Source: Acidimicrobiales bacterium
GTDB lineage: Bacteria > Actinomycetota > Acidimicrobiia > Acidimicrobiales > MedAcidi-G1
Direction of reading: 5' to 3'
DNA length: 52,386 nt
NCBI GenBank assembly: GCA_030747595.1
Contig: JASLKK010000001.1
Coordinates: 189,747 to 242,132, forward strand
In this document: piece by piece, positions 1 to 52,386 of the stretch
Position numbering within the stretch: the first letter of the stretch is position 1
Layout of the letters: the number at the start of each line of letters is the position of its first letter
Translations under genes and position numbers: made by a program
The notes under the pieces: generated by a model
Databases searched by the model: none
What the model saw: only the letters and a program-made list of their open reading frames with translations
Told to the model about the DNA's origin: nothing

Positions 1-1472
1 ACCACGTAGGCCACGTCGCCCACGTATCGCACGGCGAAGATCCGCTCGCCGCGACCCATGTCGCCCACCTGCCCGACCACTTCCAGCGCGCCATCGCGTC
101 GGGCTAGGACCGACACCATTGACTCGGCGTCCTCGTCGAAGCGCCACGGGCCCCCGGTGGTCGAGGCCACCCGTAGGTGTCCGTCGTGTTCAGACATGGA
201 GAACTGGTTCAGCAGGTGGCCGGGGACCTCGCCCGAGCCGGTGTAGGCGGCCTGCGTCGGACCGGAAACGTCGAACTGGTGGATGGCCGTGTCCCAGTTT
301 CGATCCCACCAGGAACGCTGCTGGTCGTCGGCCAGCGCATCGGGATCCACCCAGGCGTTGGTCGACACGTAGAGGTGCTGGTTGCCGGAGTAGACGGTCG
401 ACCCCTCGGCCAGCACGGCGGTCGTGGCGGGTCGGGACAGCGGTTCGACCAGTGGAACGGTGAGTACCGACAGGGTCGAGAGGCCGGCGAAGGTGGTGGG
501 ACGCGACACGTCGGTGCACTCGTGCAGCGGCCCCTCGACCACCGTCCCGTCGGCCGACTCCAGGACGAAGTCGGGCATCCAGTCGGCCAGGGTGGTCTCG
601 GCCACCACCTCCCGGTTGAAGCGGCGAGCCCGCTCCTCGCCGTTGGAGTTCTGCGGGTACACGAAGGGCAGTTCGTCGGGTGGTGTGGAGACGACCACTC
701 GGGCCGAGCCGCCGACCACACGGGTGGACACGTGGTAGCCCTCGACGGTGAGCACGTTGGCGATCTTCAGGTCGGTCGGATCCGACAGGTCGACCTCGAT
801 GAGGCTGGTCAGCGATCGCCATCCCCCCTCGGGTACGAGGCTGGAGAAGGCCGGCCGTAGTTCGGGATCCCCGTCGACGTGCGTATCGGCGATGAGCAGG
901 GCCCGATCGCCGGACAGGAGCATCTGGCGGCTCCAGTGGCCCTTGATGCGAAGGGAGTCGGTCAATGTCGCAGTGCCGCCTGCCACCGATACGTGGTGGA
1001 GTCGATCGTCCTCGATGACCAGGATCCGACGGCCGTCGGTCTTGATGAGGTCAGGTTCGTCGATGCCCAGTTCCTGAACGTTGGTACCCGAGTAGTCCTG
1101 CCCTTCGACGAGAGTCTCGTCGGCGGTCCGGGGGCTGAACGTCGCGGCCCCGTCACCCATCGAGTCTTCGGCCAGGGCCACCGCCTCCAGCATCACCGGG
1201 CCGCCGTACCGGCCCCCACTTAGGCCGTAGGGGCCGACCCGTTGCGCGGCCTCGGCCTGCAGATGGACCAGCAACTCGTCACACGCCGTGAAGGCAACGA
1301 GGCCGGCCGTCAACTCGGTGCCCGACACGTCGACCGCCCCGGTGGTTGTGGTGCGACCGCCGGACAGGCCGGGACCCTCGGGATCCTTTGCACACGCGCC
1401 GGCCAGCAGCACCATCATCAGGGGGGCCAGGACGGCGCCTAGGAGGCGCCCCGCGGGGTGTGGGTGGGTCAC
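1..1472 (-). CDS. Secreted beta-propeller lipoprotein (PF09826-like), 3' end outside the window
   Basis: The reading frame runs off the left edge with no stop, so only the first 490 codons are visible. The GTG start overlaps the leuD stop (GTGA), which makes it the last visible member of the leu operon. Residues 1-27 form a lipoprotein signal ending in the lipobox LAGAC (Cys27), so the protein is probably exported and lipid-anchored. At about residues 131-147 it carries NVQELGIDEPDLIKTDG, a hallmark of the secreted 'beta-propeller domain' family (PF09826, distant WD40-like). Repeated blade-like segments follow, including a conserved GHLLNQFSMSE stretch near residue 404. The molecular function of this family is unknown and nothing here reveals a ligand. 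Placement after leuD may be simple read-through rather than a functional link. Confidence 0.85.
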   Translation of the reverse strand, partial: MTHPHPAGRLLGAVLAPLMMVLLAGACAKDPEGPGLSGGRTTTTGAVDVSGTELTAGLVAFTACDELLVHLQAEAAQRVGPYGLSGGRYGGPVMLEAVALAEDSMGDGAATFSPRTADETLVEGQDYSGTNVQELGIDEPDLIKTDGRRILVIEDDRLHHVSVAGGTATLTDSLRIKGHWSRQMLLSGDRALLIADTHVDGDPELRPAFSSLVPEGGWRSLTSLIEVDLSDPTDLKIANVLTVEGYHVSTRVVGGSARVVVSTPPDELPFVYPQNSNGEERARRFNREVVAETTLADWMPDFVLESADGTVVEGPLHECTDVSRPTTFAGLSTLSVLTVPLVEPLSRPATTAVLAEGSTVYSGNQHLYVSTNAWVDPDALADDQQRSWWDRNWDTAIHQFDVSGPTQAAYTGSGEVPGHLLNQFSMSEHDGHLRVASTTGGPWRFDEDAESMVSVLARRDGALEVVGQVGDMGRGERIFAVRYVGDVAYV

Positions 1473-2062
1473 GCCGTAGTGGGCAGCCATGCCGGGCGAG
1501 TGGTCTCGTAGCCCTCGATGTCGGCTTCGTGGCGCAGAGAGATGCCGATGTCATCGAGTCCCTCGAGGAACCGCTCCCGGGTGGAGGGTTCCAGCGGAAA
1601 CGAGCACGAGATCCCGGCATCCGGTGCTTCAAGCGTCAGAGCGGCCACGTCCACGGTGATGACCAGATCGGGGTCGGCCTCCACGGCGTCGAGTAGGGCG
1701 GCGCCCACCTCATCGGACACCTGGACCGGCACCAGGCCGTTCTTGGTGCAGTTGTTGCGGAAGATGTCGGCGAACCGGGGTGAGACCACGGCACCGAATC
1801 CGTACTGTTGGATGGCCCACACGGCGTGCTCGCGTGACGAGCCCGTCCCAAAGTTGGGGCCGGCCACCAGAACGGCGGCCTCGGAGTAGCGCTCGTCGTT
1901 CAACACGAAGTTCCGGTCGTCGCGCCATTCGGAGAACAGGCCCTTGTCGAAACCGGTGCGTTCCACCCGCTTGAGCCAGTCGCTGGGGATGATCTGGTCG
2001 GTATCCACATCGGAGCGACGCAGTGGCACCCCGGTACCCGAGACGATCTGTACAGCTTCCAT
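1469..2062 (-). CDS. leuD: 3-isopropylmalate dehydratase small subunit
   Basis: The 197-aa product is the swivel-domain subunit of isopropylmalate isomerase, which with LeuC converts 2-isopropylmalate to 3-isopropylmalate in leucine biosynthesis in the cytoplasm. Family features are visible: the DVDTDQIIPSDWLKR segment near residue 15, and the GPNFGTGSSREHAVWAI signature in the middle. Length fits the family (about 200 aa). I start at the ATG whose product begins MEAVQIVSGTG. A longer in-frame extension would overlap leuC and has no similarity to LeuD. It lies 25 nt after leuC, so both subunits are almost certainly co-translated from one transcript. Confidence 0.96.
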   Translation of the reverse strand: MEAVQIVSGTGVPLRRSDVDTDQIIPSDWLKRVERTGFDKGLFSEWRDDRNFVLNDERYSEAAVLVAGPNFGTGSSREHAVWAIQQYGFGAVVSPRFADIFRNNCTKNGLVPVQVSDEVGAALLDAVEADPDLVITVDVAALTLEAPDAGISCSFPLEPSTRERFLEGLDDIGISLRHEADIEGYETTRPAWLPTTA

Positions 2063-2087
2063 GGTCGTGCTCCCTTCTTGTTCCGGG

Positions 2088-3521
2088 TCAGGCCAGGTCG
2101 GCCGGCGAGGCGAACGTGCCGGCGATGGCGGTGGCCGCGGCGACGGCCGGCGAGACCAGATGGGTGCGACCGCCCCGGCCCTGGCGGCCCTCGAAGTTGC
2201 GGTTGCTGGTGCTGGCACAGCGTTCGCCGGCCACCAACTTGTCGGGGTTCATGGCCAGGCACATCGAACAGCCGGGTTCCCGCCAGTCAAACCCGGCCTC
2301 GATGAACACCTCGGGCAGACCCTCCGCCTCGGCATGGTCCTTGACGACCCACGAGCCGGGCACCACCAGGGTTCGGATGCCGTCCTTCACCTTGCGGCCC
2401 CGGACCACCTCGGCGGCCGCACGGAGGTCCTCGATGCGGCTGTTGGTGCACGAGCCGATGAACACCGTGTCGACGGCCACGTCACGAATCGGCGTGCCGG
2501 CGGTGAGGCCCATGTAGTCGAGCGCTCGAGCCGCTGATTCCTGTTGACTGGGTTCGTCGAACGAGGACGGGTCGGGGACGTTGCCGTCCATACACATGAC
2601 CTGGCCCGGGTTGGTTCCCCACGAGACCTGGGGGGTGATCTCGGCGCCATCGAGCACGATCTCATGGTCGAAGGTGGCGCCCTCGTCGGTGACCAGCGTT
2701 CGCCAGTCGGACACTGCGGCGTCCCAGGCGGCGCCCGTCGGGGCGTGGGGGCGACCGGCCAGGTACTCGAAGGTGGTGTCGTCGGGGGCGATCAGGCCGG
2801 CCTTGGCGCCCGCTTCGATGGACATGTTGCACACCGTCATCCGTCCCTCCATGGAGAGGTTCCGGATCACCTCGCCCCGGTACTCGATGACCGAACCGAT
2901 GCCGCCGCCTGTGCCCAGTCGCCCGACGATGGCCAAGATCACATCCTTGGCCGTGGAGCCCTCAGGAAGCGTGCCGTTCACGGTCACCGCGAGGGTCCCC
3001 GGGCGTTGCTGGGGGAGGGTCTGGGTGGCCAGGACGTGTTCCACCTCGCTGGTGCCGATGCCAAAGGCCAGGGCACCGAATGCACCGTGGGTGCTGGTGT
3101 GGCTGTCGCCGCACACCACCGTCATGCCCGGCAGGGTGAGGCCCTTCTCGGGACCGATGACATGGACGATGCCCTGTCCGGGGTCGCCCATCGGGTAGTT
3201 CTTCACCCCGAACTCGTCGCAGTTGGCCCGTAGGGTCTCGATCTGGACACGGCTCACCGGGTCGGCGATGGGCTGGTCGATGTCTGCGGTGGGGACGTTG
3301 TGGTCCTCGGTGGCAACCGTCAACTCCGGGTGGCGGACCCGGCGTCCGGCCATGCGGAGCCCGTCGAAGGCCTGCGGGGAGGTGACCTCGTGGACCAGGT
3401 GTAGGTCGATGAACAGCAGGTCGGGCTGGCCGCCGGTGGCCCGAACGACATGGCGGTCCCAGACTTTTTGGCTGAGGGTCCTCGGTTCGCTGAGGGTTCT
3501 GGTGCTGTCGGAACCGGGCAT
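2088..3521 (-). CDS. leuC: 3-isopropylmalate dehydratase large subunit
   Basis: The 477-aa product is the aconitase-fold catalytic subunit of isopropylmalate isomerase and binds a [4Fe-4S] cluster. The three cluster cysteines are present as Cys358 in the [11 protein letters not shown] motif and Cys418/Cys421 in [11 protein letters not shown]. The [12 protein letters not shown] motif lies at residues 138-149. Length matches bacterial LeuC. An AGGAG Shine-Dalgarno sequence 5 nt upstream supports the ATG chosen. A GC-rich hairpin lies 17 nt upstream of the start, in the gap after the TlpA-like gene, and could mark a partial stop or a processing site. The gene order leuC-leuD is the usual one. 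Confidence 0.97.
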
Positions 3522-3537
3522 GGTTGCTCCTGGGCAT

Positions 3538-3557
3538 GCCCGGCGCGTCGGCCGGGC
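3538..3557 (-). promoter_or_regulatory. GC-rich hairpin in the leuC leader
   Basis: A perfect 7-bp inverted repeat (gcccggc / gccgggc) with a 6-nt loop sits between the TlpA-like gene and leuC, just upstream of the leuC Shine-Dalgarno sequence. No T-tract follows on the minus strand, so it is not a classical intrinsic terminator. It could attenuate read-through or stabilise the leuC mRNA. I found no leucine-rich leader peptide in the 86-nt gap, so classical leu attenuation is not supported. Confidence 0.3.
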
Positions 3558-3607
3558 GAGATCGGGTCCGTTCAGGATACGGGTGGTTGGGTTGCAGGTG
3601 TCGGAGG

Positions 3608-4165
3608 TCAGGTGTCGCGGGAACGAGCCCGGTCGATCAGGTTGAGGGCATCCTGCACGTCAAGTTCGCTGACGTCGGTTACCAGTGACCCGCCGGCGCT
3701 AATGGCCACTGCCGCCGGGTGGCCCACGATCCCGAACCGGAGGTGCACCTCGCCGTCGTCGGCGATGTTGGGAAATCCGGTGATACCCCACTCGGCGACC
3801 GTCTCCGTCGCCAAGTCCATTCGGTCAGCGGGAATGGTGGAGACGCCGATGACGGTGACGCCCGGAATGGTGCTCAGTTCGACGACCGCCGAACTCTCCC
3901 TTCGACACGTCACTCACGTGGGTGTCCAGAACCAGAACAGGACGTCTTGGCCGGCCACGCTGGTTCCATCGAACAGCTCGCCGCCTACCAGGGTGGCCGT
4001 GAACTCCAGCTCGACTGGAATCTCGTACGGCACGGGTTCTGACTCGGACGCCCGAGACGGCTCCGAGACCGCCCCGACCTCGGCGACTTGCGTGTCGTGG
4101 GATCCGGATGTGCAGGCGGCAGCGAGGAGGGTCAGGGCCACGAAGATGCCGACATCTCGTCTCAC
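3608..4165 (-). CDS. TlpA/DsbE-like thioredoxin lipoprotein, candidate selenoprotein (in-frame UGA in the active site)
   Basis: Read straight through one in-frame TGA, this frame gives a 185-aa secreted thioredoxin-fold protein. The signal ends in lipobox LAAAC (Cys18). The segment [18 protein letters not shown] leads into FWFWTPT, where homologues such as mycobacterial MPT53/DsbE have WFWAPWCPTC. Here the first active-site position is TGA (codon 84, bases 3914-3916), followed by V-T-C87, giving a UxxC motif. After the TGA the fold continues normally: VTVIGVST, then the cis-proline motif GHP (Pro150) and the C-terminal helix. A hairpin begins three bases after the TGA and may be a SECIS element. 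TAGGGT lies 6 nt before the GTG start, suggesting a leaderless transcript. The other reading is a nonsense mutation leaving two fragments of 83 and 101 aa. I favour Sec because the stop falls exactly on a redox Cys position and the downstream frame shows no decay. The gene lies upstream of leuC on the same strand. Confidence 0.75.
3881..3911 (-). promoter_or_regulatory. Candidate bacterial SECIS hairpin immediately after the in-frame UGA
   Basis: Counted from the base after the UGA, nucleotides 3-6 (GACG) pair with 30-33 (CGUC). Nucleotides 7-13 (UGUCGAA) pair with 21-27 (UUCGGCG), including two G-U pairs. A two-base bulge (GU) lies on the 3' side, and the apical loop is GGGAGAG. Bacterial SECIS elements are stem-loops just 3' of the UGA with a G at the start of the apical loop, and this one has it. 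The loop begins 13 nt after the UGA, slightly closer than the 16-37 nt I recall for the bacterial model, so the match is good but imperfect. Confidence 0.5.
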
Positions 4166-4171
4166 GCTGCG

Positions 4172-4177
4172 ACCCTA
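4172..4177 (-). promoter_or_regulatory. -10 box of a leaderless promoter for the TlpA-like gene
   Basis: TAGGGT on the minus strand is followed by exactly 6 nt and then the GTG start of the thioredoxin-like gene. This TAnnnT-N6/7-start layout is typical of leaderless actinobacterial transcripts. No Shine-Dalgarno sequence and no clear -35 box are visible. A matching plus-strand box lies 7 nt away, making a compact divergent promoter. Confidence 0.5.
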
Positions 4178-4184
4178 GGCGGGG

Positions 4185-4190
4185 TACCGT
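4185..4190 (+). promoter_or_regulatory. -10 box of a leaderless promoter for the lipoate/lpd operon
   Basis: TACCGT is followed by 7 nt and the ATG of a 29-codon ORF that is coupled to the dihydrolipoyl dehydrogenase gene. It probably drives the small ORF, lpd and, if there is read-through, E2 and the lipB-lipA fusion. No -35 consensus is visible. Confidence 0.5.
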
Positions 4191-4197
4191 CGCTGCC

Positions 4198-4287
4198 ATG
4201 AGCACGAGGATGCTGATCATCTCTGCACTCTTGTGTGGCATGGCCCTCCTGGTGGCCTTCACCGTGCAGGTGGTGGTGGCCCGGTGA
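4198..4287 (+). CDS. 29-aa single-pass membrane peptide coupled to lpd
   Basis: ATG to TGA encodes a 29-residue peptide starting MSTRMLIISALLC. After a short basic N terminus (Arg4), nearly the whole chain is hydrophobic and long enough for one membrane helix, ending in Arg. Two points support it as a real gene despite its size: a TACCGT box 7 nt upstream gives a leaderless start, and its TGA overlaps the GTG start of lpd (GTGA), the same coupling used by other gene pairs here. I do not recognise the family. It could be a membrane tether or a translated leader controlling lpd. Confidence 0.5.
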   Translation: MSTRMLIISALLCGMALLVAFTVQVVVAR

Positions 4288-5756
4288 CCCGACCCATGGT
4301 TCTGGGCCTCGGTGGGTCGTCGCTGGTTCAGCACGATCTCGTTGTCATCGGTGGTGGCCCGGCGGGCTACGCGGCGGCCCTGTACGGCGCAGCTGCCGGC
4401 CTCGACGTCGGCCTGGTCGAGGAACACCTGCTGGGTGGCACCTGCCTTCACGTCGGGTGCATTCCGGCCAAGGAACTGCTGGAGACGGCCTCCGTGCTGC
4501 GAACCGTCCGCGACGCTGCCACCTTCGGGGTGGGCATCCCCGGGGCTGGTGAACACGAACCGGTTGTCGACCTGGCAGTGAGCCAGGTCCGCAAGCAGAA
4601 GGTCATCGATGGGTTGGCCAAGGGAGTGGCGTCGCTCCTAAAAGGCCGGGATGTCACCGTCTATGACGGAACCGGTCGATTGAGTGCCGCCCACGTCGTG
4701 TCCATCGACCACGGTGAGGGCGACCCCACCCTGGTGGTGGCTGAGCACATCGTGCTGGCCACCGGGTCGTCGCCCCGCACCATCCCCGGCTTCGAAATCG
4801 ACGGCACCCTGGTGGTGACCAGCGACGAGCTGCTGTCCATCGACCGGGTGCCCGCCCGGGTGGCTGTCATCGGCGGCGGGGCCATCGGCTGTGAATTTGC
4901 TTCGATGCTCTCGGACTACGGGTCGGACGTCACGCTGCTGGAGGCTGCCCCGGAGATCTTGGTGGGATGCGATGCCGACGTGGCCACAGCCATCCGTCGG
5001 TCCTTCCGTCGGCGCAAGATCGACGTCCACGTCGGGACAGCGGTGCACGGCCACCGGCCGACGGACAACGGAGCCACCGTCGTGAGCCACGGGCCGATCG
5101 ATTCCGACGATGAGTCGGTCGATTTGGAGGTGGACTTGGTAGTGGTCTCGGTGGGTCGTCGGCCACGCGGAGACTCCGCGGGCCTGGTCGGCACCAGGGT
5201 CGTCGTCGACGAGCGCGGTTTCGTGGAGGTGGACGATCGACTTCGCACCGGGGAGCCCGGCGTCTATGCGGTGGGTGACGTGGTGGCCACGCCGCAGCTG
5301 GCCCATGTGGGCTTCGCCGAGGGCATGTTCGTGGTGGGCGACCTGCTGGGCGAATCACCGAAGCCCATCGACCCGTCTACCGTGCCGTGGTGCATCTACA
5401 CCCACCCGGAGGTGGCATTCGCCGGGCTGACCGAAGCCGGGGCGATCGCCGCCGGCCACGACGTGGTGGTGAGCAGCCACCGGTACGTCTCCAACGGCCG
5501 GGCCTTGATCGTGGGTGAGACCGAGGGTCTGGTGAAGGTGGTGGCCGAGAAGGACGCCGACGGCCGGGCGGGACGGATCCTGGGCGTCCACATGGTCGGA
5601 CCATGGGTCACCGAGCAACTCGGACAGGGCTATCTGGCCGTCAACTGGGAGGCCACGGTCGACGAGGTGGCGACCTTCATCCAACCCCACCCGACCCTCA
5701 GCGAACTCTTCGGCGAGACGGTGCTGTCGCTGACCGGCCGCGCCCTTCACGGCTGA
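4284..5756 (+). CDS. lpdA: Dihydrolipoyl dehydrogenase (E3)
   Basis: This FAD-dependent oxidoreductase reoxidises dihydrolipoyl groups of 2-oxo-acid dehydrogenase complexes with NAD+. An N-terminal FAD-binding motif (DLVVIGGGPAGYAAAL) is followed by the redox disulfide in GGTCLHVGCIPAK (Cys54/Cys59). An NAD-binding Rossmann motif (VAVIGGGAIGCEFASML), the second FAD motif (GVYAVGDV) and the C-terminal catalytic HPTLSE (His469, Glu474) complete the set. The 490-aa length is slightly long because of about 15 extra N-terminal residues. I take the GTG overlapping the upstream 29-codon ORF; the ATG four codons later is possible. It precedes the lipoyl-bearing E2 gene by 17 nt. Confidence 0.95.
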   Translation: MTRPMVLGLGGSSLVQHDLVVIGGGPAGYAAALYGAAAGLDVGLVEEHLLGGTCLHVGCIPAKELLETASVLRTVRDAATFGVGIPGAGEHEPVVDLAVSQVRKQKVIDGLAKGVASLLKGRDVTVYDGTGRLSAAHVVSIDHGEGDPTLVVAEHIVLATGSSPRTIPGFEIDGTLVVTSDELLSIDRVPARVAVIGGGAIGCEFASMLSDYGSDVTLLEAAPEILVGCDADVATAIRRSFRRRKIDVHVGTAVHGHRPTDNGATVVSHGPIDSDDESVDLEVDLVVVSVGRRPRGDSAGLVGTRVVVDERGFVEVDDRLRTGEPGVYAVGDVVATPQLAHVGFAEGMFVVGDLLGESPKPIDPSTVPWCIYTHPEVAFAGLTEAGAIAAGHDVVVSSHRYVSNGRALIVGETEGLVKVVAEKDADGRAGRILGVHMVGPWVTEQLGQGYLAVNWEATVDEVATFIQPHPTLSELFGETVLSLTGRALHG

Positions 5757-5773
5757 TCAGCGGATCGATCGAC

Positions 5774-7096
5774 ATGGCCGACGTCTTCCTTCCGCAACTC
5801 GGTGAGACGATCACCGAGGGGACCATTACCCGCTGGTTCGTGGGCGTCGGTGACTCGGTGGCCGTCGACCAGCCTCTGTACGAGGTTTCCACCGACAAGG
5901 TCGACTCGGAGGTGCCGTCCCCGCTGGCTGGTGTGCTGGCCGAAATCGTGGCCGGCGAGGGAGCGCTTGTCGCCGTCGGAGCGCTCCTCTGCCGTGTCGA
6001 TCCCGCTGGCTCCACCGCTGCTGCACCCGGGACGGTTTCGGACGTCGCCACTGGCCCGGCCGCTGCGTCTTCCCCAATGACATCGACCGAACCGGTGTCG
6101 TCGTCGGTGTCGTCTTCGGGATCGTCGACAGCTGACATCGGTGGTGGACTTGGCGGGGGTGTCGCGCCGCCTGGGTCGACCGGGGTGGGGGCATCGGGGT
6201 CAGGCGGGAGCCGGGGGTCTGGAGGCAGTCGTGGGAGCGGACTGCTATTGAGTCCGGTGGTGCGGAGGTTGTTGTCCGAGCATGGGGTGGATCCGGTCCG
6301 GGTGACGGGGACGGGGGTGGCCGGGCGCATCACCCGGGCTGACGTAGAGAGGTTCCTTCGGGACAACCCCGGCCGGGCCGAGCCGTTTGACGGGATCCGT
6401 CGGGCCACGGCGCGCCACATGGTGGCGTCCAAGGCCACGTCGCCCCATGTGCTCACCGCCATGGAGGTCGACTACACGGCGGTCGACGTCGTCCGGCTGG
6501 CCGAAAAGGACGCGTGGCGTACCGCCGAGGGCACCAGCCTCACCTACCTGCCGTTCATCGTGTCGGCCCTATGTGGAGCCCTGGCCGAATTTCCGCGACT
6601 CAACGCCTCGGTGGGGGACGACGAACTCATCGTGCACGGCACCGTCAACCTCGCGGTGGCCGTCGATCTGGACTTTGAGGGGTTGGTGGCACCGGTGGTA
6701 CGGGGTGTGGACGAGCGATCCATCCAGGACGTGGCACGCGCCATCGTCGACGTGGCCACACGGGCCCGTAGCCGGTCGTTGGTCCCTGACGACCTGGCCG
6801 GCGGGACGTTCACGGTGACCAACCCCGGGCAGTACGGCACGCTGTTCCAGTTCCCGATCATCAACCAACCTCAGGTGGCCATCCTCTCGACGGACGGCAT
6901 CGCCCGACGCCCCGCGGTGGTCGTCGACGATGACGGGCACGAGTCGATCGAAGCCCGATCGATGGGTGTGCTGGCCCTTGCCTGGGACCACCGGGCATTT
7001 GACGGGGCCTACGCGGCGGCCTTCCTCCGGTCAATGAAGCAGACCCTGGAGGGAGCCGACTGGGCCGCTCGATGGGCGGTCGGCGCCGACCGGTGA
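5774..7096 (+). CDS. sucB: Dihydrolipoamide acyltransferase (E2) of a 2-oxo-acid dehydrogenase complex
   Basis: The 440-aa product has a single N-terminal lipoyl domain (residues 1-78) with the lipoyl lysine Lys42 in VSTDKVDSEVPSP. A flexible Ser/Gly/Thr/Pro-rich linker follows, then an E3/E1-binding domain at about 157-192 (LLSPVVRRLL to TRADVERFL) and a CAT-like catalytic domain. That domain ends in AWDHRAFDG, with the catalytic His406 and Asp410. The linker contains short GGSRGS-type repeats. The lipoyl domain most resembles actinobacterial SucB, but a branched-chain E2 cannot be excluded without an E1 gene in view. Its TGA overlaps the GTG of the lipB-lipA fusion, coupling the lipoyl acceptor to the enzymes that make its cofactor. 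Confidence 0.9.
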   Translation: MADVFLPQLGETITEGTITRWFVGVGDSVAVDQPLYEVSTDKVDSEVPSPLAGVLAEIVAGEGALVAVGALLCRVDPAGSTAAAPGTVSDVATGPAAASSPMTSTEPVSSSVSSSGSSTADIGGGLGGGVAPPGSTGVGASGSGGSRGSGGSRGSGLLLSPVVRRLLSEHGVDPVRVTGTGVAGRITRADVERFLRDNPGRAEPFDGIRRATARHMVASKATSPHVLTAMEVDYTAVDVVRLAEKDAWRTAEGTSLTYLPFIVSALCGALAEFPRLNASVGDDELIVHGTVNLAVAVDLDFEGLVAPVVRGVDERSIQDVARAIVDVATRARSRSLVPDDLAGGTFTVTNPGQYGTLFQFPIINQPQVAILSTDGIARRPAVVVDDDGHESIEARSMGVLALAWDHRAFDGAYAAAFLRSMKQTLEGADWAARWAVGADR

Positions 7097-8790
7097 CCAC
7101 CACCAGGCCGTTTCGCGTCCGCTGGCTGGGACGGGTCCGCTACCGCGATGCGCTGGCCCTTCAACAGCGGATCCATGCCGAGGAACCAACTACACCCCAG
7201 GACCACCTGCTCCTGCTGGAACACCACGCCGTCTACACGCTCGGCCTGCGGGCCACCCTCGACCACCTTTTGGCTCCGGCAAACGAGATCGACGCCGAGG
7301 TGGTGCAGGCCGACCGGGGCGGCGACATCACCTACCACGGACCCGGCCAACTGGTCGGCTACCCGATGCTCCACCTGGCGGGCAAGCGGGGAGGTGGGAT
7401 GGCCGACACCGCGGCGTACGTGGCGTCCGTGGAGGAGGTGGTCATGGCGGTGTGTCGTGATCTGGGCCTGACCGACGTGGGTCGTCTCGACCGCTACCCG
7501 GGGGTGTGGGTGGAGCCCGCCGGACCTCGGCCCCGCAAGGTGGCGGCCATTGGCGTGAAGCTCACCCGGAGTCGGACCATGCACGGCTTCGCCCTGAACG
7601 TGGCGCCCGACTTGACCCACTTCGATCGGATGGTGCCGTGTGGAATCACCGAGTTTGGGGTCACCTCCCTGGCTGCCGAGGGAATCGACGTGACCATGGC
7701 CGAGGTGGTGGACCGAGTGGCGGCTCGGGCGATCGAGCAGTGGGCGGCGGGCCCGGTCGATCGGGCCGACGTGGCGTGGCGTCGCTTCGCCGGGAAACCC
7801 GTAGATGGAGAGGCCGTCAAGGGTGAACGAGATGGGGATCTCAGTCCGTTCAGTCGAGGGGCGGGGCCCGGTGAAATCCCAGCTCCGGCCGGCGGAGGGG
7901 TGGGCCGCAAGCCTTCGTGGATGCGGGTGCCGTTGGATGTCGGCCCCGGCTACCGACGTCTGAAGTCGTTGATACGCGACCAGGGACTGACCACGGTATG
8001 CGAGGAGGCGGGCTGCCCGAATATCTCCGAGTGCTGGAACGACGGCACGGCCACCTTCATGATCAACGGTGAACGTTGCACTCGGGCCTGCGGCTTCTGC
8101 CTCGTCGACACCCGAAGGCCCGACGCGCCCGATCCCGACGAGCCGCGTCGGGTGGCCGAGGCGGTCGTCGAGATGGGGCTGGCCCACGCGGTGGTCACTG
8201 CGGTGGCCCGTGACGACCTGGCTGACCACGGGGCCAGCGCCTTTGTGGCCACCATCGAGGCCATCCGCGGAGCCAGTCCGTCGACGGCCGTAGAGGTCTT
8301 GATCCCCGACTGTCGGGGTGACGTCGAGGCGCTCTCGAAAATCTTCGACGCCCGGCCCGACGTGTTGAACCACAACGTGGAGACCGTGGCTCGCTTGCAG
8401 AGGACCGTCCGCCCGTCGGCGTCGTACGCCCGGAGCCTCTCGGTTCTGGCCCGGGCCGGAGCCTCCGGCCTGACCACCAAGTCGTCGATCATGGTGGGGA
8501 TCGGCGAGACCGACGAGGAGGTCGACGGGTGCCTGGCCGACCTAGCCGCCGTGGGATGTGACATCGTGACCATTGGGCAGTACCTGCGGCCGACCACCAC
8601 CCACCTGCCCGTCGACCGGTGGGTCGAGCCCGGCGCATTCGACCGCTGGAGCGAGGTGGGAGTGGCGCTGGGCATCGGTCACGTGGAGGCCGGCCCGCTC
8701 ACCCGGTCCAGCTACCACGCACGGCAGGCGGCCCAGGCGACACGGGCGGCGGGTGGACCGGTTCCCGTGGCCCTGTCGGTCGGACGCTGA
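7093..8790 (+). CDS. LipB-LipA fusion: octanoyltransferase plus lipoyl synthase in one chain
   Basis: One uninterrupted 565-aa frame holds both enzymes of de novo lipoate synthesis. Residues 1 to about 225 are LipB, which moves octanoyl from acyl-carrier protein to the lipoyl lysine: RGGDITYHGPGQ at 75-86, catalytic Lys149 in KVAAIG and Cys183 in VPCGI. A Pro/Gly-rich linker covers about 235-272. Residues 275-565 are a complete radical-SAM LipA, which inserts two sulfurs: the auxiliary-cluster cysteines C303/C308/C314 (CEEAGCPNISEC), the radical-SAM CTRACGFC (C329/C333/C336) and the C-terminal RSSY motif. All catalytic residues of both halves are intact, and no start codon with a Shine-Dalgarno sequence stands out at the linker. 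In most genomes lipB and lipA are separate. The GTG start is coupled to the E2 stop (GTGA), so substrate and modifying enzymes are translated together. Confidence 0.93.
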   Translation: MTTTRPFRVRWLGRVRYRDALALQQRIHAEEPTTPQDHLLLLEHHAVYTLGLRATLDHLLAPANEIDAEVVQADRGGDITYHGPGQLVGYPMLHLAGKRGGGMADTAAYVASVEEVVMAVCRDLGLTDVGRLDRYPGVWVEPAGPRPRKVAAIGVKLTRSRTMHGFALNVAPDLTHFDRMVPCGITEFGVTSLAAEGIDVTMAEVVDRVAARAIEQWAAGPVDRADVAWRRFAGKPVDGEAVKGERDGDLSPFSRGAGPGEIPAPAGGGVGRKPSWMRVPLDVGPGYRRLKSLIRDQGLTTVCEEAGCPNISECWNDGTATFMINGERCTRACGFCLVDTRRPDAPDPDEPRRVAEAVVEMGLAHAVVTAVARDDLADHGASAFVATIEAIRGASPSTAVEVLIPDCRGDVEALSKIFDARPDVLNHNVETVARLQRTVRPSASYARSLSVLARAGASGLTTKSSIMVGIGETDEEVDGCLADLAAVGCDIVTIGQYLRPTTTHLPVDRWVEPGAFDRWSEVGVALGIGHVEAGPLTRSSYHARQAAQATRAAGGPVPVALSVGR

Positions 8791-8837
8791 TCGCTTGGTG
8801 AACGGGGCCGACGGGCGCTGCCCCCGATCTCGCCCCA

Positions 8838-8843
8838 TAACCT
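8838..8843 (+). promoter_or_regulatory. -10 box of a leaderless promoter for the M24 peptidase gene
   Basis: TAACCT is followed by exactly 6 nt and the GTG start. No Shine-Dalgarno sequence is present. It lies in the 59-nt gap after the lipB-lipA fusion and so probably marks a new transcription unit. Confidence 0.5.
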
Positions 8844-8849
8844 GACCGA

Positions 8850-9956
8850 GTGTTCCAGCAGCGCCTCGCCCAGGTCCGGGCCTCCATGGTTGACCGGGGA
8901 GTCGACGTCCTCCTCCTGTCCGTGGGCGCCGACCTGCCGTACTTCTGTGGGTACGAGGCCATGCCCTTGGAGCGCCTCACCATGCTGGTGGTGCCCCGTG
9001 ACGGCGACGCCACCCTCGTCGTACCCCACCTCGAGGCGCCCCGGGTCGTGGAGCGGCCCGAAGTGTTCGACATGGTCACGTGGCGTGACGGCGAGGACCC
9101 GGTCGCCCTGGTGGCCGACCGTCTGGCCGGCGCCGGCACGGCCGCGGTGGGTGACCAGATGTGGGCCGGCTTCGCCGTGGACCTGCTGGCCGCCTGCCCC
9201 GACCTGCAACTAGGTAGGGCGTCGGAGGTAACGGCGCCCATACGGATGGTCAAGGACGCCGCTGAGATCGACGCCCTGCGCAACGCAGCGGCTGCCGTCG
9301 ACCGGATCCTGGCCGACGTCCAGGCCGGCAAGATGCCCCTCGTGGGGCGGACCGAAGCCGATGTGGCCGCCCAGATCGCCCGCCAAATCATTGACGAGGG
9401 CCACCAGCGGGTGAATTTCACCATCGTGGCGGCGGGCCCCAACGCGGCCAGCCCGCACCACGAGGCGGGTGAGCGGGTCATCCGCGTCGGTGAATCGGTC
9501 CTGTTCGACATTGGCGGGACGATGGCCGGGCCCGACGGGGTGGGCTACTGCTCCGACATCACCCGCTGCGTCCACGTTGGACCGCCGGCCAGCGGGTTCG
9601 CCGAGTTGTACGAGGTGCTGCACGCCTCCCATGCAGCGGGCGTAGCCGCAGCCACGGTGGGCACGCCGTGCGCCGAAGTCGACGCTGCGGCCCGGAAGGT
9701 CATTGACGACGCCGGGTACGGCGAGTTCTTCGTGCACCGCACCGGCCACGGCATCGGGGTCGAGGCCCACGAGCATCCCAACATGGTGGCGGGCAACGAC
9801 CTGCCCCTGGCTCCCGGCCACGCCTTCTCGGTCGAGCCGGGGATCTACGTGCCCGGTGTGTGGGGCGCTCGCCTTGAGGACATCGTCGTGGCCACCGAAG
9901 ACGGCCCGGATCCGCTCAACCGGATCGACCACGGGCTGGCCGTGGTCGACGGTTGA
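8850..9956 (+). CDS. pepQ: M24 family Xaa-Pro peptidase
   Basis: This 368-aa cytoplasmic metallopeptidase is of the creatinase/prolidase fold. The N-terminal creatinase-like domain (about 1-130) is followed by the pita-bread catalytic domain. The five metal ligands of the M24 family are all recognisable: Asp in LFDIGG, Asp in SDITR, His in HRTGHGIG, Glu in SVEPGIY and Glu in ARLEDIV. It probably cleaves Xaa-Pro bonds in peptides; dipeptidase (PepQ) and aminopeptidase P activities cannot be told apart from sequence alone. The GTG start is set by a TAACCT box 6 nt upstream (leaderless). Confidence 0.9.
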   Translation: MFQQRLAQVRASMVDRGVDVLLLSVGADLPYFCGYEAMPLERLTMLVVPRDGDATLVVPHLEAPRVVERPEVFDMVTWRDGEDPVALVADRLAGAGTAAVGDQMWAGFAVDLLAACPDLQLGRASEVTAPIRMVKDAAEIDALRNAAAAVDRILADVQAGKMPLVGRTEADVAAQIARQIIDEGHQRVNFTIVAAGPNAASPHHEAGERVIRVGESVLFDIGGTMAGPDGVGYCSDITRCVHVGPPASGFAELYEVLHASHAAGVAAATVGTPCAEVDAAARKVIDDAGYGEFFVHRTGHGIGVEAHEHPNMVAGNDLPLAPGHAFSVEPGIYVPGVWGARLEDIVVATEDGPDPLNRIDHGLAVVDG

Positions 9957-9978
9957 CGGTCACCAGCACGGCTGTCCG

Positions 9979-10827
9979 GTGATCGACCTCGACGCGGCCA
10001 GCGTGCTGCTGCAGTGGGCCACCGGCGGACTGTTCTTCCTTTGGGTGACCGGGCGACGCCGCGAGGTGGGCATCGGCTACGGCTGGACGATGCGCATCAC
10101 CTTCGGGTTGATGGCCGCCGGATCGGTGGTTGTGGGGCTACTGCTCGATCCGCAGCCGGTGCGGGAGGTGGCGGGCGCCGGGGTGGTACTGGCCACCACG
10201 GTGGCCATGGTCATCTCGGTGGTGCGTCGACATGCCGGCGTGTCCGGCCAGCGTGGCCTCGAGGAGCGCCGGACAGCCCGGGTGGCCGAGATGACCGGGA
10301 TCGACCGGGATGCCCGAGCGTTCGACGACGGCCCCGAGTTTCCACCGCACCTCGATCTTGTGGCGCCGTTGGTCGGGTTGGTCGGCCTGGTGGCGGCCGG
10401 CCTGGCTGCTGGTGATCCGGCCGCCCTGTCGGTGGCCCGGATGCTGGTGGGGGCCGTGTTCCTCGGCGCGGTGAGCGACGCCATGCTCCTCGGCCACTGG
10501 TACCTGGTGCAGCCCGGCCTGGCCCGCGGGCCGTTGATCGAACTGGTCTGGTGGACGGGTCTGGCATGGCCCTTCGAGCTGGCCGTCCTGCTGTGGCCGA
10601 CCGGCATGGTTTCGGTGTTGAACGGGACCATCGCCGACGGATACAACGGCCTCCTGGGATGGTTCTGGGTGGCGTCGACGGTGGGAACGTTGGCCCTCGT
10701 GGTGGCCACCCGGGCTGCCCTGCGGGAGCGCCAGTACGCGGCGGTCATGGCGGCCACCGGGCTGTTGTACCTGGCCATCCTCACCGCCTTTGGCATGGAC
10801 CTGGTGGCACGGGCTGCCCTCTCCTGA
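9979..10827 (+). CDS. Multi-pass membrane protein of unknown function
   Basis: The 282-aa product is very hydrophobic, with about eight predicted membrane segments: WATGGLFFLWV, ITFGLMAAGSVVVGLLL, VVLATTVAMVISVV, LVGLVGLVAAGLAA, MLVGAVFLGAVSDAML, LAWPFELAVLLW, WVASTVGTLALVVA and LLYLAILTAFGM. A charged cytoplasmic loop follows the third segment (RRHAGVSGQRGLEERRTAR). I do not recognise the family and see no catalytic motif beyond a membrane HWYLVQP. I use the GTG 22 nt after the peptidase stop; a longer frame into the peptidase gene looks like a shadow. It may share a transcript with the peptidase gene. Confidence 0.75.
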   Translation: MIDLDAASVLLQWATGGLFFLWVTGRRREVGIGYGWTMRITFGLMAAGSVVVGLLLDPQPVREVAGAGVVLATTVAMVISVVRRHAGVSGQRGLEERRTARVAEMTGIDRDARAFDDGPEFPPHLDLVAPLVGLVGLVAAGLAAGDPAALSVARMLVGAVFLGAVSDAMLLGHWYLVQPGLARGPLIELVWWTGLAWPFELAVLLWPTGMVSVLNGTIADGYNGLLGWFWVASTVGTLALVVATRAALRERQYAAVMAATGLLYLAILTAFGMDLVARAALS

Positions 10828-10863
10828 GGTGCCGCATTTCTTCTGGGGAAACGACACGACCGG

Positions 10864-10869
10864 TAGGAT
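10864..10869 (+). promoter_or_regulatory. Possible -10 box upstream of the cobalamin adenosyltransferase gene
   Basis: TAGGAT lies 10 nt upstream of the ATG, which would give a leader of only about 3-4 nt. The surrounding ggtaggatt is identical to that before the rhodanese-MoeB gene, where spacing is the usual 6 nt. Weaker than the other boxes because the spacing is off. Confidence 0.3.
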
Positions 10870-10879
10870 TCGCGACCTG

Positions 10880-11470
10880 ATGACCGAAACACGCGTGTAC
10901 ACCCGGCAAGGCGACGACGGCACGACAGGCCTGTTGTACGGCGGGCGGGTGGCCAAGAACTCTTCGGCTCCCATGGCCTACGGCGACGTAGACGAGGCCC
11001 AGGCGGCCATCGGGCTGGCCCGGGCGGCCTCCGGCCCCGAGATGGACGCCATCCTCGTCGGCCTGGAGCGGGACCTCTGGCTGGTCATGGCCGAACTGGC
11101 CTGCAATCCCGAGAAGATCGCCCAACTGGGCGAGTCGGGATCGCGACCCACTCCGGACATGGTCACAGCGTTGGAAGAACTCATTGACGACGTGTCGGAT
11201 CGGTTCGAACCGCCGACCGAGTTCGTGGCGCCCGGCGAGGACGAGGTGTCGGCCCGACTCGACGTGGCCCGCACGGTGTGTCGCCGTGCCGAACGCTCGG
11301 CCCTGTCGGCCAGCGTCGAGGGGTCGTCGGTAGTGCCGTACCTCAACCGCCTCTCCGACCTCCTGTGGACTCTGGCCCGGTGGCACGAGGCCGACAGCGC
11401 GGCGGGCGGTTCGCTCACTGTCCGCTCCATTGAAGGCCGTTCGATTGAGGGTCGCTCCACGCCCGACTGA
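10880..11470 (+). CDS. Cob(I)yrinic acid a,c-diamide adenosyltransferase, PduO type
   Basis: The 196-aa product transfers the 5'-deoxyadenosyl group of ATP to cob(I)alamin to make coenzyme B12. The N terminus has the ATP-binding YTRQGDDGTTGLLYGG segment typical of PduO enzymes, with Tyr where Gly is more common (GLLYGG versus GLLGGG). The C-terminal half carries CRRAERS and PYLNRLSDLLW, both family hallmarks. The fold is an all-helical trimer in known members. The last residues repeat RSIEG twice before RSTPD; the DNA of the two copies differs at synonymous sites, so it is an old duplication in the tail. No other cobalamin gene is in view. Confidence 0.93.
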   Translation: MTETRVYTRQGDDGTTGLLYGGRVAKNSSAPMAYGDVDEAQAAIGLARAASGPEMDAILVGLERDLWLVMAELACNPEKIAQLGESGSRPTPDMVTALEELIDDVSDRFEPPTEFVAPGEDEVSARLDVARTVCRRAERSALSASVEGSSVVPYLNRLSDLLWTLARWHEADSAAGGSLTVRSIEGRSIEGRSTPD

Positions 11471-11503
11471 TACTCGTCCCGATCCGATTCCCCGAGGAAG
11501 ACC

Positions 11504-12988
11504 ATGACCGTCACGTTCACGCCCCCCCAGTTCTCTACGGCCCGTCGCGCTCCCGCTCGGGCCGAGGTGGTGGCCCACGGAATAACCATCGAACGGCTGG
11601 CCGATGGAGACCCGCTACCGTCCGGCCTCGATCGAGCGGACCTGGGTCGTCTCGGTTTCGAGGCCAAGGCCGGGCAGGTCCAGGTCGTGCCGTCCGACGG
11701 CCGCCTAGTAGCTGCCGTGGGCCTCGGCGTCACCGACGAACTGGGCACGAACGGGCTCCGACGGGCAGCTGCCGCGCTGGGTCGTGCCGCACGGACTCGT
11801 CGATCACTGGCCACCGACCTGGCGTCGGTGGTGGCCACCACTGGCGAGCTGACCGAGGCTGACGGCGTTGCCGCGGTGGTCGAGGGTCTGACCTTGGCCC
11901 TTTACCGGTTCGGCTACCGATCGGCCGACGACAAGGGACCGGTATCGGACCGACTCGCCCGGGTGTCACTCGTGGGAAGCACTGCGGCGGGCGTGAAGAC
12001 GTCGATAGAACAGGCCGAAGCGGTTGTCGGAGGCGTGGTGCTGGCCCGCGACCTGGTCAACGAACCGGGTGGCAGCCTGACGGCGCCGAAGTTCGCCAAT
12101 CGGGTGCGACGCATGGCCCGCGACCGGGGGCTGACCGTCAAGGTGTTAGACGAGGCGGCCATTCGTCGCGCACGCCTCGGAGGCCTGCTCGGGGTGAACC
12201 GCGGCTCCACTCATCCGCCCCGTTTCGTCGAGCTCACCTACACCCCCAAGGGCCGACCAAAGGGCACCCTGGCCCTGGTCGGCAAGGGGCTCACCTTCGA
12301 CGCCGGCGGGCTGTCCATCAAGTCCGGTCAAGGAATGATGGACATGAAGATGGACATGGGTGGTGCAGCCGCGGTGGTGGGTGCCATGTCGGCCCTGCCG
12401 ACGGTAGCCCCCCGGTGCCGGGTCCGGGCCTACCTCCCGATGACCGACAACATGCTGGGTGGGGATGCCACCCGACCGGGCGACGTCCTGACCATCCGAA
12501 ACGGCAAAACCATCGAGGTGCTCAACACGGACGCCGAGGGCCGTCTCGTGCTGGCCGACGCACTGTCGATGGCTTCAGAAGCGAAGCCCGACGCCATTGT
12601 CGACCTGGCCACACTCACCGGTGCCTGCATGGTGGCCCTCGGTCCGAGGATCGCCGGATTGATGGGTCGCGGTGATGGCTTTCTCGAACAGGTCGAGGCG
12701 GCGTCGTCCAAGACCGGCGAACGAGTGTGGCGCCTGCCTCTTCCCGACGACTACCGCCGCATGGTGGACTCCCCGGTCGCCGACATGAAAAACATCGGCG
12801 GACCGTACGGCGGGGCGATCACCGCCGGGCTCATCCTCGGCGAGTTCGTGGCCGAGGGCATCGACTGGGCGCATCTAGACATTGCCGGCCCGGCGTTCAC
12901 CGACGCCGACGATGCCGAGGTGGTCCGGGGTGGCACCGGTTTCGGTGTGCGCCTGTTGGTCGACCTAGCCAAGTCCTTCACGGCCTGA
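11504..12988 (+). CDS. pepA: Leucyl aminopeptidase, M17 family
   Basis: This 494-aa cytosolic dizinc/dimanganese aminopeptidase removes N-terminal residues from peptides. The variable N-terminal macro-like domain spans about 1-160. The catalytic domain shows GKGLTFDAGGLSIK with metal and catalytic Lys/Asp, the KMDMGGAAAV segment, the M17 signature NTDAEGRLVLADAL and the late GAITAGLILGEFV. Length is normal for PepA. An AGGAAG Shine-Dalgarno sequence 4 nt before the ATG supports the start. It is 33 nt downstream of the adenosyltransferase gene and 22 nt before the sirtuin gene, so the three may form an operon. Confidence 0.95.
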   Translation: MTVTFTPPQFSTARRAPARAEVVAHGITIERLADGDPLPSGLDRADLGRLGFEAKAGQVQVVPSDGRLVAAVGLGVTDELGTNGLRRAAAALGRAARTRRSLATDLASVVATTGELTEADGVAAVVEGLTLALYRFGYRSADDKGPVSDRLARVSLVGSTAAGVKTSIEQAEAVVGGVVLARDLVNEPGGSLTAPKFANRVRRMARDRGLTVKVLDEAAIRRARLGGLLGVNRGSTHPPRFVELTYTPKGRPKGTLALVGKGLTFDAGGLSIKSGQGMMDMKMDMGGAAAVVGAMSALPTVAPRCRVRAYLPMTDNMLGGDATRPGDVLTIRNGKTIEVLNTDAEGRLVLADALSMASEAKPDAIVDLATLTGACMVALGPRIAGLMGRGDGFLEQVEAASSKTGERVWRLPLPDDYRRMVDSPVADMKNIGGPYGGAITAGLILGEFVAEGIDWAHLDIAGPAFTDADDAEVVRGGTGFGVRLLVDLAKSFTA

Positions 12989-13010
12989 CCTGATCGAAGA
13001 GGATCTGCCG

Positions 13011-13790
13011 ATGACGGATGCGTCCGAGGGGCCCGGGAAAGAGACGATCGATGCGGCGTCGCTGGTCGCCGCAGCGGGATCGGTGGCCGTGCTCACCGGA
13101 GCGGGCATCTCGACGGACAGCGGTATTCCAGACTTCCGGGGACCGCAGGGCGTGTGGACCCTGAACCCCGAGGCCGAACGGGCATCGAACATCGACGTGT
13201 ACCTGGCCGACCCTGAGGTCCGGAAGGCCAACTGGCGGGTCATGGCCGGCGGGATGTGGGACGGGGTGGAACCGAACGTCGGGCATCGCGCGCTGGTCGA
13301 CTTTGATCGGCGGGGTGGGTTGCACACGCTGGTGACCCAGAACGTGGACGGCCTCCACCTCATGGCCGGGACCGACCCGGAGCGCATTGTCGAGGTCCAC
13401 GGGACGGTTCGACGGTCGATGTGCCTGGAGTGCGGCGTGCAGGACGACATCGAGGTGGTCCTGGAGCGCGTTCGCTCCGGCGAAGAGGACCCCCGGTGCC
13501 CGAGGGGGTTCTGTGGCGGCCTGTTGAAGCGGGCCACCGTGAGCTTCGGCCAGGCGCTTTTCGAGGGCGACCTGGACCGGTCGCTGGCCGCGGCGGCCGA
13601 CGCCGACCTCCTGTTGGCCGTGGGATCGACGCTGGCCGTCGGTCCGGTGAACCTGATGGTTCCGACGGCCGTACAGGCCGGTCGGGCGGTGGTCGTGGTG
13701 AACGGTTCGCCGACCGACATGGACGATCTGGCCGAAGTGGTGGTCCGGGGGTCGATCAGCGAACTGCTGCCGACCATCCTCGGTTCATGA
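13011..13790 (+). CDS. cobB: SIR2-family NAD-dependent protein deacylase
   Basis: The 259-aa sirtuin removes acyl groups from lysines using NAD+. Visible motifs are GAGISTDSGIPDFRG for NAD binding, TQNVDGLH, the catalytic His in EVHGTVRRS, and zinc-binding cysteines CLEC and CPRGFC. The second zinc pair is C-x4-C, not the usual C-x2-C, a small insertion in the zinc ribbon. VGSTLAVGPVN and VVVVNGSPTDMD complete the Rossmann fold. GAAGAGGA lies upstream of the ATG. The target is unknown; control of metabolic enzymes such as acetyl-CoA synthetase is the common role in bacteria. Confidence 0.93.
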   Translation: MTDASEGPGKETIDAASLVAAAGSVAVLTGAGISTDSGIPDFRGPQGVWTLNPEAERASNIDVYLADPEVRKANWRVMAGGMWDGVEPNVGHRALVDFDRRGGLHTLVTQNVDGLHLMAGTDPERIVEVHGTVRRSMCLECGVQDDIEVVLERVRSGEEDPRCPRGFCGGLLKRATVSFGQALFEGDLDRSLAAAADADLLLAVGSTLAVGPVNLMVPTAVQAGRAVVVVNGSPTDMDDLAEVVVRGSISELLPTILGS

Positions 13791-13834
13791 CGCGATCGGC
13801 GAACCGTCCGGTGGTCGAATCCCGACCAGATCGG

Positions 13835-13840
13835 TAGGAT
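13835..13840 (+). promoter_or_regulatory. -10 box of a leaderless promoter for the rhodanese-MoeB gene
   Basis: TAGGAT followed by 6 nt (tttggt) and the ATG, with no Shine-Dalgarno sequence. It lies in the 56-nt gap after the sirtuin gene, and the ggtaggatt context also occurs upstream of the adenosyltransferase gene. Confidence 0.5.
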
Positions 13841-13846
13841 TTTGGT

Positions 13847-15022
13847 ATGGCCACCTTTCGAGATCTCCTGCGGGACGCTAAGTCCCGGATCACCGAGACC
13901 GACCCGGCGGGCGCCGAGGCGTTGCTGGCAGCCGGACACCTCCTCCTCGACGTCCGCGAGCCCGACGAGTTCGAGCAGGGGGCGGTTCCCGGCTCGGTCC
14001 ACATCCCGCGGGGCAACCTCGAGGCCAGCATCGAGAGTCGGGTCGACGACCGGGACCAGCCACTCGTTGTCATGTGTGCCGGCGGGGTCCGCTCGGCGTT
14101 CGCCGCCGACACCCTCCAGCAGCTGGGCTACACCAACGTGGTCTCCATGGACGGCGGCTTCAACCGTTGGAAGGACGAGGGTCGCGACTGGCGCACCCCG
14201 CGGACCTTGAGCCCCGACCAGCGCAACCGCTACCAGCGCCACGTGCTCCTGCCCGAGGTGGGCGAGGAGGGCCAGCTGAAGTTGTTGGACGCCAGCGTCC
14301 TACTGCTGGGGGCCGGCGGTCTGGGCTCCCCGGCCGCCCTGTACCTGGCGGCCGCCGGGGTGGGACGGATCGGCATTGTCGACATGGACGTGGTCGACGA
14401 GTCGAATCTCCAACGCCAGATACTCCACAACCTGGATCGGATCGGCGAACGCAAGGTCGACTCGGCCAAGAAGACCCTCACCGCGATCAACCCGGACGTC
14501 GACGTCGTCACCTACGACGTTCGCCTCGGCGCCGACAACATCATGGACATCCTCGCCGGATACGACGTGGTGATCGACGGAGCCGACAACTTCCCTAGCC
14601 GCTACCTGCTCAACGACGCCTCGGTGAAGCTCGGCGTGCCGGTGGTGCACGGTTCCATCTTCCGCTTCGAGGGCCAGGTCACGGTGTTCGATCCCCGGGA
14701 TGGGGTCACCTACCGGGACATGCTCCCCGAGCCGCCCCCAGCCGAGTTCGCCCCGAGCTGTGCCGAGGCCGGAGTGCTGGGCGTGCTGCCGGGCATCGTC
14801 GGCTCGATCCAGGCGCTGGAGGCCATCAAGTTGATCCTCGGCCTGGGCGAGGGCCTGTCCGGACGCCTGGTGGCCTTCGACGCCATGGACATGTCGTTCC
14901 GGGAGTACCGCCTGCAAAGGGACCCGTCCCTCGAGGTGACCTGGGAGAACCGGGACCGCATCGAGATCACTGAACTGGACGGCCTCTGCATGCCGAAGGT
15001 GACTACCCCGCACGAAGGCTGA
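13847..15022 (+). CDS. Rhodanese-MoeB/ThiF adenylyltransferase (MoeZ-like, reversed domain order)
   Basis: Residues 1 to about 115 form a rhodanese domain (LLLDVREPDEFEQG; active Cys77 in CAGGVRS). Residues 120-391 form an E1-like adenylyltransferase: GAGGLGSPAALYLA at 155-168 for ATP binding, DGADNFPSRYLLND, and the catalytic-type Cys305 in SCAEAGVLG. Enzymes of this class activate the C-terminal Gly-Gly of small sulfur carriers (MoaD, ThiS, CysO) and load sulfur on them. Mycobacterial MoeZ has the rhodanese at the C terminus; here it is first. The zinc-binding CxxC seen in E. coli MoeB is absent (GVTYRDML in its place). No carrier protein gene is nearby. Confidence 0.9.
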   Translation: MATFRDLLRDAKSRITETDPAGAEALLAAGHLLLDVREPDEFEQGAVPGSVHIPRGNLEASIESRVDDRDQPLVVMCAGGVRSAFAADTLQQLGYTNVVSMDGGFNRWKDEGRDWRTPRTLSPDQRNRYQRHVLLPEVGEEGQLKLLDASVLLLGAGGLGSPAALYLAAAGVGRIGIVDMDVVDESNLQRQILHNLDRIGERKVDSAKKTLTAINPDVDVVTYDVRLGADNIMDILAGYDVVIDGADNFPSRYLLNDASVKLGVPVVHGSIFRFEGQVTVFDPRDGVTYRDMLPEPPPAEFAPSCAEAGVLGVLPGIVGSIQALEAIKLILGLGEGLSGRLVAFDAMDMSFREYRLQRDPSLEVTWENRDRIEITELDGLCMPKVTTPHEG

Positions 15023-15089
15023 CCTGCTTCTGGAGCGTCGGGCAACCGGCGCGTCGGGGTTGGCTCCAGGTGCTGCGAGACTTGCCCCG

Positions 15090-16370
15090 ATGACCTCGAT
15101 AGCCATCATCGGGACCGGCTATGTCGGGCTGACCAGCGGCGCGTGTTTCGCCCGTCTGGGGCACGACGTGGCGTGTGTCGACGTCGATGCCGACAAGGTG
15201 GCCCGGTTGTCGGCCGGAGACGTTCCGATCGTGGAGGAAGGCCTGGACGCCCTGGTGGCAGAGGGACTTGGGTCCGGTCGGTTGAGATTCACCACTGATG
15301 TGGCCGAAGGGGTCGCTGATCGTGCGGTGGTCTTTCTCTGCGTCCCCACGCCCCATTCGCCCGACGGGTCGGTCGACCTGTCCTACGTCGAAGCAGCAGC
15401 ATCGTCTCTGGGGCCGCTGCTGACGTCGGGGGCCGTGGTCGTAAACAAGTCGACCGTGCCGGTAGGGACGACCCGGGTGGTCAAGCGGCTCCTGGATCGC
15501 GATGACGTCACGGTGGCCTCCAACCCAGAGTTCTTGCGTGAGGGGAGCGCAGTGGCTGACTTCATGGGGCCAGATCGGATCGTGGTCGGCGCCGATGACG
15601 AGCGGTCATGTGAGGTGGTTCGCTCCCTCTACGACGACGTCGACGCCCCGGTGGTGCTCACCGACCCGGCGTCGGCTGAGACCATCAAGTACGCGGCCAA
15701 CGCCTTTCTCGTCACCAAGCTCTCGTTCGCCAACGCCATCGCTGCGGTCTGCGAGGGGGTGGGCGCCGACATCGACGACGTGGTCCTCGGGCTCGGGTAC
15801 GACGCCCGGATCGGAGCCAGTCACCTCCGACCCGGCCCCGGCTGGGGCGGCAGCTGCTTTCCCAAGGATTCCCGTGCCCTCATCCACCAGGCCGGGCAGG
15901 CCGGCTACGACTTCCGGTTCCTGGACAGTGCCCTCGAGGTGAACCTCCAGCAGTTCGAACGGATGGTGGACAAGGTTCGGCGGGCCGTGGGCGGGGACCT
16001 GGAGGGTCGGACGGTGGCCGTCTGGGGCCTCACCTTCAAGGCGGGCACCGACGACCTCCGTGATTCTCCGGCCCTGGAGATCGTCGAGCGGCTGCTGGCT
16101 GGCGGGGCGAGACTGCGGGCCCATGATCCCACGGTGTCCGAGTGGCGGCCTCCGATTCCCGATGCCGTCGAACTGGTCGGCGACCCGGTGGCGGCCTGTC
16201 GGGATGCCGATGTGCTGGTCGTGCTCACCGAGTGGCCGTTATTCGCCTCGGTCGACCCGGTGGCAGTGGTCGACGTGATGGCCCGTCGGGCCGTGGTCGA
16301 CACCCGCAACCTCCTCCAGCCCGGGCCGTGGCGCGAGTTGGGCTGCGGGTTCGAGGGCGTCGGCCGTTAG
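15090..16370 (+). CDS. UDP-glucose 6-dehydrogenase family protein
   Basis: The 426-aa product fits the family that oxidises UDP-glucose to UDP-glucuronate (or UDP-ManNAc to its uronate) with two NAD+. It shows the N-terminal GTGYVGLTSGACF dinucleotide motif, the NPEFLREGSAVADF segment, Lys in AETIKYAANAFL and the catalytic Cys256 in GGSCFPKD. The C-terminal domain has WGLTFKAGTDDLRDSPA. The GGSCFPKD pattern favours UDP-glucose as substrate, but a WecC-like role is possible because a WecB-like epimerase is encoded further right. The ATG I use is 67 nt after the MoeB-type gene. It opens the surface polysaccharide region. Confidence 0.92.
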   Translation: MTSIAIIGTGYVGLTSGACFARLGHDVACVDVDADKVARLSAGDVPIVEEGLDALVAEGLGSGRLRFTTDVAEGVADRAVVFLCVPTPHSPDGSVDLSYVEAAASSLGPLLTSGAVVVNKSTVPVGTTRVVKRLLDRDDVTVASNPEFLREGSAVADFMGPDRIVVGADDERSCEVVRSLYDDVDAPVVLTDPASAETIKYAANAFLVTKLSFANAIAAVCEGVGADIDDVVLGLGYDARIGASHLRPGPGWGGSCFPKDSRALIHQAGQAGYDFRFLDSALEVNLQQFERMVDKVRRAVGGDLEGRTVAVWGLTFKAGTDDLRDSPALEIVERLLAGGARLRAHDPTVSEWRPPIPDAVELVGDPVAACRDADVLVVLTEWPLFASVDPVAVVDVMARRAVVDTRNLLQPGPWRELGCGFEGVGR

Positions 16371-16400
16371 GCACATGGCCGACACGCACCTACCCGGCCG

Positions 16401-17702
16401 ATGAGGCGCGTCCTGGATCGGCTCCCTGAGGGCACCGTGGCCGTCGGTGGTGGCCTAGTCGTCAACGGCCTCACCGCATACACGTTCATCACCCTGGCGT
16501 CACGTGACCTTGGTGCCGAGGCGTACTCGCCGGTCGGACTTCTGTGGGCGCTGAGCTTCCTGCTCGGTCCGGGGTTCTTCCAGCCGTTGGAACAGGAGAC
16601 GGCCCGGGTCATCGCCAGCCATCCCGCAGATCCGCCCCGCCTGGTCGTCGGGCCGGCGGCCATCCTGGGCGGCTCGCTGGCCCTGGGCCTTGTTTTGGTG
16701 GCCCTGGTGGCCGCACCCTGGATGGTCGACGGCCTTTTTGCCGGCCACGGGGTGCTTCTGGTCGGCCTCCTGCTGGTGCTGGTCGGTCTGGGAGCGGGCC
16801 ACCTGGCCCGCGGCATGCTGGCCGGCCTGAACCGATTCGGCGGTTACGCCCGCTACTTCATCGGAGACGGCGTCGGCCGCCTGGCCCTGGTGGGCGTGCT
16901 CGGTCTGGTGCTGACCGACGAGGTGGCGATCTACGGCCTGGCTGTCGGCGGTGCGCCGTTCCTGGGGGTGGCCGCCGCGTTGGCAGGTCGACGGTCGGAC
17001 GGCGCTTCGCGCCCGGACCCGGCTACCGAGGCCGGGCCGGTCCCGGTAGCCGACGGGACCGTCGACCGTCGGGGTGGCCTGGCGGCCCTGGCCCCCGCCA
17101 TGGGTGCCTTGCTGGTGGCCTCCGTGTCCACGGCCGTCGTGCTCAACGTCAGCCCCCTGGCCGTCGAATTGCTGGCCGGACCGTCCGAAGGCCACGAGGC
17201 AGGTCGGTTCCTCAACGCCCTTCTGGTGGCCCGGGTGCCTCTGTTCTTCTTCCAGGCTGTGCAGGCTTCCCTACTGCCCAGGCTCTCGGCGTTGGCCGCC
17301 GATCGGAGGTTCGACGAGTTCCGCCACGTGCTGGGTCGACTTCTGGCTCTCGTCGGATTCCTCGGTCTGGCCGCCGTGGTGGCCTGTGGCCTGGTCGGCC
17401 ACCGGGTCGTAGAGCTGGCTTTCGGAGCCGAGTTCGCCGTCGACCGTCGGGACATGGTCCTGCTGGCCAGTTCCAGCGCCGTGCTGATGGTGGTGCTGTG
17501 CCTGGCCCAGGCACTGATCGCCCTCCGTTGGCAGGGCCGGATGGCCCTGGCCTGGTTGGCCGGCCTCCTGGCCTTTCCGATGGTGCTGGCTGTCGGGAGC
17601 GACCTGTTCCTCCGGGTGGAGGTGGCATTGCTTGCCACCGTGTCCACCTCGATGGTCGCCATGTCGGTGCTCCTCGGACGACGGTTCCGACTCCTACAAT
17701 GA
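16401..17702 (+). CDS. Wzx-like polysaccharide flippase / oligosaccharide translocase family membrane protein
   Basis: The 433-aa product has roughly 12 hydrophobic segments spread along its length, including GGGLVVNGLTAYTFITLA at the start, AILGGSLALGLVLVALVAAPW and VLLVGLLLVLVGLGAGHLA. A hydrophilic loop covers about residues 193-228. The RFLNALLVARVPLFFFQAVQASLLPRLS stretch is typical of the MATE/MOP-type polysaccharide flippases. It would move lipid-linked sugar units across the membrane. It lies 30 nt after the UDP-glucose dehydrogenase gene. Assignment rests on topology and partial motifs and not on a catalytic site. Confidence 0.75.
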   Translation: MRRVLDRLPEGTVAVGGGLVVNGLTAYTFITLASRDLGAEAYSPVGLLWALSFLLGPGFFQPLEQETARVIASHPADPPRLVVGPAAILGGSLALGLVLVALVAAPWMVDGLFAGHGVLLVGLLLVLVGLGAGHLARGMLAGLNRFGGYARYFIGDGVGRLALVGVLGLVLTDEVAIYGLAVGGAPFLGVAAALAGRRSDGASRPDPATEAGPVPVADGTVDRRGGLAALAPAMGALLVASVSTAVVLNVSPLAVELLAGPSEGHEAGRFLNALLVARVPLFFFQAVQASLLPRLSALAADRRFDEFRHVLGRLLALVGFLGLAAVVACGLVGHRVVELAFGAEFAVDRRDMVLLASSSAVLMVVLCLAQALIALRWQGRMALAWLAGLLAFPMVLAVGSDLFLRVEVALLATVSTSMVAMSVLLGRRFRLLQ

Positions 17703-17763
17703 CCGCCTGACCGGGCGGAACGGGGCGTTCCCACACGTCCAACGACCCGTGTACGGAAGCAAC

Positions 17764-20178
17764 GTGGATCCTCAGCCGACCGACCAGCAGCCTCCAGCCC
17801 GCCGACCTGTGTTCTTCTGGGCGGCGAGCTTCCGGTCGATCGTCGTGGTCTCGGCGTTGGTGGGGACCCTGCTGGCCACAGCGTCGCCCGCACCTGCTGA
17901 CGTGGTGGTCACCGTGGAGGCCGGTGACAGCCTCTCGGAGATCGCCGCCGAGCACGGCACCAGCGTGTCGGCGCTCATGTCGGCCAACGGCATTGTCGAC
18001 GCCGACCGGCTCTTCATGGGCCAACGACTGGTCATCCCCGGCCCGGGCGCCACCCCGACGACCCTCCCCACCATGGTGGTGGTGGTGCAGCGCGGCGACA
18101 GTCTGTCGGGCATCGCTGCGGAGTACGGCGTGACCCTCTCAGCGTTGATCCAGGCCAACAACATCGTCGATCCCGACACGGTGCACGTCGGCCAGGAGCT
18201 ACTGGTGCCAGGTGCCACCCGGCCGGTGACCCCCACCGGGCCGGTCGTGGTGACCGTCCAACCCGGGGACAGCCTGTCGGCCATTGCCTCGGTGCACGGG
18301 GTGTCGGTCTCGGCCCTCATGAACGCCAACGACCTGACCGACCCGGATCGGCTTTCGGTGGGCCAGCAACTGACCATCCCGGGCTCGATGCCGCCGGCCA
18401 CCACCCTGCCACCGTTGATCGTGACCGTGCGGTCCGGAGACAACCTGTCGGCCATCGCCGCGGCGAACGGGGTGACGGTGTCTGCCCTCATGGAGGCCAA
18501 CGGAATCACCGATGCGAATCTTCTTTCGATCGGCCAGCAGTTGCGGATACCCGGTCGGTTTGCCCCGCCCATCTACTCGGTGGACTACGGCCCCGTGACC
18601 GTCGACGGCCGCGGATGGGGCCACGGCCGCGGAATGGGCCAGTACGGGGCCCTCGGCTACGCGGTGGACGAAGGGTGGGGTCGAGACCAGATCCTCGACC
18701 ACTACTACGGGGGAACGACACCCACCATCGTCCCCGACGTCGAGATCGGCGTCCGCCTGTTGTCCCACGACAGCGACCCGACGACCGTCTACCTCTCCGA
18801 CGGCCTGTTGCTGGTCGGCGGGATCCAGGGGCCGTGGACCGTGATCTCGACCCGGGTGGTGCGCCTGGTGCTGGACGGCGACGCCGACCGTTACCGCGTC
18901 CTGTCCGGCTCGTCGTGCGGCGGCGACTTCACCGACACCGGGCTGGTCATCCAAAGTCCGGTGGCCCGCATCACTGCGGCCTGGCCGACCGGTTCGGTAC
19001 ACGCCGCCAACGGTGGGATTGCCTCGACGGCCGACGGGGTGGCCTACGAACTGGTCGACACGGCCACCTCGGGCCTCGACCAGACGCTGCAGCTCTGCGA
19101 AGGGCCGACATCGGCCACCTGGTACCGGGGCGAGATCCGGGCCGCCCGCTACGGGGCCCGCCAGCGGACCGTGAACTGGGTGGCCATCGAGCAGTACCTC
19201 CGGTCGGTGGTGCCCAGCGAGATGCCGTCCGTCTGGTCGGAGATGGGTGGCGGTGCCGGCCAGGCGGCCCTGGAGGTCCAGGCGGTGGCGGCACGGTCGT
19301 ACGCCTTGGCCGAGGTTCGGTACGGCTACGCCAAGACATGCGACACCATCCGTTGCCAGGTGTATTCGGGGCGTCGGAGCCGACGGGGGTCCGACGGTTG
19401 GGACCACGAAACCGCCGCTACCGACGCCGCGGTGGCCTCCACGGCTGGCATGGTTCGCCTGCAGGACGGCGTGGTGTCCCGCACCGAGTTCTCGGCATCC
19501 ACCGGTGGTCACACCATCACCGCTGATTTCACCGGCGTGCCCGATGCCGGTGACGACGTGTCCATCAACCCCGTGCACCGGTGGACCGACGAGATCGACG
19601 TCGAGCGGGTGGGCGACGCCTTCGGGTTGGGTGCGTTGTACGAGATCGAGGTGATCGCCAGGGACGGCTTCGGTGACGACGGCGGTCGGGCCGTCGAGGT
19701 GGAACTCCGGGCCCGGGACGGCAACCGCTTCGTGGTGTCGGGCGACCGCTTCCGTCGGGAGTTCGGCCTTCGTTCCAACTGGTTCAGCGTCGGCTACGGG
19801 CCGCCCGATGCCGGCACCGCCTTCCCCGACCCGCAGGTGGACGAGTACCGGGTGACCTCGACGTTCACCGCCGAGGACCTGGCCCGGGTCACCGAGGCGG
19901 CCGACCATCTCGAGATGACCGTGCCCGAGTTCCAGCGGGCCGGCGTGTGGGTGGTGGCGTTCCTCCTCAGCCTGTCTTCCAGCGAGAGGGACCCGCTCGA
20001 GGTGCCCGCCCAGACGGGGACCGAGCGGGTCACCACGGCCTACATGGCTGCCGACGGGGACCAGCAGGCCCTCGAGAAGGTGGCTGCCGAATACTCGCTG
20101 GACGGTTCCCAGGCCCAACAGGTGGCCACCACGGTCCTCGTTTTCCTGGTGGGCCTGTCCAAGGCGGCGGGACGCTGA
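17764..20178 (+). CDS. Secreted 4xLysM-SpoIID/LytB domain protein
   Basis: The 804-aa product has an N-terminal membrane or signal segment (IVVVSALVGTLLATASPAPA, residues 26-45). Four LysM repeats follow at about 48-92, 104-150, 161-207 and 218-265, each with the GDSLSxIA...LxxAN pattern that binds peptidoglycan glycans, separated by Pro/Thr linkers. A SpoIID/LytB domain follows (about 275-640) with GRGWGHGRGMGQYGA, IEQYLRSVVPSEMPSVW and AVAARSYAL, and an EFSASTGGHT segment. SpoIID cleaves denuded peptidoglycan in Bacillus, while LytB-type proteins modify amidases. The C-terminal 120 residues have no domain I recognise. GGAAG 4 nt upstream supports the GTG used. A sporulation role is not implied. 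A GC-rich hairpin follows the stop. Confidence 0.88.
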   Translation: MDPQPTDQQPPARRPVFFWAASFRSIVVVSALVGTLLATASPAPADVVVTVEAGDSLSEIAAEHGTSVSALMSANGIVDADRLFMGQRLVIPGPGATPTTLPTMVVVVQRGDSLSGIAAEYGVTLSALIQANNIVDPDTVHVGQELLVPGATRPVTPTGPVVVTVQPGDSLSAIASVHGVSVSALMNANDLTDPDRLSVGQQLTIPGSMPPATTLPPLIVTVRSGDNLSAIAAANGVTVSALMEANGITDANLLSIGQQLRIPGRFAPPIYSVDYGPVTVDGRGWGHGRGMGQYGALGYAVDEGWGRDQILDHYYGGTTPTIVPDVEIGVRLLSHDSDPTTVYLSDGLLLVGGIQGPWTVISTRVVRLVLDGDADRYRVLSGSSCGGDFTDTGLVIQSPVARITAAWPTGSVHAANGGIASTADGVAYELVDTATSGLDQTLQLCEGPTSATWYRGEIRAARYGARQRTVNWVAIEQYLRSVVPSEMPSVWSEMGGGAGQAALEVQAVAARSYALAEVRYGYAKTCDTIRCQVYSGRRSRRGSDGWDHETAATDAAVASTAGMVRLQDGVVSRTEFSASTGGHTITADFTGVPDAGDDVSINPVHRWTDEIDVERVGDAFGLGALYEIEVIARDGFGDDGGRAVEVELRARDGNRFVVSGDRFRREFGLRSNWFSVGYGPPDAGTAFPDPQVDEYRVTSTFTAEDLARVTEAADHLEMTVPEFQRAGVWVVAFLLSLSSSERDPLEVPAQTGTERVTTAYMAADGDQQALEKVAAEYSLDGSQAQQVATTVLVFLVGLSKAAGR

Positions 20179-20189
20179 TCGAGGCGCCC

Positions 20190-20208
20190 GGAGGCCCCGT
20201 GGGCCTCC
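20190..20208 (+). terminator. GC-rich hairpin between the LysM-SpoIID gene and rmlA
   Basis: An 8-bp perfect stem (ggaggccc / gggcctcc) with a 3-nt loop starts 11 nt after the SpoIID-gene stop. No T-run follows, so termination may be weak or Rho-assisted. A promoter box for rmlA lies only 4 nt downstream, which fits a transcription-unit border. Confidence 0.5.
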
Positions 20209-20211
20209 CGA

Positions 20212-20217
20212 TACCCT
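20212..20217 (+). promoter_or_regulatory. -10 box of a leaderless promoter for the dTDP-rhamnose operon
   Basis: TACCCT is followed by 7 nt and the GTG start of rmlA, with no Shine-Dalgarno sequence. It directly follows a hairpin that ends the upstream unit. Confidence 0.45.
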
Positions 20218-20224
20218 CGTCGCG

Positions 20225-21271
20225 GTGAAGGGACTGATCCTGGCCGGGGGGAGTGGACGGCGTCTGCGTCCGCTGACCCACACCAGCGCCAAGCAACTGG
20301 TCCCCATTGCCAATGTTCCGATCCTGCACTACGTGGTGGCCGACCTGGTGGGGGTGGGGATCACCGACATCGGGATCGTGGTGGGCGACACCGCCGCCGA
20401 GGTGATGGCCAGCATCGGTGACGGCAGCAGATGGGGAGCGAAGGTGACCTACATCGCCCAGGATCGGCCCCTTGGCCTCGCCCACGCCGTGGTCGTCGCC
20501 GGCCCTTTTCTGGGCGACGAGCCGTTCGCCATGTACCTGGGTGACAACATGTTCGAGGACTCCCTCGACGGGGTGGTCGACGGGTTCGACGGCTGTTCGG
20601 CTGCTCGGCTGCTTCTGGCCCGGGTCGACGACCCGTCGGCGTTCGGGGTGGCCGACGTGGCGCCCGACGGGACGATCGTCGGGTTGGCCGAGAAGCCCGA
20701 GGAGCCGGCGTCCGACCTGGCCCTGGTCGGCGTGTACCTGTTCGGTCCCCGAATTCACGAGGCGGTGCGGGCCATCGAGCCGTCGGCGCGGGGGGAGTTG
20801 GAGATCACCGATGCCATCCAGTGGCTGCTCGACGCCGGCGAAGTGGTGGAGCACCGGGTGTTAGAGGGCTGGTGGATCGACACCGGCAAGAAGGACCCCT
20901 TGTTGGAGTGCAACCGCCTGGTGCTGGACCGGCTGGGCGGCGACGGTGTGGTGGTCGACGGCGACGCCGAAGTGGTGGACTCCACTCTGGTGGGTCCGGT
21001 GGTGGTGGCTGCCGGTGCCCGGATCAGTGGCAGCACGGTCGGCCCCTACGTGGCCGTGGGCGCCCGCTGCGCCATCGAGGGTTCGACCGTGGAGCACTCG
21101 GTGCTCATGGACGGGGCCGTGGTGTCGGACCTCGACCGGCTGACCGGCTCGGTCCTGGGCCGGTCAGCCGAGGTGACGGGGTCTCGCGGCGACCGGGTAG
21201 ACCTGTCGGTGCTGCTCGGCGACCATTCGGTGGTCGACGCCCGGAGTTCGGAGGGGGGCACCGGTGGCTGA
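20225..21271 (+). CDS. rmlA: Glucose-1-phosphate thymidylyltransferase, long form
   Basis: The 348-aa enzyme joins dTTP and glucose-1-phosphate into dTDP-glucose, the first step to dTDP-rhamnose. The nucleotidyltransferase domain shows LILAGGSGRRLRPLT, KQLVPIANVPIL, GDNMFED and the sugar-binding EKPEEP and GWWIDTGKK. A left-handed beta-helix tail (about 245-335) has hexapeptide-like turns such as VVAAGARISGSTVGPYVAVGAR. This tail marks the long RmlA subgroup (about 350 aa) found in actinobacteria and archaea, not the 290-aa enterobacterial type. GTG start, leaderless. Its end overlaps the rmlC start by 8 nt. Confidence 0.93.
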   Translation: MKGLILAGGSGRRLRPLTHTSAKQLVPIANVPILHYVVADLVGVGITDIGIVVGDTAAEVMASIGDGSRWGAKVTYIAQDRPLGLAHAVVVAGPFLGDEPFAMYLGDNMFEDSLDGVVDGFDGCSAARLLLARVDDPSAFGVADVAPDGTIVGLAEKPEEPASDLALVGVYLFGPRIHEAVRAIEPSARGELEITDAIQWLLDAGEVVEHRVLEGWWIDTGKKDPLLECNRLVLDRLGGDGVVVDGDAEVVDSTLVGPVVVAAGARISGSTVGPYVAVGARCAIEGSTVEHSVLMDGAVVSDLDRLTGSVLGRSAEVTGSRGDRVDLSVLLGDHSVVDARSSEGGTGG

Positions 21272-21821
21272 GGTGAGGGCTGTGACAGCCATCGACGGGG
21301 TGCTGGTCGTCGACCCGGTGGTCCACGTCGACGACCGGGGCTCATTTGTCGAAACGTGGCGTCAGGAGTGGCTGGGTGACGTGGCACCCATGGTGCAGGG
21401 CAACCGGGCCGACCGGGTGGCCGGTTCCCTCGTCGGGTTGCACTACCACCGCCGCCAGGCGGACTACTGGGTGGTGGTCGGGGGGACGGCCCGCGTCGTG
21501 CTTCACGACCTGCGGGTCGGATCGCCCACCGACGGCGCCACCGTCGAGATGAACCTCGGGGGCGACGGTCCGGACCGCCATCGTGGCCTGTACATCCCGC
21601 CCGGGGTGGCTCACGGGTTCGCGGCGCTCACCGACCTGACCCTCACGTACCTGGTGGACGGCACCTACGACCCGGACGACGAGCTGGGGGTGGCGTGGGA
21701 CGACCCGGCCGTCGGTGCCGACTGGGTGGTGGCCGACCCGGTGTTGTCGGCGCGCGACCGGGCCAACCCGAACCGGGACGATCTTTCCGACGACCGGCGA
21801 CCCGTCTACGTGGAGCGCTGA
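21264..21821 (+). CDS. rmlC: dTDP-4-dehydrorhamnose 3,5-epimerase family protein
   Basis: This 185-aa cupin-type epimerase has DDRGSFVETWR near the N terminus, GLHYHRRQADYW with the expected catalytic His, and the IPPGVAHGFAALTD motif. It converts dTDP-4-keto-6-deoxyglucose to dTDP-4-keto-rhamnose. GGAGGGGG lies just upstream of the GTG, inside the end of rmlA, giving translational coupling. Where most RmlC enzymes have RGLHYQ this one has VGLHYH; Arg is displaced, so another 3- or 3,5-epimerase specificity is possible. Confidence 0.88.
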   Translation: MAEVRAVTAIDGVLVVDPVVHVDDRGSFVETWRQEWLGDVAPMVQGNRADRVAGSLVGLHYHRRQADYWVVVGGTARVVLHDLRVGSPTDGATVEMNLGGDGPDRHRGLYIPPGVAHGFAALTDLTLTYLVDGTYDPDDELGVAWDDPAVGADWVVADPVLSARDRANPNRDDLSDDRRPVYVER

Positions 21822-21822
21822 G

Positions 21823-22782
21823 GTGCGCCTCCTGGTGACCGGGGGCGCCGGATTCATCGGTGCCAACTTCGTCCACCGGGCCGTGGCCCGGGGCGACGAG
21901 GTGACGGTCTACGACGCCCTCACCTATGCCGGCAACCCGGCCAATCTGGCGGGCCTGGACGGTCGGTCCGGCTACCGGTTCGTCCACGCCGACGTGTGTG
22001 ACGCCTCGACCCTGTCGATGGTCATGCCGGGCCACGACGCGGTAGTCCACTTCGCGGCGGAAAGCCACGTGGACCGGTCGCTGGTCGACCCGGACCGGTT
22101 CGTCACCACCAACTGCGGCGGCACGGCAACCGTGTGCCGGGTGGCCATGGAGGTCGGCGTCGGGCGGGTGCTCCACGTGTCAACCGACGAGGTGTACGGC
22201 TCCATCGGGGAGGGTTCGTTCGTCGAAGGGGATCCGTTGGCCCCCAGTTCGCCGTATTCGGCATCGAAGGCCTCCGCTGACCTGATCGCCCTCTCGTACC
22301 ACGAGACGTTCGGGCTTCCCGTCGTGGTGACCCGGTCGTCGAACAACTACGGGCGCTTCCAGTTTCCGGAGAAGGTCATCCCGTTGTTCGTGACCCGCCT
22401 ACTGCGTGGCGGCCGGGTCCCGTTGTACGGCGACGGAGGCAACGTCCGCGACTGGTGTCACGTGGACGACAACTGTGCCGCTCTGGAGCGGGTGCTAACC
22501 GATGGCGAGGCCGGCACCGTCTACAACGTGGGGGCGGGCGCCGAGGTCGACAACCTGGACCTGACCCGTCGACTCCTGGACCTATGCGGGGCCGACGAGT
22601 CGGCCGTCCAGTACGTGGCCGACCGTCCCGGGCACGACCGCCGCTACTCGGTGGACACCACCCGGATCCGCAGCCTCGGTTGGGCTCCGTCCCGTAGCCT
22701 CGACGAGGGCCTGGCCGAGACCGTGGCGTGGTACCGCGACCATCAGGACTGGTGGGAGCCCCTGCTGGGGGATGCCCGGTGA
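21823..22782 (+). CDS. rmlB: dTDP-glucose 4,6-dehydratase
   Basis: The 319-aa extended short-chain dehydrogenase converts dTDP-glucose to dTDP-4-keto-6-deoxyglucose using bound NAD+. It shows GGAGFIGANFV at the N terminus, HFAAESHVDRS, STDEVYGS with the catalytic Asp-Glu pair, and YSASKASAD as the YxxxK motif. RPGHDRRYSVD near the C terminus is the usual nucleotide-binding segment. The GTG start is 1 nt after the rmlC stop. The enzyme is in the order rmlA-C-B-D, and its stop overlaps the rmlD start (GTGA). Confidence 0.95.
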   Translation: MRLLVTGGAGFIGANFVHRAVARGDEVTVYDALTYAGNPANLAGLDGRSGYRFVHADVCDASTLSMVMPGHDAVVHFAAESHVDRSLVDPDRFVTTNCGGTATVCRVAMEVGVGRVLHVSTDEVYGSIGEGSFVEGDPLAPSSPYSASKASADLIALSYHETFGLPVVVTRSSNNYGRFQFPEKVIPLFVTRLLRGGRVPLYGDGGNVRDWCHVDDNCAALERVLTDGEAGTVYNVGAGAEVDNLDLTRRLLDLCGADESAVQYVADRPGHDRRYSVDTTRIRSLGWAPSRSLDEGLAETVAWYRDHQDWWEPLLGDAR

Positions 22783-23633
22783 CCGTTCTGGTGACCGGCT
22801 CCGGTGGTCGCCTTGGGCGAGCCATGGTCGCCGGATTCACCGACCGGGGGTCGGGCGCCGAGCCGGTCGTGGGCCTTGACCGGCCGGCTCTCGACGTGGC
22901 CGATCGGCAGGCCGTGCACGCCGCCGTGCGGACCCACCGGCCGACGGTGATCGTGAACTGTGCGGCGTGGACCGACGTCGACGGTTGCGAGGGCGACGCC
23001 GACCGGGCCCGACGCATCAACAGCGGGGCGGTGGGCCACCTTCGGGAGGCCGCCGAGACGGTGGGAGCCCACCTGGTCCAGATCTCCACCGACTTCGTGT
23101 TCGACGGACGGGCGACCGAGCCCTACCCCGAGGACCACCCGACGGGCCCGTTGAGCATCTACGGGGCGTCCAAACTGGCCGGCGAGTTGGCGGCCGGTCC
23201 GGACGCCACCGTGGTACGGACTAGTTGGCTGCAACCCGCTGACGCCTCCGGAATGGTGGAGTACCTCCTGGACGCGTTGGCTGGCGACGGGACGATCCAG
23301 ATGGGCGACCAGCGCCGGGCCTGCCCGACCTTCGTGGCCGACCTGGTCCCGGTGATCGTCGACCTGGTGGACCAGCGGGTAGCCGGGACGGTGCACGCCA
23401 CCAACAGTGGCGCAACCACGTGGTTCGAGTTCTCCCAGCACGTGGCCGTGGCCACCGGTCGCGATCCCGACCGGATCGAGGCCCGATCTGACCCGGGGCT
23501 GGACGGCACGTCGCCGGCCCCCCGACCTGAGTTCTCGGCGCTGGACAACGGGGTGCTCCGGTCGATGGGCCACCTGGGCCTTCGCCACCACCTCGACGCG
23601 GTGGCCGAACTGGTCGCCGGGGCAGGGTTCTGA
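22779..23633 (+). CDS. rmlD: dTDP-4-dehydrorhamnose reductase
   Basis: The 284-aa product completes dTDP-L-rhamnose with NAD(P)H. Motifs are VTGSGGRLGRAM for cofactor binding, NCAAWTDVDGCEGD (a strong RmlD signature), STDFVFDG and YGASKLAGE with the catalytic Tyr and Lys. HATNSGATTWFEF and the C-terminal LRHHLDAVAELV match the substrate domain. The start is coupled to the rmlB stop. All four dTDP-rhamnose enzymes are thus in one unit, so rhamnose is a likely component of the surface glycan. Confidence 0.95.
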   Translation: MTVLVTGSGGRLGRAMVAGFTDRGSGAEPVVGLDRPALDVADRQAVHAAVRTHRPTVIVNCAAWTDVDGCEGDADRARRINSGAVGHLREAAETVGAHLVQISTDFVFDGRATEPYPEDHPTGPLSIYGASKLAGELAAGPDATVVRTSWLQPADASGMVEYLLDALAGDGTIQMGDQRRACPTFVADLVPVIVDLVDQRVAGTVHATNSGATTWFEFSQHVAVATGRDPDRIEARSDPGLDGTSPAPRPEFSALDNGVLRSMGHLGLRHHLDAVAELVAGAGF

Positions 23634-23635
23634 CC

Positions 23636-25666
23636 GTGCACGTCGACGTCGGCGACACCATTGCCCGCCGGGCCGACCGGACCCTCGATCTGGTGATGAT
23701 GGCCCTGGCCGTCTGGACGGTGCTCTTCCACCTGGGCCGCCTGACCGGGGTGGGACGCGACGCGACCTTCGGCGCGTGGCTGCTGGTGCTGGTGCTGGCT
23801 GCGGTGGGTGCAGCCGCCCGGGCATCCGGGAATCGACCGCATGCCGGACAGGTAGCTGGTCGGGGAGACGGGTGGGCTTTACCCGCCGGACCGGGCTCCG
23901 CGGGTCGCCTGTCGCGCTGGCCGTTACTTCCGGGCTTGGCCTCGGCCGGCCTGCTGGCCGTGGTCGACGTGGACGGTCTCTGGTGGCCGGTGGTCTGGTT
24001 GGGTCTCCTGGGGGCACTGGGCGTAGCGGTCCGGGCCATACGGGTGGCGGGTCCGACGGCCGCTACGACGGCTCGGGCCGTCCTGTACCGCACGTCGCGA
24101 ACCGCCGCCCTGTCGGTCCTGCTGCTGGCCGCCCTGGCTGCCCTGCTGTCGTTGACCATGGTCCGGCCCGATCAGGACGACGTGTTCGTAGTCAACCGTT
24201 CAGCCTGGGTGGCCGCCCACGACGGGGCCTTTCCAGACCGCGACACCATCTTCAGCGATGATGTGTTGCCCGTTGAGCGACCCGCTGCGTTGGCCACCTC
24301 GGTCGAAGCCCTGCTGGGAAGCGCAGCGGCCGCCGGTCGGGTCTCGGCGGTCGGGTTGACCCATCTGGGGTTCGGCCCGCTGGTGGCCGCCCTGGCCGTA
24401 CTGGCCACCTGGCGGCTTCTACGGGGTCTGGGTTCGAGGTCCGCGGCGGCCGCCACGTGGGCCGGTACCGCCTTTCTGGTGCTGGACGGTGCCGTCCACG
24501 GTTCGTTCGGCAACTTCTTCGCCGGCAGGTCCTGGCAGGGCAAGGCGGTCTTCCTGCTGATCGTCGTACCCACCCTCTGGCACCACGGGTCGGCCTACGG
24601 GCGCAGTGGGAGACGCCGTCACCTGTGGATGGTGGCCGCCGGCGTGGTGGCCGGCCTCGGACTCACCTCGTCGTCTGTGCTGATCGCCCCGCCGGTCGTG
24701 CTGGCCGCGGTCGGGGCCGCCGCCTGGGACAGCGGTGATCTCCGCCGTATCGTCGGGGCGACGGCCGCTGTGACGCCGGCGTTGCTGGCCGGCCTGTACG
24801 CCCTGGCCGCCGATCCTCAACGCCTCGGCGACGTCGGCGCGACCTTGGCCTTCCTCGACGTGGGCCGCCTGCTTGACAGCGGGACCGAGCCGGTGGCCGT
24901 GCTGCGAATGGTGTTCGGCGACGGCCTTCCGGCGTTCTTGGCCCTCGGGGCAGCGTTGACCGCCTGGGCTGTGGTGGGCCCCCGGAGTTCACGTCTGGTG
25001 CTGCTGGCCGGGCCGGTGGTGGTCTTCGGGGCCTTTCTGGCCCCCGGGGTACTTGACGTGCTTGATGCCGCCGGCGAAGCCGACGCCGTGGCCTGGAGGA
25101 CCCTCTGGGTGTTGCCGTTACCGGCCATGGTGGGCCTGGTTCTGACCGCGGTACGTCCCGGCGTGAGGGCCGCCCCGGCCATGGTTCCGGCGGTACTGCT
25201 GGCCGCCCTGCTGGTCGTCGGTACGCCGATCACCAGTGGGGACAACCGGGGCACAGAGTTGGTGTGGCCGCCGGTAGTCGACCTGCCGCGCCCCGAGGTG
25301 GAGAGTGCCCGCACCCTTCGTTCCCTGGCGCCGTTTGGCGGGACGGTGGCCGGTCCGGAGGACGTGGACTTCGCGGTGGCCGTACTGGGCGTAGACGTGC
25401 GGGCCGTCAATCCCCGGTCGTCGTACCTGCAGGGGCGTCACGCGGGAGCCGACTTTCATGCCATGGATCGCCTGACCTTGTCGCACGCCCTGTCGCATGG
25501 CCATGCCGAGTGGGGGGCCGACGCCGTAGCCCAGGCCGTTGAGGTGTTGTCACCGGACGCGATCTGCCTCACGTCGGGAGGCGGCGACGAGGTGGCCGAC
25601 GTATTGCTCGTTGCCGGGTACGTCAGGGTGGCCGAGGACCCCGTCTGCCGGTTCTACGTGCGCTGA
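23636..25666 (+). CDS. Large multi-pass membrane protein, possible GT-C-like protein (DUF6077-like)
   Basis: The 676-aa product has about 13 membrane segments, with the first near residues 18-35. A conserved-looking periplasmic loop includes RPDQDDVFVVNRSAWVAAH, and an aromatic AGRSWQGKAVFLL segment lies in the middle. The C-terminal 130 residues are soluble. This layout resembles actinobacterial DUF6077-type membrane proteins; an acidic pair in the first large external loop is also what GT-C glycosyltransferases show. It starts with GTG 2 nt after rmlD and may transfer or polymerise sugars made by the preceding genes. Function not established. Confidence 0.6.
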   Translation: MHVDVGDTIARRADRTLDLVMMALAVWTVLFHLGRLTGVGRDATFGAWLLVLVLAAVGAAARASGNRPHAGQVAGRGDGWALPAGPGSAGRLSRWPLLPGLASAGLLAVVDVDGLWWPVVWLGLLGALGVAVRAIRVAGPTAATTARAVLYRTSRTAALSVLLLAALAALLSLTMVRPDQDDVFVVNRSAWVAAHDGAFPDRDTIFSDDVLPVERPAALATSVEALLGSAAAAGRVSAVGLTHLGFGPLVAALAVLATWRLLRGLGSRSAAAATWAGTAFLVLDGAVHGSFGNFFAGRSWQGKAVFLLIVVPTLWHHGSAYGRSGRRRHLWMVAAGVVAGLGLTSSSVLIAPPVVLAAVGAAAWDSGDLRRIVGATAAVTPALLAGLYALAADPQRLGDVGATLAFLDVGRLLDSGTEPVAVLRMVFGDGLPAFLALGAALTAWAVVGPRSSRLVLLAGPVVVFGAFLAPGVLDVLDAAGEADAVAWRTLWVLPLPAMVGLVLTAVRPGVRAAPAMVPAVLLAALLVVGTPITSGDNRGTELVWPPVVDLPRPEVESARTLRSLAPFGGTVAGPEDVDFAVAVLGVDVRAVNPRSSYLQGRHAGADFHAMDRLTLSHALSHGHAEWGADAVAQAVEVLSPDAICLTSGGGDEVADVLLVAGYVRVAEDPVCRFYVR

Positions 25667-25695
25667 TCGACAGCCGGTCGGGGCCGCTCAGCGCA
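25659..25695. terminator. Inverted repeat spanning two convergent stop codons
   Basis: tgcgctga and tcagcgca form a perfect 8-bp stem around a 21-nt GC-rich loop. Each arm contains the TGA stop of one of the two convergent genes (membrane protein on plus, methyltransferase on minus). It could act as a bidirectional terminator. No T-tracts follow, so this is a structural guess. Confidence 0.4.
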
Positions 25696-27436
25696 GGCGT
25701 CGGACCAGGTCGGCCAGGCGTCCACCGCCGGGGAGCCGCTTGAGGGCGGCGAGGCGTCGACCCAGAGGGGATCGTCCACCGCTGCCCACTGTCGGGTTGG
25801 CCACGCTGCGGCGGCCCACCGCCCGGAGCTGGGCGACATGGGTGGCCAGGTCGCCGCCCATGGCCTCAACTCTCAGGGACGCCTCGGCCAAGTGCAGGTG
25901 GTCCACGGTGGCGTTCGGAGGGCCGTCGGGCAGCAGGGCACACAGTTTGTCGGCCAGTCGGTCCACGGTGGTCGACGTAGGCCAGGGATGGCGGGTCCCG
26001 CCGGCCACCAGGGTGGCAGCCAGCTTCCAGCAGGTTCGGACAGCCACCAGATGGCGGTCCACGCCACCCGTTGCCTCCCATTCGTCGTCCACGAAACGCA
26101 ACTCGTCCGGTCGGTCGACCGGGCCCACCAGGTTGTCCAGGCCCAGGTCCAGGTGGTCGCCGGGCAGCACGGTCCGGCTACCGGCCGACAGGAACGGATG
26201 GGCTTCGGTGTCCGACACCGTTCGGTGCACCGCACCCTGGTCGGCCACTGCCGACCAGGCGGCCAGCACGACCCGCACCCCGGTCAGGTCTCCGGCACGG
26301 ATCCGGTCCAGGGCCACCTGCTCGAGGTTGGGTCCCGGTGTGTAGTCGTCGGTTGCCCCTCCCGGCGAACGCAGGACCAGCCAGCGGTCGTCCCCAGTGG
26401 CTGCGCCGACCAAGTGGGTGGCCCGGCGGTCGATGCGCCGGACACCGTCATCGGTGAGGCGCCGGACACGCAGGTGGGCACGCCGTCGGTCGCCGGTGAA
26501 CCGCCAGGCCAGGGCGTCGCCGTCGGAGCGGCGGTCCAGTGCAGTGTCGTCGGTGGCCGCCACCACCAGGAACGAGTTGGCCATGTCGGCTCCGTGACCG
26601 GCTCCGATGACCTGCCGGTGGATGGCCCGCTCATCGGCCGACACCCGCCCGCCCATGCGACTGCGGTCGATGGGGGGACCGACCAACTGGTCGACGAGGT
26701 CGACGGCGTCGGGCTGGTCGTAGCACCGGTCGGTCAACACGGTGGTGGGCAACTTGTAGTCGGGGAACGGCTGGTACCAGCGTTGGGCGGTCAGGCCGGC
26801 GGCCGTCAGGTGCCCGGCCAGTTCGGGGCGTGAGAAGGTGCGCACGGTGGCCGTGGCGCCGGTTGCGGCCACCGGTGGGTAGCCCTCCAGGCCGACGAAC
26901 GGCAGTCCGAGGTGGTCCTCGTCGGCCTGCAACCAGTAGGCGAGGCCGAACCGGTTCTCGATGGCCACCACCAGGGCGCCGCCGGGGCGCACCAGAGCGG
27001 CCAGGTGGGCCAGGAAACGGTCGGGTTCGTGGCCTGCGTACTCCAGCACCCCGACGCACAGCACGAGGTCGAAGCCGTCGTCGTCAACGACGTCGGTGGC
27101 CGCACAGTGGCGGACCTCGACGTCCAGGTCCTCGCACCGCAGCGCGGCGGCCTCGGCCCGTAGTCCGTCGCCCTCGACGGCCACCACGCTGGCTCCCTGC
27201 TCGGCCGCCCACCGGCTATTCACTCCGCTGCCCGCTCCAACGTCCAGGATCCGGACCCCGGTTCCGACGCGCAACGGCTGCAGGAGGTTGGTGCGGGCCC
27301 GACCGAAGTGGTAGCGGGTCGGCCAGTCGTCGATGTGGGCGGCCAGTTCGTCAGACGCGCTGGATCGATCCGTGGCGTCGCGGAGCACAGCGGTGATCCG
27401 GTCCTCGGCGCCATCTCGCCAGCACCGGTCGCTCAC
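25688..27436 (-). CDS. SAM-dependent methyltransferase with long C-terminal region
   Basis: The 582-aa product has an N-terminal class I methyltransferase domain (about 45-230): ILDVGAGSGVNSRWAAEQG for SAM binding, DGFDLVLCVGVLEYAG and VRPGGALVVAIENRFGLAYW. The remaining 350 residues, with DDEWEATGGVDRHLVAVRTCWKL, form a region seen in large polysaccharide-locus methyltransferases and have no function I can name. The GTG start overlaps the stop of the Wzt gene (GTGA). That coupling suggests it acts on the same polymer, for example by methylating sugars of the exported glycan, as the O9a/O12 chain terminators do. The link is inference. Confidence 0.75.
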   Translation of the reverse strand: MSDRCWRDGAEDRITAVLRDATDRSSASDELAAHIDDWPTRYHFGRARTNLLQPLRVGTGVRILDVGAGSGVNSRWAAEQGASVVAVEGDGLRAEAAALRCEDLDVEVRHCAATDVVDDDGFDLVLCVGVLEYAGHEPDRFLAHLAALVRPGGALVVAIENRFGLAYWLQADEDHLGLPFVGLEGYPPVAATGATATVRTFSRPELAGHLTAAGLTAQRWYQPFPDYKLPTTVLTDRCYDQPDAVDLVDQLVGPPIDRSRMGGRVSADERAIHRQVIGAGHGADMANSFLVVAATDDTALDRRSDGDALAWRFTGDRRRAHLRVRRLTDDGVRRIDRRATHLVGAATGDDRWLVLRSPGGATDDYTPGPNLEQVALDRIRAGDLTGVRVVLAAWSAVADQGAVHRTVSDTEAHPFLSAGSRTVLPGDHLDLGLDNLVGPVDRPDELRFVDDEWEATGGVDRHLVAVRTCWKLAATLVAGGTRHPWPTSTTVDRLADKLCALLPDGPPNATVDHLHLAEASLRVEAMGGDLATHVAQLRAVGRRSVANPTVGSGGRSPLGRRLAALKRLPGGGRLADLVRRLR

Positions 27437-28737
27437 GAGCCGTCCGATCCGGGGTCATCTGATCGGGGGCCCGTCGCTTGGGCGTCCACCGATCGGGCCG
27501 ACCAGGTGCCACCGAGGGCCACCAGGCCGTTCTGGTGGTCGCCACCGCTGGGTTCCACCTCGAAGCGAATCAGGTGGGTGTGGCGCTCGAACACCTTGCG
27601 CATCGACGCATCGTGGAGGGCGACCGACAGTTCGTAGGTGCCGGGTTGCACGGCCAGGGCGTCTATGGCGTAGTCCACCTCGACGGTGCCGGCACCGTTG
27701 CCTCCAGGGGCCTCTTCGGGAACGAGCCCGCGGGCCTCCGCGCCAGAGTTGATGCTGGCCACGTGGGTTCCGTCGGACCGGTACAACCCGAGGGCCACCG
27801 TCAGCGGTTCGTCGGCCCGCCCGGCGTCCACCCGGACCCGGAATCGCACCGGGTGGCCCGATCCGACCCGGTCCATCCGATGCCCGTTGGGGTCGACCAG
27901 GTCGACGGCCCGGACCAGGTCGTCGTCGCCCAGCCCTCCGAACCGGCGTTGAATGCCAGGTGTCGGGGTGCCAGGTGTCGGGGTGCCCGGTGCCGGCTCG
28001 TTGGCGCCGTCCAGGAAACTGTTGATGACCTCGGGTGACGGACCGACGGTCTGCAGGGCACCGTTCTGGATCCATGCCGTGCGCTCGCACAGCCAGCTGA
28101 CCATGTCCAGGTCGTGGCTGACCAACACGATGGTGCGGCCCTCGGCCTTCAGCTGGGCGAACCGGTCCAGGCAGCGCCGCTGGAACGAGTGGTCGCCCAC
28201 GGCAAGCACCTCGTCGACCAGCAGGATCTCCGGTTCCACGTGGATGGCCACCGAGAATCCCAGGCGGACGTACATCCCCGACGAGTAGTTGCGTACCGGC
28301 TCGTCGATGAAGCGGTCCAGCTCGGCGAAGCCCACGATGTCGTCGAAGCGCCGACGGATGTCCCTTGACGTGAAGCCCAGGATGGCGCCGTTCAGGTACA
28401 CATTTTCGCGGCCCGTCAACTCCGGGTGAAAGCCGGCGCCTAGTTCCAGGAGGGCCGACAGGCGACCGTCGACGGTCGCCGTGCCCTCGTCGGGGCGGAG
28501 GATCCCGGCCAGCACCTTCAGCAGGGTGCTCTTGCCTGAGCCGTTGCCGCCAATGATCCCGAAGGTCGAACCATGGGGGATCTCCAGGTCCAGGTCACGC
28601 AGGGCCCAGAACTCCTCGTAGCGGGTGCGGTGGCCGGCCAGCATGGTGGCCTTGAGGGTCCAGTTCCGGTCGTGGGTGAGGCGGAACCGCTTGCCTAGAC
28701 CCTCGAGGTGCACCGCCGTGCCGGTGGGTGGCGCCAT
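27433..28737 (-). CDS. wzt: ABC polysaccharide exporter ATPase with Wzt-type C-terminal domain
   Basis: Residues 1-250 are a Wzt/TagH-type ATPase: Walker A GGNGSGKST, signature YSSGMYVRLGFSVAIH and Walker B ILLVDEVLAVGD followed by the switch His in LVSHD. A Pro/Thr linker (GTPTPGTPTPG) made by a 15-bp DNA tandem repeat leads to a beta-sandwich domain at about 275-420 resembling Wzt_C, which in E. coli O9a recognises the capped glycan. The ATG is chosen because GGAGGT lies 6 nt upstream, inside the end of the permease gene; the GTG two codons earlier would leave no spacing. It pairs with the permease encoded just upstream. Confidence 0.92.
   Translation of the reverse strand: MAPPTGTAVHLEGLGKRFRLTHDRNWTLKATMLAGHRTRYEEFWALRDLDLEIPHGSTFGIIGGNGSGKSTLLKVLAGILRPDEGTATVDGRLSALLELGAGFHPELTGRENVYLNGAILGFTSRDIRRRFDDIVGFAELDRFIDEPVRNYSSGMYVRLGFSVAIHVEPEILLVDEVLAVGDHSFQRRCLDRFAQLKAEGRTIVLVSHDLDMVSWLCERTAWIQNGALQTVGPSPEVINSFLDGANEPAPGTPTPGTPTPGIQRRFGGLGDDDLVRAVDLVDPNGHRMDRVGSGHPVRFRVRVDAGRADEPLTVALGLYRSDGTHVASINSGAEARGLVPEEAPGGNGAGTVEVDYAIDALAVQPGTYELSVALHDASMRKVFERHTHLIRFEVEPSGGDHQNGLVALGGTWSARSVDAQATGPRSDDPGSDGS
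27955..27984 (-). repeat. 15-bp tandem repeat in the Wzt linker
   Basis: Two identical 15-bp units (gccaggtgtcggggt on the plus strand) are followed by a diverged third. They encode the Pro-Gly-Thr-Pro-Thr linker between the ATPase and the C-terminal domain. Because the unit is a multiple of three, slippage would change linker length without breaking the frame. Confidence 0.8.
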
Positions 28738-28739
28738 GC

Positions 28740-29585
28740 TCACACCTCCTCGGCCATGCGGGGCTCGAGCCGGTTGAACACACGGAACCCGGCTACCAGC
28801 ACGATGGCTGTGGCGGCCACGATGGCCAGCCACCGTTCGGCTGACGGGAACCTCAGGTCGTAGAGAACGTTCCGGTAGGCCTTGGCCCACGACACCATCG
28901 GGTTCAACTGGTAGAGGGTCCGGTAGCCGACGCCCAGGAACTCCCGGTCAGCCGGGACCATGTTGAGCGGGTAGAGGATGGGTGTCAGGAACATCCACGG
29001 GGCCAGCGCCACACCGAGGAAGTGCTGGACGTCACGGAAGTACACGTTTGCTGCGCTGATCATGAGCGCCAGCCCGATGGTGAACAGCAGTTGCAGGGCC
29101 ATGAGGAGCACCAGCACCGGGATCCACTGGAAGGCCACGTGGCCCTGGAGGACGGCGATGAGAACCAGCAGCACCGTCATTTCGACCAGCAGGGTCAAGA
29201 AGCGGGCCAAGACCGACGAGGTGGGGAGCACCCAGCGTGGGAAGTAGATCTTGGTGACCAGCGGGGCGTTGGCCGTGATGGCCCGGGTGGCCTCGGTCAG
29301 GCTGGTCACGTGGAACTGCCATGGCAACAGGGTGACGAGCAGGAACACGGCGTAGGAGTGGAGGCCGCTGGGGTCGCCGATCGACGGTTCGATGCGCAGG
29401 AACACGGAGAAGACGGCCGAGTAGACGACCACCGCGACCACCGGGTTGAGTACCGACCACGTCCAGCCCAACGCCGAACGCTTGTACTTGGACCGGAGGT
29501 CCCGCAAGGTGAGGTTGACCAGGAGGTCCACCGGGAGGAGCGCGTGGAGGTCGCGGCGCGACCGCGGTAGCCGGGGGAGGGGCAC
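28740..29585 (-). CDS. wzm: ABC polysaccharide exporter permease
   Basis: The 281-aa ABC-2 type permease has about six membrane segments. DLRSKYKRSALGWTWSVLNP at the N terminus is the family's amphipathic gate region. Further hallmarks are TKIYFPRWVLPTSSVLAR and LTPILYPLNMVP, with YQLNPMV before the last helices. It forms the channel for export of undecaprenyl-linked glycan with the ATPase encoded downstream. The start is GTG preceded by TAGGCT at 6 nt, a leaderless layout, and the ATPase Shine-Dalgarno sequence lies within its last codons. The wzm-wzt-methyltransferase set reads as one operon. Confidence 0.93.
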   Translation of the reverse strand: MPLPRLPRSRRDLHALLPVDLLVNLTLRDLRSKYKRSALGWTWSVLNPVVAVVVYSAVFSVFLRIEPSIGDPSGLHSYAVFLLVTLLPWQFHVTSLTEATRAITANAPLVTKIYFPRWVLPTSSVLARFLTLLVEMTVLLVLIAVLQGHVAFQWIPVLVLLMALQLLFTIGLALMISAANVYFRDVQHFLGVALAPWMFLTPILYPLNMVPADREFLGVGYRTLYQLNPMVSWAKAYRNVLYDLRFPSAERWLAIVAATAIVLVAGFRVFNRLEPRMAEEV

Positions 29586-29591
29586 CGACCG

Positions 29592-29597
29592 AGCCTA
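29592..29597 (-). promoter_or_regulatory. -10 box of a leaderless promoter for wzm-wzt
   Basis: On the minus strand TAGGCT is followed by exactly 6 nt and the GTG start of the permease gene. It lies in the 102-nt divergent gap before the phosphoglycosyl transferase gene. No -35 box is clear. Confidence 0.5.
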
Positions 29598-29687
29598 CCG
29601 GTCGGCCCCGTGGCGGCCGGGGGCGCCCCGGCGCACCGGTGGGGCGGGGCGCCGGTGGCTGCCTTCTACGCTGATCGGGATCCTTCG

Positions 29688-31100
29688 ATGAACACCAAGC
29701 CACCCACCCCCATCCCGGACTACGAACCGGATTACGAACCGGGCTACCCGCCGGAACCGGAGTCGATGTCCTCGGGCCCGTTCCTGCGCCGGTGCTACGT
29801 GCGTCTGTGGCGGGTCGGCTTCCGCTGGTTGTACGCGCTGGATGCCGTGGGGATTTTGTTCGTGGTGGTGGCAGTCACCGTGGCCCGCTTCGGAACCGAC
29901 TGGCCTGACCCGGGCGAACTGACGGCCGGCATGGTGGCCCTGACGGCGATCCTCCAGGTCACGTTCTACTTCGGCGGGCTATACGAGAAGCAGGCCCGGC
30001 TGGGCCATCGGATGTGGTTCGCCAGGGTGGTCGGCCTGACCCTGGTCGCTCTGGCCGTCGGGTTCGTGCTGGTGCTGCCCACCGGCCGCTACGCCGTCCC
30101 CCGGGCCAACCTGGCGGCCATTGGCGTGGGCGTGGTGCTGGTGGCCACCGGCACCCGGGTCCTGTCACGCCAGTTGCGGTCCCGACGGTTCGGTCCGCCG
30201 AGCGTGCTGCTGGTCGGGTCGACTGACGAGACGGAGCGGGCCGCCGCCCATCTGGGTGAGACCGATCGGACCGCGGTCGTGGTGGCCCGGGTTCCGGTGG
30301 GTGCCGGGGTGGCGGCACGGGCCGACGAGCACCGGGCCACCGACGTGGTGTTCGTGGACGATGTGTCCCTGGGTGACGTGATGCCCGAGCCGCTCGCCGC
30401 CCTCGACCGTTCGGGTCGGGGCGTGTACCTGCGGGTCACGGCGACCACCGCCCTGCTTGGCCTGCGTGACGTGCGCGAGATCGGCGGTATGCCGTACGTG
30501 GCCATCCGTGCCCGGGCTCTTCGCACCCACCAGGTGCGCCTCAAGCGCCTGGTGGAACTGGTCGTGCTGCTGGCGGCCGTCCCGGTGGTGGTGCCGGTGG
30601 TGGCCCTTCTCGCCACCTACGTTCGCCTGGTGGCCGGCGGCGGGGTGCTGTACCGCCAGGTGCGGACGGGGCGCCACGGGGAGCCGTTCACGATGGCCAA
30701 GTTCCGGACAATGCACCACGACGCCGAGGCCGACGGCACGGCCCGCCTGGCTGTAGCGGACGACGCCCGTGTGGTGCGCGGCTGCCGCTGGCTGCGTCGG
30801 ACCCGGCTCGACGAGCTACCTCAGCTGTGGCACGTGGTGCAGGGCCGCATGTCCCTCGTCGGACCCCGGCCCGAACGACCCGAGCGGATCCTCGAGTTCG
30901 AGGCGGCTCTGCCGGGCTACGGCCGGCGCCACGAGATCGCCCCGGGCATCACCGGCCTGGCCCAGGTGCGGGCCGGCTACCACACCGATCCGGCCTACAA
31001 ACTGGGCCACGACCTCCAGTACCTGGTCTCGTGGTCGCCGGTGCTGGACCTCCAGATCCTGGCCCGGACGGTGCTGGTGCTGTTCCGACCGGGCAGCTGA
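29688..31100 (+). CDS. Polyprenyl-phosphate sugar phosphotransferase (initiating, WbaP/ExoY-like)
   Basis: The 470-aa product loads the first sugar phosphate on undecaprenyl phosphate. It has a Pro/Tyr/Glu-rich N-terminal tail (PDYEPDYEPGYPPEPE), four membrane helices, a Rossmann-like central region (about 170-270) and another membrane segment near 300. The C-terminal catalytic domain carries FTMAKFRTMHHDAE, RRTRLDELPQLWHVVQGRMSLVGPRPERPE and PGITGLAQVRAGY, all hallmarks of the bacterial sugar transferase family (PF02397). The DE pair in TRLDELPQ is catalytic in this family. The sugar is unknown. A TACGCT box 15 nt upstream could be its promoter. Confidence 0.93.
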   Translation: MNTKPPTPIPDYEPDYEPGYPPEPESMSSGPFLRRCYVRLWRVGFRWLYALDAVGILFVVVAVTVARFGTDWPDPGELTAGMVALTAILQVTFYFGGLYEKQARLGHRMWFARVVGLTLVALAVGFVLVLPTGRYAVPRANLAAIGVGVVLVATGTRVLSRQLRSRRFGPPSVLLVGSTDETERAAAHLGETDRTAVVVARVPVGAGVAARADEHRATDVVFVDDVSLGDVMPEPLAALDRSGRGVYLRVTATTALLGLRDVREIGGMPYVAIRARALRTHQVRLKRLVELVVLLAAVPVVVPVVALLATYVRLVAGGGVLYRQVRTGRHGEPFTMAKFRTMHHDAEADGTARLAVADDARVVRGCRWLRRTRLDELPQLWHVVQGRMSLVGPRPERPERILEFEAALPGYGRRHEIAPGITGLAQVRAGYHTDPAYKLGHDLQYLVSWSPVLDLQILARTVLVLFRPGS

Positions 31101-31114
31101 GGGCCGACCTGCCA

Positions 31115-32137
31115 ATGTCGGACCAGCCGATGCCCGGTGAGGAAGCTGGTTCTCCGGTGCCCGACGTGGCCGTCGTGCTGCCGGTACGGGACGGGGCGGC
31201 CACGCTGGGTGACGCCGTGACGTCGGTGCTGGCCCAGGAGTTCACCGGAACGATCGAGGTCTGCATCGCTGCGGCACCGTCGGCCGACCGGACACGCGAG
31301 GTGGCCGACGGACTGGCCGCCGCCGACCCGCGGGTGACGGTGGTGGACAACCCGGCGGGCGTCACGCCGGCCGGACTGAACGCCGCCATCCGGGCCACCT
31401 CGGCGCCGGTGGTGGTCCGGGTCGACGGCCACGCTGAACTGTCGCCGGGCTACGTGGCCCGGGCTGTCGAGACGCTGGAGCGAACGGGGGCCGTCAACGT
31501 GGGGGGCATCCAGGACCCCCGGGGGACCACGCCACTGGAGGTGGCGGTGGGCCGGGCCATGGCGTCGGGCTTCGGTGCCGGCGACGCCCGCTACCGCCGC
31601 GGCGGCCCCGAGGGGCCCGTTGACACCGTGTACCTCGGGGTGTTCCGGCGTGTCGCCCTCGAGGCGGTCGGGTCGTTCGACGAATCGCTGGTTCGCAACC
31701 AGGACTACGAGTTGAACTGGCGACTCCGTGAAGCCGGGGGGAAGGTGTGGTTCGACCCGGCGCTACGGGTGGCCTACCGGCCCCGCGGCTCGGTTGCCGG
31801 ACTGGCCCGCCAGTTCTTCGGCTACGGACGCTGGAAGCGGGTGGTGCTGCGCCGTCACCCGAGGTCGCTCCGGTGGCGGCAGTTGGCCGCTCCGGCAGCC
31901 ACGGTCGGCGTGGCGGTGGGCCTGGTCGGCGGACTGTGGTGGCTGCCAACTCTGATTCTGCCTGCCGGCTACCTGGCTGTCGTGGCGGGGGCGTCGCTGG
32001 TGGTCGGCGACCGTCCGGGCACCATGGCCCGCCTCCTGGTGGCCTTTCCGACCATGCACCTGGCGTGGGGCGCGGGGTTCCTCATCGGGCCGCCCCGCTC
32101 GGCGGGACGCAACCGGTCGGTTCAGGACGCCTCGTAG
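31115..32137 (+). CDS. GT2 family glycosyltransferase, ExoA-like
   Basis: The 340-aa product has a GT-A domain starting at VAVVLPVRDGAATLGDAV, with the nucleotide-sugar DGH motif (VRVDGHAEL) at the DxD position and SFDESLVRNQDYELNWRLREAG as the acceptor/ED motif. Two C-terminal membrane segments (about 255-315) anchor it. This plan matches ExoA-type enzymes that extend lipid-linked oligosaccharide. It starts 14 nt after the initiating transferase gene and so probably adds the second sugar. Its last 16 nt overlap the end of the convergent Wzt gene. Confidence 0.88.
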   Translation: MSDQPMPGEEAGSPVPDVAVVLPVRDGAATLGDAVTSVLAQEFTGTIEVCIAAAPSADRTREVADGLAAADPRVTVVDNPAGVTPAGLNAAIRATSAPVVVRVDGHAELSPGYVARAVETLERTGAVNVGGIQDPRGTTPLEVAVGRAMASGFGAGDARYRRGGPEGPVDTVYLGVFRRVALEAVGSFDESLVRNQDYELNWRLREAGGKVWFDPALRVAYRPRGSVAGLARQFFGYGRWKRVVLRRHPRSLRWRQLAAPAATVGVAVGLVGGLWWLPTLILPAGYLAVVAGASLVVGDRPGTMARLLVAFPTMHLAWGAGFLIGPPRSAGRNRSVQDAS

Positions 32138-32838
32138 GCAGCCAGTACCTCACCGGTCGGCCCGTCGGCCACGATTCGGCCGCCCTGCAGCCAGATCACC
32201 CGGTCACAGGATCGTCGGATCTCTCCCAGGTCGTGGCTGACCAGCAGCACCGTTCCAGAACCCGCCCGATGCTCGTCGAGTCGCCGGGCGCTCTTCTCGC
32301 GAAACGCCCGGTCGCCGACGGCCAGTGCCTCGTCGATGAGCAGGATCTCCGGCGAGGTGGCAGTGGCCACCGAGAAGTGCAGTCGGGCCCGCATGCCCGA
32401 CGAGTAGGTCTCCATCCGCATGTCGATGGCGTCGCCCAACCCGGTGAACTCGACGACCGCTGGAACCAGGTCGTCGACGGCGGCCCTGTCCAGGCCCTGG
32501 GCCAGCAGGCCGACCTCGATGTTTCGTCGACCCGTCAACTGGTTGCGCAGCACGGCCTGTACACCCAGGAAGGCCGGAACCGACCTGACCAGGATCTCGC
32601 CGGCCGACACGGGCAGGAGGCCGGTGGTGGCCTGCAGAAGGGTGGTCTTGCCCGAGCCGTTGGGGCCGACCACGCCCACGCTCTCGCCCACGTGGACGTC
32701 GAACGTTACGCCCCGCACGGCGTGCACCTGCTGGGCAGCCGGACGTTGTCCACGGAGCAGGTCGCGGATGAGGGGGCGGTGCGACCGGATGGTGTAGGTC
32801 ACCTCGGCGCCCACGCAGCGCAGCGCCAACTCGGTCAT
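32122..32838 (-). CDS. Second ABC polysaccharide exporter ATPase (short, no C-terminal domain)
   Basis: The 238-aa product is a stand-alone Wzt/KpsT-like ATPase. It has Walker A GPNGSGKTT, signature YSSGMRARLHFSVATA, Walker B ILLIDEALAVGD and switch His in LVSHD. It ends just after the ATPase domain, lacking the glycan-binding tail found in the first exporter. Exporters of this type usually do not need a terminal cap on the glycan. The ATG overlaps the stop of the permease gene (ATGA). It is convergent with, and overlaps, the GT2 gene on the plus strand. Confidence 0.92.
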   Translation of the reverse strand: MTELALRCVGAEVTYTIRSHRPLIRDLLRGQRPAAQQVHAVRGVTFDVHVGESVGVVGPNGSGKTTLLQATTGLLPVSAGEILVRSVPAFLGVQAVLRNQLTGRRNIEVGLLAQGLDRAAVDDLVPAVVEFTGLGDAIDMRMETYSSGMRARLHFSVATATSPEILLIDEALAVGDRAFREKSARRLDEHRAGSGTVLLVSHDLGEIRRSCDRVIWLQGGRIVADGPTGEVLAAYEAS

Positions 32839-33680
32839 CCGGTCCGCCCGTAGGTCTGTTCGCCGGCCCGGAACACGGCGAACCCGGCCACCAGCGCCAC
32901 CAGCGCCCAGGCCACGGCGGCCGCTGCCTCCACGACGGTGGCCGGTCCGCCGACCATGACCCACCGCCAGGCCGTCACGTAGACGTACATCGGGTTGAGG
33001 GCGAACAGGCCCCGCAGAAAGGCGTCGTCCACGTAGTGGTCGACCGAGTAGAGGACGCCCGACACGTAGAACAGCAGGCGGAAGACGAACGGCAGCAGGT
33101 TCTCGAGGTCGCGGTACAGGTGGTTGAACCGGGCGGCGGCGAAGCTGGCACCCAAGCTGAACAGGGACTGCAGGGCGAACAGCACGGGCAGGAGCAGCCA
33201 GCGGGCGGTCGGTGCGTTGCCGTGGGCCACGACGACGACCAGCATCACCGCGAACACCGGACCGAAGGCGACGGCCTGGCCGACCGAGTTGGACAGCGGC
33301 AGAGTGGCCCTAGGGAAGCGCAGGGTCCGGATGAGGCCCATGGACGACACCATTGACCGGGCGCCGTCGCTGATGATCCGCTGGGAGTAGTGGAAGGCGA
33401 ACACGCCGAGGGTCAGGAAGACCAGATAGCTGTCCACCCCCCGGTCAATGGGCATGATCACGCCGAACACCAGGAAGTAGACGCCTACCTGGAGCAGGGG
33501 GTTGAGCACCAGCCATGCGCCGCCCAGCAAGGTGTGGGCGTTCTGGGAACGCAGGTCGTTGAGCGGCACCTGGACGATGTAGTCCCGGCGGGCCCACAGG
33601 TCACGCAGGTAGACGCCCAGTGGTGTGGGTCGACCGATCGGGAAGAGCCCGTCGGTGGAGGGTTCGGTGGGGGTGGTCAT
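32835..33680 (-). CDS. Second ABC polysaccharide exporter permease
   Basis: The 281-aa product is an ABC-2 permease with about six membrane segments. RRDYIVQVPLNDLRSQNAHTLLGGAWLVLNP is the typical N-terminal region, and a later RFNHLYRDLENLLPFVFRLLFYVSGVLYSVD matches the family. It is distinct in sequence from the first permease in this window, so the two transporters probably carry different glycans. The ATG used is in good family position. A TACCCT box 35 nt upstream on the minus strand suggests a leader of about 28 nt, with no Shine-Dalgarno sequence. Confidence 0.9.
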   Translation of the reverse strand: MTTPTEPSTDGLFPIGRPTPLGVYLRDLWARRDYIVQVPLNDLRSQNAHTLLGGAWLVLNPLLQVGVYFLVFGVIMPIDRGVDSYLVFLTLGVFAFHYSQRIISDGARSMVSSMGLIRTLRFPRATLPLSNSVGQAVAFGPVFAVMLVVVVAHGNAPTARWLLLPVLFALQSLFSLGASFAAARFNHLYRDLENLLPFVFRLLFYVSGVLYSVDHYVDDAFLRGLFALNPMYVYVTAWRWVMVGGPATVVEAAAAVAWALVALVAGFAVFRAGEQTYGRTG

Positions 33681-33777
33681 CGATGGAGGACGTCCCGTCG
33701 ATCGGGACCGGTGACAGGGTAGGCGGGGGCCCGACCGGGAGTGGTTCACCTTCGGTGGCCTCCGTGTAGCACCATCT

Positions 33778-34914
33778 GTGTCGATGGAACGCGAAACCAC
33801 CCCTCACGGAGCACCGGCCGACGGGCCGCTGGTCCACGTGGTGTGGGGAACCAAGGCCGAGGCCATCAAGGTGGCACCGGTGCTGCGCGAACTGGAGAAC
33901 CGGGGGTTGCCCTACCGGCTGGTCGAGACCGGCCAGCACGGGGCCTACCTCCCCGGTCTGCGCCGTCGCCTCGGCGTGCGAGAACCCGACGTCCGCCTGG
34001 GAGGCGACCGGGACGCCGATTCGTTGCCGGCCGCCGTCCGGTGGGCTCTGCGAATGGCAGGTCTGCTGGTCTCCGGCGGTGGCCTGCGAAACCGGGTGTT
34101 CGGGGACCGTGGTGGCGTCTGCCTGGTGCACGGCGACACCCCGTCAACCCTGCTGGCCACCCTCATGGCCAGGCGTGCCGGCCTGCCGGTGGTCCACCTG
34201 GAGTCCGGGCTGCGGTCGGGCAGCTTCGGGCATCCGTTCCCAGAGGAGGCCATCCGGGTGCTGGTCATGCGTCGGGCCGCCGTGTGCCTGGCCCCCGATG
34301 CCCGTTCGGCAGCCAACCTTGCGGCGATGGGCCTCTCGGAGCGCACGGTGGAGACGTCAGGCAACACGGGCCTGGAGGCTCTGCGCGACGCTCTAGGCGA
34401 CGTGGAACCCGGGTCGGGTCCGGTGGTGGCCACCATGCACCGGGTCGAGAACCTGCACCGCGCCGACCGGTTCGACGGCTTCCTGGACCTGTTGGGTCGG
34501 GCCGGGTCGGACGTGACCTTCGCCGTGCACCCGCCCACCGATGGCGTCCTGGCCCGGCGGGGCGGTCGTGCCGCCGTAGAGGCCACCGGTGTGGTCATCA
34601 CCGACCTGGTGCCCTACGACGAGTTCGTGACCATGCTGGCCGCCGCCCCGTTCGTCATCACCGACGGAGGGTCCATCCAGGAGGAGTGCGCCCGCCTGGG
34701 CGTACCCACCCTGCTGTGGCGGGACCGCACCGAGCGGCACGACGGCGTGGGGGACAACGTGCTGGTCAGCCGGTACGACCCGGCCGAGGTGGACGCCTTC
34801 CTGGCCGATCCGCAGAAGTGGCGTCGACCTGCCAGGACGGGTGACGAACGGCCGGCCGCCGAGGTGGTCGACGTGCTGGTCCGGATGCTCGACGAGATGC
34901 CGGAGGGGAGCTAG
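33778..34914 (+). CDS. wecB: UDP-N-acetylglucosamine 2-epimerase (non-hydrolysing), WecB-like
   Basis: The 378-aa product converts UDP-GlcNAc to UDP-ManNAc. The N-terminal VWGTKAEAIKVAPVLREL corresponds to the GTRPEAIK motif, with Arg-Pro changed to Lys-Ala. Catalytic positions appear as HLESGLRS (Glu), PFPEEAIRVL, MHRVENLHR (His) and TDGGSIQEECARLGVPTLLWRDRTER. Length is normal. The change at the first motif touches a substrate-contact Arg in E. coli WecB, so specificity may differ. Start is GTG, or the ATG two codons later. UDP-ManNAc is the usual sugar of pyruvylated wall polymers, and a pyruvyl transferase gene lies 2 kb away. It is convergent with the next gene, with overlapping stop codons. 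Confidence 0.87.
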   Translation: MSMERETTPHGAPADGPLVHVVWGTKAEAIKVAPVLRELENRGLPYRLVETGQHGAYLPGLRRRLGVREPDVRLGGDRDADSLPAAVRWALRMAGLLVSGGGLRNRVFGDRGGVCLVHGDTPSTLLATLMARRAGLPVVHLESGLRSGSFGHPFPEEAIRVLVMRRAAVCLAPDARSAANLAAMGLSERTVETSGNTGLEALRDALGDVEPGSGPVVATMHRVENLHRADRFDGFLDLLGRAGSDVTFAVHPPTDGVLARRGGRAAVEATGVVITDLVPYDEFVTMLAAAPFVITDGGSIQEECARLGVPTLLWRDRTERHDGVGDNVLVSRYDPAEVDAFLADPQKWRRPARTGDERPAAEVVDVLVRMLDEMPEGS

Positions 34915-34919
34915 CTCCC
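34906..34919. terminator. 14-bp perfect palindrome holding both convergent stop codons
   Basis: gggagctagctccc centres on the overlapping TAG stops of the epimerase gene (plus) and the flippase-like gene (minus). The two genes share the middle bases CTAG as stops. Without a T-tract, a terminator function is uncertain; a protein-binding palindrome or chance from the shared stop is possible. Confidence 0.3.
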
Positions 34920-35807
34920 GGATCGGCCACGGCGTGCCACCACCTCGGCCACCACGGTGACCAGCAGATCCCGGACCAGCAGGACGGCCCGGAACCCTGC
35001 CACCAGCAGCACGGCCTCGGCGCCCCAGTCCATGACGGCGACCAGCGTCCCCTCGAACACCCCGAGTCCCTGGGGGGCGAACAGGGCGATGAACCCGGCG
35101 CCCCACGACACGCCGAAGGCCCCCACCGTGTCGAGCCAGGCAATCGTCGTCGAGCCGACGACTTCGAGGTAGGCCCAGAACAGGGTGCCGATGGCCAGCC
35201 AGTAGCCGACCAGCACGGCGGTCAGGCGTGCCAGCGTGGGGATCCCAGGGACTGCCGCCGCCTCGCCGCCGCGTCGGCGAACCCGGTGGGTCACGAGGCG
35301 GCCGATGGTGGCCCCGCCGAGGCCCACGACGGCCACCAGGGCCAGCACGGCGACCACCGCCATCCACGCCGGGGCCTCGCCGGCGGCGGCCAGCAGGACC
35401 GTTCCGACGACCACGGCGACCGGTGCACCGAGAGCCAGTTCCAGCCCGCCGGCCGTGGCCGACGCCGGTGCGCTGATCCCGTGGTGCCGCAGCAGTGCGG
35501 CCCGTCCCGCCGCGTACCAGATCCCGCCGGGGAGGTAGCGGGCCAGCAGCGCCCGCGCCGAGGCGTGGAGCACCACGTTGTAGCGGGGCGACTGACCCAT
35601 GGACCGGAGGGCCAGCGTCCAGAAGGCGGCGTTTGGCACCAGCAGGAGGCACGAGGCGGCCACCAGAAGCACCAGTGGGCCCGGTCGCAGTTCGGAGACC
35701 AGATCACACAGGGCGTCGTAACGGGTGGCCGTGAGCCAGACAGCCAAGCCGACTACCACCAGCAGCCACAGCGTCCGGAGGACCATTCGGCGCTGCTGGC
35801 CGGTCAC
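34911..35807 (-). CDS. LPG-synthase-TM family membrane protein (UPF0104-like flippase)
   Basis: The 298-aa product has seven to eight membrane helices and the family pattern of a lysylphosphatidylglycerol synthetase membrane region. It shows YLPGGIWYAAGRAALLRHHG in the first third, and GFIALFAPQGLGVFEGTLVAVM near the C terminus matches the PGGLGxxE motif. The soluble LysX-type domain is absent, as in proteins located in glycan clusters that probably flip lipid-linked intermediates. The GTG start overlaps the stop of the pyruvyl transferase gene, so both are translated together. Confidence 0.82.
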   Translation of the reverse strand: MTGQQRRMVLRTLWLLVVVGLAVWLTATRYDALCDLVSELRPGPLVLLVAASCLLLVPNAAFWTLALRSMGQSPRYNVVLHASARALLARYLPGGIWYAAGRAALLRHHGISAPASATAGGLELALGAPVAVVVGTVLLAAAGEAPAWMAVVAVLALVAVVGLGGATIGRLVTHRVRRRGGEAAAVPGIPTLARLTAVLVGYWLAIGTLFWAYLEVVGSTTIAWLDTVGAFGVSWGAGFIALFAPQGLGVFEGTLVAVMDWGAEAVLLVAGFRAVLLVRDLLVTVVAEVVARRGRSGS

Positions 35808-36904
35808 GAGGCCTCCAAGAGGCCGTCCAGCACGTCGACGTTGCGTCCGGCCAGTGTCCGCAGGCGTTCCACGGCCTCGGGGAGGCGATCACGTCCAGCC
35901 AGGACTTTGGCCAGTGTGTCGGCCAACCCGGGTTCCATGGTGTCGGCCCCGGCGGCCAGCACGCACGCTCCCGGGCCCAGGTCGTCCACCAGCGATCGGA
36001 GCTTGGGCGAGAAGGGGAGGGCCACCACCGCGGCGCCCCCGGCGGCGGCCAGTACGGCACCGTGGTAGCGCATGGTGGCGACGGCCTCGAGGCGGCCCAG
36101 GGTGGCCACCACCCCGTCGAGGCCCGGTTCCAGAACCTGGGCCGGGGTGGCCATCCGTTCGGCCACCTGGCGGTGCACCGGACCGTCGTGGGTGGCGTCG
36201 AGGGCCACGAACCGCACAGTCAGGCCGGTAGAGCGGGCGGCGTCGTCGAGAGCGTCGGCCATGGCCTGTGCCTGCTGGTCGGGCCAGCGTGGCGTCCGGC
36301 CAAGGGCAGCGGGGCGTAGACGACCGGTCTGGGGGGCTCGAAGGCACACCCCGAGGGCGCCGTCACGTTCCACGTCGGGCGGCTGGGTCAGGAAGGCCAG
36401 GTCGGCGGCCCGTACCACCCGCTCGATGCCGAGGGCCCGCAGGGCTTCGGCTGACGGCTCGTCGCGCACGGCGATCGCCGTGTGGTCGACGAGGGCTCGT
36501 TGCACCTGGGCTCGGCCCCGGGCGGTGGTCAGCCCGTCGGCCCCCAGCCCGATGCCGGCCCACGGCACGGAGATGCGGCGGGCCGCGTGGATCCGATGCA
36601 GGTGGTACGGGAGGTTCCAGATGCCGGTCTCGTCCTGAAGAAGTCCGCCGGGGCCGAACACCAGGGCGTCGGACGTCACCAGGCGTCTCCGCAGGGCCGA
36701 CGGGCGTAGATGGCCGAAGGCGTCCGGTGGGGTTTCTGCACCGTGGATCGCAGCGGTGGATGCCGGGGCGATCGACGGAGCGGAGACGGCCACGCCCCGG
36801 TCGGCGAGGAGCCATCCCATCTGGCGGAACAGCAGCTCGTCGCCGAGGTTCGTCGAGCCGACCCATCCGGCCACGGTCACCCGGTCAGCCACGGTGGTCG
36901 ACAC
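35804..36904 (-). CDS. csaB: Polysaccharide pyruvyl transferase family protein, CsaB-like
   Basis: The 366-aa product fits the family that adds a pyruvate ketal to wall polysaccharides with phosphoenolpyruvate. The N-terminal GWVGSTNLGDELLF corresponds to the family GxxGxxNxGDE motif. The mid-region has VFGPGGLLQDETG, and TMRYHGAVLAAAGG contains the conserved Arg279 and His281 (RxH) of the active site. FSPKLRSLVDDLG follows as in CsaB. In Bacillus and relatives CsaB creates the pyruvylated polymer that SLH domains bind. Two SLH proteins are encoded in the right part of this window, which makes that role plausible here. The start is GTG, 12 nt from a divergent glycosyltransferase gene. Confidence 0.82.
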   Translation of the reverse strand: MSTTVADRVTVAGWVGSTNLGDELLFRQMGWLLADRGVAVSAPSIAPASTAAIHGAETPPDAFGHLRPSALRRRLVTSDALVFGPGGLLQDETGIWNLPYHLHRIHAARRISVPWAGIGLGADGLTTARGRAQVQRALVDHTAIAVRDEPSAEALRALGIERVVRAADLAFLTQPPDVERDGALGVCLRAPQTGRLRPAALGRTPRWPDQQAQAMADALDDAARSTGLTVRFVALDATHDGPVHRQVAERMATPAQVLEPGLDGVVATLGRLEAVATMRYHGAVLAAAGGAAVVALPFSPKLRSLVDDLGPGACVLAAGADTMEPGLADTLAKVLAGRDRLPEAVERLRTLAGRNVDVLDGLLEAS

Positions 36905-36910
36905 TATCGT
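36905..36910 (+). promoter_or_regulatory. -10 box of a leaderless promoter for the GT-C gene
   Basis: TATCGT is followed by 6 nt (gaggcg) and the ATG. It fills half of the 12-nt gap between two divergent genes, so each promoter must lie partly inside the other gene. GAGG in the gap could also serve as a very short Shine-Dalgarno sequence. Confidence 0.45.
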
Positions 36911-36916
36911 GAGGCG

Positions 36917-38434
36917 ATGCAGCGACCGGGGGCGCGACCGATAGACGACGCCCGAACCCCGTCAGGTTCCACTGAGGGGCTTGGGCTGGTCAACCGGATG
37001 CCGGCGCTGCTGGTGGCCGGGGTGGCGGCCTTCCTGGCCGTCACGTGGGCCCGATCGTTCGGCCTGCCACTCGGTGATTCCCACGAGGGCCGTGTGCTGG
37101 GCCAGTTCGCCCTCCACGTCCGGAACTTCTGGGAACTGGGCCCCGTCGACTCGTCGTTCGGGGCCGACTGGCGTCCCTTCTCCGACGTGCCCTACACCCA
37201 CCATCCGCCGCTTCTCACCGGGATCCACCTGCTGGTGTCCAGCGTGATCGGGCAGGGCCTGTGGCAGCTCAAGGCGGTCAGCTACCTGGCTGGGCTGGCC
37301 ACCGTTCCGGTCCTGGCACTAGTTGGGCGACGCCTGGGATTCGCGGCGATGCCGGTGGCCATAGCCGTCGGCGCTCTGGTGGCCACCCCGTGGTGGTGGA
37401 TCTACGGGCGCCTCGGACTGGGTTTCCTGCCCAACTTGTTGATGATCGCCACGGTGCTGATGGTCGCCGACCGGCCCACGGCCCCGGGAGCCGATGGTTC
37501 GGGCAAAGGCACGGGTACGGGTACGGGTTGGGCGGCGACGGCGTCGCTGGCCGCAGTTGCTGCGTCGTGGCACGGCATGTTCCTGGCCCCGTTGCTCTGG
37601 GTGTGGTTGTGGCGTCGCCGAGGCCTGGACCGGGTGGTCGTGGTGGTCGGGGCGGCCATGGCCGCCGGTGCGCTGGTCGTGTTGCTATGGGTCACCCAGG
37701 GGGCGGGTTTGGGCGAGTTGGGCGACCACGCCGGGCGTCGCATCGGTGTCGACCGCACGGTCGGCGAGTTCCTGGACCGCCAGTGGACGTTCGCCCGGGG
37801 GTTGCTGCCCGGCTGGTATCTGGTGCTGGCTGTTCCCGCTTTGGTTGCCGGCCTGGCCGACCACCGGTCCCGGGCCCTGACCGGGATGCTGGTGGCCATG
37901 GTGGTGGCGTTCGCCGTGGTGCCGTCGGACAACGCCTGGATCCACGACTACTGGAATTTCCCGGTCCTGCTGGCCCTGTTCCCGGGGTTTGCCGCCCTGG
38001 CCGACCGGGTGTTGGGCGCCCAGGTGCTGGCTGGGCTGGGCCACAGCGTGCAGGTCGCGGCGGTAGCGGTACTGCTCGTCGGGGCGCTCGTGGTGCTGGA
38101 TGCAGGCAACGGGCATAACCGGACGTTCGTCACGCCGGCCGAGGCAGGGCACCTGCTCGACGCTGTCGGGCCGGCTCCCGGCCAGGAGATCCTCTGGCAC
38201 ACCCCTCAGGTTCCGTGGCCGACCTGGGGATCGGCGGCGTGGGGCCTGTCACCGGGCGCCTTGGCCACCCGGGCCGACGTGGCTACCGTGTCCGATGGTG
38301 ACCGGGTGGTGCTTCGCCTCGACCGCCTGCCGGCCTTCGTGAACCGGTCGGTGGTCGACGATGCGCTGGCCGTCCGGGCTCCCTACGCAGTGGTGACCGG
38401 TGCCGACCTGCGCCGCCACCTGTCCTCCGACTGA
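36917..38434 (+). CDS. GT-C fold membrane glycosyltransferase-like protein
   Basis: The 505-aa product has about ten membrane helices. In the first external loop it carries LGDSHEGRVLG (Asp54, Glu57), followed by PYTHHPPLLTGIHLLVS, the layout of ArnT/PMT-like GT-C enzymes that use a polyprenyl-phosphate sugar. A Gly/Thr-rich loop (GSGKGTGTGTG) lies between helices in the middle. A soluble C-terminal domain of about 110 residues follows the last helix. It probably transfers a lipid-linked sugar outside the cell. I use the ATG six bases after TATCGT; upstream in-frame codons overlap the divergent gene. Confidence 0.72.
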   Translation: MQRPGARPIDDARTPSGSTEGLGLVNRMPALLVAGVAAFLAVTWARSFGLPLGDSHEGRVLGQFALHVRNFWELGPVDSSFGADWRPFSDVPYTHHPPLLTGIHLLVSSVIGQGLWQLKAVSYLAGLATVPVLALVGRRLGFAAMPVAIAVGALVATPWWWIYGRLGLGFLPNLLMIATVLMVADRPTAPGADGSGKGTGTGTGWAATASLAAVAASWHGMFLAPLLWVWLWRRRGLDRVVVVVGAAMAAGALVVLLWVTQGAGLGELGDHAGRRIGVDRTVGEFLDRQWTFARGLLPGWYLVLAVPALVAGLADHRSRALTGMLVAMVVAFAVVPSDNAWIHDYWNFPVLLALFPGFAALADRVLGAQVLAGLGHSVQVAAVAVLLVGALVVLDAGNGHNRTFVTPAEAGHLLDAVGPAPGQEILWHTPQVPWPTWGSAAWGLSPGALATRADVATVSDGDRVVLRLDRLPAFVNRSVVDDALAVRAPYAVVTGADLRRHLSSD

Positions 38435-38485
38435 CGGATCCACCATGGACACCTCCCAGCACACGCCGAGTCCGGTCGGCCGACC

Positions 38486-41383
38486 ATGAACCCCGATGCC
38501 GTGTACGGCAACGACTGGCGGTCGCTGGATCCCCCGGAGATTGGCCAGTGGACGCCAACTCAGCGGGTCACCGTGGTGGTGCCCTGCTACCAGGGCCAGG
38601 AACCCCTGGCCCTCACGTTCGCCGCGCTGGCCGCCCAGACCTACCCGATGGACCTGCTCGAGGTCGTGGTGGCCGACGACGGGTCCGACCCGCCGATCAC
38701 CGTGCCGCCGGGTGCGCCGTTCGAGGCCCGGGTGGTGGCCCAGGAGCGGGCAGGGTTCGGCCTGGCCCGGGCCCGCAACACCGGTGCGGCGGCCGCCACC
38801 GGATCCATCCTGGTGTTCCTGGACTGCGACATGGTTCCCGAGCCGGACCAGATCGAGGCCCACGCCCGCTGGCACCACCTCGATGACCGCATCCTGACCC
38901 TGGGCTTTCGCCACCACGTCGACTTCGACGGGATCACCGAGGCCGACGTGCGGGCCACCGGCCGCATCGAGGAACTGATGGGGGGCCGCAACGTCTCGTC
39001 GCCCCAGTGGATCGAGTTCCACATGACCCGCACGAAGGATCTCACGTCGTCTGACACCGACCTGTTCCGCATCGTGACCGGCGGCAACCTCGGCATCTCC
39101 AAGGCGTTCCACGACCAGTTGGGAGGGAGCGACGAGTCGTTCACCCAGTGGGGGGCCGAGGACACCGAGTTGGGCTACCGGGCCTTTAACGCCGGGGGCC
39201 TGCTGGTGCCCGAGCGTCGGGCCGTTGCCTGGCATCAGGGCGAAGGGGCGGCCCCCGACGCCCGTGAGCAGGCCTCCCAGGTCGAGCAGCGGCACAAGTT
39301 GTCCCACCTGATTGCCGAGAAGGGGTTCCGCCGGTCAGTGGCCGGCCGCACGTTCACCGTGCCGTTGGTGACGGTGGCTGTGGATGCCACGGGGCGCGGG
39401 TTCGACGACGTGTCCGACCAGGTCGAGAACCTGCTGGGGTCGGACCACCACGACCTGCTGGTCGGGATCCGCGTGCCGTCCGGCCATCCCGAGGAGGTCC
39501 GGATCGGACGCGAGTTCGGCCCCGATCCACGGGTGGTGCTGTCCGACGACCTGTCGGCCGACGTGCCGCACGCCGCGGTGCGCCTCGACGTTCCAGCCAG
39601 GGTGCGCCTCTGGCGGACCGACGTGGGGTCGATGCTTCGTAGTCTCGACGGTTTGGGTCTGGTGGTCGCCGCGCCCGACGAGGCCCCTGCCCGGGCCGCC
39701 GGTGATGGTGCGGCCGTTGCGGGAATGCAGGTCCGCATGGTCCGCAACCGTGCCCTTTGCCGGGCCGTCCACGTCGGAGCCAGGGATCCGTGGGAGACGG
39801 CCGGTGAACTGTTCGGTTCGCGTGTGATGGGAGGCGACGCCACAGGGTTGAAGGTGGTCCGTGATCGGTCCACCCGCTCGGCGGTCCCCTTCCGGCCGGT
39901 CGACAACCCGCCGTTGGTCGTGCTGGCCGGCAAGGTCCTGCGAAAGTTGGGGGCCGTTCGCTCCCCCCGGGATCTCGCCGTGCTGGTCCGTTGGTTGGTC
40001 CGGGGCACCGGCAACGTGGTGCGGAGGGCACGGAAACGCCTGCAGCGGCGCCGTGACGCCCGCCGGTCAGCCCGCCTGCAGCATGTGGCCATGGACGTGC
40101 CGTCGTGGGTGCGCCTGGCCGGCGATCCGGGTCACCTGCCCGGCGCCAAACCGGCCACCGCGAAGGTCGACGGGGTAGAGGTCGTGGTGGCCACCCCGGG
40201 GGCAACGGTTCCGGAGCCATCCGACGGCGGGTCGAACACCGTCCCGGTGGTTCGACTGGGTGGCTCCTCAGGGCTGGCCGAGGCCGCCCCGATCAACCCG
40301 CGACGCTTCAACCCGGCCGGCTTCCTGCCGGTGGGCACCTCGGCGGCCATCGAAGAGCCGCCCGACCTGTCGTGGCCCGAGGACCGGGTGCGGGCCGCCC
40401 GGTCCGCCCTGGCGGTGCGTGTCGGGAGGGTCGACGACCTGATGGGTGCGGCACGCCTGTTGGAGCTGACCGCCTCGGGCGTACCGGTGGTGCTCGACGA
40501 CCGGGCCGGGGCCGACCGCTGGCTGGGCGGTCGCCTGACCGGCCTGGTGGTTGACGTGGACGAGGCCCGTCTGGTCGACCCCACCTACCGGGAGGCCACC
40601 AGCGTGGCCCAGCGTCGAGCCACCCACCTGGACCATGCCCTGCCGGTCCGCCTGCGCAGGATCCGGGAGGCGGCCGGCCTGCCCGTGCAACCCGCCCCCA
40701 CGGTGTCGGTGGTGGCCGCCACCAACCGTCCGGACATGCTGGACCGCATTGTGGCCAACGTGGCCATGCAGGACCACCTGAACCTCGAGTTGGTGATGGC
40801 CCTGCACGGCGACGGCTTCCCCGCCGACGGCCCGGTGGTACCCGACGGCCTTCCCCTGACCGTGCTGCGGTTCGGCAAGGACGCTGTGTTCGGCCATGTG
40901 CTCAGCGAGGCCTCGGCCGCGGCGTCCGGTGAATGGGTGACGAAATTCGACGACGACGACTGGTACGGCACCGAGCACGTGTCCGACCTGGTGCTGGCCG
41001 CCGGCTATTCGGGCGCCGACCTGGTCGGCAAGGGCTCCGAGTTCGTCTACCTCGAGGGGTCCGGCGTGACCATTCGTCGCGGCCTGGGGGCCGGCGAGGC
41101 GCCCAGCCACACCCTCAGTGGTGGCACGCTGCTGGTGCGTTCGTCGGTGCTACGAGACGTCGACGGCTGGCGGGGCCTGCCCCGGGGGGTCGATGTGGCG
41201 CTCATCGACGACGTGGCTTCGGCGGGAGGGGCCATCTGGCGGACCCACCCGTTCGGTTACCTGCTTCGGCGCACCACCGGTCGCCACACGTGGTCCGTTG
41301 ACGACGGCTACTTCCTACGTCAGGCGGAGCAGCGGTGGGATGGTCTCGTGCTGGACGTGGCCGGGGTCGTACCGGTCGACTGA
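38486..41383 (+). CDS. Large glycosyltransferase with two GT2 domains
   Basis: The 965-aa product has no membrane segment. Residues 28-250 form a first GT-A domain (VTVVVPCYQGQEPLALTF, VVADDGSD, FLDCDMVPEPD as DxD, and WGAEDTELGYRAF). Residues about 600-735 (INPRRFNPAGFLPVG, then LTASGVPVVLDDR) look like a degenerate CgeB/GT4-type segment. Residues about 741-950 form a second GT-A domain (SVVAATNRPDMLDRIV and TKFDDDDWYG). A basic stretch (RRARKRLQRRRDARRSAR) lies near 513-530. Two active-looking GT2 sites suggest it adds two sugars in turn, as chondroitin or hyaluronan synthases do. It follows the GT-C gene by 51 nt. Confidence 0.85.
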   Translation: MNPDAVYGNDWRSLDPPEIGQWTPTQRVTVVVPCYQGQEPLALTFAALAAQTYPMDLLEVVVADDGSDPPITVPPGAPFEARVVAQERAGFGLARARNTGAAAATGSILVFLDCDMVPEPDQIEAHARWHHLDDRILTLGFRHHVDFDGITEADVRATGRIEELMGGRNVSSPQWIEFHMTRTKDLTSSDTDLFRIVTGGNLGISKAFHDQLGGSDESFTQWGAEDTELGYRAFNAGGLLVPERRAVAWHQGEGAAPDAREQASQVEQRHKLSHLIAEKGFRRSVAGRTFTVPLVTVAVDATGRGFDDVSDQVENLLGSDHHDLLVGIRVPSGHPEEVRIGREFGPDPRVVLSDDLSADVPHAAVRLDVPARVRLWRTDVGSMLRSLDGLGLVVAAPDEAPARAAGDGAAVAGMQVRMVRNRALCRAVHVGARDPWETAGELFGSRVMGGDATGLKVVRDRSTRSAVPFRPVDNPPLVVLAGKVLRKLGAVRSPRDLAVLVRWLVRGTGNVVRRARKRLQRRRDARRSARLQHVAMDVPSWVRLAGDPGHLPGAKPATAKVDGVEVVVATPGATVPEPSDGGSNTVPVVRLGGSSGLAEAAPINPRRFNPAGFLPVGTSAAIEEPPDLSWPEDRVRAARSALAVRVGRVDDLMGAARLLELTASGVPVVLDDRAGADRWLGGRLTGLVVDVDEARLVDPTYREATSVAQRRATHLDHALPVRLRRIREAAGLPVQPAPTVSVVAATNRPDMLDRIVANVAMQDHLNLELVMALHGDGFPADGPVVPDGLPLTVLRFGKDAVFGHVLSEASAAASGEWVTKFDDDDWYGTEHVSDLVLAAGYSGADLVGKGSEFVYLEGSGVTIRRGLGAGEAPSHTLSGGTLLVRSSVLRDVDGWRGLPRGVDVALIDDVASAGGAIWRTHPFGYLLRRTTGRHTWSVDDGYFLRQAEQRWDGLVLDVAGVVPVD

Positions 41384-41405
41384 TCCCCGGTCGACAGAAC
41401 CAGCG

Positions 41406-42698
41406 TCAGCGAGGTTCGGTGGGGTTGGTCGGCTCGCCGAAACGGATGACGATGGTTGTGCCGCTCCCGTCGCCCACGGTCACCTCGCCTCCGGATTCCT
41501 CGGCGACGCGCCGCACAATGTCCAGTCCGAGGCCGCTGCCGCCGCTTGACGAGCCCCGGTCGAACACGTCGGTCGACGGCAGGCCGTCGCCATGGTCGGC
41601 CACGGTGAGCCGGGGTGGGTCGGCTGTCACGGTCACCTCGAAGCCCACCCCGCCCACCGTGTGGGTGAGCACGTTCTGCACCAGGTTGTCCAGGATGGAC
41701 AGCACTTCGGCGGCCGGCAGGTTGACCAGAACCGGTGAGTCGCTGTGCAGGTCGACGTCAACGGATCGTTGCTGTGCCGAGGCCACCACACGCCAGAATC
41801 CCATGCGTTTGCCGACCACCGCCCCAAGGTCGCAGATGGTCGATTCGGCCGATTCGGTGCGTCGCACGTCCTCGATGAGGGCCGTGACCTCGCCTTCCAG
41901 GTGAACGATGTCCGAGATCAGGCCGTCACGGGCCGCTGGGTCGGCCACCGAGTCGGCTTGTAGGCGTAGGGCGGCGATTGGGGTGCGAAGCCGGTGTGAC
42001 AGGTCGGCGATGCGTTCGCGTTCGGCAGCCAGCAGCTCGGACAGGCGTTCCACCAACTGGTTGAAGGCCCGGCCGCTTTCGACCACCTCGGGGGGCCCGG
42101 CGGGGGCCACCCGGGCGTTGAGGTCACCGTCTGCCCAGCGGTGGGCGGCGTCGGACAGTTCGCGCACCGGTCGCACGATGGCCACGGCCAGCCGGTCGGC
42201 TATCGGGACGGCGCCGATGACCACGATGAGGCCGAGGATGGCCAGGATCAGCCACGAGGTGGCCACGCCCTCGCGGAGGTCCTCGTTGCTGACGAATGCG
42301 GTGACGACCAGTCGGGCGCCCGAGGTTTGGAAGGTGACCGGCACGACCGCCAGCACCCCACCGTCGATGCGGGCCACGATGGAGCCGTCTACGGCCAGGT
42401 CCAGGACGTTGTCCGGGGTGTGGCCGGTGCCCAGACGGGTGCCGTCGGGCAGGAACACCGCCAGGTCGTCCGAACCGAAGGAGTCGAGCACGAATCCCAC
42501 GTCGATCGCCCCCGGGTTGCGTGAGGTAGCGCGGGCTGACGCGGCCAGGGCGGTGGCGACGCCGCGGGCGTCGGACTGGGCTGCGGCCAGCGACCGGAGT
42601 TCAGCCTGGGTACGTAGCGACAGCCCGAGCGGTACCAGGAACCCGACGACCAGCATGACGGCCAGGGCTACGAATACCCAGGCCAGTCGCCGCCGCAT
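41406..42698 (-). CDS. Sensor histidine kinase
   Basis: The 430-aa membrane kinase has helix 1 at about 7-27, a periplasmic sensor of about 120 residues and helix 2 near 149-170. A HAMP domain follows, then the dimerisation domain with the phosphorylated His in LSHRLRTPIAALRLQAD. The ATPase part shows the N box DNLVQNVLTHT, the G1 box DHGDGLP and a G2-like GGSGLGLDIVRRVAEESGG. The ligand of the sensor region is not evident. It starts 18 nt after its partner response regulator gene. Its location between glycan genes and surface-protein genes suggests envelope sensing, which is inference. Confidence 0.93.
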   Translation of the reverse strand: MRRRLAWVFVALAVMLVVGFLVPLGLSLRTQAELRSLAAAQSDARGVATALAASARATSRNPGAIDVGFVLDSFGSDDLAVFLPDGTRLGTGHTPDNVLDLAVDGSIVARIDGGVLAVVPVTFQTSGARLVVTAFVSNEDLREGVATSWLILAILGLIVVIGAVPIADRLAVAIVRPVRELSDAAHRWADGDLNARVAPAGPPEVVESGRAFNQLVERLSELLAAERERIADLSHRLRTPIAALRLQADSVADPAARDGLISDIVHLEGEVTALIEDVRRTESAESTICDLGAVVGKRMGFWRVVASAQQRSVDVDLHSDSPVLVNLPAAEVLSILDNLVQNVLTHTVGGVGFEVTVTADPPRLTVADHGDGLPSTDVFDRGSSSGGSGLGLDIVRRVAEESGGEVTVGDGSGTTIVIRFGEPTNPTEPR

Positions 42699-42716
42699 CT
42701 AGGAGACCATCCGGGT

Positions 42717-43400
42717 TCAGGCTTCGGGGGCCTGGAGGCGGACTCCGGCCCCGATGACCGTGTGCAGGTAGCGGACCTCCGACGTGGCGGTCTCCCCCAG
42801 CTTCTTTCGCAGGTTGGAGAGGTGGACGTCGACGGTTCTGCCCTCGGTGCCCGCCGGGGCCTTCCACACCGCTGCGTGGAGGTCCTCCTTGGACACCACG
42901 GTGCCGTGCCGTGCCGCCAGGTAGGCCAGCATGTCGAACTCCTTGGCGGTGAGCTCCAGCACCGTGTCGCCGAACTTCACCTGGCGGGGGCCGAGCAGGA
43001 TTTCCAGGTCGCCGACGGTGATCGTGTCCACGGCGTCGGCGCTGCCGCGGCGCAGCAGGGCGGCCATTCGAGCCGACAGTTGGGGGCCGGAAATCGGCTT
43101 GACGACGTAATCGTCAGCCCCTTCGGCGAAGGCCGCCAGGATGGTTTCCTCGTCCTCGCGGGCCGTGAGGACGAGGACGGGCAGTTCGGCGACGCTGCGC
43201 ACCATGCGCAGCAGATCGATGCCGTCCAGGTCGGGGAGGCCAAGGTCCAGTACCAGGGCGTCGGGCTCGTCGGCGGTCAGCGAACGGAGGCCGTCGAGGC
43301 CGGTGGCCTCGCTGGAGGCGCTGTGGCCGTCGCGGGCCAGGTGCTCGCAGACCAGTTCGCGGATGCGCTGGTCGTCCTCGATCACCAGAATGTTGGCCAT
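42717..43400 (-). CDS. OmpR-family response regulator
   Basis: The 227-aa regulator has a receiver domain with the acidic pair Asp9/Asp10, the phospho-acceptor Asp52 in VLDLGLPDLDG, Thr79 and Lys101 in VVKP. The C-terminal winged-helix DNA-binding domain ends with RTVDVHLSNLRKKLGE and YLHTVIGAGVRL. GGAGG 4 nt upstream of the ATG supports the start. It is divergent from the Ig-like secreted protein gene with only 53 nt between them, so that gene is a candidate target. Confidence 0.94.
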   Translation of the reverse strand: MANILVIEDDQRIRELVCEHLARDGHSASSEATGLDGLRSLTADEPDALVLDLGLPDLDGIDLLRMVRSVAELPVLVLTAREDEETILAAFAEGADDYVVKPISGPQLSARMAALLRRGSADAVDTITVGDLEILLGPRQVKFGDTVLELTAKEFDMLAYLAARHGTVVSKEDLHAAVWKAPAGTEGRTVDVHLSNLRKKLGETATSEVRYLHTVIGAGVRLQAPEA

Positions 43401-43453
43401 CTTTCCTCCGGTGGGTGCCGTGACCCATTCCTGCCGACGATACTTGCCGTGTC

Positions 43454-44767
43454 ATGCGTCGACTGATGGTTGTGCTTCTGTGGGTTCTGGCGACCGCCGT
43501 GGTCATCATCGCCGCCAACGCTGCGGTCCGCCTCGTCGACCAGCAGGTGTTCCCCGAGGGGGCCAGCATCCAGGTGCTGTCGACCACCACCACGACCACG
43601 ACGACGACCACGACGACAACGCTTCCGCCAGCAACTACTACGACAACGACACTGCCACCTCCGACTACGACCACGACGACTACCACGACGACGACAACGC
43701 TTCCGCCAGCAACTACGACGACAACGACGCTGCCACCTCCGACTACGACCACGACCCGTCCGCCCGATCCGCTGGAGGTGGACACAGAATGGATCGAGGG
43801 CGGGCGCACCGGCGGTTCGTTCTTCGTCCTGATCCGTGGAACAGGTGGCGTGGCCCCCTACCGGTGGTCGTTGGCGGGCGGCGCGATGCCCACCGGTCTG
43901 TCGCTCACCCAGTTGGGCCTGGTACGCGGTGTGCCCACCGAGGCTGGGGAGTTCTCGTTCACGGTGCGCCTCGAAGACGACCGCGGCGAGTCCACGGAGG
44001 CGAACTTCACGATGTCGCTGTTCGATCCGTTGACCATCGACACGGCAGTCCTACCGGTGGCCACCGTCGGCTACTCCTACGCCACGACGCTGGAGGCATC
44101 GGGCGGGACCGGTCCGTACACGTGGACCGTGGCGACTGATGTGCTGCCCGAAGGCTTGGCCCTCGACCCTGAGGGCGCCATCGTCGGAATCCCCGATGGT
44201 TCGGGCATCACGGCCTTCACCGTCCACTTGGAGGATGCCGAGGGCCGTTCGGCGGAACGCGGCTACTCAGTCGAGGTCATCAACTCGCTGGTCATCCTCA
44301 CCCCGTCGATTCCCGGAGGAACCACCGGCGTCGACTACTCGTTCGCCATGGTCGGCAGTGGGGGCCGGCCGCCGCACGCGTGGAGCGTTTCATCCGGTTC
44401 GCTACCGACGGGGCTCGAGATGTCGGTCGACGGCCTCATCACTGGCACACCCACGGTGGCGACCAGCCCGACAGTGGTGGTCCGGGTGGCCGACGTCGAC
44501 GGACGGGTGGCCGCCTTTCCCTACGTGTTCTCGGTGGTTTCGGGCACGACCCGCCAGGAGGTCGTTGCCCGGGGTGGCACGGTGCTGGTGGACGTCATAG
44601 GGAACATGGTGACTCTCGTATCGGCGGATCCTGTCGAGGGGTTCACCGTCTATGTCATCCGTCAGGGTCCGGATCGGGTCCAGGTGCACTTCATTGGGGA
44701 GGTTGACGTGTGGCCGTCGTGGGTGATCTGCGAGGGGAGTCCTGATGTCATGTGTCGCTTTGACTGA
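43454..44767 (+). CDS. Secreted or anchored protein with Thr-rich stalk and Ig-like putative (He_PIG) repeats
   Basis: The 437-aa product begins with a membrane segment (LMVVLLWVLATAVVIIAANAAV) acting as signal or anchor. A low-complexity Thr/Pro stalk (about 44-104) consists of long Thr runs broken by LPPATTT and LPPPTTT. Three repeats of about 85 residues follow, each with APYRWSLxxGxMPTGLxL...GxPTxAG-type spacing, the pattern of putative Ig domains (PF05345) in surface proteins. The last 70 residues (TLVSADPVEGFTVYVI) are unlike the repeats and contain two Cys. The stalk probably places the Ig-like domains outside the cell wall. It lies upstream of the S-layer gene and divergent from a response regulator gene. 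Binding partner unknown. Confidence 0.85.
   Translation: MRRLMVVLLWVLATAVVIIAANAAVRLVDQQVFPEGASIQVLSTTTTTTTTTTTTTLPPATTTTTTLPPPTTTTTTTTTTTTLPPATTTTTTLPPPTTTTTRPPDPLEVDTEWIEGGRTGGSFFVLIRGTGGVAPYRWSLAGGAMPTGLSLTQLGLVRGVPTEAGEFSFTVRLEDDRGESTEANFTMSLFDPLTIDTAVLPVATVGYSYATTLEASGGTGPYTWTVATDVLPEGLALDPEGAIVGIPDGSGITAFTVHLEDAEGRSAERGYSVEVINSLVILTPSIPGGTTGVDYSFAMVGSGGRPPHAWSVSSGSLPTGLEMSVDGLITGTPTVATSPTVVVRVADVDGRVAAFPYVFSVVSGTTRQEVVARGGTVLVDVIGNMVTLVSADPVEGFTVYVIRQGPDRVQVHFIGEVDVWPSWVICEGSPDVMCRFD
43612..43767 (+). repeat. 78-bp tandem repeat encoding the Thr-rich stalk
   Basis: Two copies of a 78-bp (26-codon) unit, both starting gacgacaacgcttccgcc, differ at a few bases. They lie inside a longer ACN-rich low-complexity tract starting about 43580. 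The product is poly-Thr broken by LPPAT and LPPPT. The unit keeps frame, so copy number could vary between strains and change stalk length. Confidence 0.85.
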
Positions 44768-44801
44768 CGACGAGGCCCTGTTGACTGACGACGAGGCCTG
44801 A
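44761..44801 (+). repeat. 21-bp tandem duplication at the 3' end of the Ig-like protein gene
   Basis: The 17-bp sequence tgactgacgacgaggcc occurs twice with a 21-bp period. The first copy contains the TGA stop of the gene. A recent short duplication is the simplest explanation; the repeat has no clear hairpin. Confidence 0.75.
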
Positions 44802-44962
44802 TTTTCCGGGATTTCGGCCTGATCCGGGAGACTTTACGGACGCTTTACACCGGTTTGTCGTGGTTGGGATATCGGCGATCACCGCTTGGCGTACCCTTTC
44901 TGCGTCGGGATCTTCCTGTTTTGGCGGGTTCCGCGTTGATCTATTAACTACATGGAGGCGAA
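44768..44962 (+). promoter_or_regulatory. Leader and promoter region of the S-layer gene
   Basis: This 195-nt gap is the longest upstream region here and is AT-richer than its surroundings. A weak promoter-like pair is TTTACA at 44844-44849 and GGATAT 17 nt later, which would give a leader of about 85 nt. An alternative -10-like tattaa lies near 44942. A strong Shine-Dalgarno sequence (GGAGG) is 4 nt from the ATG. No hairpin terminator is visible after the preceding gene. Confidence 0.3.
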
Positions 44963-47581
44963 ATGCTTACCAACTTCAGGAAGCGCACCGCACTGCTGCT
45001 CAGCGTGGCAGTCGTATGTGCAACCGTGTCCTTGGTGCCCCAGACGGCTTCGGCCGCCGCATGGGCTCCGAGTGTCACGGCTGATCTGCCCGGATCCCTT
45101 ACGGGATACAGGGCCTGCCCGAACGACTCAGCTCCTGCTGCCGGGTTTACCGACACCACGTCGACCGATGTCGACTGCATCAAGATGTTCGGCATCACCC
45201 AGGGCAAGACGGCGACAACCTTTGACCCGTCTGCTTCGGTGACGCGCGAGGAGATGGCGCTGTTCCTGAGCCGCATGTACACCCCGACCGGCCTCGCTGC
45301 CGGCACCGGGACGTTCACGGCTTTCACTGACATCACCGGTCTCGCGGCTGGCACCCAGACTGCGATCAACGCGATCGCCGCGTCGGGGATCACCGTTGGC
45401 ACGTCGGCAGGTACCTACTCGCCGGCTTCCAACGTCACCCGCGAGCAGATGGCCATCTTCTTGAACCGGATGGCTGACCTGCTCAAGGACAACGACGTCG
45501 ACAACAACGGCACCGCTACTGCTATTGCCGGAACCGTTGCCAACGGCGGGTACAACTACACCGACATTGCTTCGACCAGCCACGAGGGCCTCAGGGCCAT
45601 CGTCCGGTTGTACGACCTCGGTGTGGCACCTGGCGCCGGCATTGGTGCGACCTACCGGCCGAACGATGACATCACCCGCCTTGAGATGGCGTCGATGATG
45701 ACCGGTCTGTTGAACCACTCCAGCGCACGTCCGGCTGGTGTCTCGATCCAGACCCCGGCGACGAACGCCGCTGGTACGTCGCTCAACGTGGCTGCTGGCT
45801 CTATGGCCACGCAGATCTCGGTGCGTAACGCCGACTTCACGCCGCAGGCCAACACCATTGTTGAGGTCATCAAGCATTCCCAGAGCACGGCGGCCACCGC
45901 GGTTGCTGCTCCGGCGTTCCATGCTGTGCTGGGCACCTGCACGACGGCCAACGTCGTTGCATCGGGTACCGAGTGCGTCATCGATGCGGCTGACTACGTG
46001 ACCAACGCTCTTGGTAACAAGGCCGGCCCGGCGCAGACCCAGGCCGCTTCCAACACCCTGACCTGGGTTGCGTGGACCGGTGGTGACGGTGCGACCTACA
46101 TCGACGGAACGACCGTTGCCTCCAAGGCAGTGGCTGCTCTTGGTGCTGCCGCTACGGCGGTTGTGCCTGCGACGACGGCAACGTTGACCCACACCGCACG
46201 GGCGGGGGCCACGGCCTACGACCTGAGCGCCGACGACGACATCACCGACGCCACTGGTGAGTACACGCCGTTCGGCGAGGCGGTCACGTTGACCATGACG
46301 CTGACCGGCGCCACCGCAGCTGCGGTGGTCGACGGCTACTCGGTGACCTTCGCCGAGTCCCGGGTGGATTCGAAGGGCAACGTAGCCATTTCGTCCACCG
46401 CGGTGATCACTTCCGGCGGCAAGGCGACCTACACGGTTGCTGGCTGTGCGGACCCGACACCGGCCACCACCGCTGCCACCAACCTTGGCGACTGGTGCAG
46501 CTCTGAGGTGACGATCACCATGGCCGGTACCGGTACCGGTGCTGCGACTGGCACCTACCAGCCGCTTGGCTACCAGGGCACGGGCGTTGCCACGGCTGGT
46601 CTCACCTCGGGTGGGTACAACACCTCCTGGAGTGATGCTGCTGCGGTGTACACCACGGCTTCGGACGCGTTGGCGATCTCGCAGAACACCGCGGTCGTCT
46701 CGACCGCTGGCACGGTTATCGATGCCACTGCGACTGCCTACGACCAGTACGGGCGTGGAATGGCCGGCAAGACCGTCACCTTCGCGGTGGGCGGCGCCGA
46801 CAAGATCACGGCAACCACGGGTGCTGACGGCACTGCCGTTTACAGCTACGTGGCCTGTACCGCGAACGGTACGTCTGCGGTGAGCACGAACACGGCGGCC
46901 GCCGACATGGCGACCATTGCTGCCACGACGCCTGGCGCAGCCGGCGTCAAGGGCACCACCGTGTACTGCGTCACAGCAGGCACCGACGGCGCATACGCCG
47001 ACACCAATGGCCAGACGGACATCCAGACGATCACCTGGTCGGCTGACCCGACCGCCGGTGACTTCACAGTGACCTGTGGAAGTGCCACGTCGGCAGCTAT
47101 CCCCGGTGAGTCCACAGCGGCGACCATTCAGACGGCGCTCCGGCTGCTATCTGAGTTGGACGCCATCGCGGTCGTAGAGACCAGCGCAACCGTGCTGACT
47201 CTCACGAACCCGATTGTTGATGGTGACATCTGCACGGTGGTCGTGACTGTCACCGTGGCTCATGCCTCTCTCACGGTCGCCACTAACGGCACCGAGACCC
47301 AGAAGGGCATACCGAACCAGTCGGTTGACATCATCGAGCACGACGCGGTGGCCAACACGGTCGTCGTTGAGAGGCTCGTTGGTGCTACCACGACGATGCT
47401 GCAGTTCGGCTACGACAGCACGGACTCGTTCTCCACGGCAGCGATCGCCTCTGGCGGCGCCACCGAGGCGGAGTTCGAGGCTGCGCTGCATGCCGAGGCT
47501 GAGTCCGCCAACGAGGAAATCACCATTTCCTACCGGACGGCTGCTACCACCACAGGTGTCAGCACGTTCGTTGTCGGCTAA
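44963..47581 (+). CDS. SLH-domain S-layer-type surface protein
   Basis: The 872-aa product has a signal peptide (RKRTALLLSVAVVCATVSL, cleavage near ASA-AAW). Three N-terminal SLH domains follow at about 55-110, 115-175 and 190-250, with motifs FDPSASVTREEMALFL, YSPASNVTREQMAIFL and YRPNDDITRLEMASMM. SLH domains bind wall polysaccharide. The remaining 600 residues are Ala/Thr/Gly/Val-rich and beta-predicted. One section (about 590-650, ATAYDQYGRGMAGKTVTFAVGG) looks like a bacterial Ig (Big_1-like) domain. Paired cysteines recur. Codon choice is unlike the neighbours: GCT, GTT, GGT and ATT are frequent, which suggests strong expression or a different history. GGAGG and a perfect terminator fit a highly expressed single-gene unit. 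No sortase motif. Confidence 0.88.
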   Translation: MLTNFRKRTALLLSVAVVCATVSLVPQTASAAAWAPSVTADLPGSLTGYRACPNDSAPAAGFTDTTSTDVDCIKMFGITQGKTATTFDPSASVTREEMALFLSRMYTPTGLAAGTGTFTAFTDITGLAAGTQTAINAIAASGITVGTSAGTYSPASNVTREQMAIFLNRMADLLKDNDVDNNGTATAIAGTVANGGYNYTDIASTSHEGLRAIVRLYDLGVAPGAGIGATYRPNDDITRLEMASMMTGLLNHSSARPAGVSIQTPATNAAGTSLNVAAGSMATQISVRNADFTPQANTIVEVIKHSQSTAATAVAAPAFHAVLGTCTTANVVASGTECVIDAADYVTNALGNKAGPAQTQAASNTLTWVAWTGGDGATYIDGTTVASKAVAALGAAATAVVPATTATLTHTARAGATAYDLSADDDITDATGEYTPFGEAVTLTMTLTGATAAAVVDGYSVTFAESRVDSKGNVAISSTAVITSGGKATYTVAGCADPTPATTAATNLGDWCSSEVTITMAGTGTGAATGTYQPLGYQGTGVATAGLTSGGYNTSWSDAAAVYTTASDALAISQNTAVVSTAGTVIDATATAYDQYGRGMAGKTVTFAVGGADKITATTGADGTAVYSYVACTANGTSAVSTNTAAADMATIAATTPGAAGVKGTTVYCVTAGTDGAYADTNGQTDIQTITWSADPTAGDFTVTCGSATSAAIPGESTAATIQTALRLLSELDAIAVVETSATVLTLTNPIVDGDICTVVVTVTVAHASLTVATNGTETQKGIPNQSVDIIEHDAVANTVVVERLVGATTTMLQFGYDSTDSFSTAAIASGGATEAEFEAALHAEAESANEEITISYRTAATTTGVSTFVVG

Positions 47582-47620
47582 CGCTGGTAACTAGTTGACC
47601 TGATCCAAGGTCGACAGAGA

Positions 47621-47652
47621 AGGGGCCCCCGGTCTTCGGACCGGGGGCCCCT
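47621..47652 (+). terminator. Strong intrinsic terminator after the S-layer gene
   Basis: A perfect 14-bp stem (aggggcccccggtc / gaccgggggcccct) closes the ultra-stable tetraloop C(TTCG)G and is followed by ctcgtttt. It lies 39 nt after the S-layer stop. The next 177 nt, up to the end of the convergent protease gene, hold no gene that I can support; a 10-bp palindrome gcaacgttgc sits at 47710-47719. Confidence 0.92.
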
Positions 47653-47829
47653 CTCGTTTTCCCGGGTGGCGTCCCGTCCTGGCAGTCCGTTGTCGACAGC
47701 AGGGTTCTTGCAACGTTGCGACCCGGTCCAGCTGACTGGCCGCCCGTCTCGACAACCCTCGAGTAGGGACCGTGGGCCTGCAGCACAGACAGGTTGGTCG
47801 GATACGTCGTGGACCCTTCCGGCTCCCGG

Positions 47830-49779
47830 TCAGGACGTGGCCGCAACCTTCAGGCGGTGCAGGAACGTGAACATCTCGGCCCGGGTCACCATCCCCTCCG
47901 GGCAGTAGGTGGTCGTGGAGCACCCGGTCGTCGTCTCCGATGCCAGCAGCCAGTCGATGGCCTCGCCTGCGAATGAGGTTTCGTAAACGTCATCGAAGCC
48001 GGCCGTCGGGAAACCGGCCGGCGAGCCTTCTAGGCGCCACAGGAACGCTGCCATCTCCGCCCGGGTCACCGTGCCTTCTGGACAGAACTCGGTCGTGCTG
48101 CATCCCAGCGTGATGCCAGCCTCGGCCAGCCAGTCCACGGCCGGCCCGTAGGAGGCACCGGCTGGCACGTCGGAAAACCCGGCGGTGGTCGATGCCGCCG
48201 GCAGGTTCCGGAACCGCCACAGGAATCGCGCCATCTCATCGCGGGTGACTGCCACGTCGGGACATGTCAACTCTCCCAACGTCGGGCATCTGTCTGTGAT
48301 CCCGCCCGTGAACGCCCAGTCGATGGCTACTTCGGCCCAGTGCCCGCGTATTGCCGTGATCGTCGACGGGAGGCTTCCCAACTGGGCCACCCCCCAGCCG
48401 TGCTTGTAGTCCGGGTCGTCGGCCCGGCTGGCACGACCGGTAATCCGTTCCTTGACCTGGCTGGGCGACATCTCCGGAGCGGCTCCCAGCATCAGGGCGA
48501 CCAGTCCGGCCACGTGTGGGGTGGCGTACGAAGTCCCCGTGTTGTCGGCCCCGACCCATAGCGAGGTGGATGTCTCATCAGGGCCCACCACCTCGGGTTT
48601 GCGGTCGCCCATGTGGTTTGGCCCCCAGGCGCTGTACGGCTGGAGCCTGCTGGTATCCCAGGCCACTGCGCCCACCGTGATCACGTCGGCCATGTTGCCC
48701 GGCACGCTGATGCTGGCTGCCGGGTTGGCATAGGCCAGCGGACCCGTCCCCCAGGTCCGCGTCTCGTACGTGGTCTGGGGTCCTGATCGTCGGACCAATC
48801 CGTAGCCGTACCGGTGTGCGGCCCCTGTCTCGTTTGACAGTTCGAGGAGCTCGGTTGCCGGTTCGCCTGAGCCCTGGGGGTTCTCTGTGCACGTGATCAA
48901 CGTCGGAGGGCCGCCTGTTGGCACGACCTGCATGTCGAACAGGCACAGGTCCAGGTCGGTGGCTGGGTCATTCCAACTCAGCGACACCTCGGCGGTATCA
49001 CCGTCCTTCAGCAAGAATTCATTCTGTTCGATCCCAGTTCCTGTCACCTCGACCCAACCGTCGCCGTCAACGTCTGTCGTCGTCCCGTTGTGGTGGGTCT
49101 CGGCCGAGTTGCCGGCCGCCACCACCCAGGTGATCCCGGCGTCGACCGACGCCTGGATGATGGGTGCCGTCCAGTGGGTGCCGTCCAGCGGGCCGTCGGT
49201 CCACTCCATCGAGAAGCTGACCACGTCCACCCCGCTGGACTCGAGCCAAGCCGTCGCCTCGGCAAACCGGTCGTCGGTGAACGTCATGGCCACCAGTGCG
49301 GCGCCGGGGGCTACGTCGTGGATGATCTCGGCCATCTGCGTGCCGTGGTCGGTCAACCGGTCGATGATCCCGTCGTCGTCGAATGCGATCTTCGCGACGT
49401 CGGCTGGCAGGTCGCCGGCTGGGACGTCGTCGAGGCCGTCGAAGCCGACGTCCAGAATGGCAACCGTGATCCCTGTGCCTGTGTGCCCTGCGGTATGCCA
49501 CTCTGGGACTCCCAGCCGGTCCAGCCCTTCGGAGGTCGTGGCCGTGGCCTGACGTCCGGTCGGCACCCGATCGCCCGCAAAGCGGTCGACGGTCTTGGCA
49601 CTGCTTGACGGGACCTGTCGTTCACCACCGGAGGCGTGTGCAACGGTGGCCCACGGGGTCGGTGTGGCCAGCGTCAGGGCTGCCACGACGCCTATGCAGC
49701 CGACAAGCGCGGGAAAGGGACGCACGCGGTCACGGTACCGGGAGCCGCTTGACCGGGGGGGAGCGGGGATCAGCCGCAC
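47830..49779 (-). CDS. Secreted subtilisin-like (S8) protease with three C-terminal SLH repeats
   Basis: The 649-aa product has an N-terminal signal (about 20-50). The S8 domain has all catalytic residues: Asp110 in ILDVGFDG, His145 in DHGTQ, the oxyanion Asn224 in AAGNSA and Ser417 in GTSYATPHVAG. Between Asn224 and Ser417 lies an extra domain (about 250-335, LKDGDTAEVSLSWNDPATDLDLCLFD) resembling a pre-peptidase C-terminal (PPC) fold, an unusual internal place for it. SLH-type repeats span about 470-525, 526-585 and 588-649, the last two with GCSTTxxCPEGxVTRAEM cysteine pairs. It should sit on the cell wall, and a role in S-layer maturation or turnover is plausible because it is convergent to that gene. 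GGGAG 6 nt before the GTG supports this start; a GTG 54 nt downstream would also leave a signal peptide. Confidence 0.9.
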   Translation of the reverse strand: MRLIPAPPRSSGSRYRDRVRPFPALVGCIGVVAALTLATPTPWATVAHASGGERQVPSSSAKTVDRFAGDRVPTGRQATATTSEGLDRLGVPEWHTAGHTGTGITVAILDVGFDGLDDVPAGDLPADVAKIAFDDDGIIDRLTDHGTQMAEIIHDVAPGAALVAMTFTDDRFAEATAWLESSGVDVVSFSMEWTDGPLDGTHWTAPIIQASVDAGITWVVAAGNSAETHHNGTTTDVDGDGWVEVTGTGIEQNEFLLKDGDTAEVSLSWNDPATDLDLCLFDMQVVPTGGPPTLITCTENPQGSGEPATELLELSNETGAAHRYGYGLVRRSGPQTTYETRTWGTGPLAYANPAASISVPGNMADVITVGAVAWDTSRLQPYSAWGPNHMGDRKPEVVGPDETSTSLWVGADNTGTSYATPHVAGLVALMLGAAPEMSPSQVKERITGRASRADDPDYKHGWGVAQLGSLPSTITAIRGHWAEVAIDWAFTGGITDRCPTLGELTCPDVAVTRDEMARFLWRFRNLPAASTTAGFSDVPAGASYGPAVDWLAEAGITLGCSTTEFCPEGTVTRAEMAAFLWRLEGSPAGFPTAGFDDVYETSFAGEAIDWLLASETTTGCSTTTYCPEGMVTRAEMFTFLHRLKVAATS

Positions 49780-49803
49780 CGTAGACTCCCTACATACGGC
49801 GGG

Positions 49804-50784
49804 TTGCCGCCGCAGTCCTCACGGAGACCCGCCATCGATTCCACTGCCTTCGGGCCCCGCATAGCTGTCTTGGTTCCCTGCCTCGATGAGGAGGCCACCA
49901 TCGGTGGCGTGGTCGCCGGCTTCCGGTCCGCCCTGCCCAGTTGCACCGTGTACGTCTACGACAACGGCTCCACCGACGACACGGCCCGACGGGCCGCCGA
50001 GGCCGGAGCCGTGGTCCGTTCCGAGCCCGTCCCCGGTAAGGGCGCTGTCGTGCGCCGGATGTTTGCCGACGTGGACGCCGACCTGTACGTCATGGCTGAC
50101 GGCGACGGCACCTACGACGCGGCGCGGGCTACCGAGTTGGTCAAGCGACTCGTCGACGACGATCTCGACATGGTGGTCGGTGCCCGTACCGGGGTCACCG
50201 TCGATGCCGGACGAACCGGGCACGCCGTCGGCAACCGCCTGTTCAACGGCCTTTACCGGGCCTTGTTCGGGTCCGGCTTCACCGACATCCTGTCCGGCTA
50301 CCGGGCCTTCTCCCGGCGGTTCGTGAAGAGCTTCCCCGCCGTGTCCACCGGCTTCGAGGTGGAAACCGAGATGTCGGTCCACGCCTCCCAACTGCGCCTC
50401 CCGGTGGCTGAGGTCGACGTCGACTACGGCACCCGGCCCGACGGATCAACCAGCAAACTGCGGACGGTGGCCGACGGCACCAACATCCTGCGGGCCATGC
50501 TGGTGCTACTCAAGGACAACCGACCACTGGCCTTCTTTGGCTGGCTGGCCGCTGCCTGCTGGGCCGTTGCGGTGGCCCTCGCCGTGCCACTGGCTGTCAC
50601 GTATGCCGAGACCGGCCTGGTGCCGCGGCTACCGACCGCCGTGCTGGCCACCGGGCTGACCCTGTTGGGCCTGCTGCTCATCACATCGGGGATGATCATG
50701 GACTCAATCGCCCGGGCCCGCCTGGAGGCCAAACGCCTCGCCTACCTGCGCTGGTCAGGCTCCGAATCTGGTGTAAGCCCTTAG
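49804..50784 (+). CDS. GT2 glycosyltransferase, dolichyl-phosphate sugar synthase-like
   Basis: The 326-aa product has a GT-A domain: AVLVPCLDEEATIGGVV, VYDNGSTDDTARRA, VMADGDGTYD with the DGDGT metal site and LSGYRAFSRRFVKSFP. Two membrane helices follow at about 247-268 and 275-300. Such enzymes charge polyprenyl phosphate with a sugar, which GT-C transferases then use; the membrane transferase encoded at 36.9 kb would be a suitable user. I start at TTG because no ATG or GTG precedes the domain in frame. The gene is divergent from the protease gene by 24 nt. Its stop is 1 nt from the end of the convergent lipoprotein gene. Confidence 0.85.
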   Translation: MPPQSSRRPAIDSTAFGPRIAVLVPCLDEEATIGGVVAGFRSALPSCTVYVYDNGSTDDTARRAAEAGAVVRSEPVPGKGAVVRRMFADVDADLYVMADGDGTYDAARATELVKRLVDDDLDMVVGARTGVTVDAGRTGHAVGNRLFNGLYRALFGSGFTDILSGYRAFSRRFVKSFPAVSTGFEVETEMSVHASQLRLPVAEVDVDYGTRPDGSTSKLRTVADGTNILRAMLVLLKDNRPLAFFGWLAAACWAVAVALAVPLAVTYAETGLVPRLPTAVLATGLTLLGLLLITSGMIMDSIARARLEAKRLAYLRWSGSESGVSP

Positions 50785-50785
50785 C

Positions 50786-51619
50786 TCATCTAGCCCACGG
50801 CACCGGATGGCCTTGCCGTCCGGTGGGCGATGCCTCGCCGACCATGGGTTGCACGAAGATCTCCTCGCTACCCGATCGACTGCTGGAGAACGCCACGAGG
50901 TGGCCATCTCGTGACCATGTCGGCCACAGGTCGTTGGCCTCATGGTTGGTTAGGTTCCGGGTGTTGCGGCCGTCAGCGTCCACCACGTAGACCTCGCTGT
51001 TGCCGTCCCGATTTGTCTCGTACACCAACTGGAGGCCGTTCGGTGACCAACTGGGCAGCCAGTCGCCGTGGTAGTTCAGCGTTATATCTCGCACCAGTGA
51101 CCCGTCGAGCTTCACCACCTTCAGTTCCACCCGGTCGCTGCCTGAGGACTTTCCGGTGGTTGTTCGCGACCAGTCCTTTCGCACCTCGCCGCTACCGCCC
51201 TCGTCAACCACGACGACGAATGGTTCCCCGTCAGCGTCTCTGTCAAGGAAGCACGCGAAGGCCGCGAACAAGCCATCTGGGGAAATGGCAGGTAGCCAAT
51301 CGGGCTTTGGCGGGCCGAGCACTGCACCATCCGGCGATACCAGCACGATCGGAGTGTCCTCATTCGCCTCTTTGAAGAATCCACAGACCTGACCGATGAT
51401 CGTGTTCCTTTCCGGCCAGTCGACGGCTTCGGCCGCATCCCGATCAATGTCCAGCGGGGCACCGTCGGGAGCCATGACCGACACGGTGGTCTCCCCGACT
51501 GCGCGGAAGGCCACAGCATCGCGGACCTCGTCGATCAGGGCGACATCGCTCGTGTTGCCGCATGCGAAAAGCGTGAAGGAGAGCGAGGCGAAAGCTAGAA
51601 CGTTCAGGTAGCGCAGCAT
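50786..51619 (-). CDS. PD40/TolB-like beta-propeller lipoprotein
   Basis: The 277-aa product has a lipoprotein signal ending in FTLFAC (Cys20). The C-terminal half holds WD40-like (PD40) blades: WLPSWSPNGLQLVYETNRDG with NSEVYVVDADG, and DLWPTWSRDGHLVAFSS with a matching second blade. This is the repeat of TolB-like proteins. The middle part has one more weak blade (PAISPDGLFAAFACF). The region looks less GC-rich than its neighbours, which could mean a recent gain. I choose the ATG 4 nt after the upstream glycosyltransferase stop; an ATG 30 nt earlier would overlap that gene. No ligand can be assigned. Confidence 0.78.
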   Translation of the reverse strand: MLRYLNVLAFASLSFTLFACGNTSDVALIDEVRDAVAFRAVGETTVSVMAPDGAPLDIDRDAAEAVDWPERNTIIGQVCGFFKEANEDTPIVLVSPDGAVLGPPKPDWLPAISPDGLFAAFACFLDRDADGEPFVVVVDEGGSGEVRKDWSRTTTGKSSGSDRVELKVVKLDGSLVRDITLNYHGDWLPSWSPNGLQLVYETNRDGNSEVYVVDADGRNTRNLTNHEANDLWPTWSRDGHLVAFSSSRSGSEEIFVQPMVGEASPTGRQGHPVPWAR

Positions 51620-51623
51620 CCGG

Positions 51624-52386
51624 TCATGGTAAATGCTCCGTTTGGTCATCTGGTCGCCAAGGTCGGATAACTCGGGGTTGGGCAGCGACGGAAAACCCGT
51701 CGCCCTTACGGGCCAGATTCGGGTTGTGGGCCGGGTCGGTGTGCAGGAGGTCGCCCCACCGTTCCTCCATGGTTGCCACCTCGGCGGACAGGCGGGCCCG
51801 GCGGGTTGGATCGTCGTCGTAGCCCCGCGACACCGACTCATGGTGGTGCAGCACCGCGTGGGGTGCCAGAACCACCCGTAAGCCGACTGTCCGGGCCTTC
51901 AGGCACAGGTCGATGTCGTTGTAGGCCACAGCCAGGCGTTCTTCGTCCAACCCGCCTAGGCGGTCCCACAACTCTCGTGTCGTGCCCAGACAGGCCCCGG
52001 TCACCGCCGCAACCTCGTGGGCCACGGTGAGGCGCCCGTGGTAGCCGGCGTCGGCACCCGGCCAATGCTTGTGGCCGTGACCCATCAGACCACCCACCCC
52101 CGGGTGCACGCCGGCGTGCTGGATCGTCCCATCGCCGAACAACAGCAACGCCCCGACCACCCCGACCTCCGGGCGGGCCAACTGGCCCACGAACTCGTCG
52201 AGCCAGTCACTGGCTATCACCTCGGTGTCGTTGTTGAGCAGCACCACCACCTCGCCGGAGGCCGCAGCGACCCCCCGGTTGCACATCGCCGCAAAGTTGA
52301 ACGGTCCCGAGAATGGCACCACCACGGTGCCCGGGTCGTCGACCAACCCATCGATCAGCCTTCGGGCTCGCCTTTCGCTGGACTCG
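51624..52386 (-). CDS. GT2 family glycosyltransferase, N-terminal part outside the window
   Basis: The frame is open to the right edge, so the start is missing and about 253 codons are visible. They cover the second half of a GT-A domain: FNFAAMCNRGVAAASGEVVVLLNNDTEVI, where NNDTE is the metal-binding DxD equivalent, and GACLGTTRELWDRLGGLDEERLAVAYNDIDLCLKAR, which holds the conserved ED-like acceptor motif. HHHESVSRGYD near the end is typical of rhamnosyl- and galactosyl-type GT2 enzymes in O-antigen loci. No membrane segment is visible. The lipoprotein gene follows 4 nt after its stop, so both probably share a transcript. Confidence 0.88.
   Translation of the reverse strand, partial: ESSERRARRLIDGLVDDPGTVVVPFSGPFNFAAMCNRGVAAASGEVVVLLNNDTEVIASDWLDEFVGQLARPEVGVVGALLLFGDGTIQHAGVHPGVGGLMGHGHKHWPGADAGYHGRLTVAHEVAAVTGACLGTTRELWDRLGGLDEERLAVAYNDIDLCLKARTVGLRVVLAPHAVLHHHESVSRGYDDDPTRRARLSAEVATMEERWGDLLHTDPAHNPNLARKGDGFSVAAQPRVIRPWRPDDQTEHLP

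Follow-up and report, generated by a model that had tools for sequence, protein, structure and literature searches.

The window analysed here, a stretch of 52,386 nucleotides from an Acidimicrobiales bacterium, carries on its minus strand what looks like a thioredoxin gene cut in two. The frame from 4165 to 3608 is open throughout except for a sole internal stop, a TGA at codon 84. We asked whether this locus is the remnant of a damaged gene or a functional gene whose UGA is read as selenocysteine (Sec). As set out below, the gene, though broken in appearance, is very likely to be intact and to encode a secreted thioredoxin-like protein with an active-site Sec.

The interrupted frame and its predicted product

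The gene (3608–4165, minus strand) runs from a GTG start codon at 4163–4165 to a final TGA at 3608–3610, with the internal TGA at 3914–3916; an earlier sequence-only reading had given the same coordinates and strand, and these proved correct. With the UGA taken as Sec, the product would be a TlpA/DsbF-like predicted lipoprotein of 185 residues that consists of a hydrophobic N-terminus extending to Cys18, a linker, and a thioredoxin-like domain bearing FWFWTPT-U-VTC and Pro150. The predicted lipoprotein signal peptide (4112–4165, minus strand) has its lipobox at Cys18 (LAAAC), and a lipobox-like pattern, as read from the sequence alone, stands ahead of Sec in 27 of 30 family loci. Sec84 would take the first position of the redox motif UVTC, with Cys87 (3905–3907, minus strand) as the second redox residue of UxxC and Pro150 (3716–3718, minus strand) at the cis-Pro position by alignment.

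Upstream of the gene, a TAGGGT sequence (4172–4177, minus strand) matches a TANNNT −10-like box and starts 12 nt before the start codon. A TANNNT box at the same 12-nt spacing occurs in 25 of the 30 loci listed, whereas a scan with the sigma-70 consensus returned no promoter at the gene. This layout, so close to the start codon, is typical of leaderless mRNAs in actinobacteria. The box suggests a leaderless transcript, and its spacing supports the GTG start.

We compared the predicted protein with solved structures. A phmmer search of the PDB gave Mycobacterium tuberculosis DsbF (3ios, E 3.4e-15) and MPT53 (1lu4, E 4.2e-14) as the best matches, and in both the first active-site Cys aligns with the UGA, which confirms the earlier proposal that the TGA is equivalent to the first Cys of the MPT53 CxxC. 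An AlphaFold2 model, built with Cys for Sec and with 28 Cys homologues, reached a pLDDT of 88 and puts the redox pair at the N-terminal end of a long helix (residues 85–98), as expected of a thioredoxin fold. In Foldseek, DsbF (3ios) was again the top match (E 5.5e-14, TM 0.91 by target length), followed by MPT53 and, lower down, by Geobacter thioredoxin, ResA, TlpA and CcmG structures.

Conservation was examined in a family sample of 48 genomes, the host genome included. The gene was found in 36 of them (match E 1.3e-20 or better), each copy with exactly one TGA inside and with UxxC in the same place (30 plus 6 loci read). The host genome and G036 belong to one species, and G036 was omitted as a copy from the alignment of 29 rows. 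There, a single column is TGA in 29/29 rows and no further in-frame stop occurs anywhere; independent assemblies agree on the TGA at codon 84. The residues F77, W78, F79, W80, P82, C87 and P150 are invariant over the 29 rows, and codon-position bias persists before and after the TGA. The sequence-only reading had described a frame free of decay beside the TGA, with an intact cis-Pro, and had called for an alignment of close homologues; in that alignment both descriptions held, with TGA retained at codon 84 among close relatives and Cys in MPT53 and DsbF. The gene is missing from the remaining 12 family genomes, of which five are 91–98% complete (G041, G040, G015, G037 and G021) and all 12 have kept selA, so it is dispensable.

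Selenocysteine machinery and a candidate SECIS hairpin

The host assembly (2.46 Mb, 84 contigs, 95.9% complete) encodes the full set of factors whose absence, in the sequence-only reading, was to count against Sec: selA, selB, selD and tRNA-Sec were all found. The tRNA-Sec gene scores 66.9 bits, well over the cut-off, and is also called tRNA-Sec by ARAGORN; a second candidate place, just at the cut-off (47 bits), is tRNA-Ser according to ARAGORN. On contig 2, selA (398.2 bits) is directly followed by selB (266.5 bits, an open frame of 573 residues), the pair lying about 14 kb from the tRNA-Sec gene, and selD (357.5 bits) is on contig 4; all three proteins score over their cut-offs. Across the family sample, selA is present in 45 of 48 genomes, and the three without it, which nonetheless hold the gene, are 69–88% complete. 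The locus thus has the usual marks of a bacterial selenoprotein: a UGA aligned with a redox Cys, sel genes in the genome, and a UGA whose position and frame are kept in 36/36 genomes.

Downstream of the UGA lies a candidate bacterial SECIS hairpin (3876–3895, minus strand) with an 8-bp stem and the loop GGUC at 3884–3887, the loop beginning 26 nt after the UGA. The stem-loop with a G-initiated loop noticed in the sequence-only reading is therefore present, at 3895–3876. The bSECIS model as printed in PMC13188914 sets a loop of 3–9 nt, a stem of 4–16 bp, a distance of 16–37 nt from the UGA, a G in the first two loop positions and an MFE of at most −7.5. Our hairpin lies within every one of these printed limits (4-nt loop, 8 bp, 26 nt, −9.4 kcal/mol as an isolated hairpin). 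Folded as an isolated 20-mer, it had a z of −3.8, with 0 of 200 shuffles as stable, while the whole 55-nt stretch had no excess stability (z 0.03, 102 of 200 shuffles as stable). A scan of the 52-kb window for TGAs with a GGTC loop 16–37 nt downstream, a stem of at least 4 pairs and at least 30 open codons on either side returned four, among which the codon-84 TGA has the longest stem (8 versus 4–5).

The alignment offers a further view of the hairpin. In the loop, G61, U62 and C63 never vary over the 29 rows and G60 varies once. The inner 6 pairs are paired in 88.5% of cells, with 21 double-change cells and a covariation score of 0.335; for each of these three measures 0 of 500 shuffles were as high, figures that are not probabilities because the alignment rows are related. 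Control positions slid along the alignment gave 22.4–64.4% of cells paired. Two other measures did not rise above the shuffles: for pairs changed on both sides (4 of 6) the value was equalled or exceeded by 148 of 500 shuffles, and for further pair types (7) by 495 of 500. One particular stem pair is broken in 12 of the 29 rows, and a fold of the alignment consensus kept only 4 pairs.

A cleaner control than the shuffle statistics comes from the same gene. The invariant Val codon that forms the loop is GTC in 29/29 rows, whereas GTC is used in 9/29 for another invariant Val, located 27 codons beyond Sec. At third positions, mismatch is 0.267 within the hairpin codons versus 0.586 beyond them; at first and second positions the drop is much smaller (0.311 and 0.237 in the hairpin versus 0.411 and 0.338 beyond).

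The selD gene of the host genome itself contains an in-frame TGA, in the context HGAG-U-GCK (L018, near base 1531, contig 4). No GGTC occurs within 67 nt after this TGA, where a different hairpin is present, so the GGUC loop is not shared by all selenoproteins of the host genome.

Sec and Cys copies across the order and the phylum

We then searched 397 genomes of the host order with the family profile and obtained matches in 287. To set Sec against Cys copies, 73 Sec rows were assembled, 29 taken from the family alignment and 44 out of a further 54 loci (the best new order matches, chosen stretches from the match list, and the six remaining family genomes), together with 90 Cys rows, 80 from a scan of genome contigs using the pattern with Cys at the site and 10 from the order. 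GGTC at +26 is present in 69/73 Sec copies versus 14/90 Cys copies, and a stem of 4 bp or more in 60/73 versus 1/90, all counted over related rows; among the order's own Cys copies GGTC at +26 occurs in 1/10. On a tree of 179 rows only 5 Sec/Cys changes are needed, 2 of them forced by well-supported branches. The rows are therefore non-independent, and a phylogenetically independent pair test of hairpin against Sec/Cys state is without power, significance being out of reach with 5 changes. GGTC at +26 is absent from 4 of the 73 Sec copies. In three Sec copies of family f10 (L188, L190 and L195), TGTC or CGTC stands in its place, possibly as part of a different SECIS.

Genomes with a TGA copy are enriched in selA. 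Among the order matches listed, 102 genomes have a TGA-containing copy, a number counted from the match list with not every copy read, and 9 have only TGA-free copies. Across the order selA was detected in 234/397 genomes (E ≤ 1e-60): in 97 of the 102 listed TGA-copy genomes, in 3 of the 9 TGA-free ones, and in 137 of the 295 genomes outside the 102, a comparison set that includes some unclassified carriers because weaker order matches fall outside the list. The five listed TGA-copy genomes in which selA was not detected are all 73–85% complete.

These observations bear on three other accounts of the split frame. Split ORFs commonly arise from a stop in a single gene, and one rival account is a nonsense change or a miscall at one codon of a former CxxC protein. 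We give a pseudogene or sequencing error virtually no probability, given that every one of the 36 gene-bearing family genomes has TGA at this codon, that the 29 rows hold no other stop and keep their codon-position bias on either side, and that a matching hairpin lies downstream. A different kind of explanation is that the UGA is read as another amino acid, Trp for instance, or is passed by general read-through, without selenium. A changed code would give identical-looking open frames, but TGA also serves as the final stop of this gene and of 25 of 30 family loci, homologues have Cys at the site, and tRNA-Sec and all sel genes are present, with selA enriched among TGA carriers; this account is very improbable.

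Equally to be weighed is a locus with two functional products: a peptide of 83 residues that is secreted, and a C-terminal half of the thioredoxin with a start of its own. In the window a potential GTG start does follow the TGA immediately, but the codon after the TGA varies among relatives, so no start is conserved there, and the active site would be parted from the first half of the fold in every relative. We consider such an arrangement highly unlikely. The pseudogene, code-change and split-gene readings were thus rejected on the strength of the conserved TGA, the Cys homologues, the sel genes, the hairpin and the unconserved start, and the Sec-containing thioredoxin remains our preferred reading.

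Such proteins extend beyond the host order. In a phylum sample, 45 of 396 genomes matched at E ≤ 1e-18, and 32 of these lie outside the order. Twenty of these 32 outside-order loci were fetched: 17 are listed with TGA, all 17 of them UxxC (13 by motif and 4 by eye, with the lead-ins WLW, WMW twice and WVF), and 3 have Cys. Outside the order the hairpin register is mostly not kept: of 13 rows counted, 6 have GGTC at +26 and 1 has GGTC together with a stem of 4 or more pairs. The sequence-only reading had held that an extracytoplasmic selenoprotein of this type would be notable in an actinobacterium, a claim that is weakened by how common these proteins are in the host order and by their presence elsewhere in the phylum. 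Several of the Sec copies from other families of the phylum (L201–L217) have a GC-rich inverted repeat, for example CGGGAGGCTCCCG, nearer the UGA. One outside-order Cys copy (L220) is much like MPT53 in sequence, a resemblance that points to Actinomycetota as the phylum.

Within the order, the search also surfaced a sister subfamily with two UGAs. All 13 of the loci listed with at least two TGAs (L158–L170) read WFWAPWUP[FHT]U, so that each redox position is a UGA and two codons separate the pair. GGTC lies 26 nt after the first UGA and 17 nt after the second, with 4–6 stem pairs counted, and the cis-Pro position is occupied, by eye, by Thr (12 loci) or Val (1 locus). None of the matches in the host genome is a UxxU copy. 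The UxxU pair would be a potential diselenide, and one GGUC hairpin would decode both UGAs. We judge it probable that the order carries a large extracytoplasmic Sec-thioredoxin family, unnamed in the catalogues searched, that includes a UxxU sister with a single shared SECIS. This UxxU set is the most novel point of the analysis. With it one could ask if a single hairpin serves two closely spaced UGAs, and if an active site built on a diselenide functions outside the cytoplasm.

Relation to known families and a proposed redox role

All Pfam and NCBIfam matches listed for the predicted protein are below the curated cut-offs. Among the remaining 28 rows in the family alignment the best match is ResA (E 7.6e-13, no cut-offs given). 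Because its NCBIfam scores lie so far under the cut-offs (dsbE 23.5 of 123.15 bits, ResA 19.9 of 170 bits), the protein is not filed as DsbE or ResA proper. NF041054, a model for a ResA-like WAxxUGC selenoprotein, was likewise rejected (13.7 of 300 bits), its motif being UGC in contrast to the UxxC, here UVTC, of the window protein. DsbF (3ios) and MPT53 (1lu4), the closest solved relatives by sequence and the top two fold matches, share the WFW lead-in and the position of the active site; they have CxxC, whereas the window protein has a predicted Sec first and a candidate SECIS hairpin in its gene.

UxxC thioredoxin-like selenoproteins as a kind are already catalogued. Two sets first described from metagenome reads (PMC1088965, PMC2398784) resemble the window protein as far as their descriptions go: the cd02966 thiol-disulfide isomerase-like set (Sargasso Sea 2005), also UxxC and thioredoxin-like, and Trx-like 1 (COG0526; GOS 2008), also UxxC and of the broad TlpA/thioredoxin kind, with 321 UxxC sequences reported in GOS 2008 (PMC2398784). 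The catalogue table of a 2026 review (PMC13188914) has 119 families or subfamilies, among them 'thiol-disulfide isomerase-like protein' (cd02966, UxxC), 'redoxin family protein' (UxxC) and 'Prx-like thiol:disulfide oxidoreductase' (UxxC, UxxU). The main text of that review has no words beginning actinobacteri or actinomycet, and an actinobacterial DsbF/MPT53-type family is named neither in its table nor in the other literature searched. Literature searches found nothing linking selenocysteine with MPT53 and nothing on extracytoplasmic thioredoxin lipoprotein selenoproteins with UGA, and a search of the selenoprotein literature for Acidimicrobi- or Actinomycetota returned nothing on the subject by title. 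As to the suggestion that the protein might be undescribed, the UxxC kind is known and the subfamily is a further member of it, while the actinobacterial DsbF/MPT53-type subfamily is unnamed in the sources searched. Its members may sit unnamed inside broader catalogued families.

Where annotation takes UGA only as stop, such genes are split, so that the exported redox system of an actinobacterial lineage would be misinterpreted. Natural Sec and Cys forms occur in this family within one fold, and its SECIS consensus in the order (GGUC at +26) is tight and testable.

For the redox partners of the protein, the host genome has one CcdA/DsbD-like match, over the cut-off at 33.1 bits. VKOR had no match in this 95.9% complete genome, and the same search was positive in 3 of 14 control genomes. 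The host genome also has an ordinary, all-Cys CxxC TlpA-like gene directly before the CcdA/DsbD-like gene (L221, 943–2586).

We propose the following mechanism. SelA and SelD, both encoded in the genome, would make Sec-tRNA-Sec, and SelB would bind the hairpin whose GGUC loop lies 26 nt past the UGA, inserting Sec at codon 84 to form the active site UVTC. The lipoprotein would be exported and anchored via Cys18. By its fold and motif, Sec84 would then attack and Cys87 resolve in thiol-disulfide exchange with exported proteins. In the weakest step of the scheme, the single CcdA-like protein would be the most likely source of electrons, favoured because VKOR was not found in so complete an assembly. 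Tentatively, we favour the role of a CcdA-reduced reductase or isomerase over that of an oxidase. As judged from the genomic evidence, we have little doubt that this is the gene of a TlpA/DsbE/DsbF-type extracytoplasmic selenoprotein with a predicted membrane anchor; Sec would be inserted at codon 84, and the protein would act in redox exchange as proposed.

Divergent from the selenoprotein gene, on the plus strand, lies an ORF of 29 codons (4198–4287), MSTRMLIISALLCGMALLVAFTVQVVVAR, with one hydrophobic stretch that probably spans the membrane. It has no Pfam match. By tblastn, 27 of 29 family loci contain a match of 22–29 residues at 64–100% identity, and further matches occur in L146, L151, L155 and L156, the last three of which have lpdA nearby. 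In many loci a TACCGT-like box is found shortly ahead of the start of this ORF.
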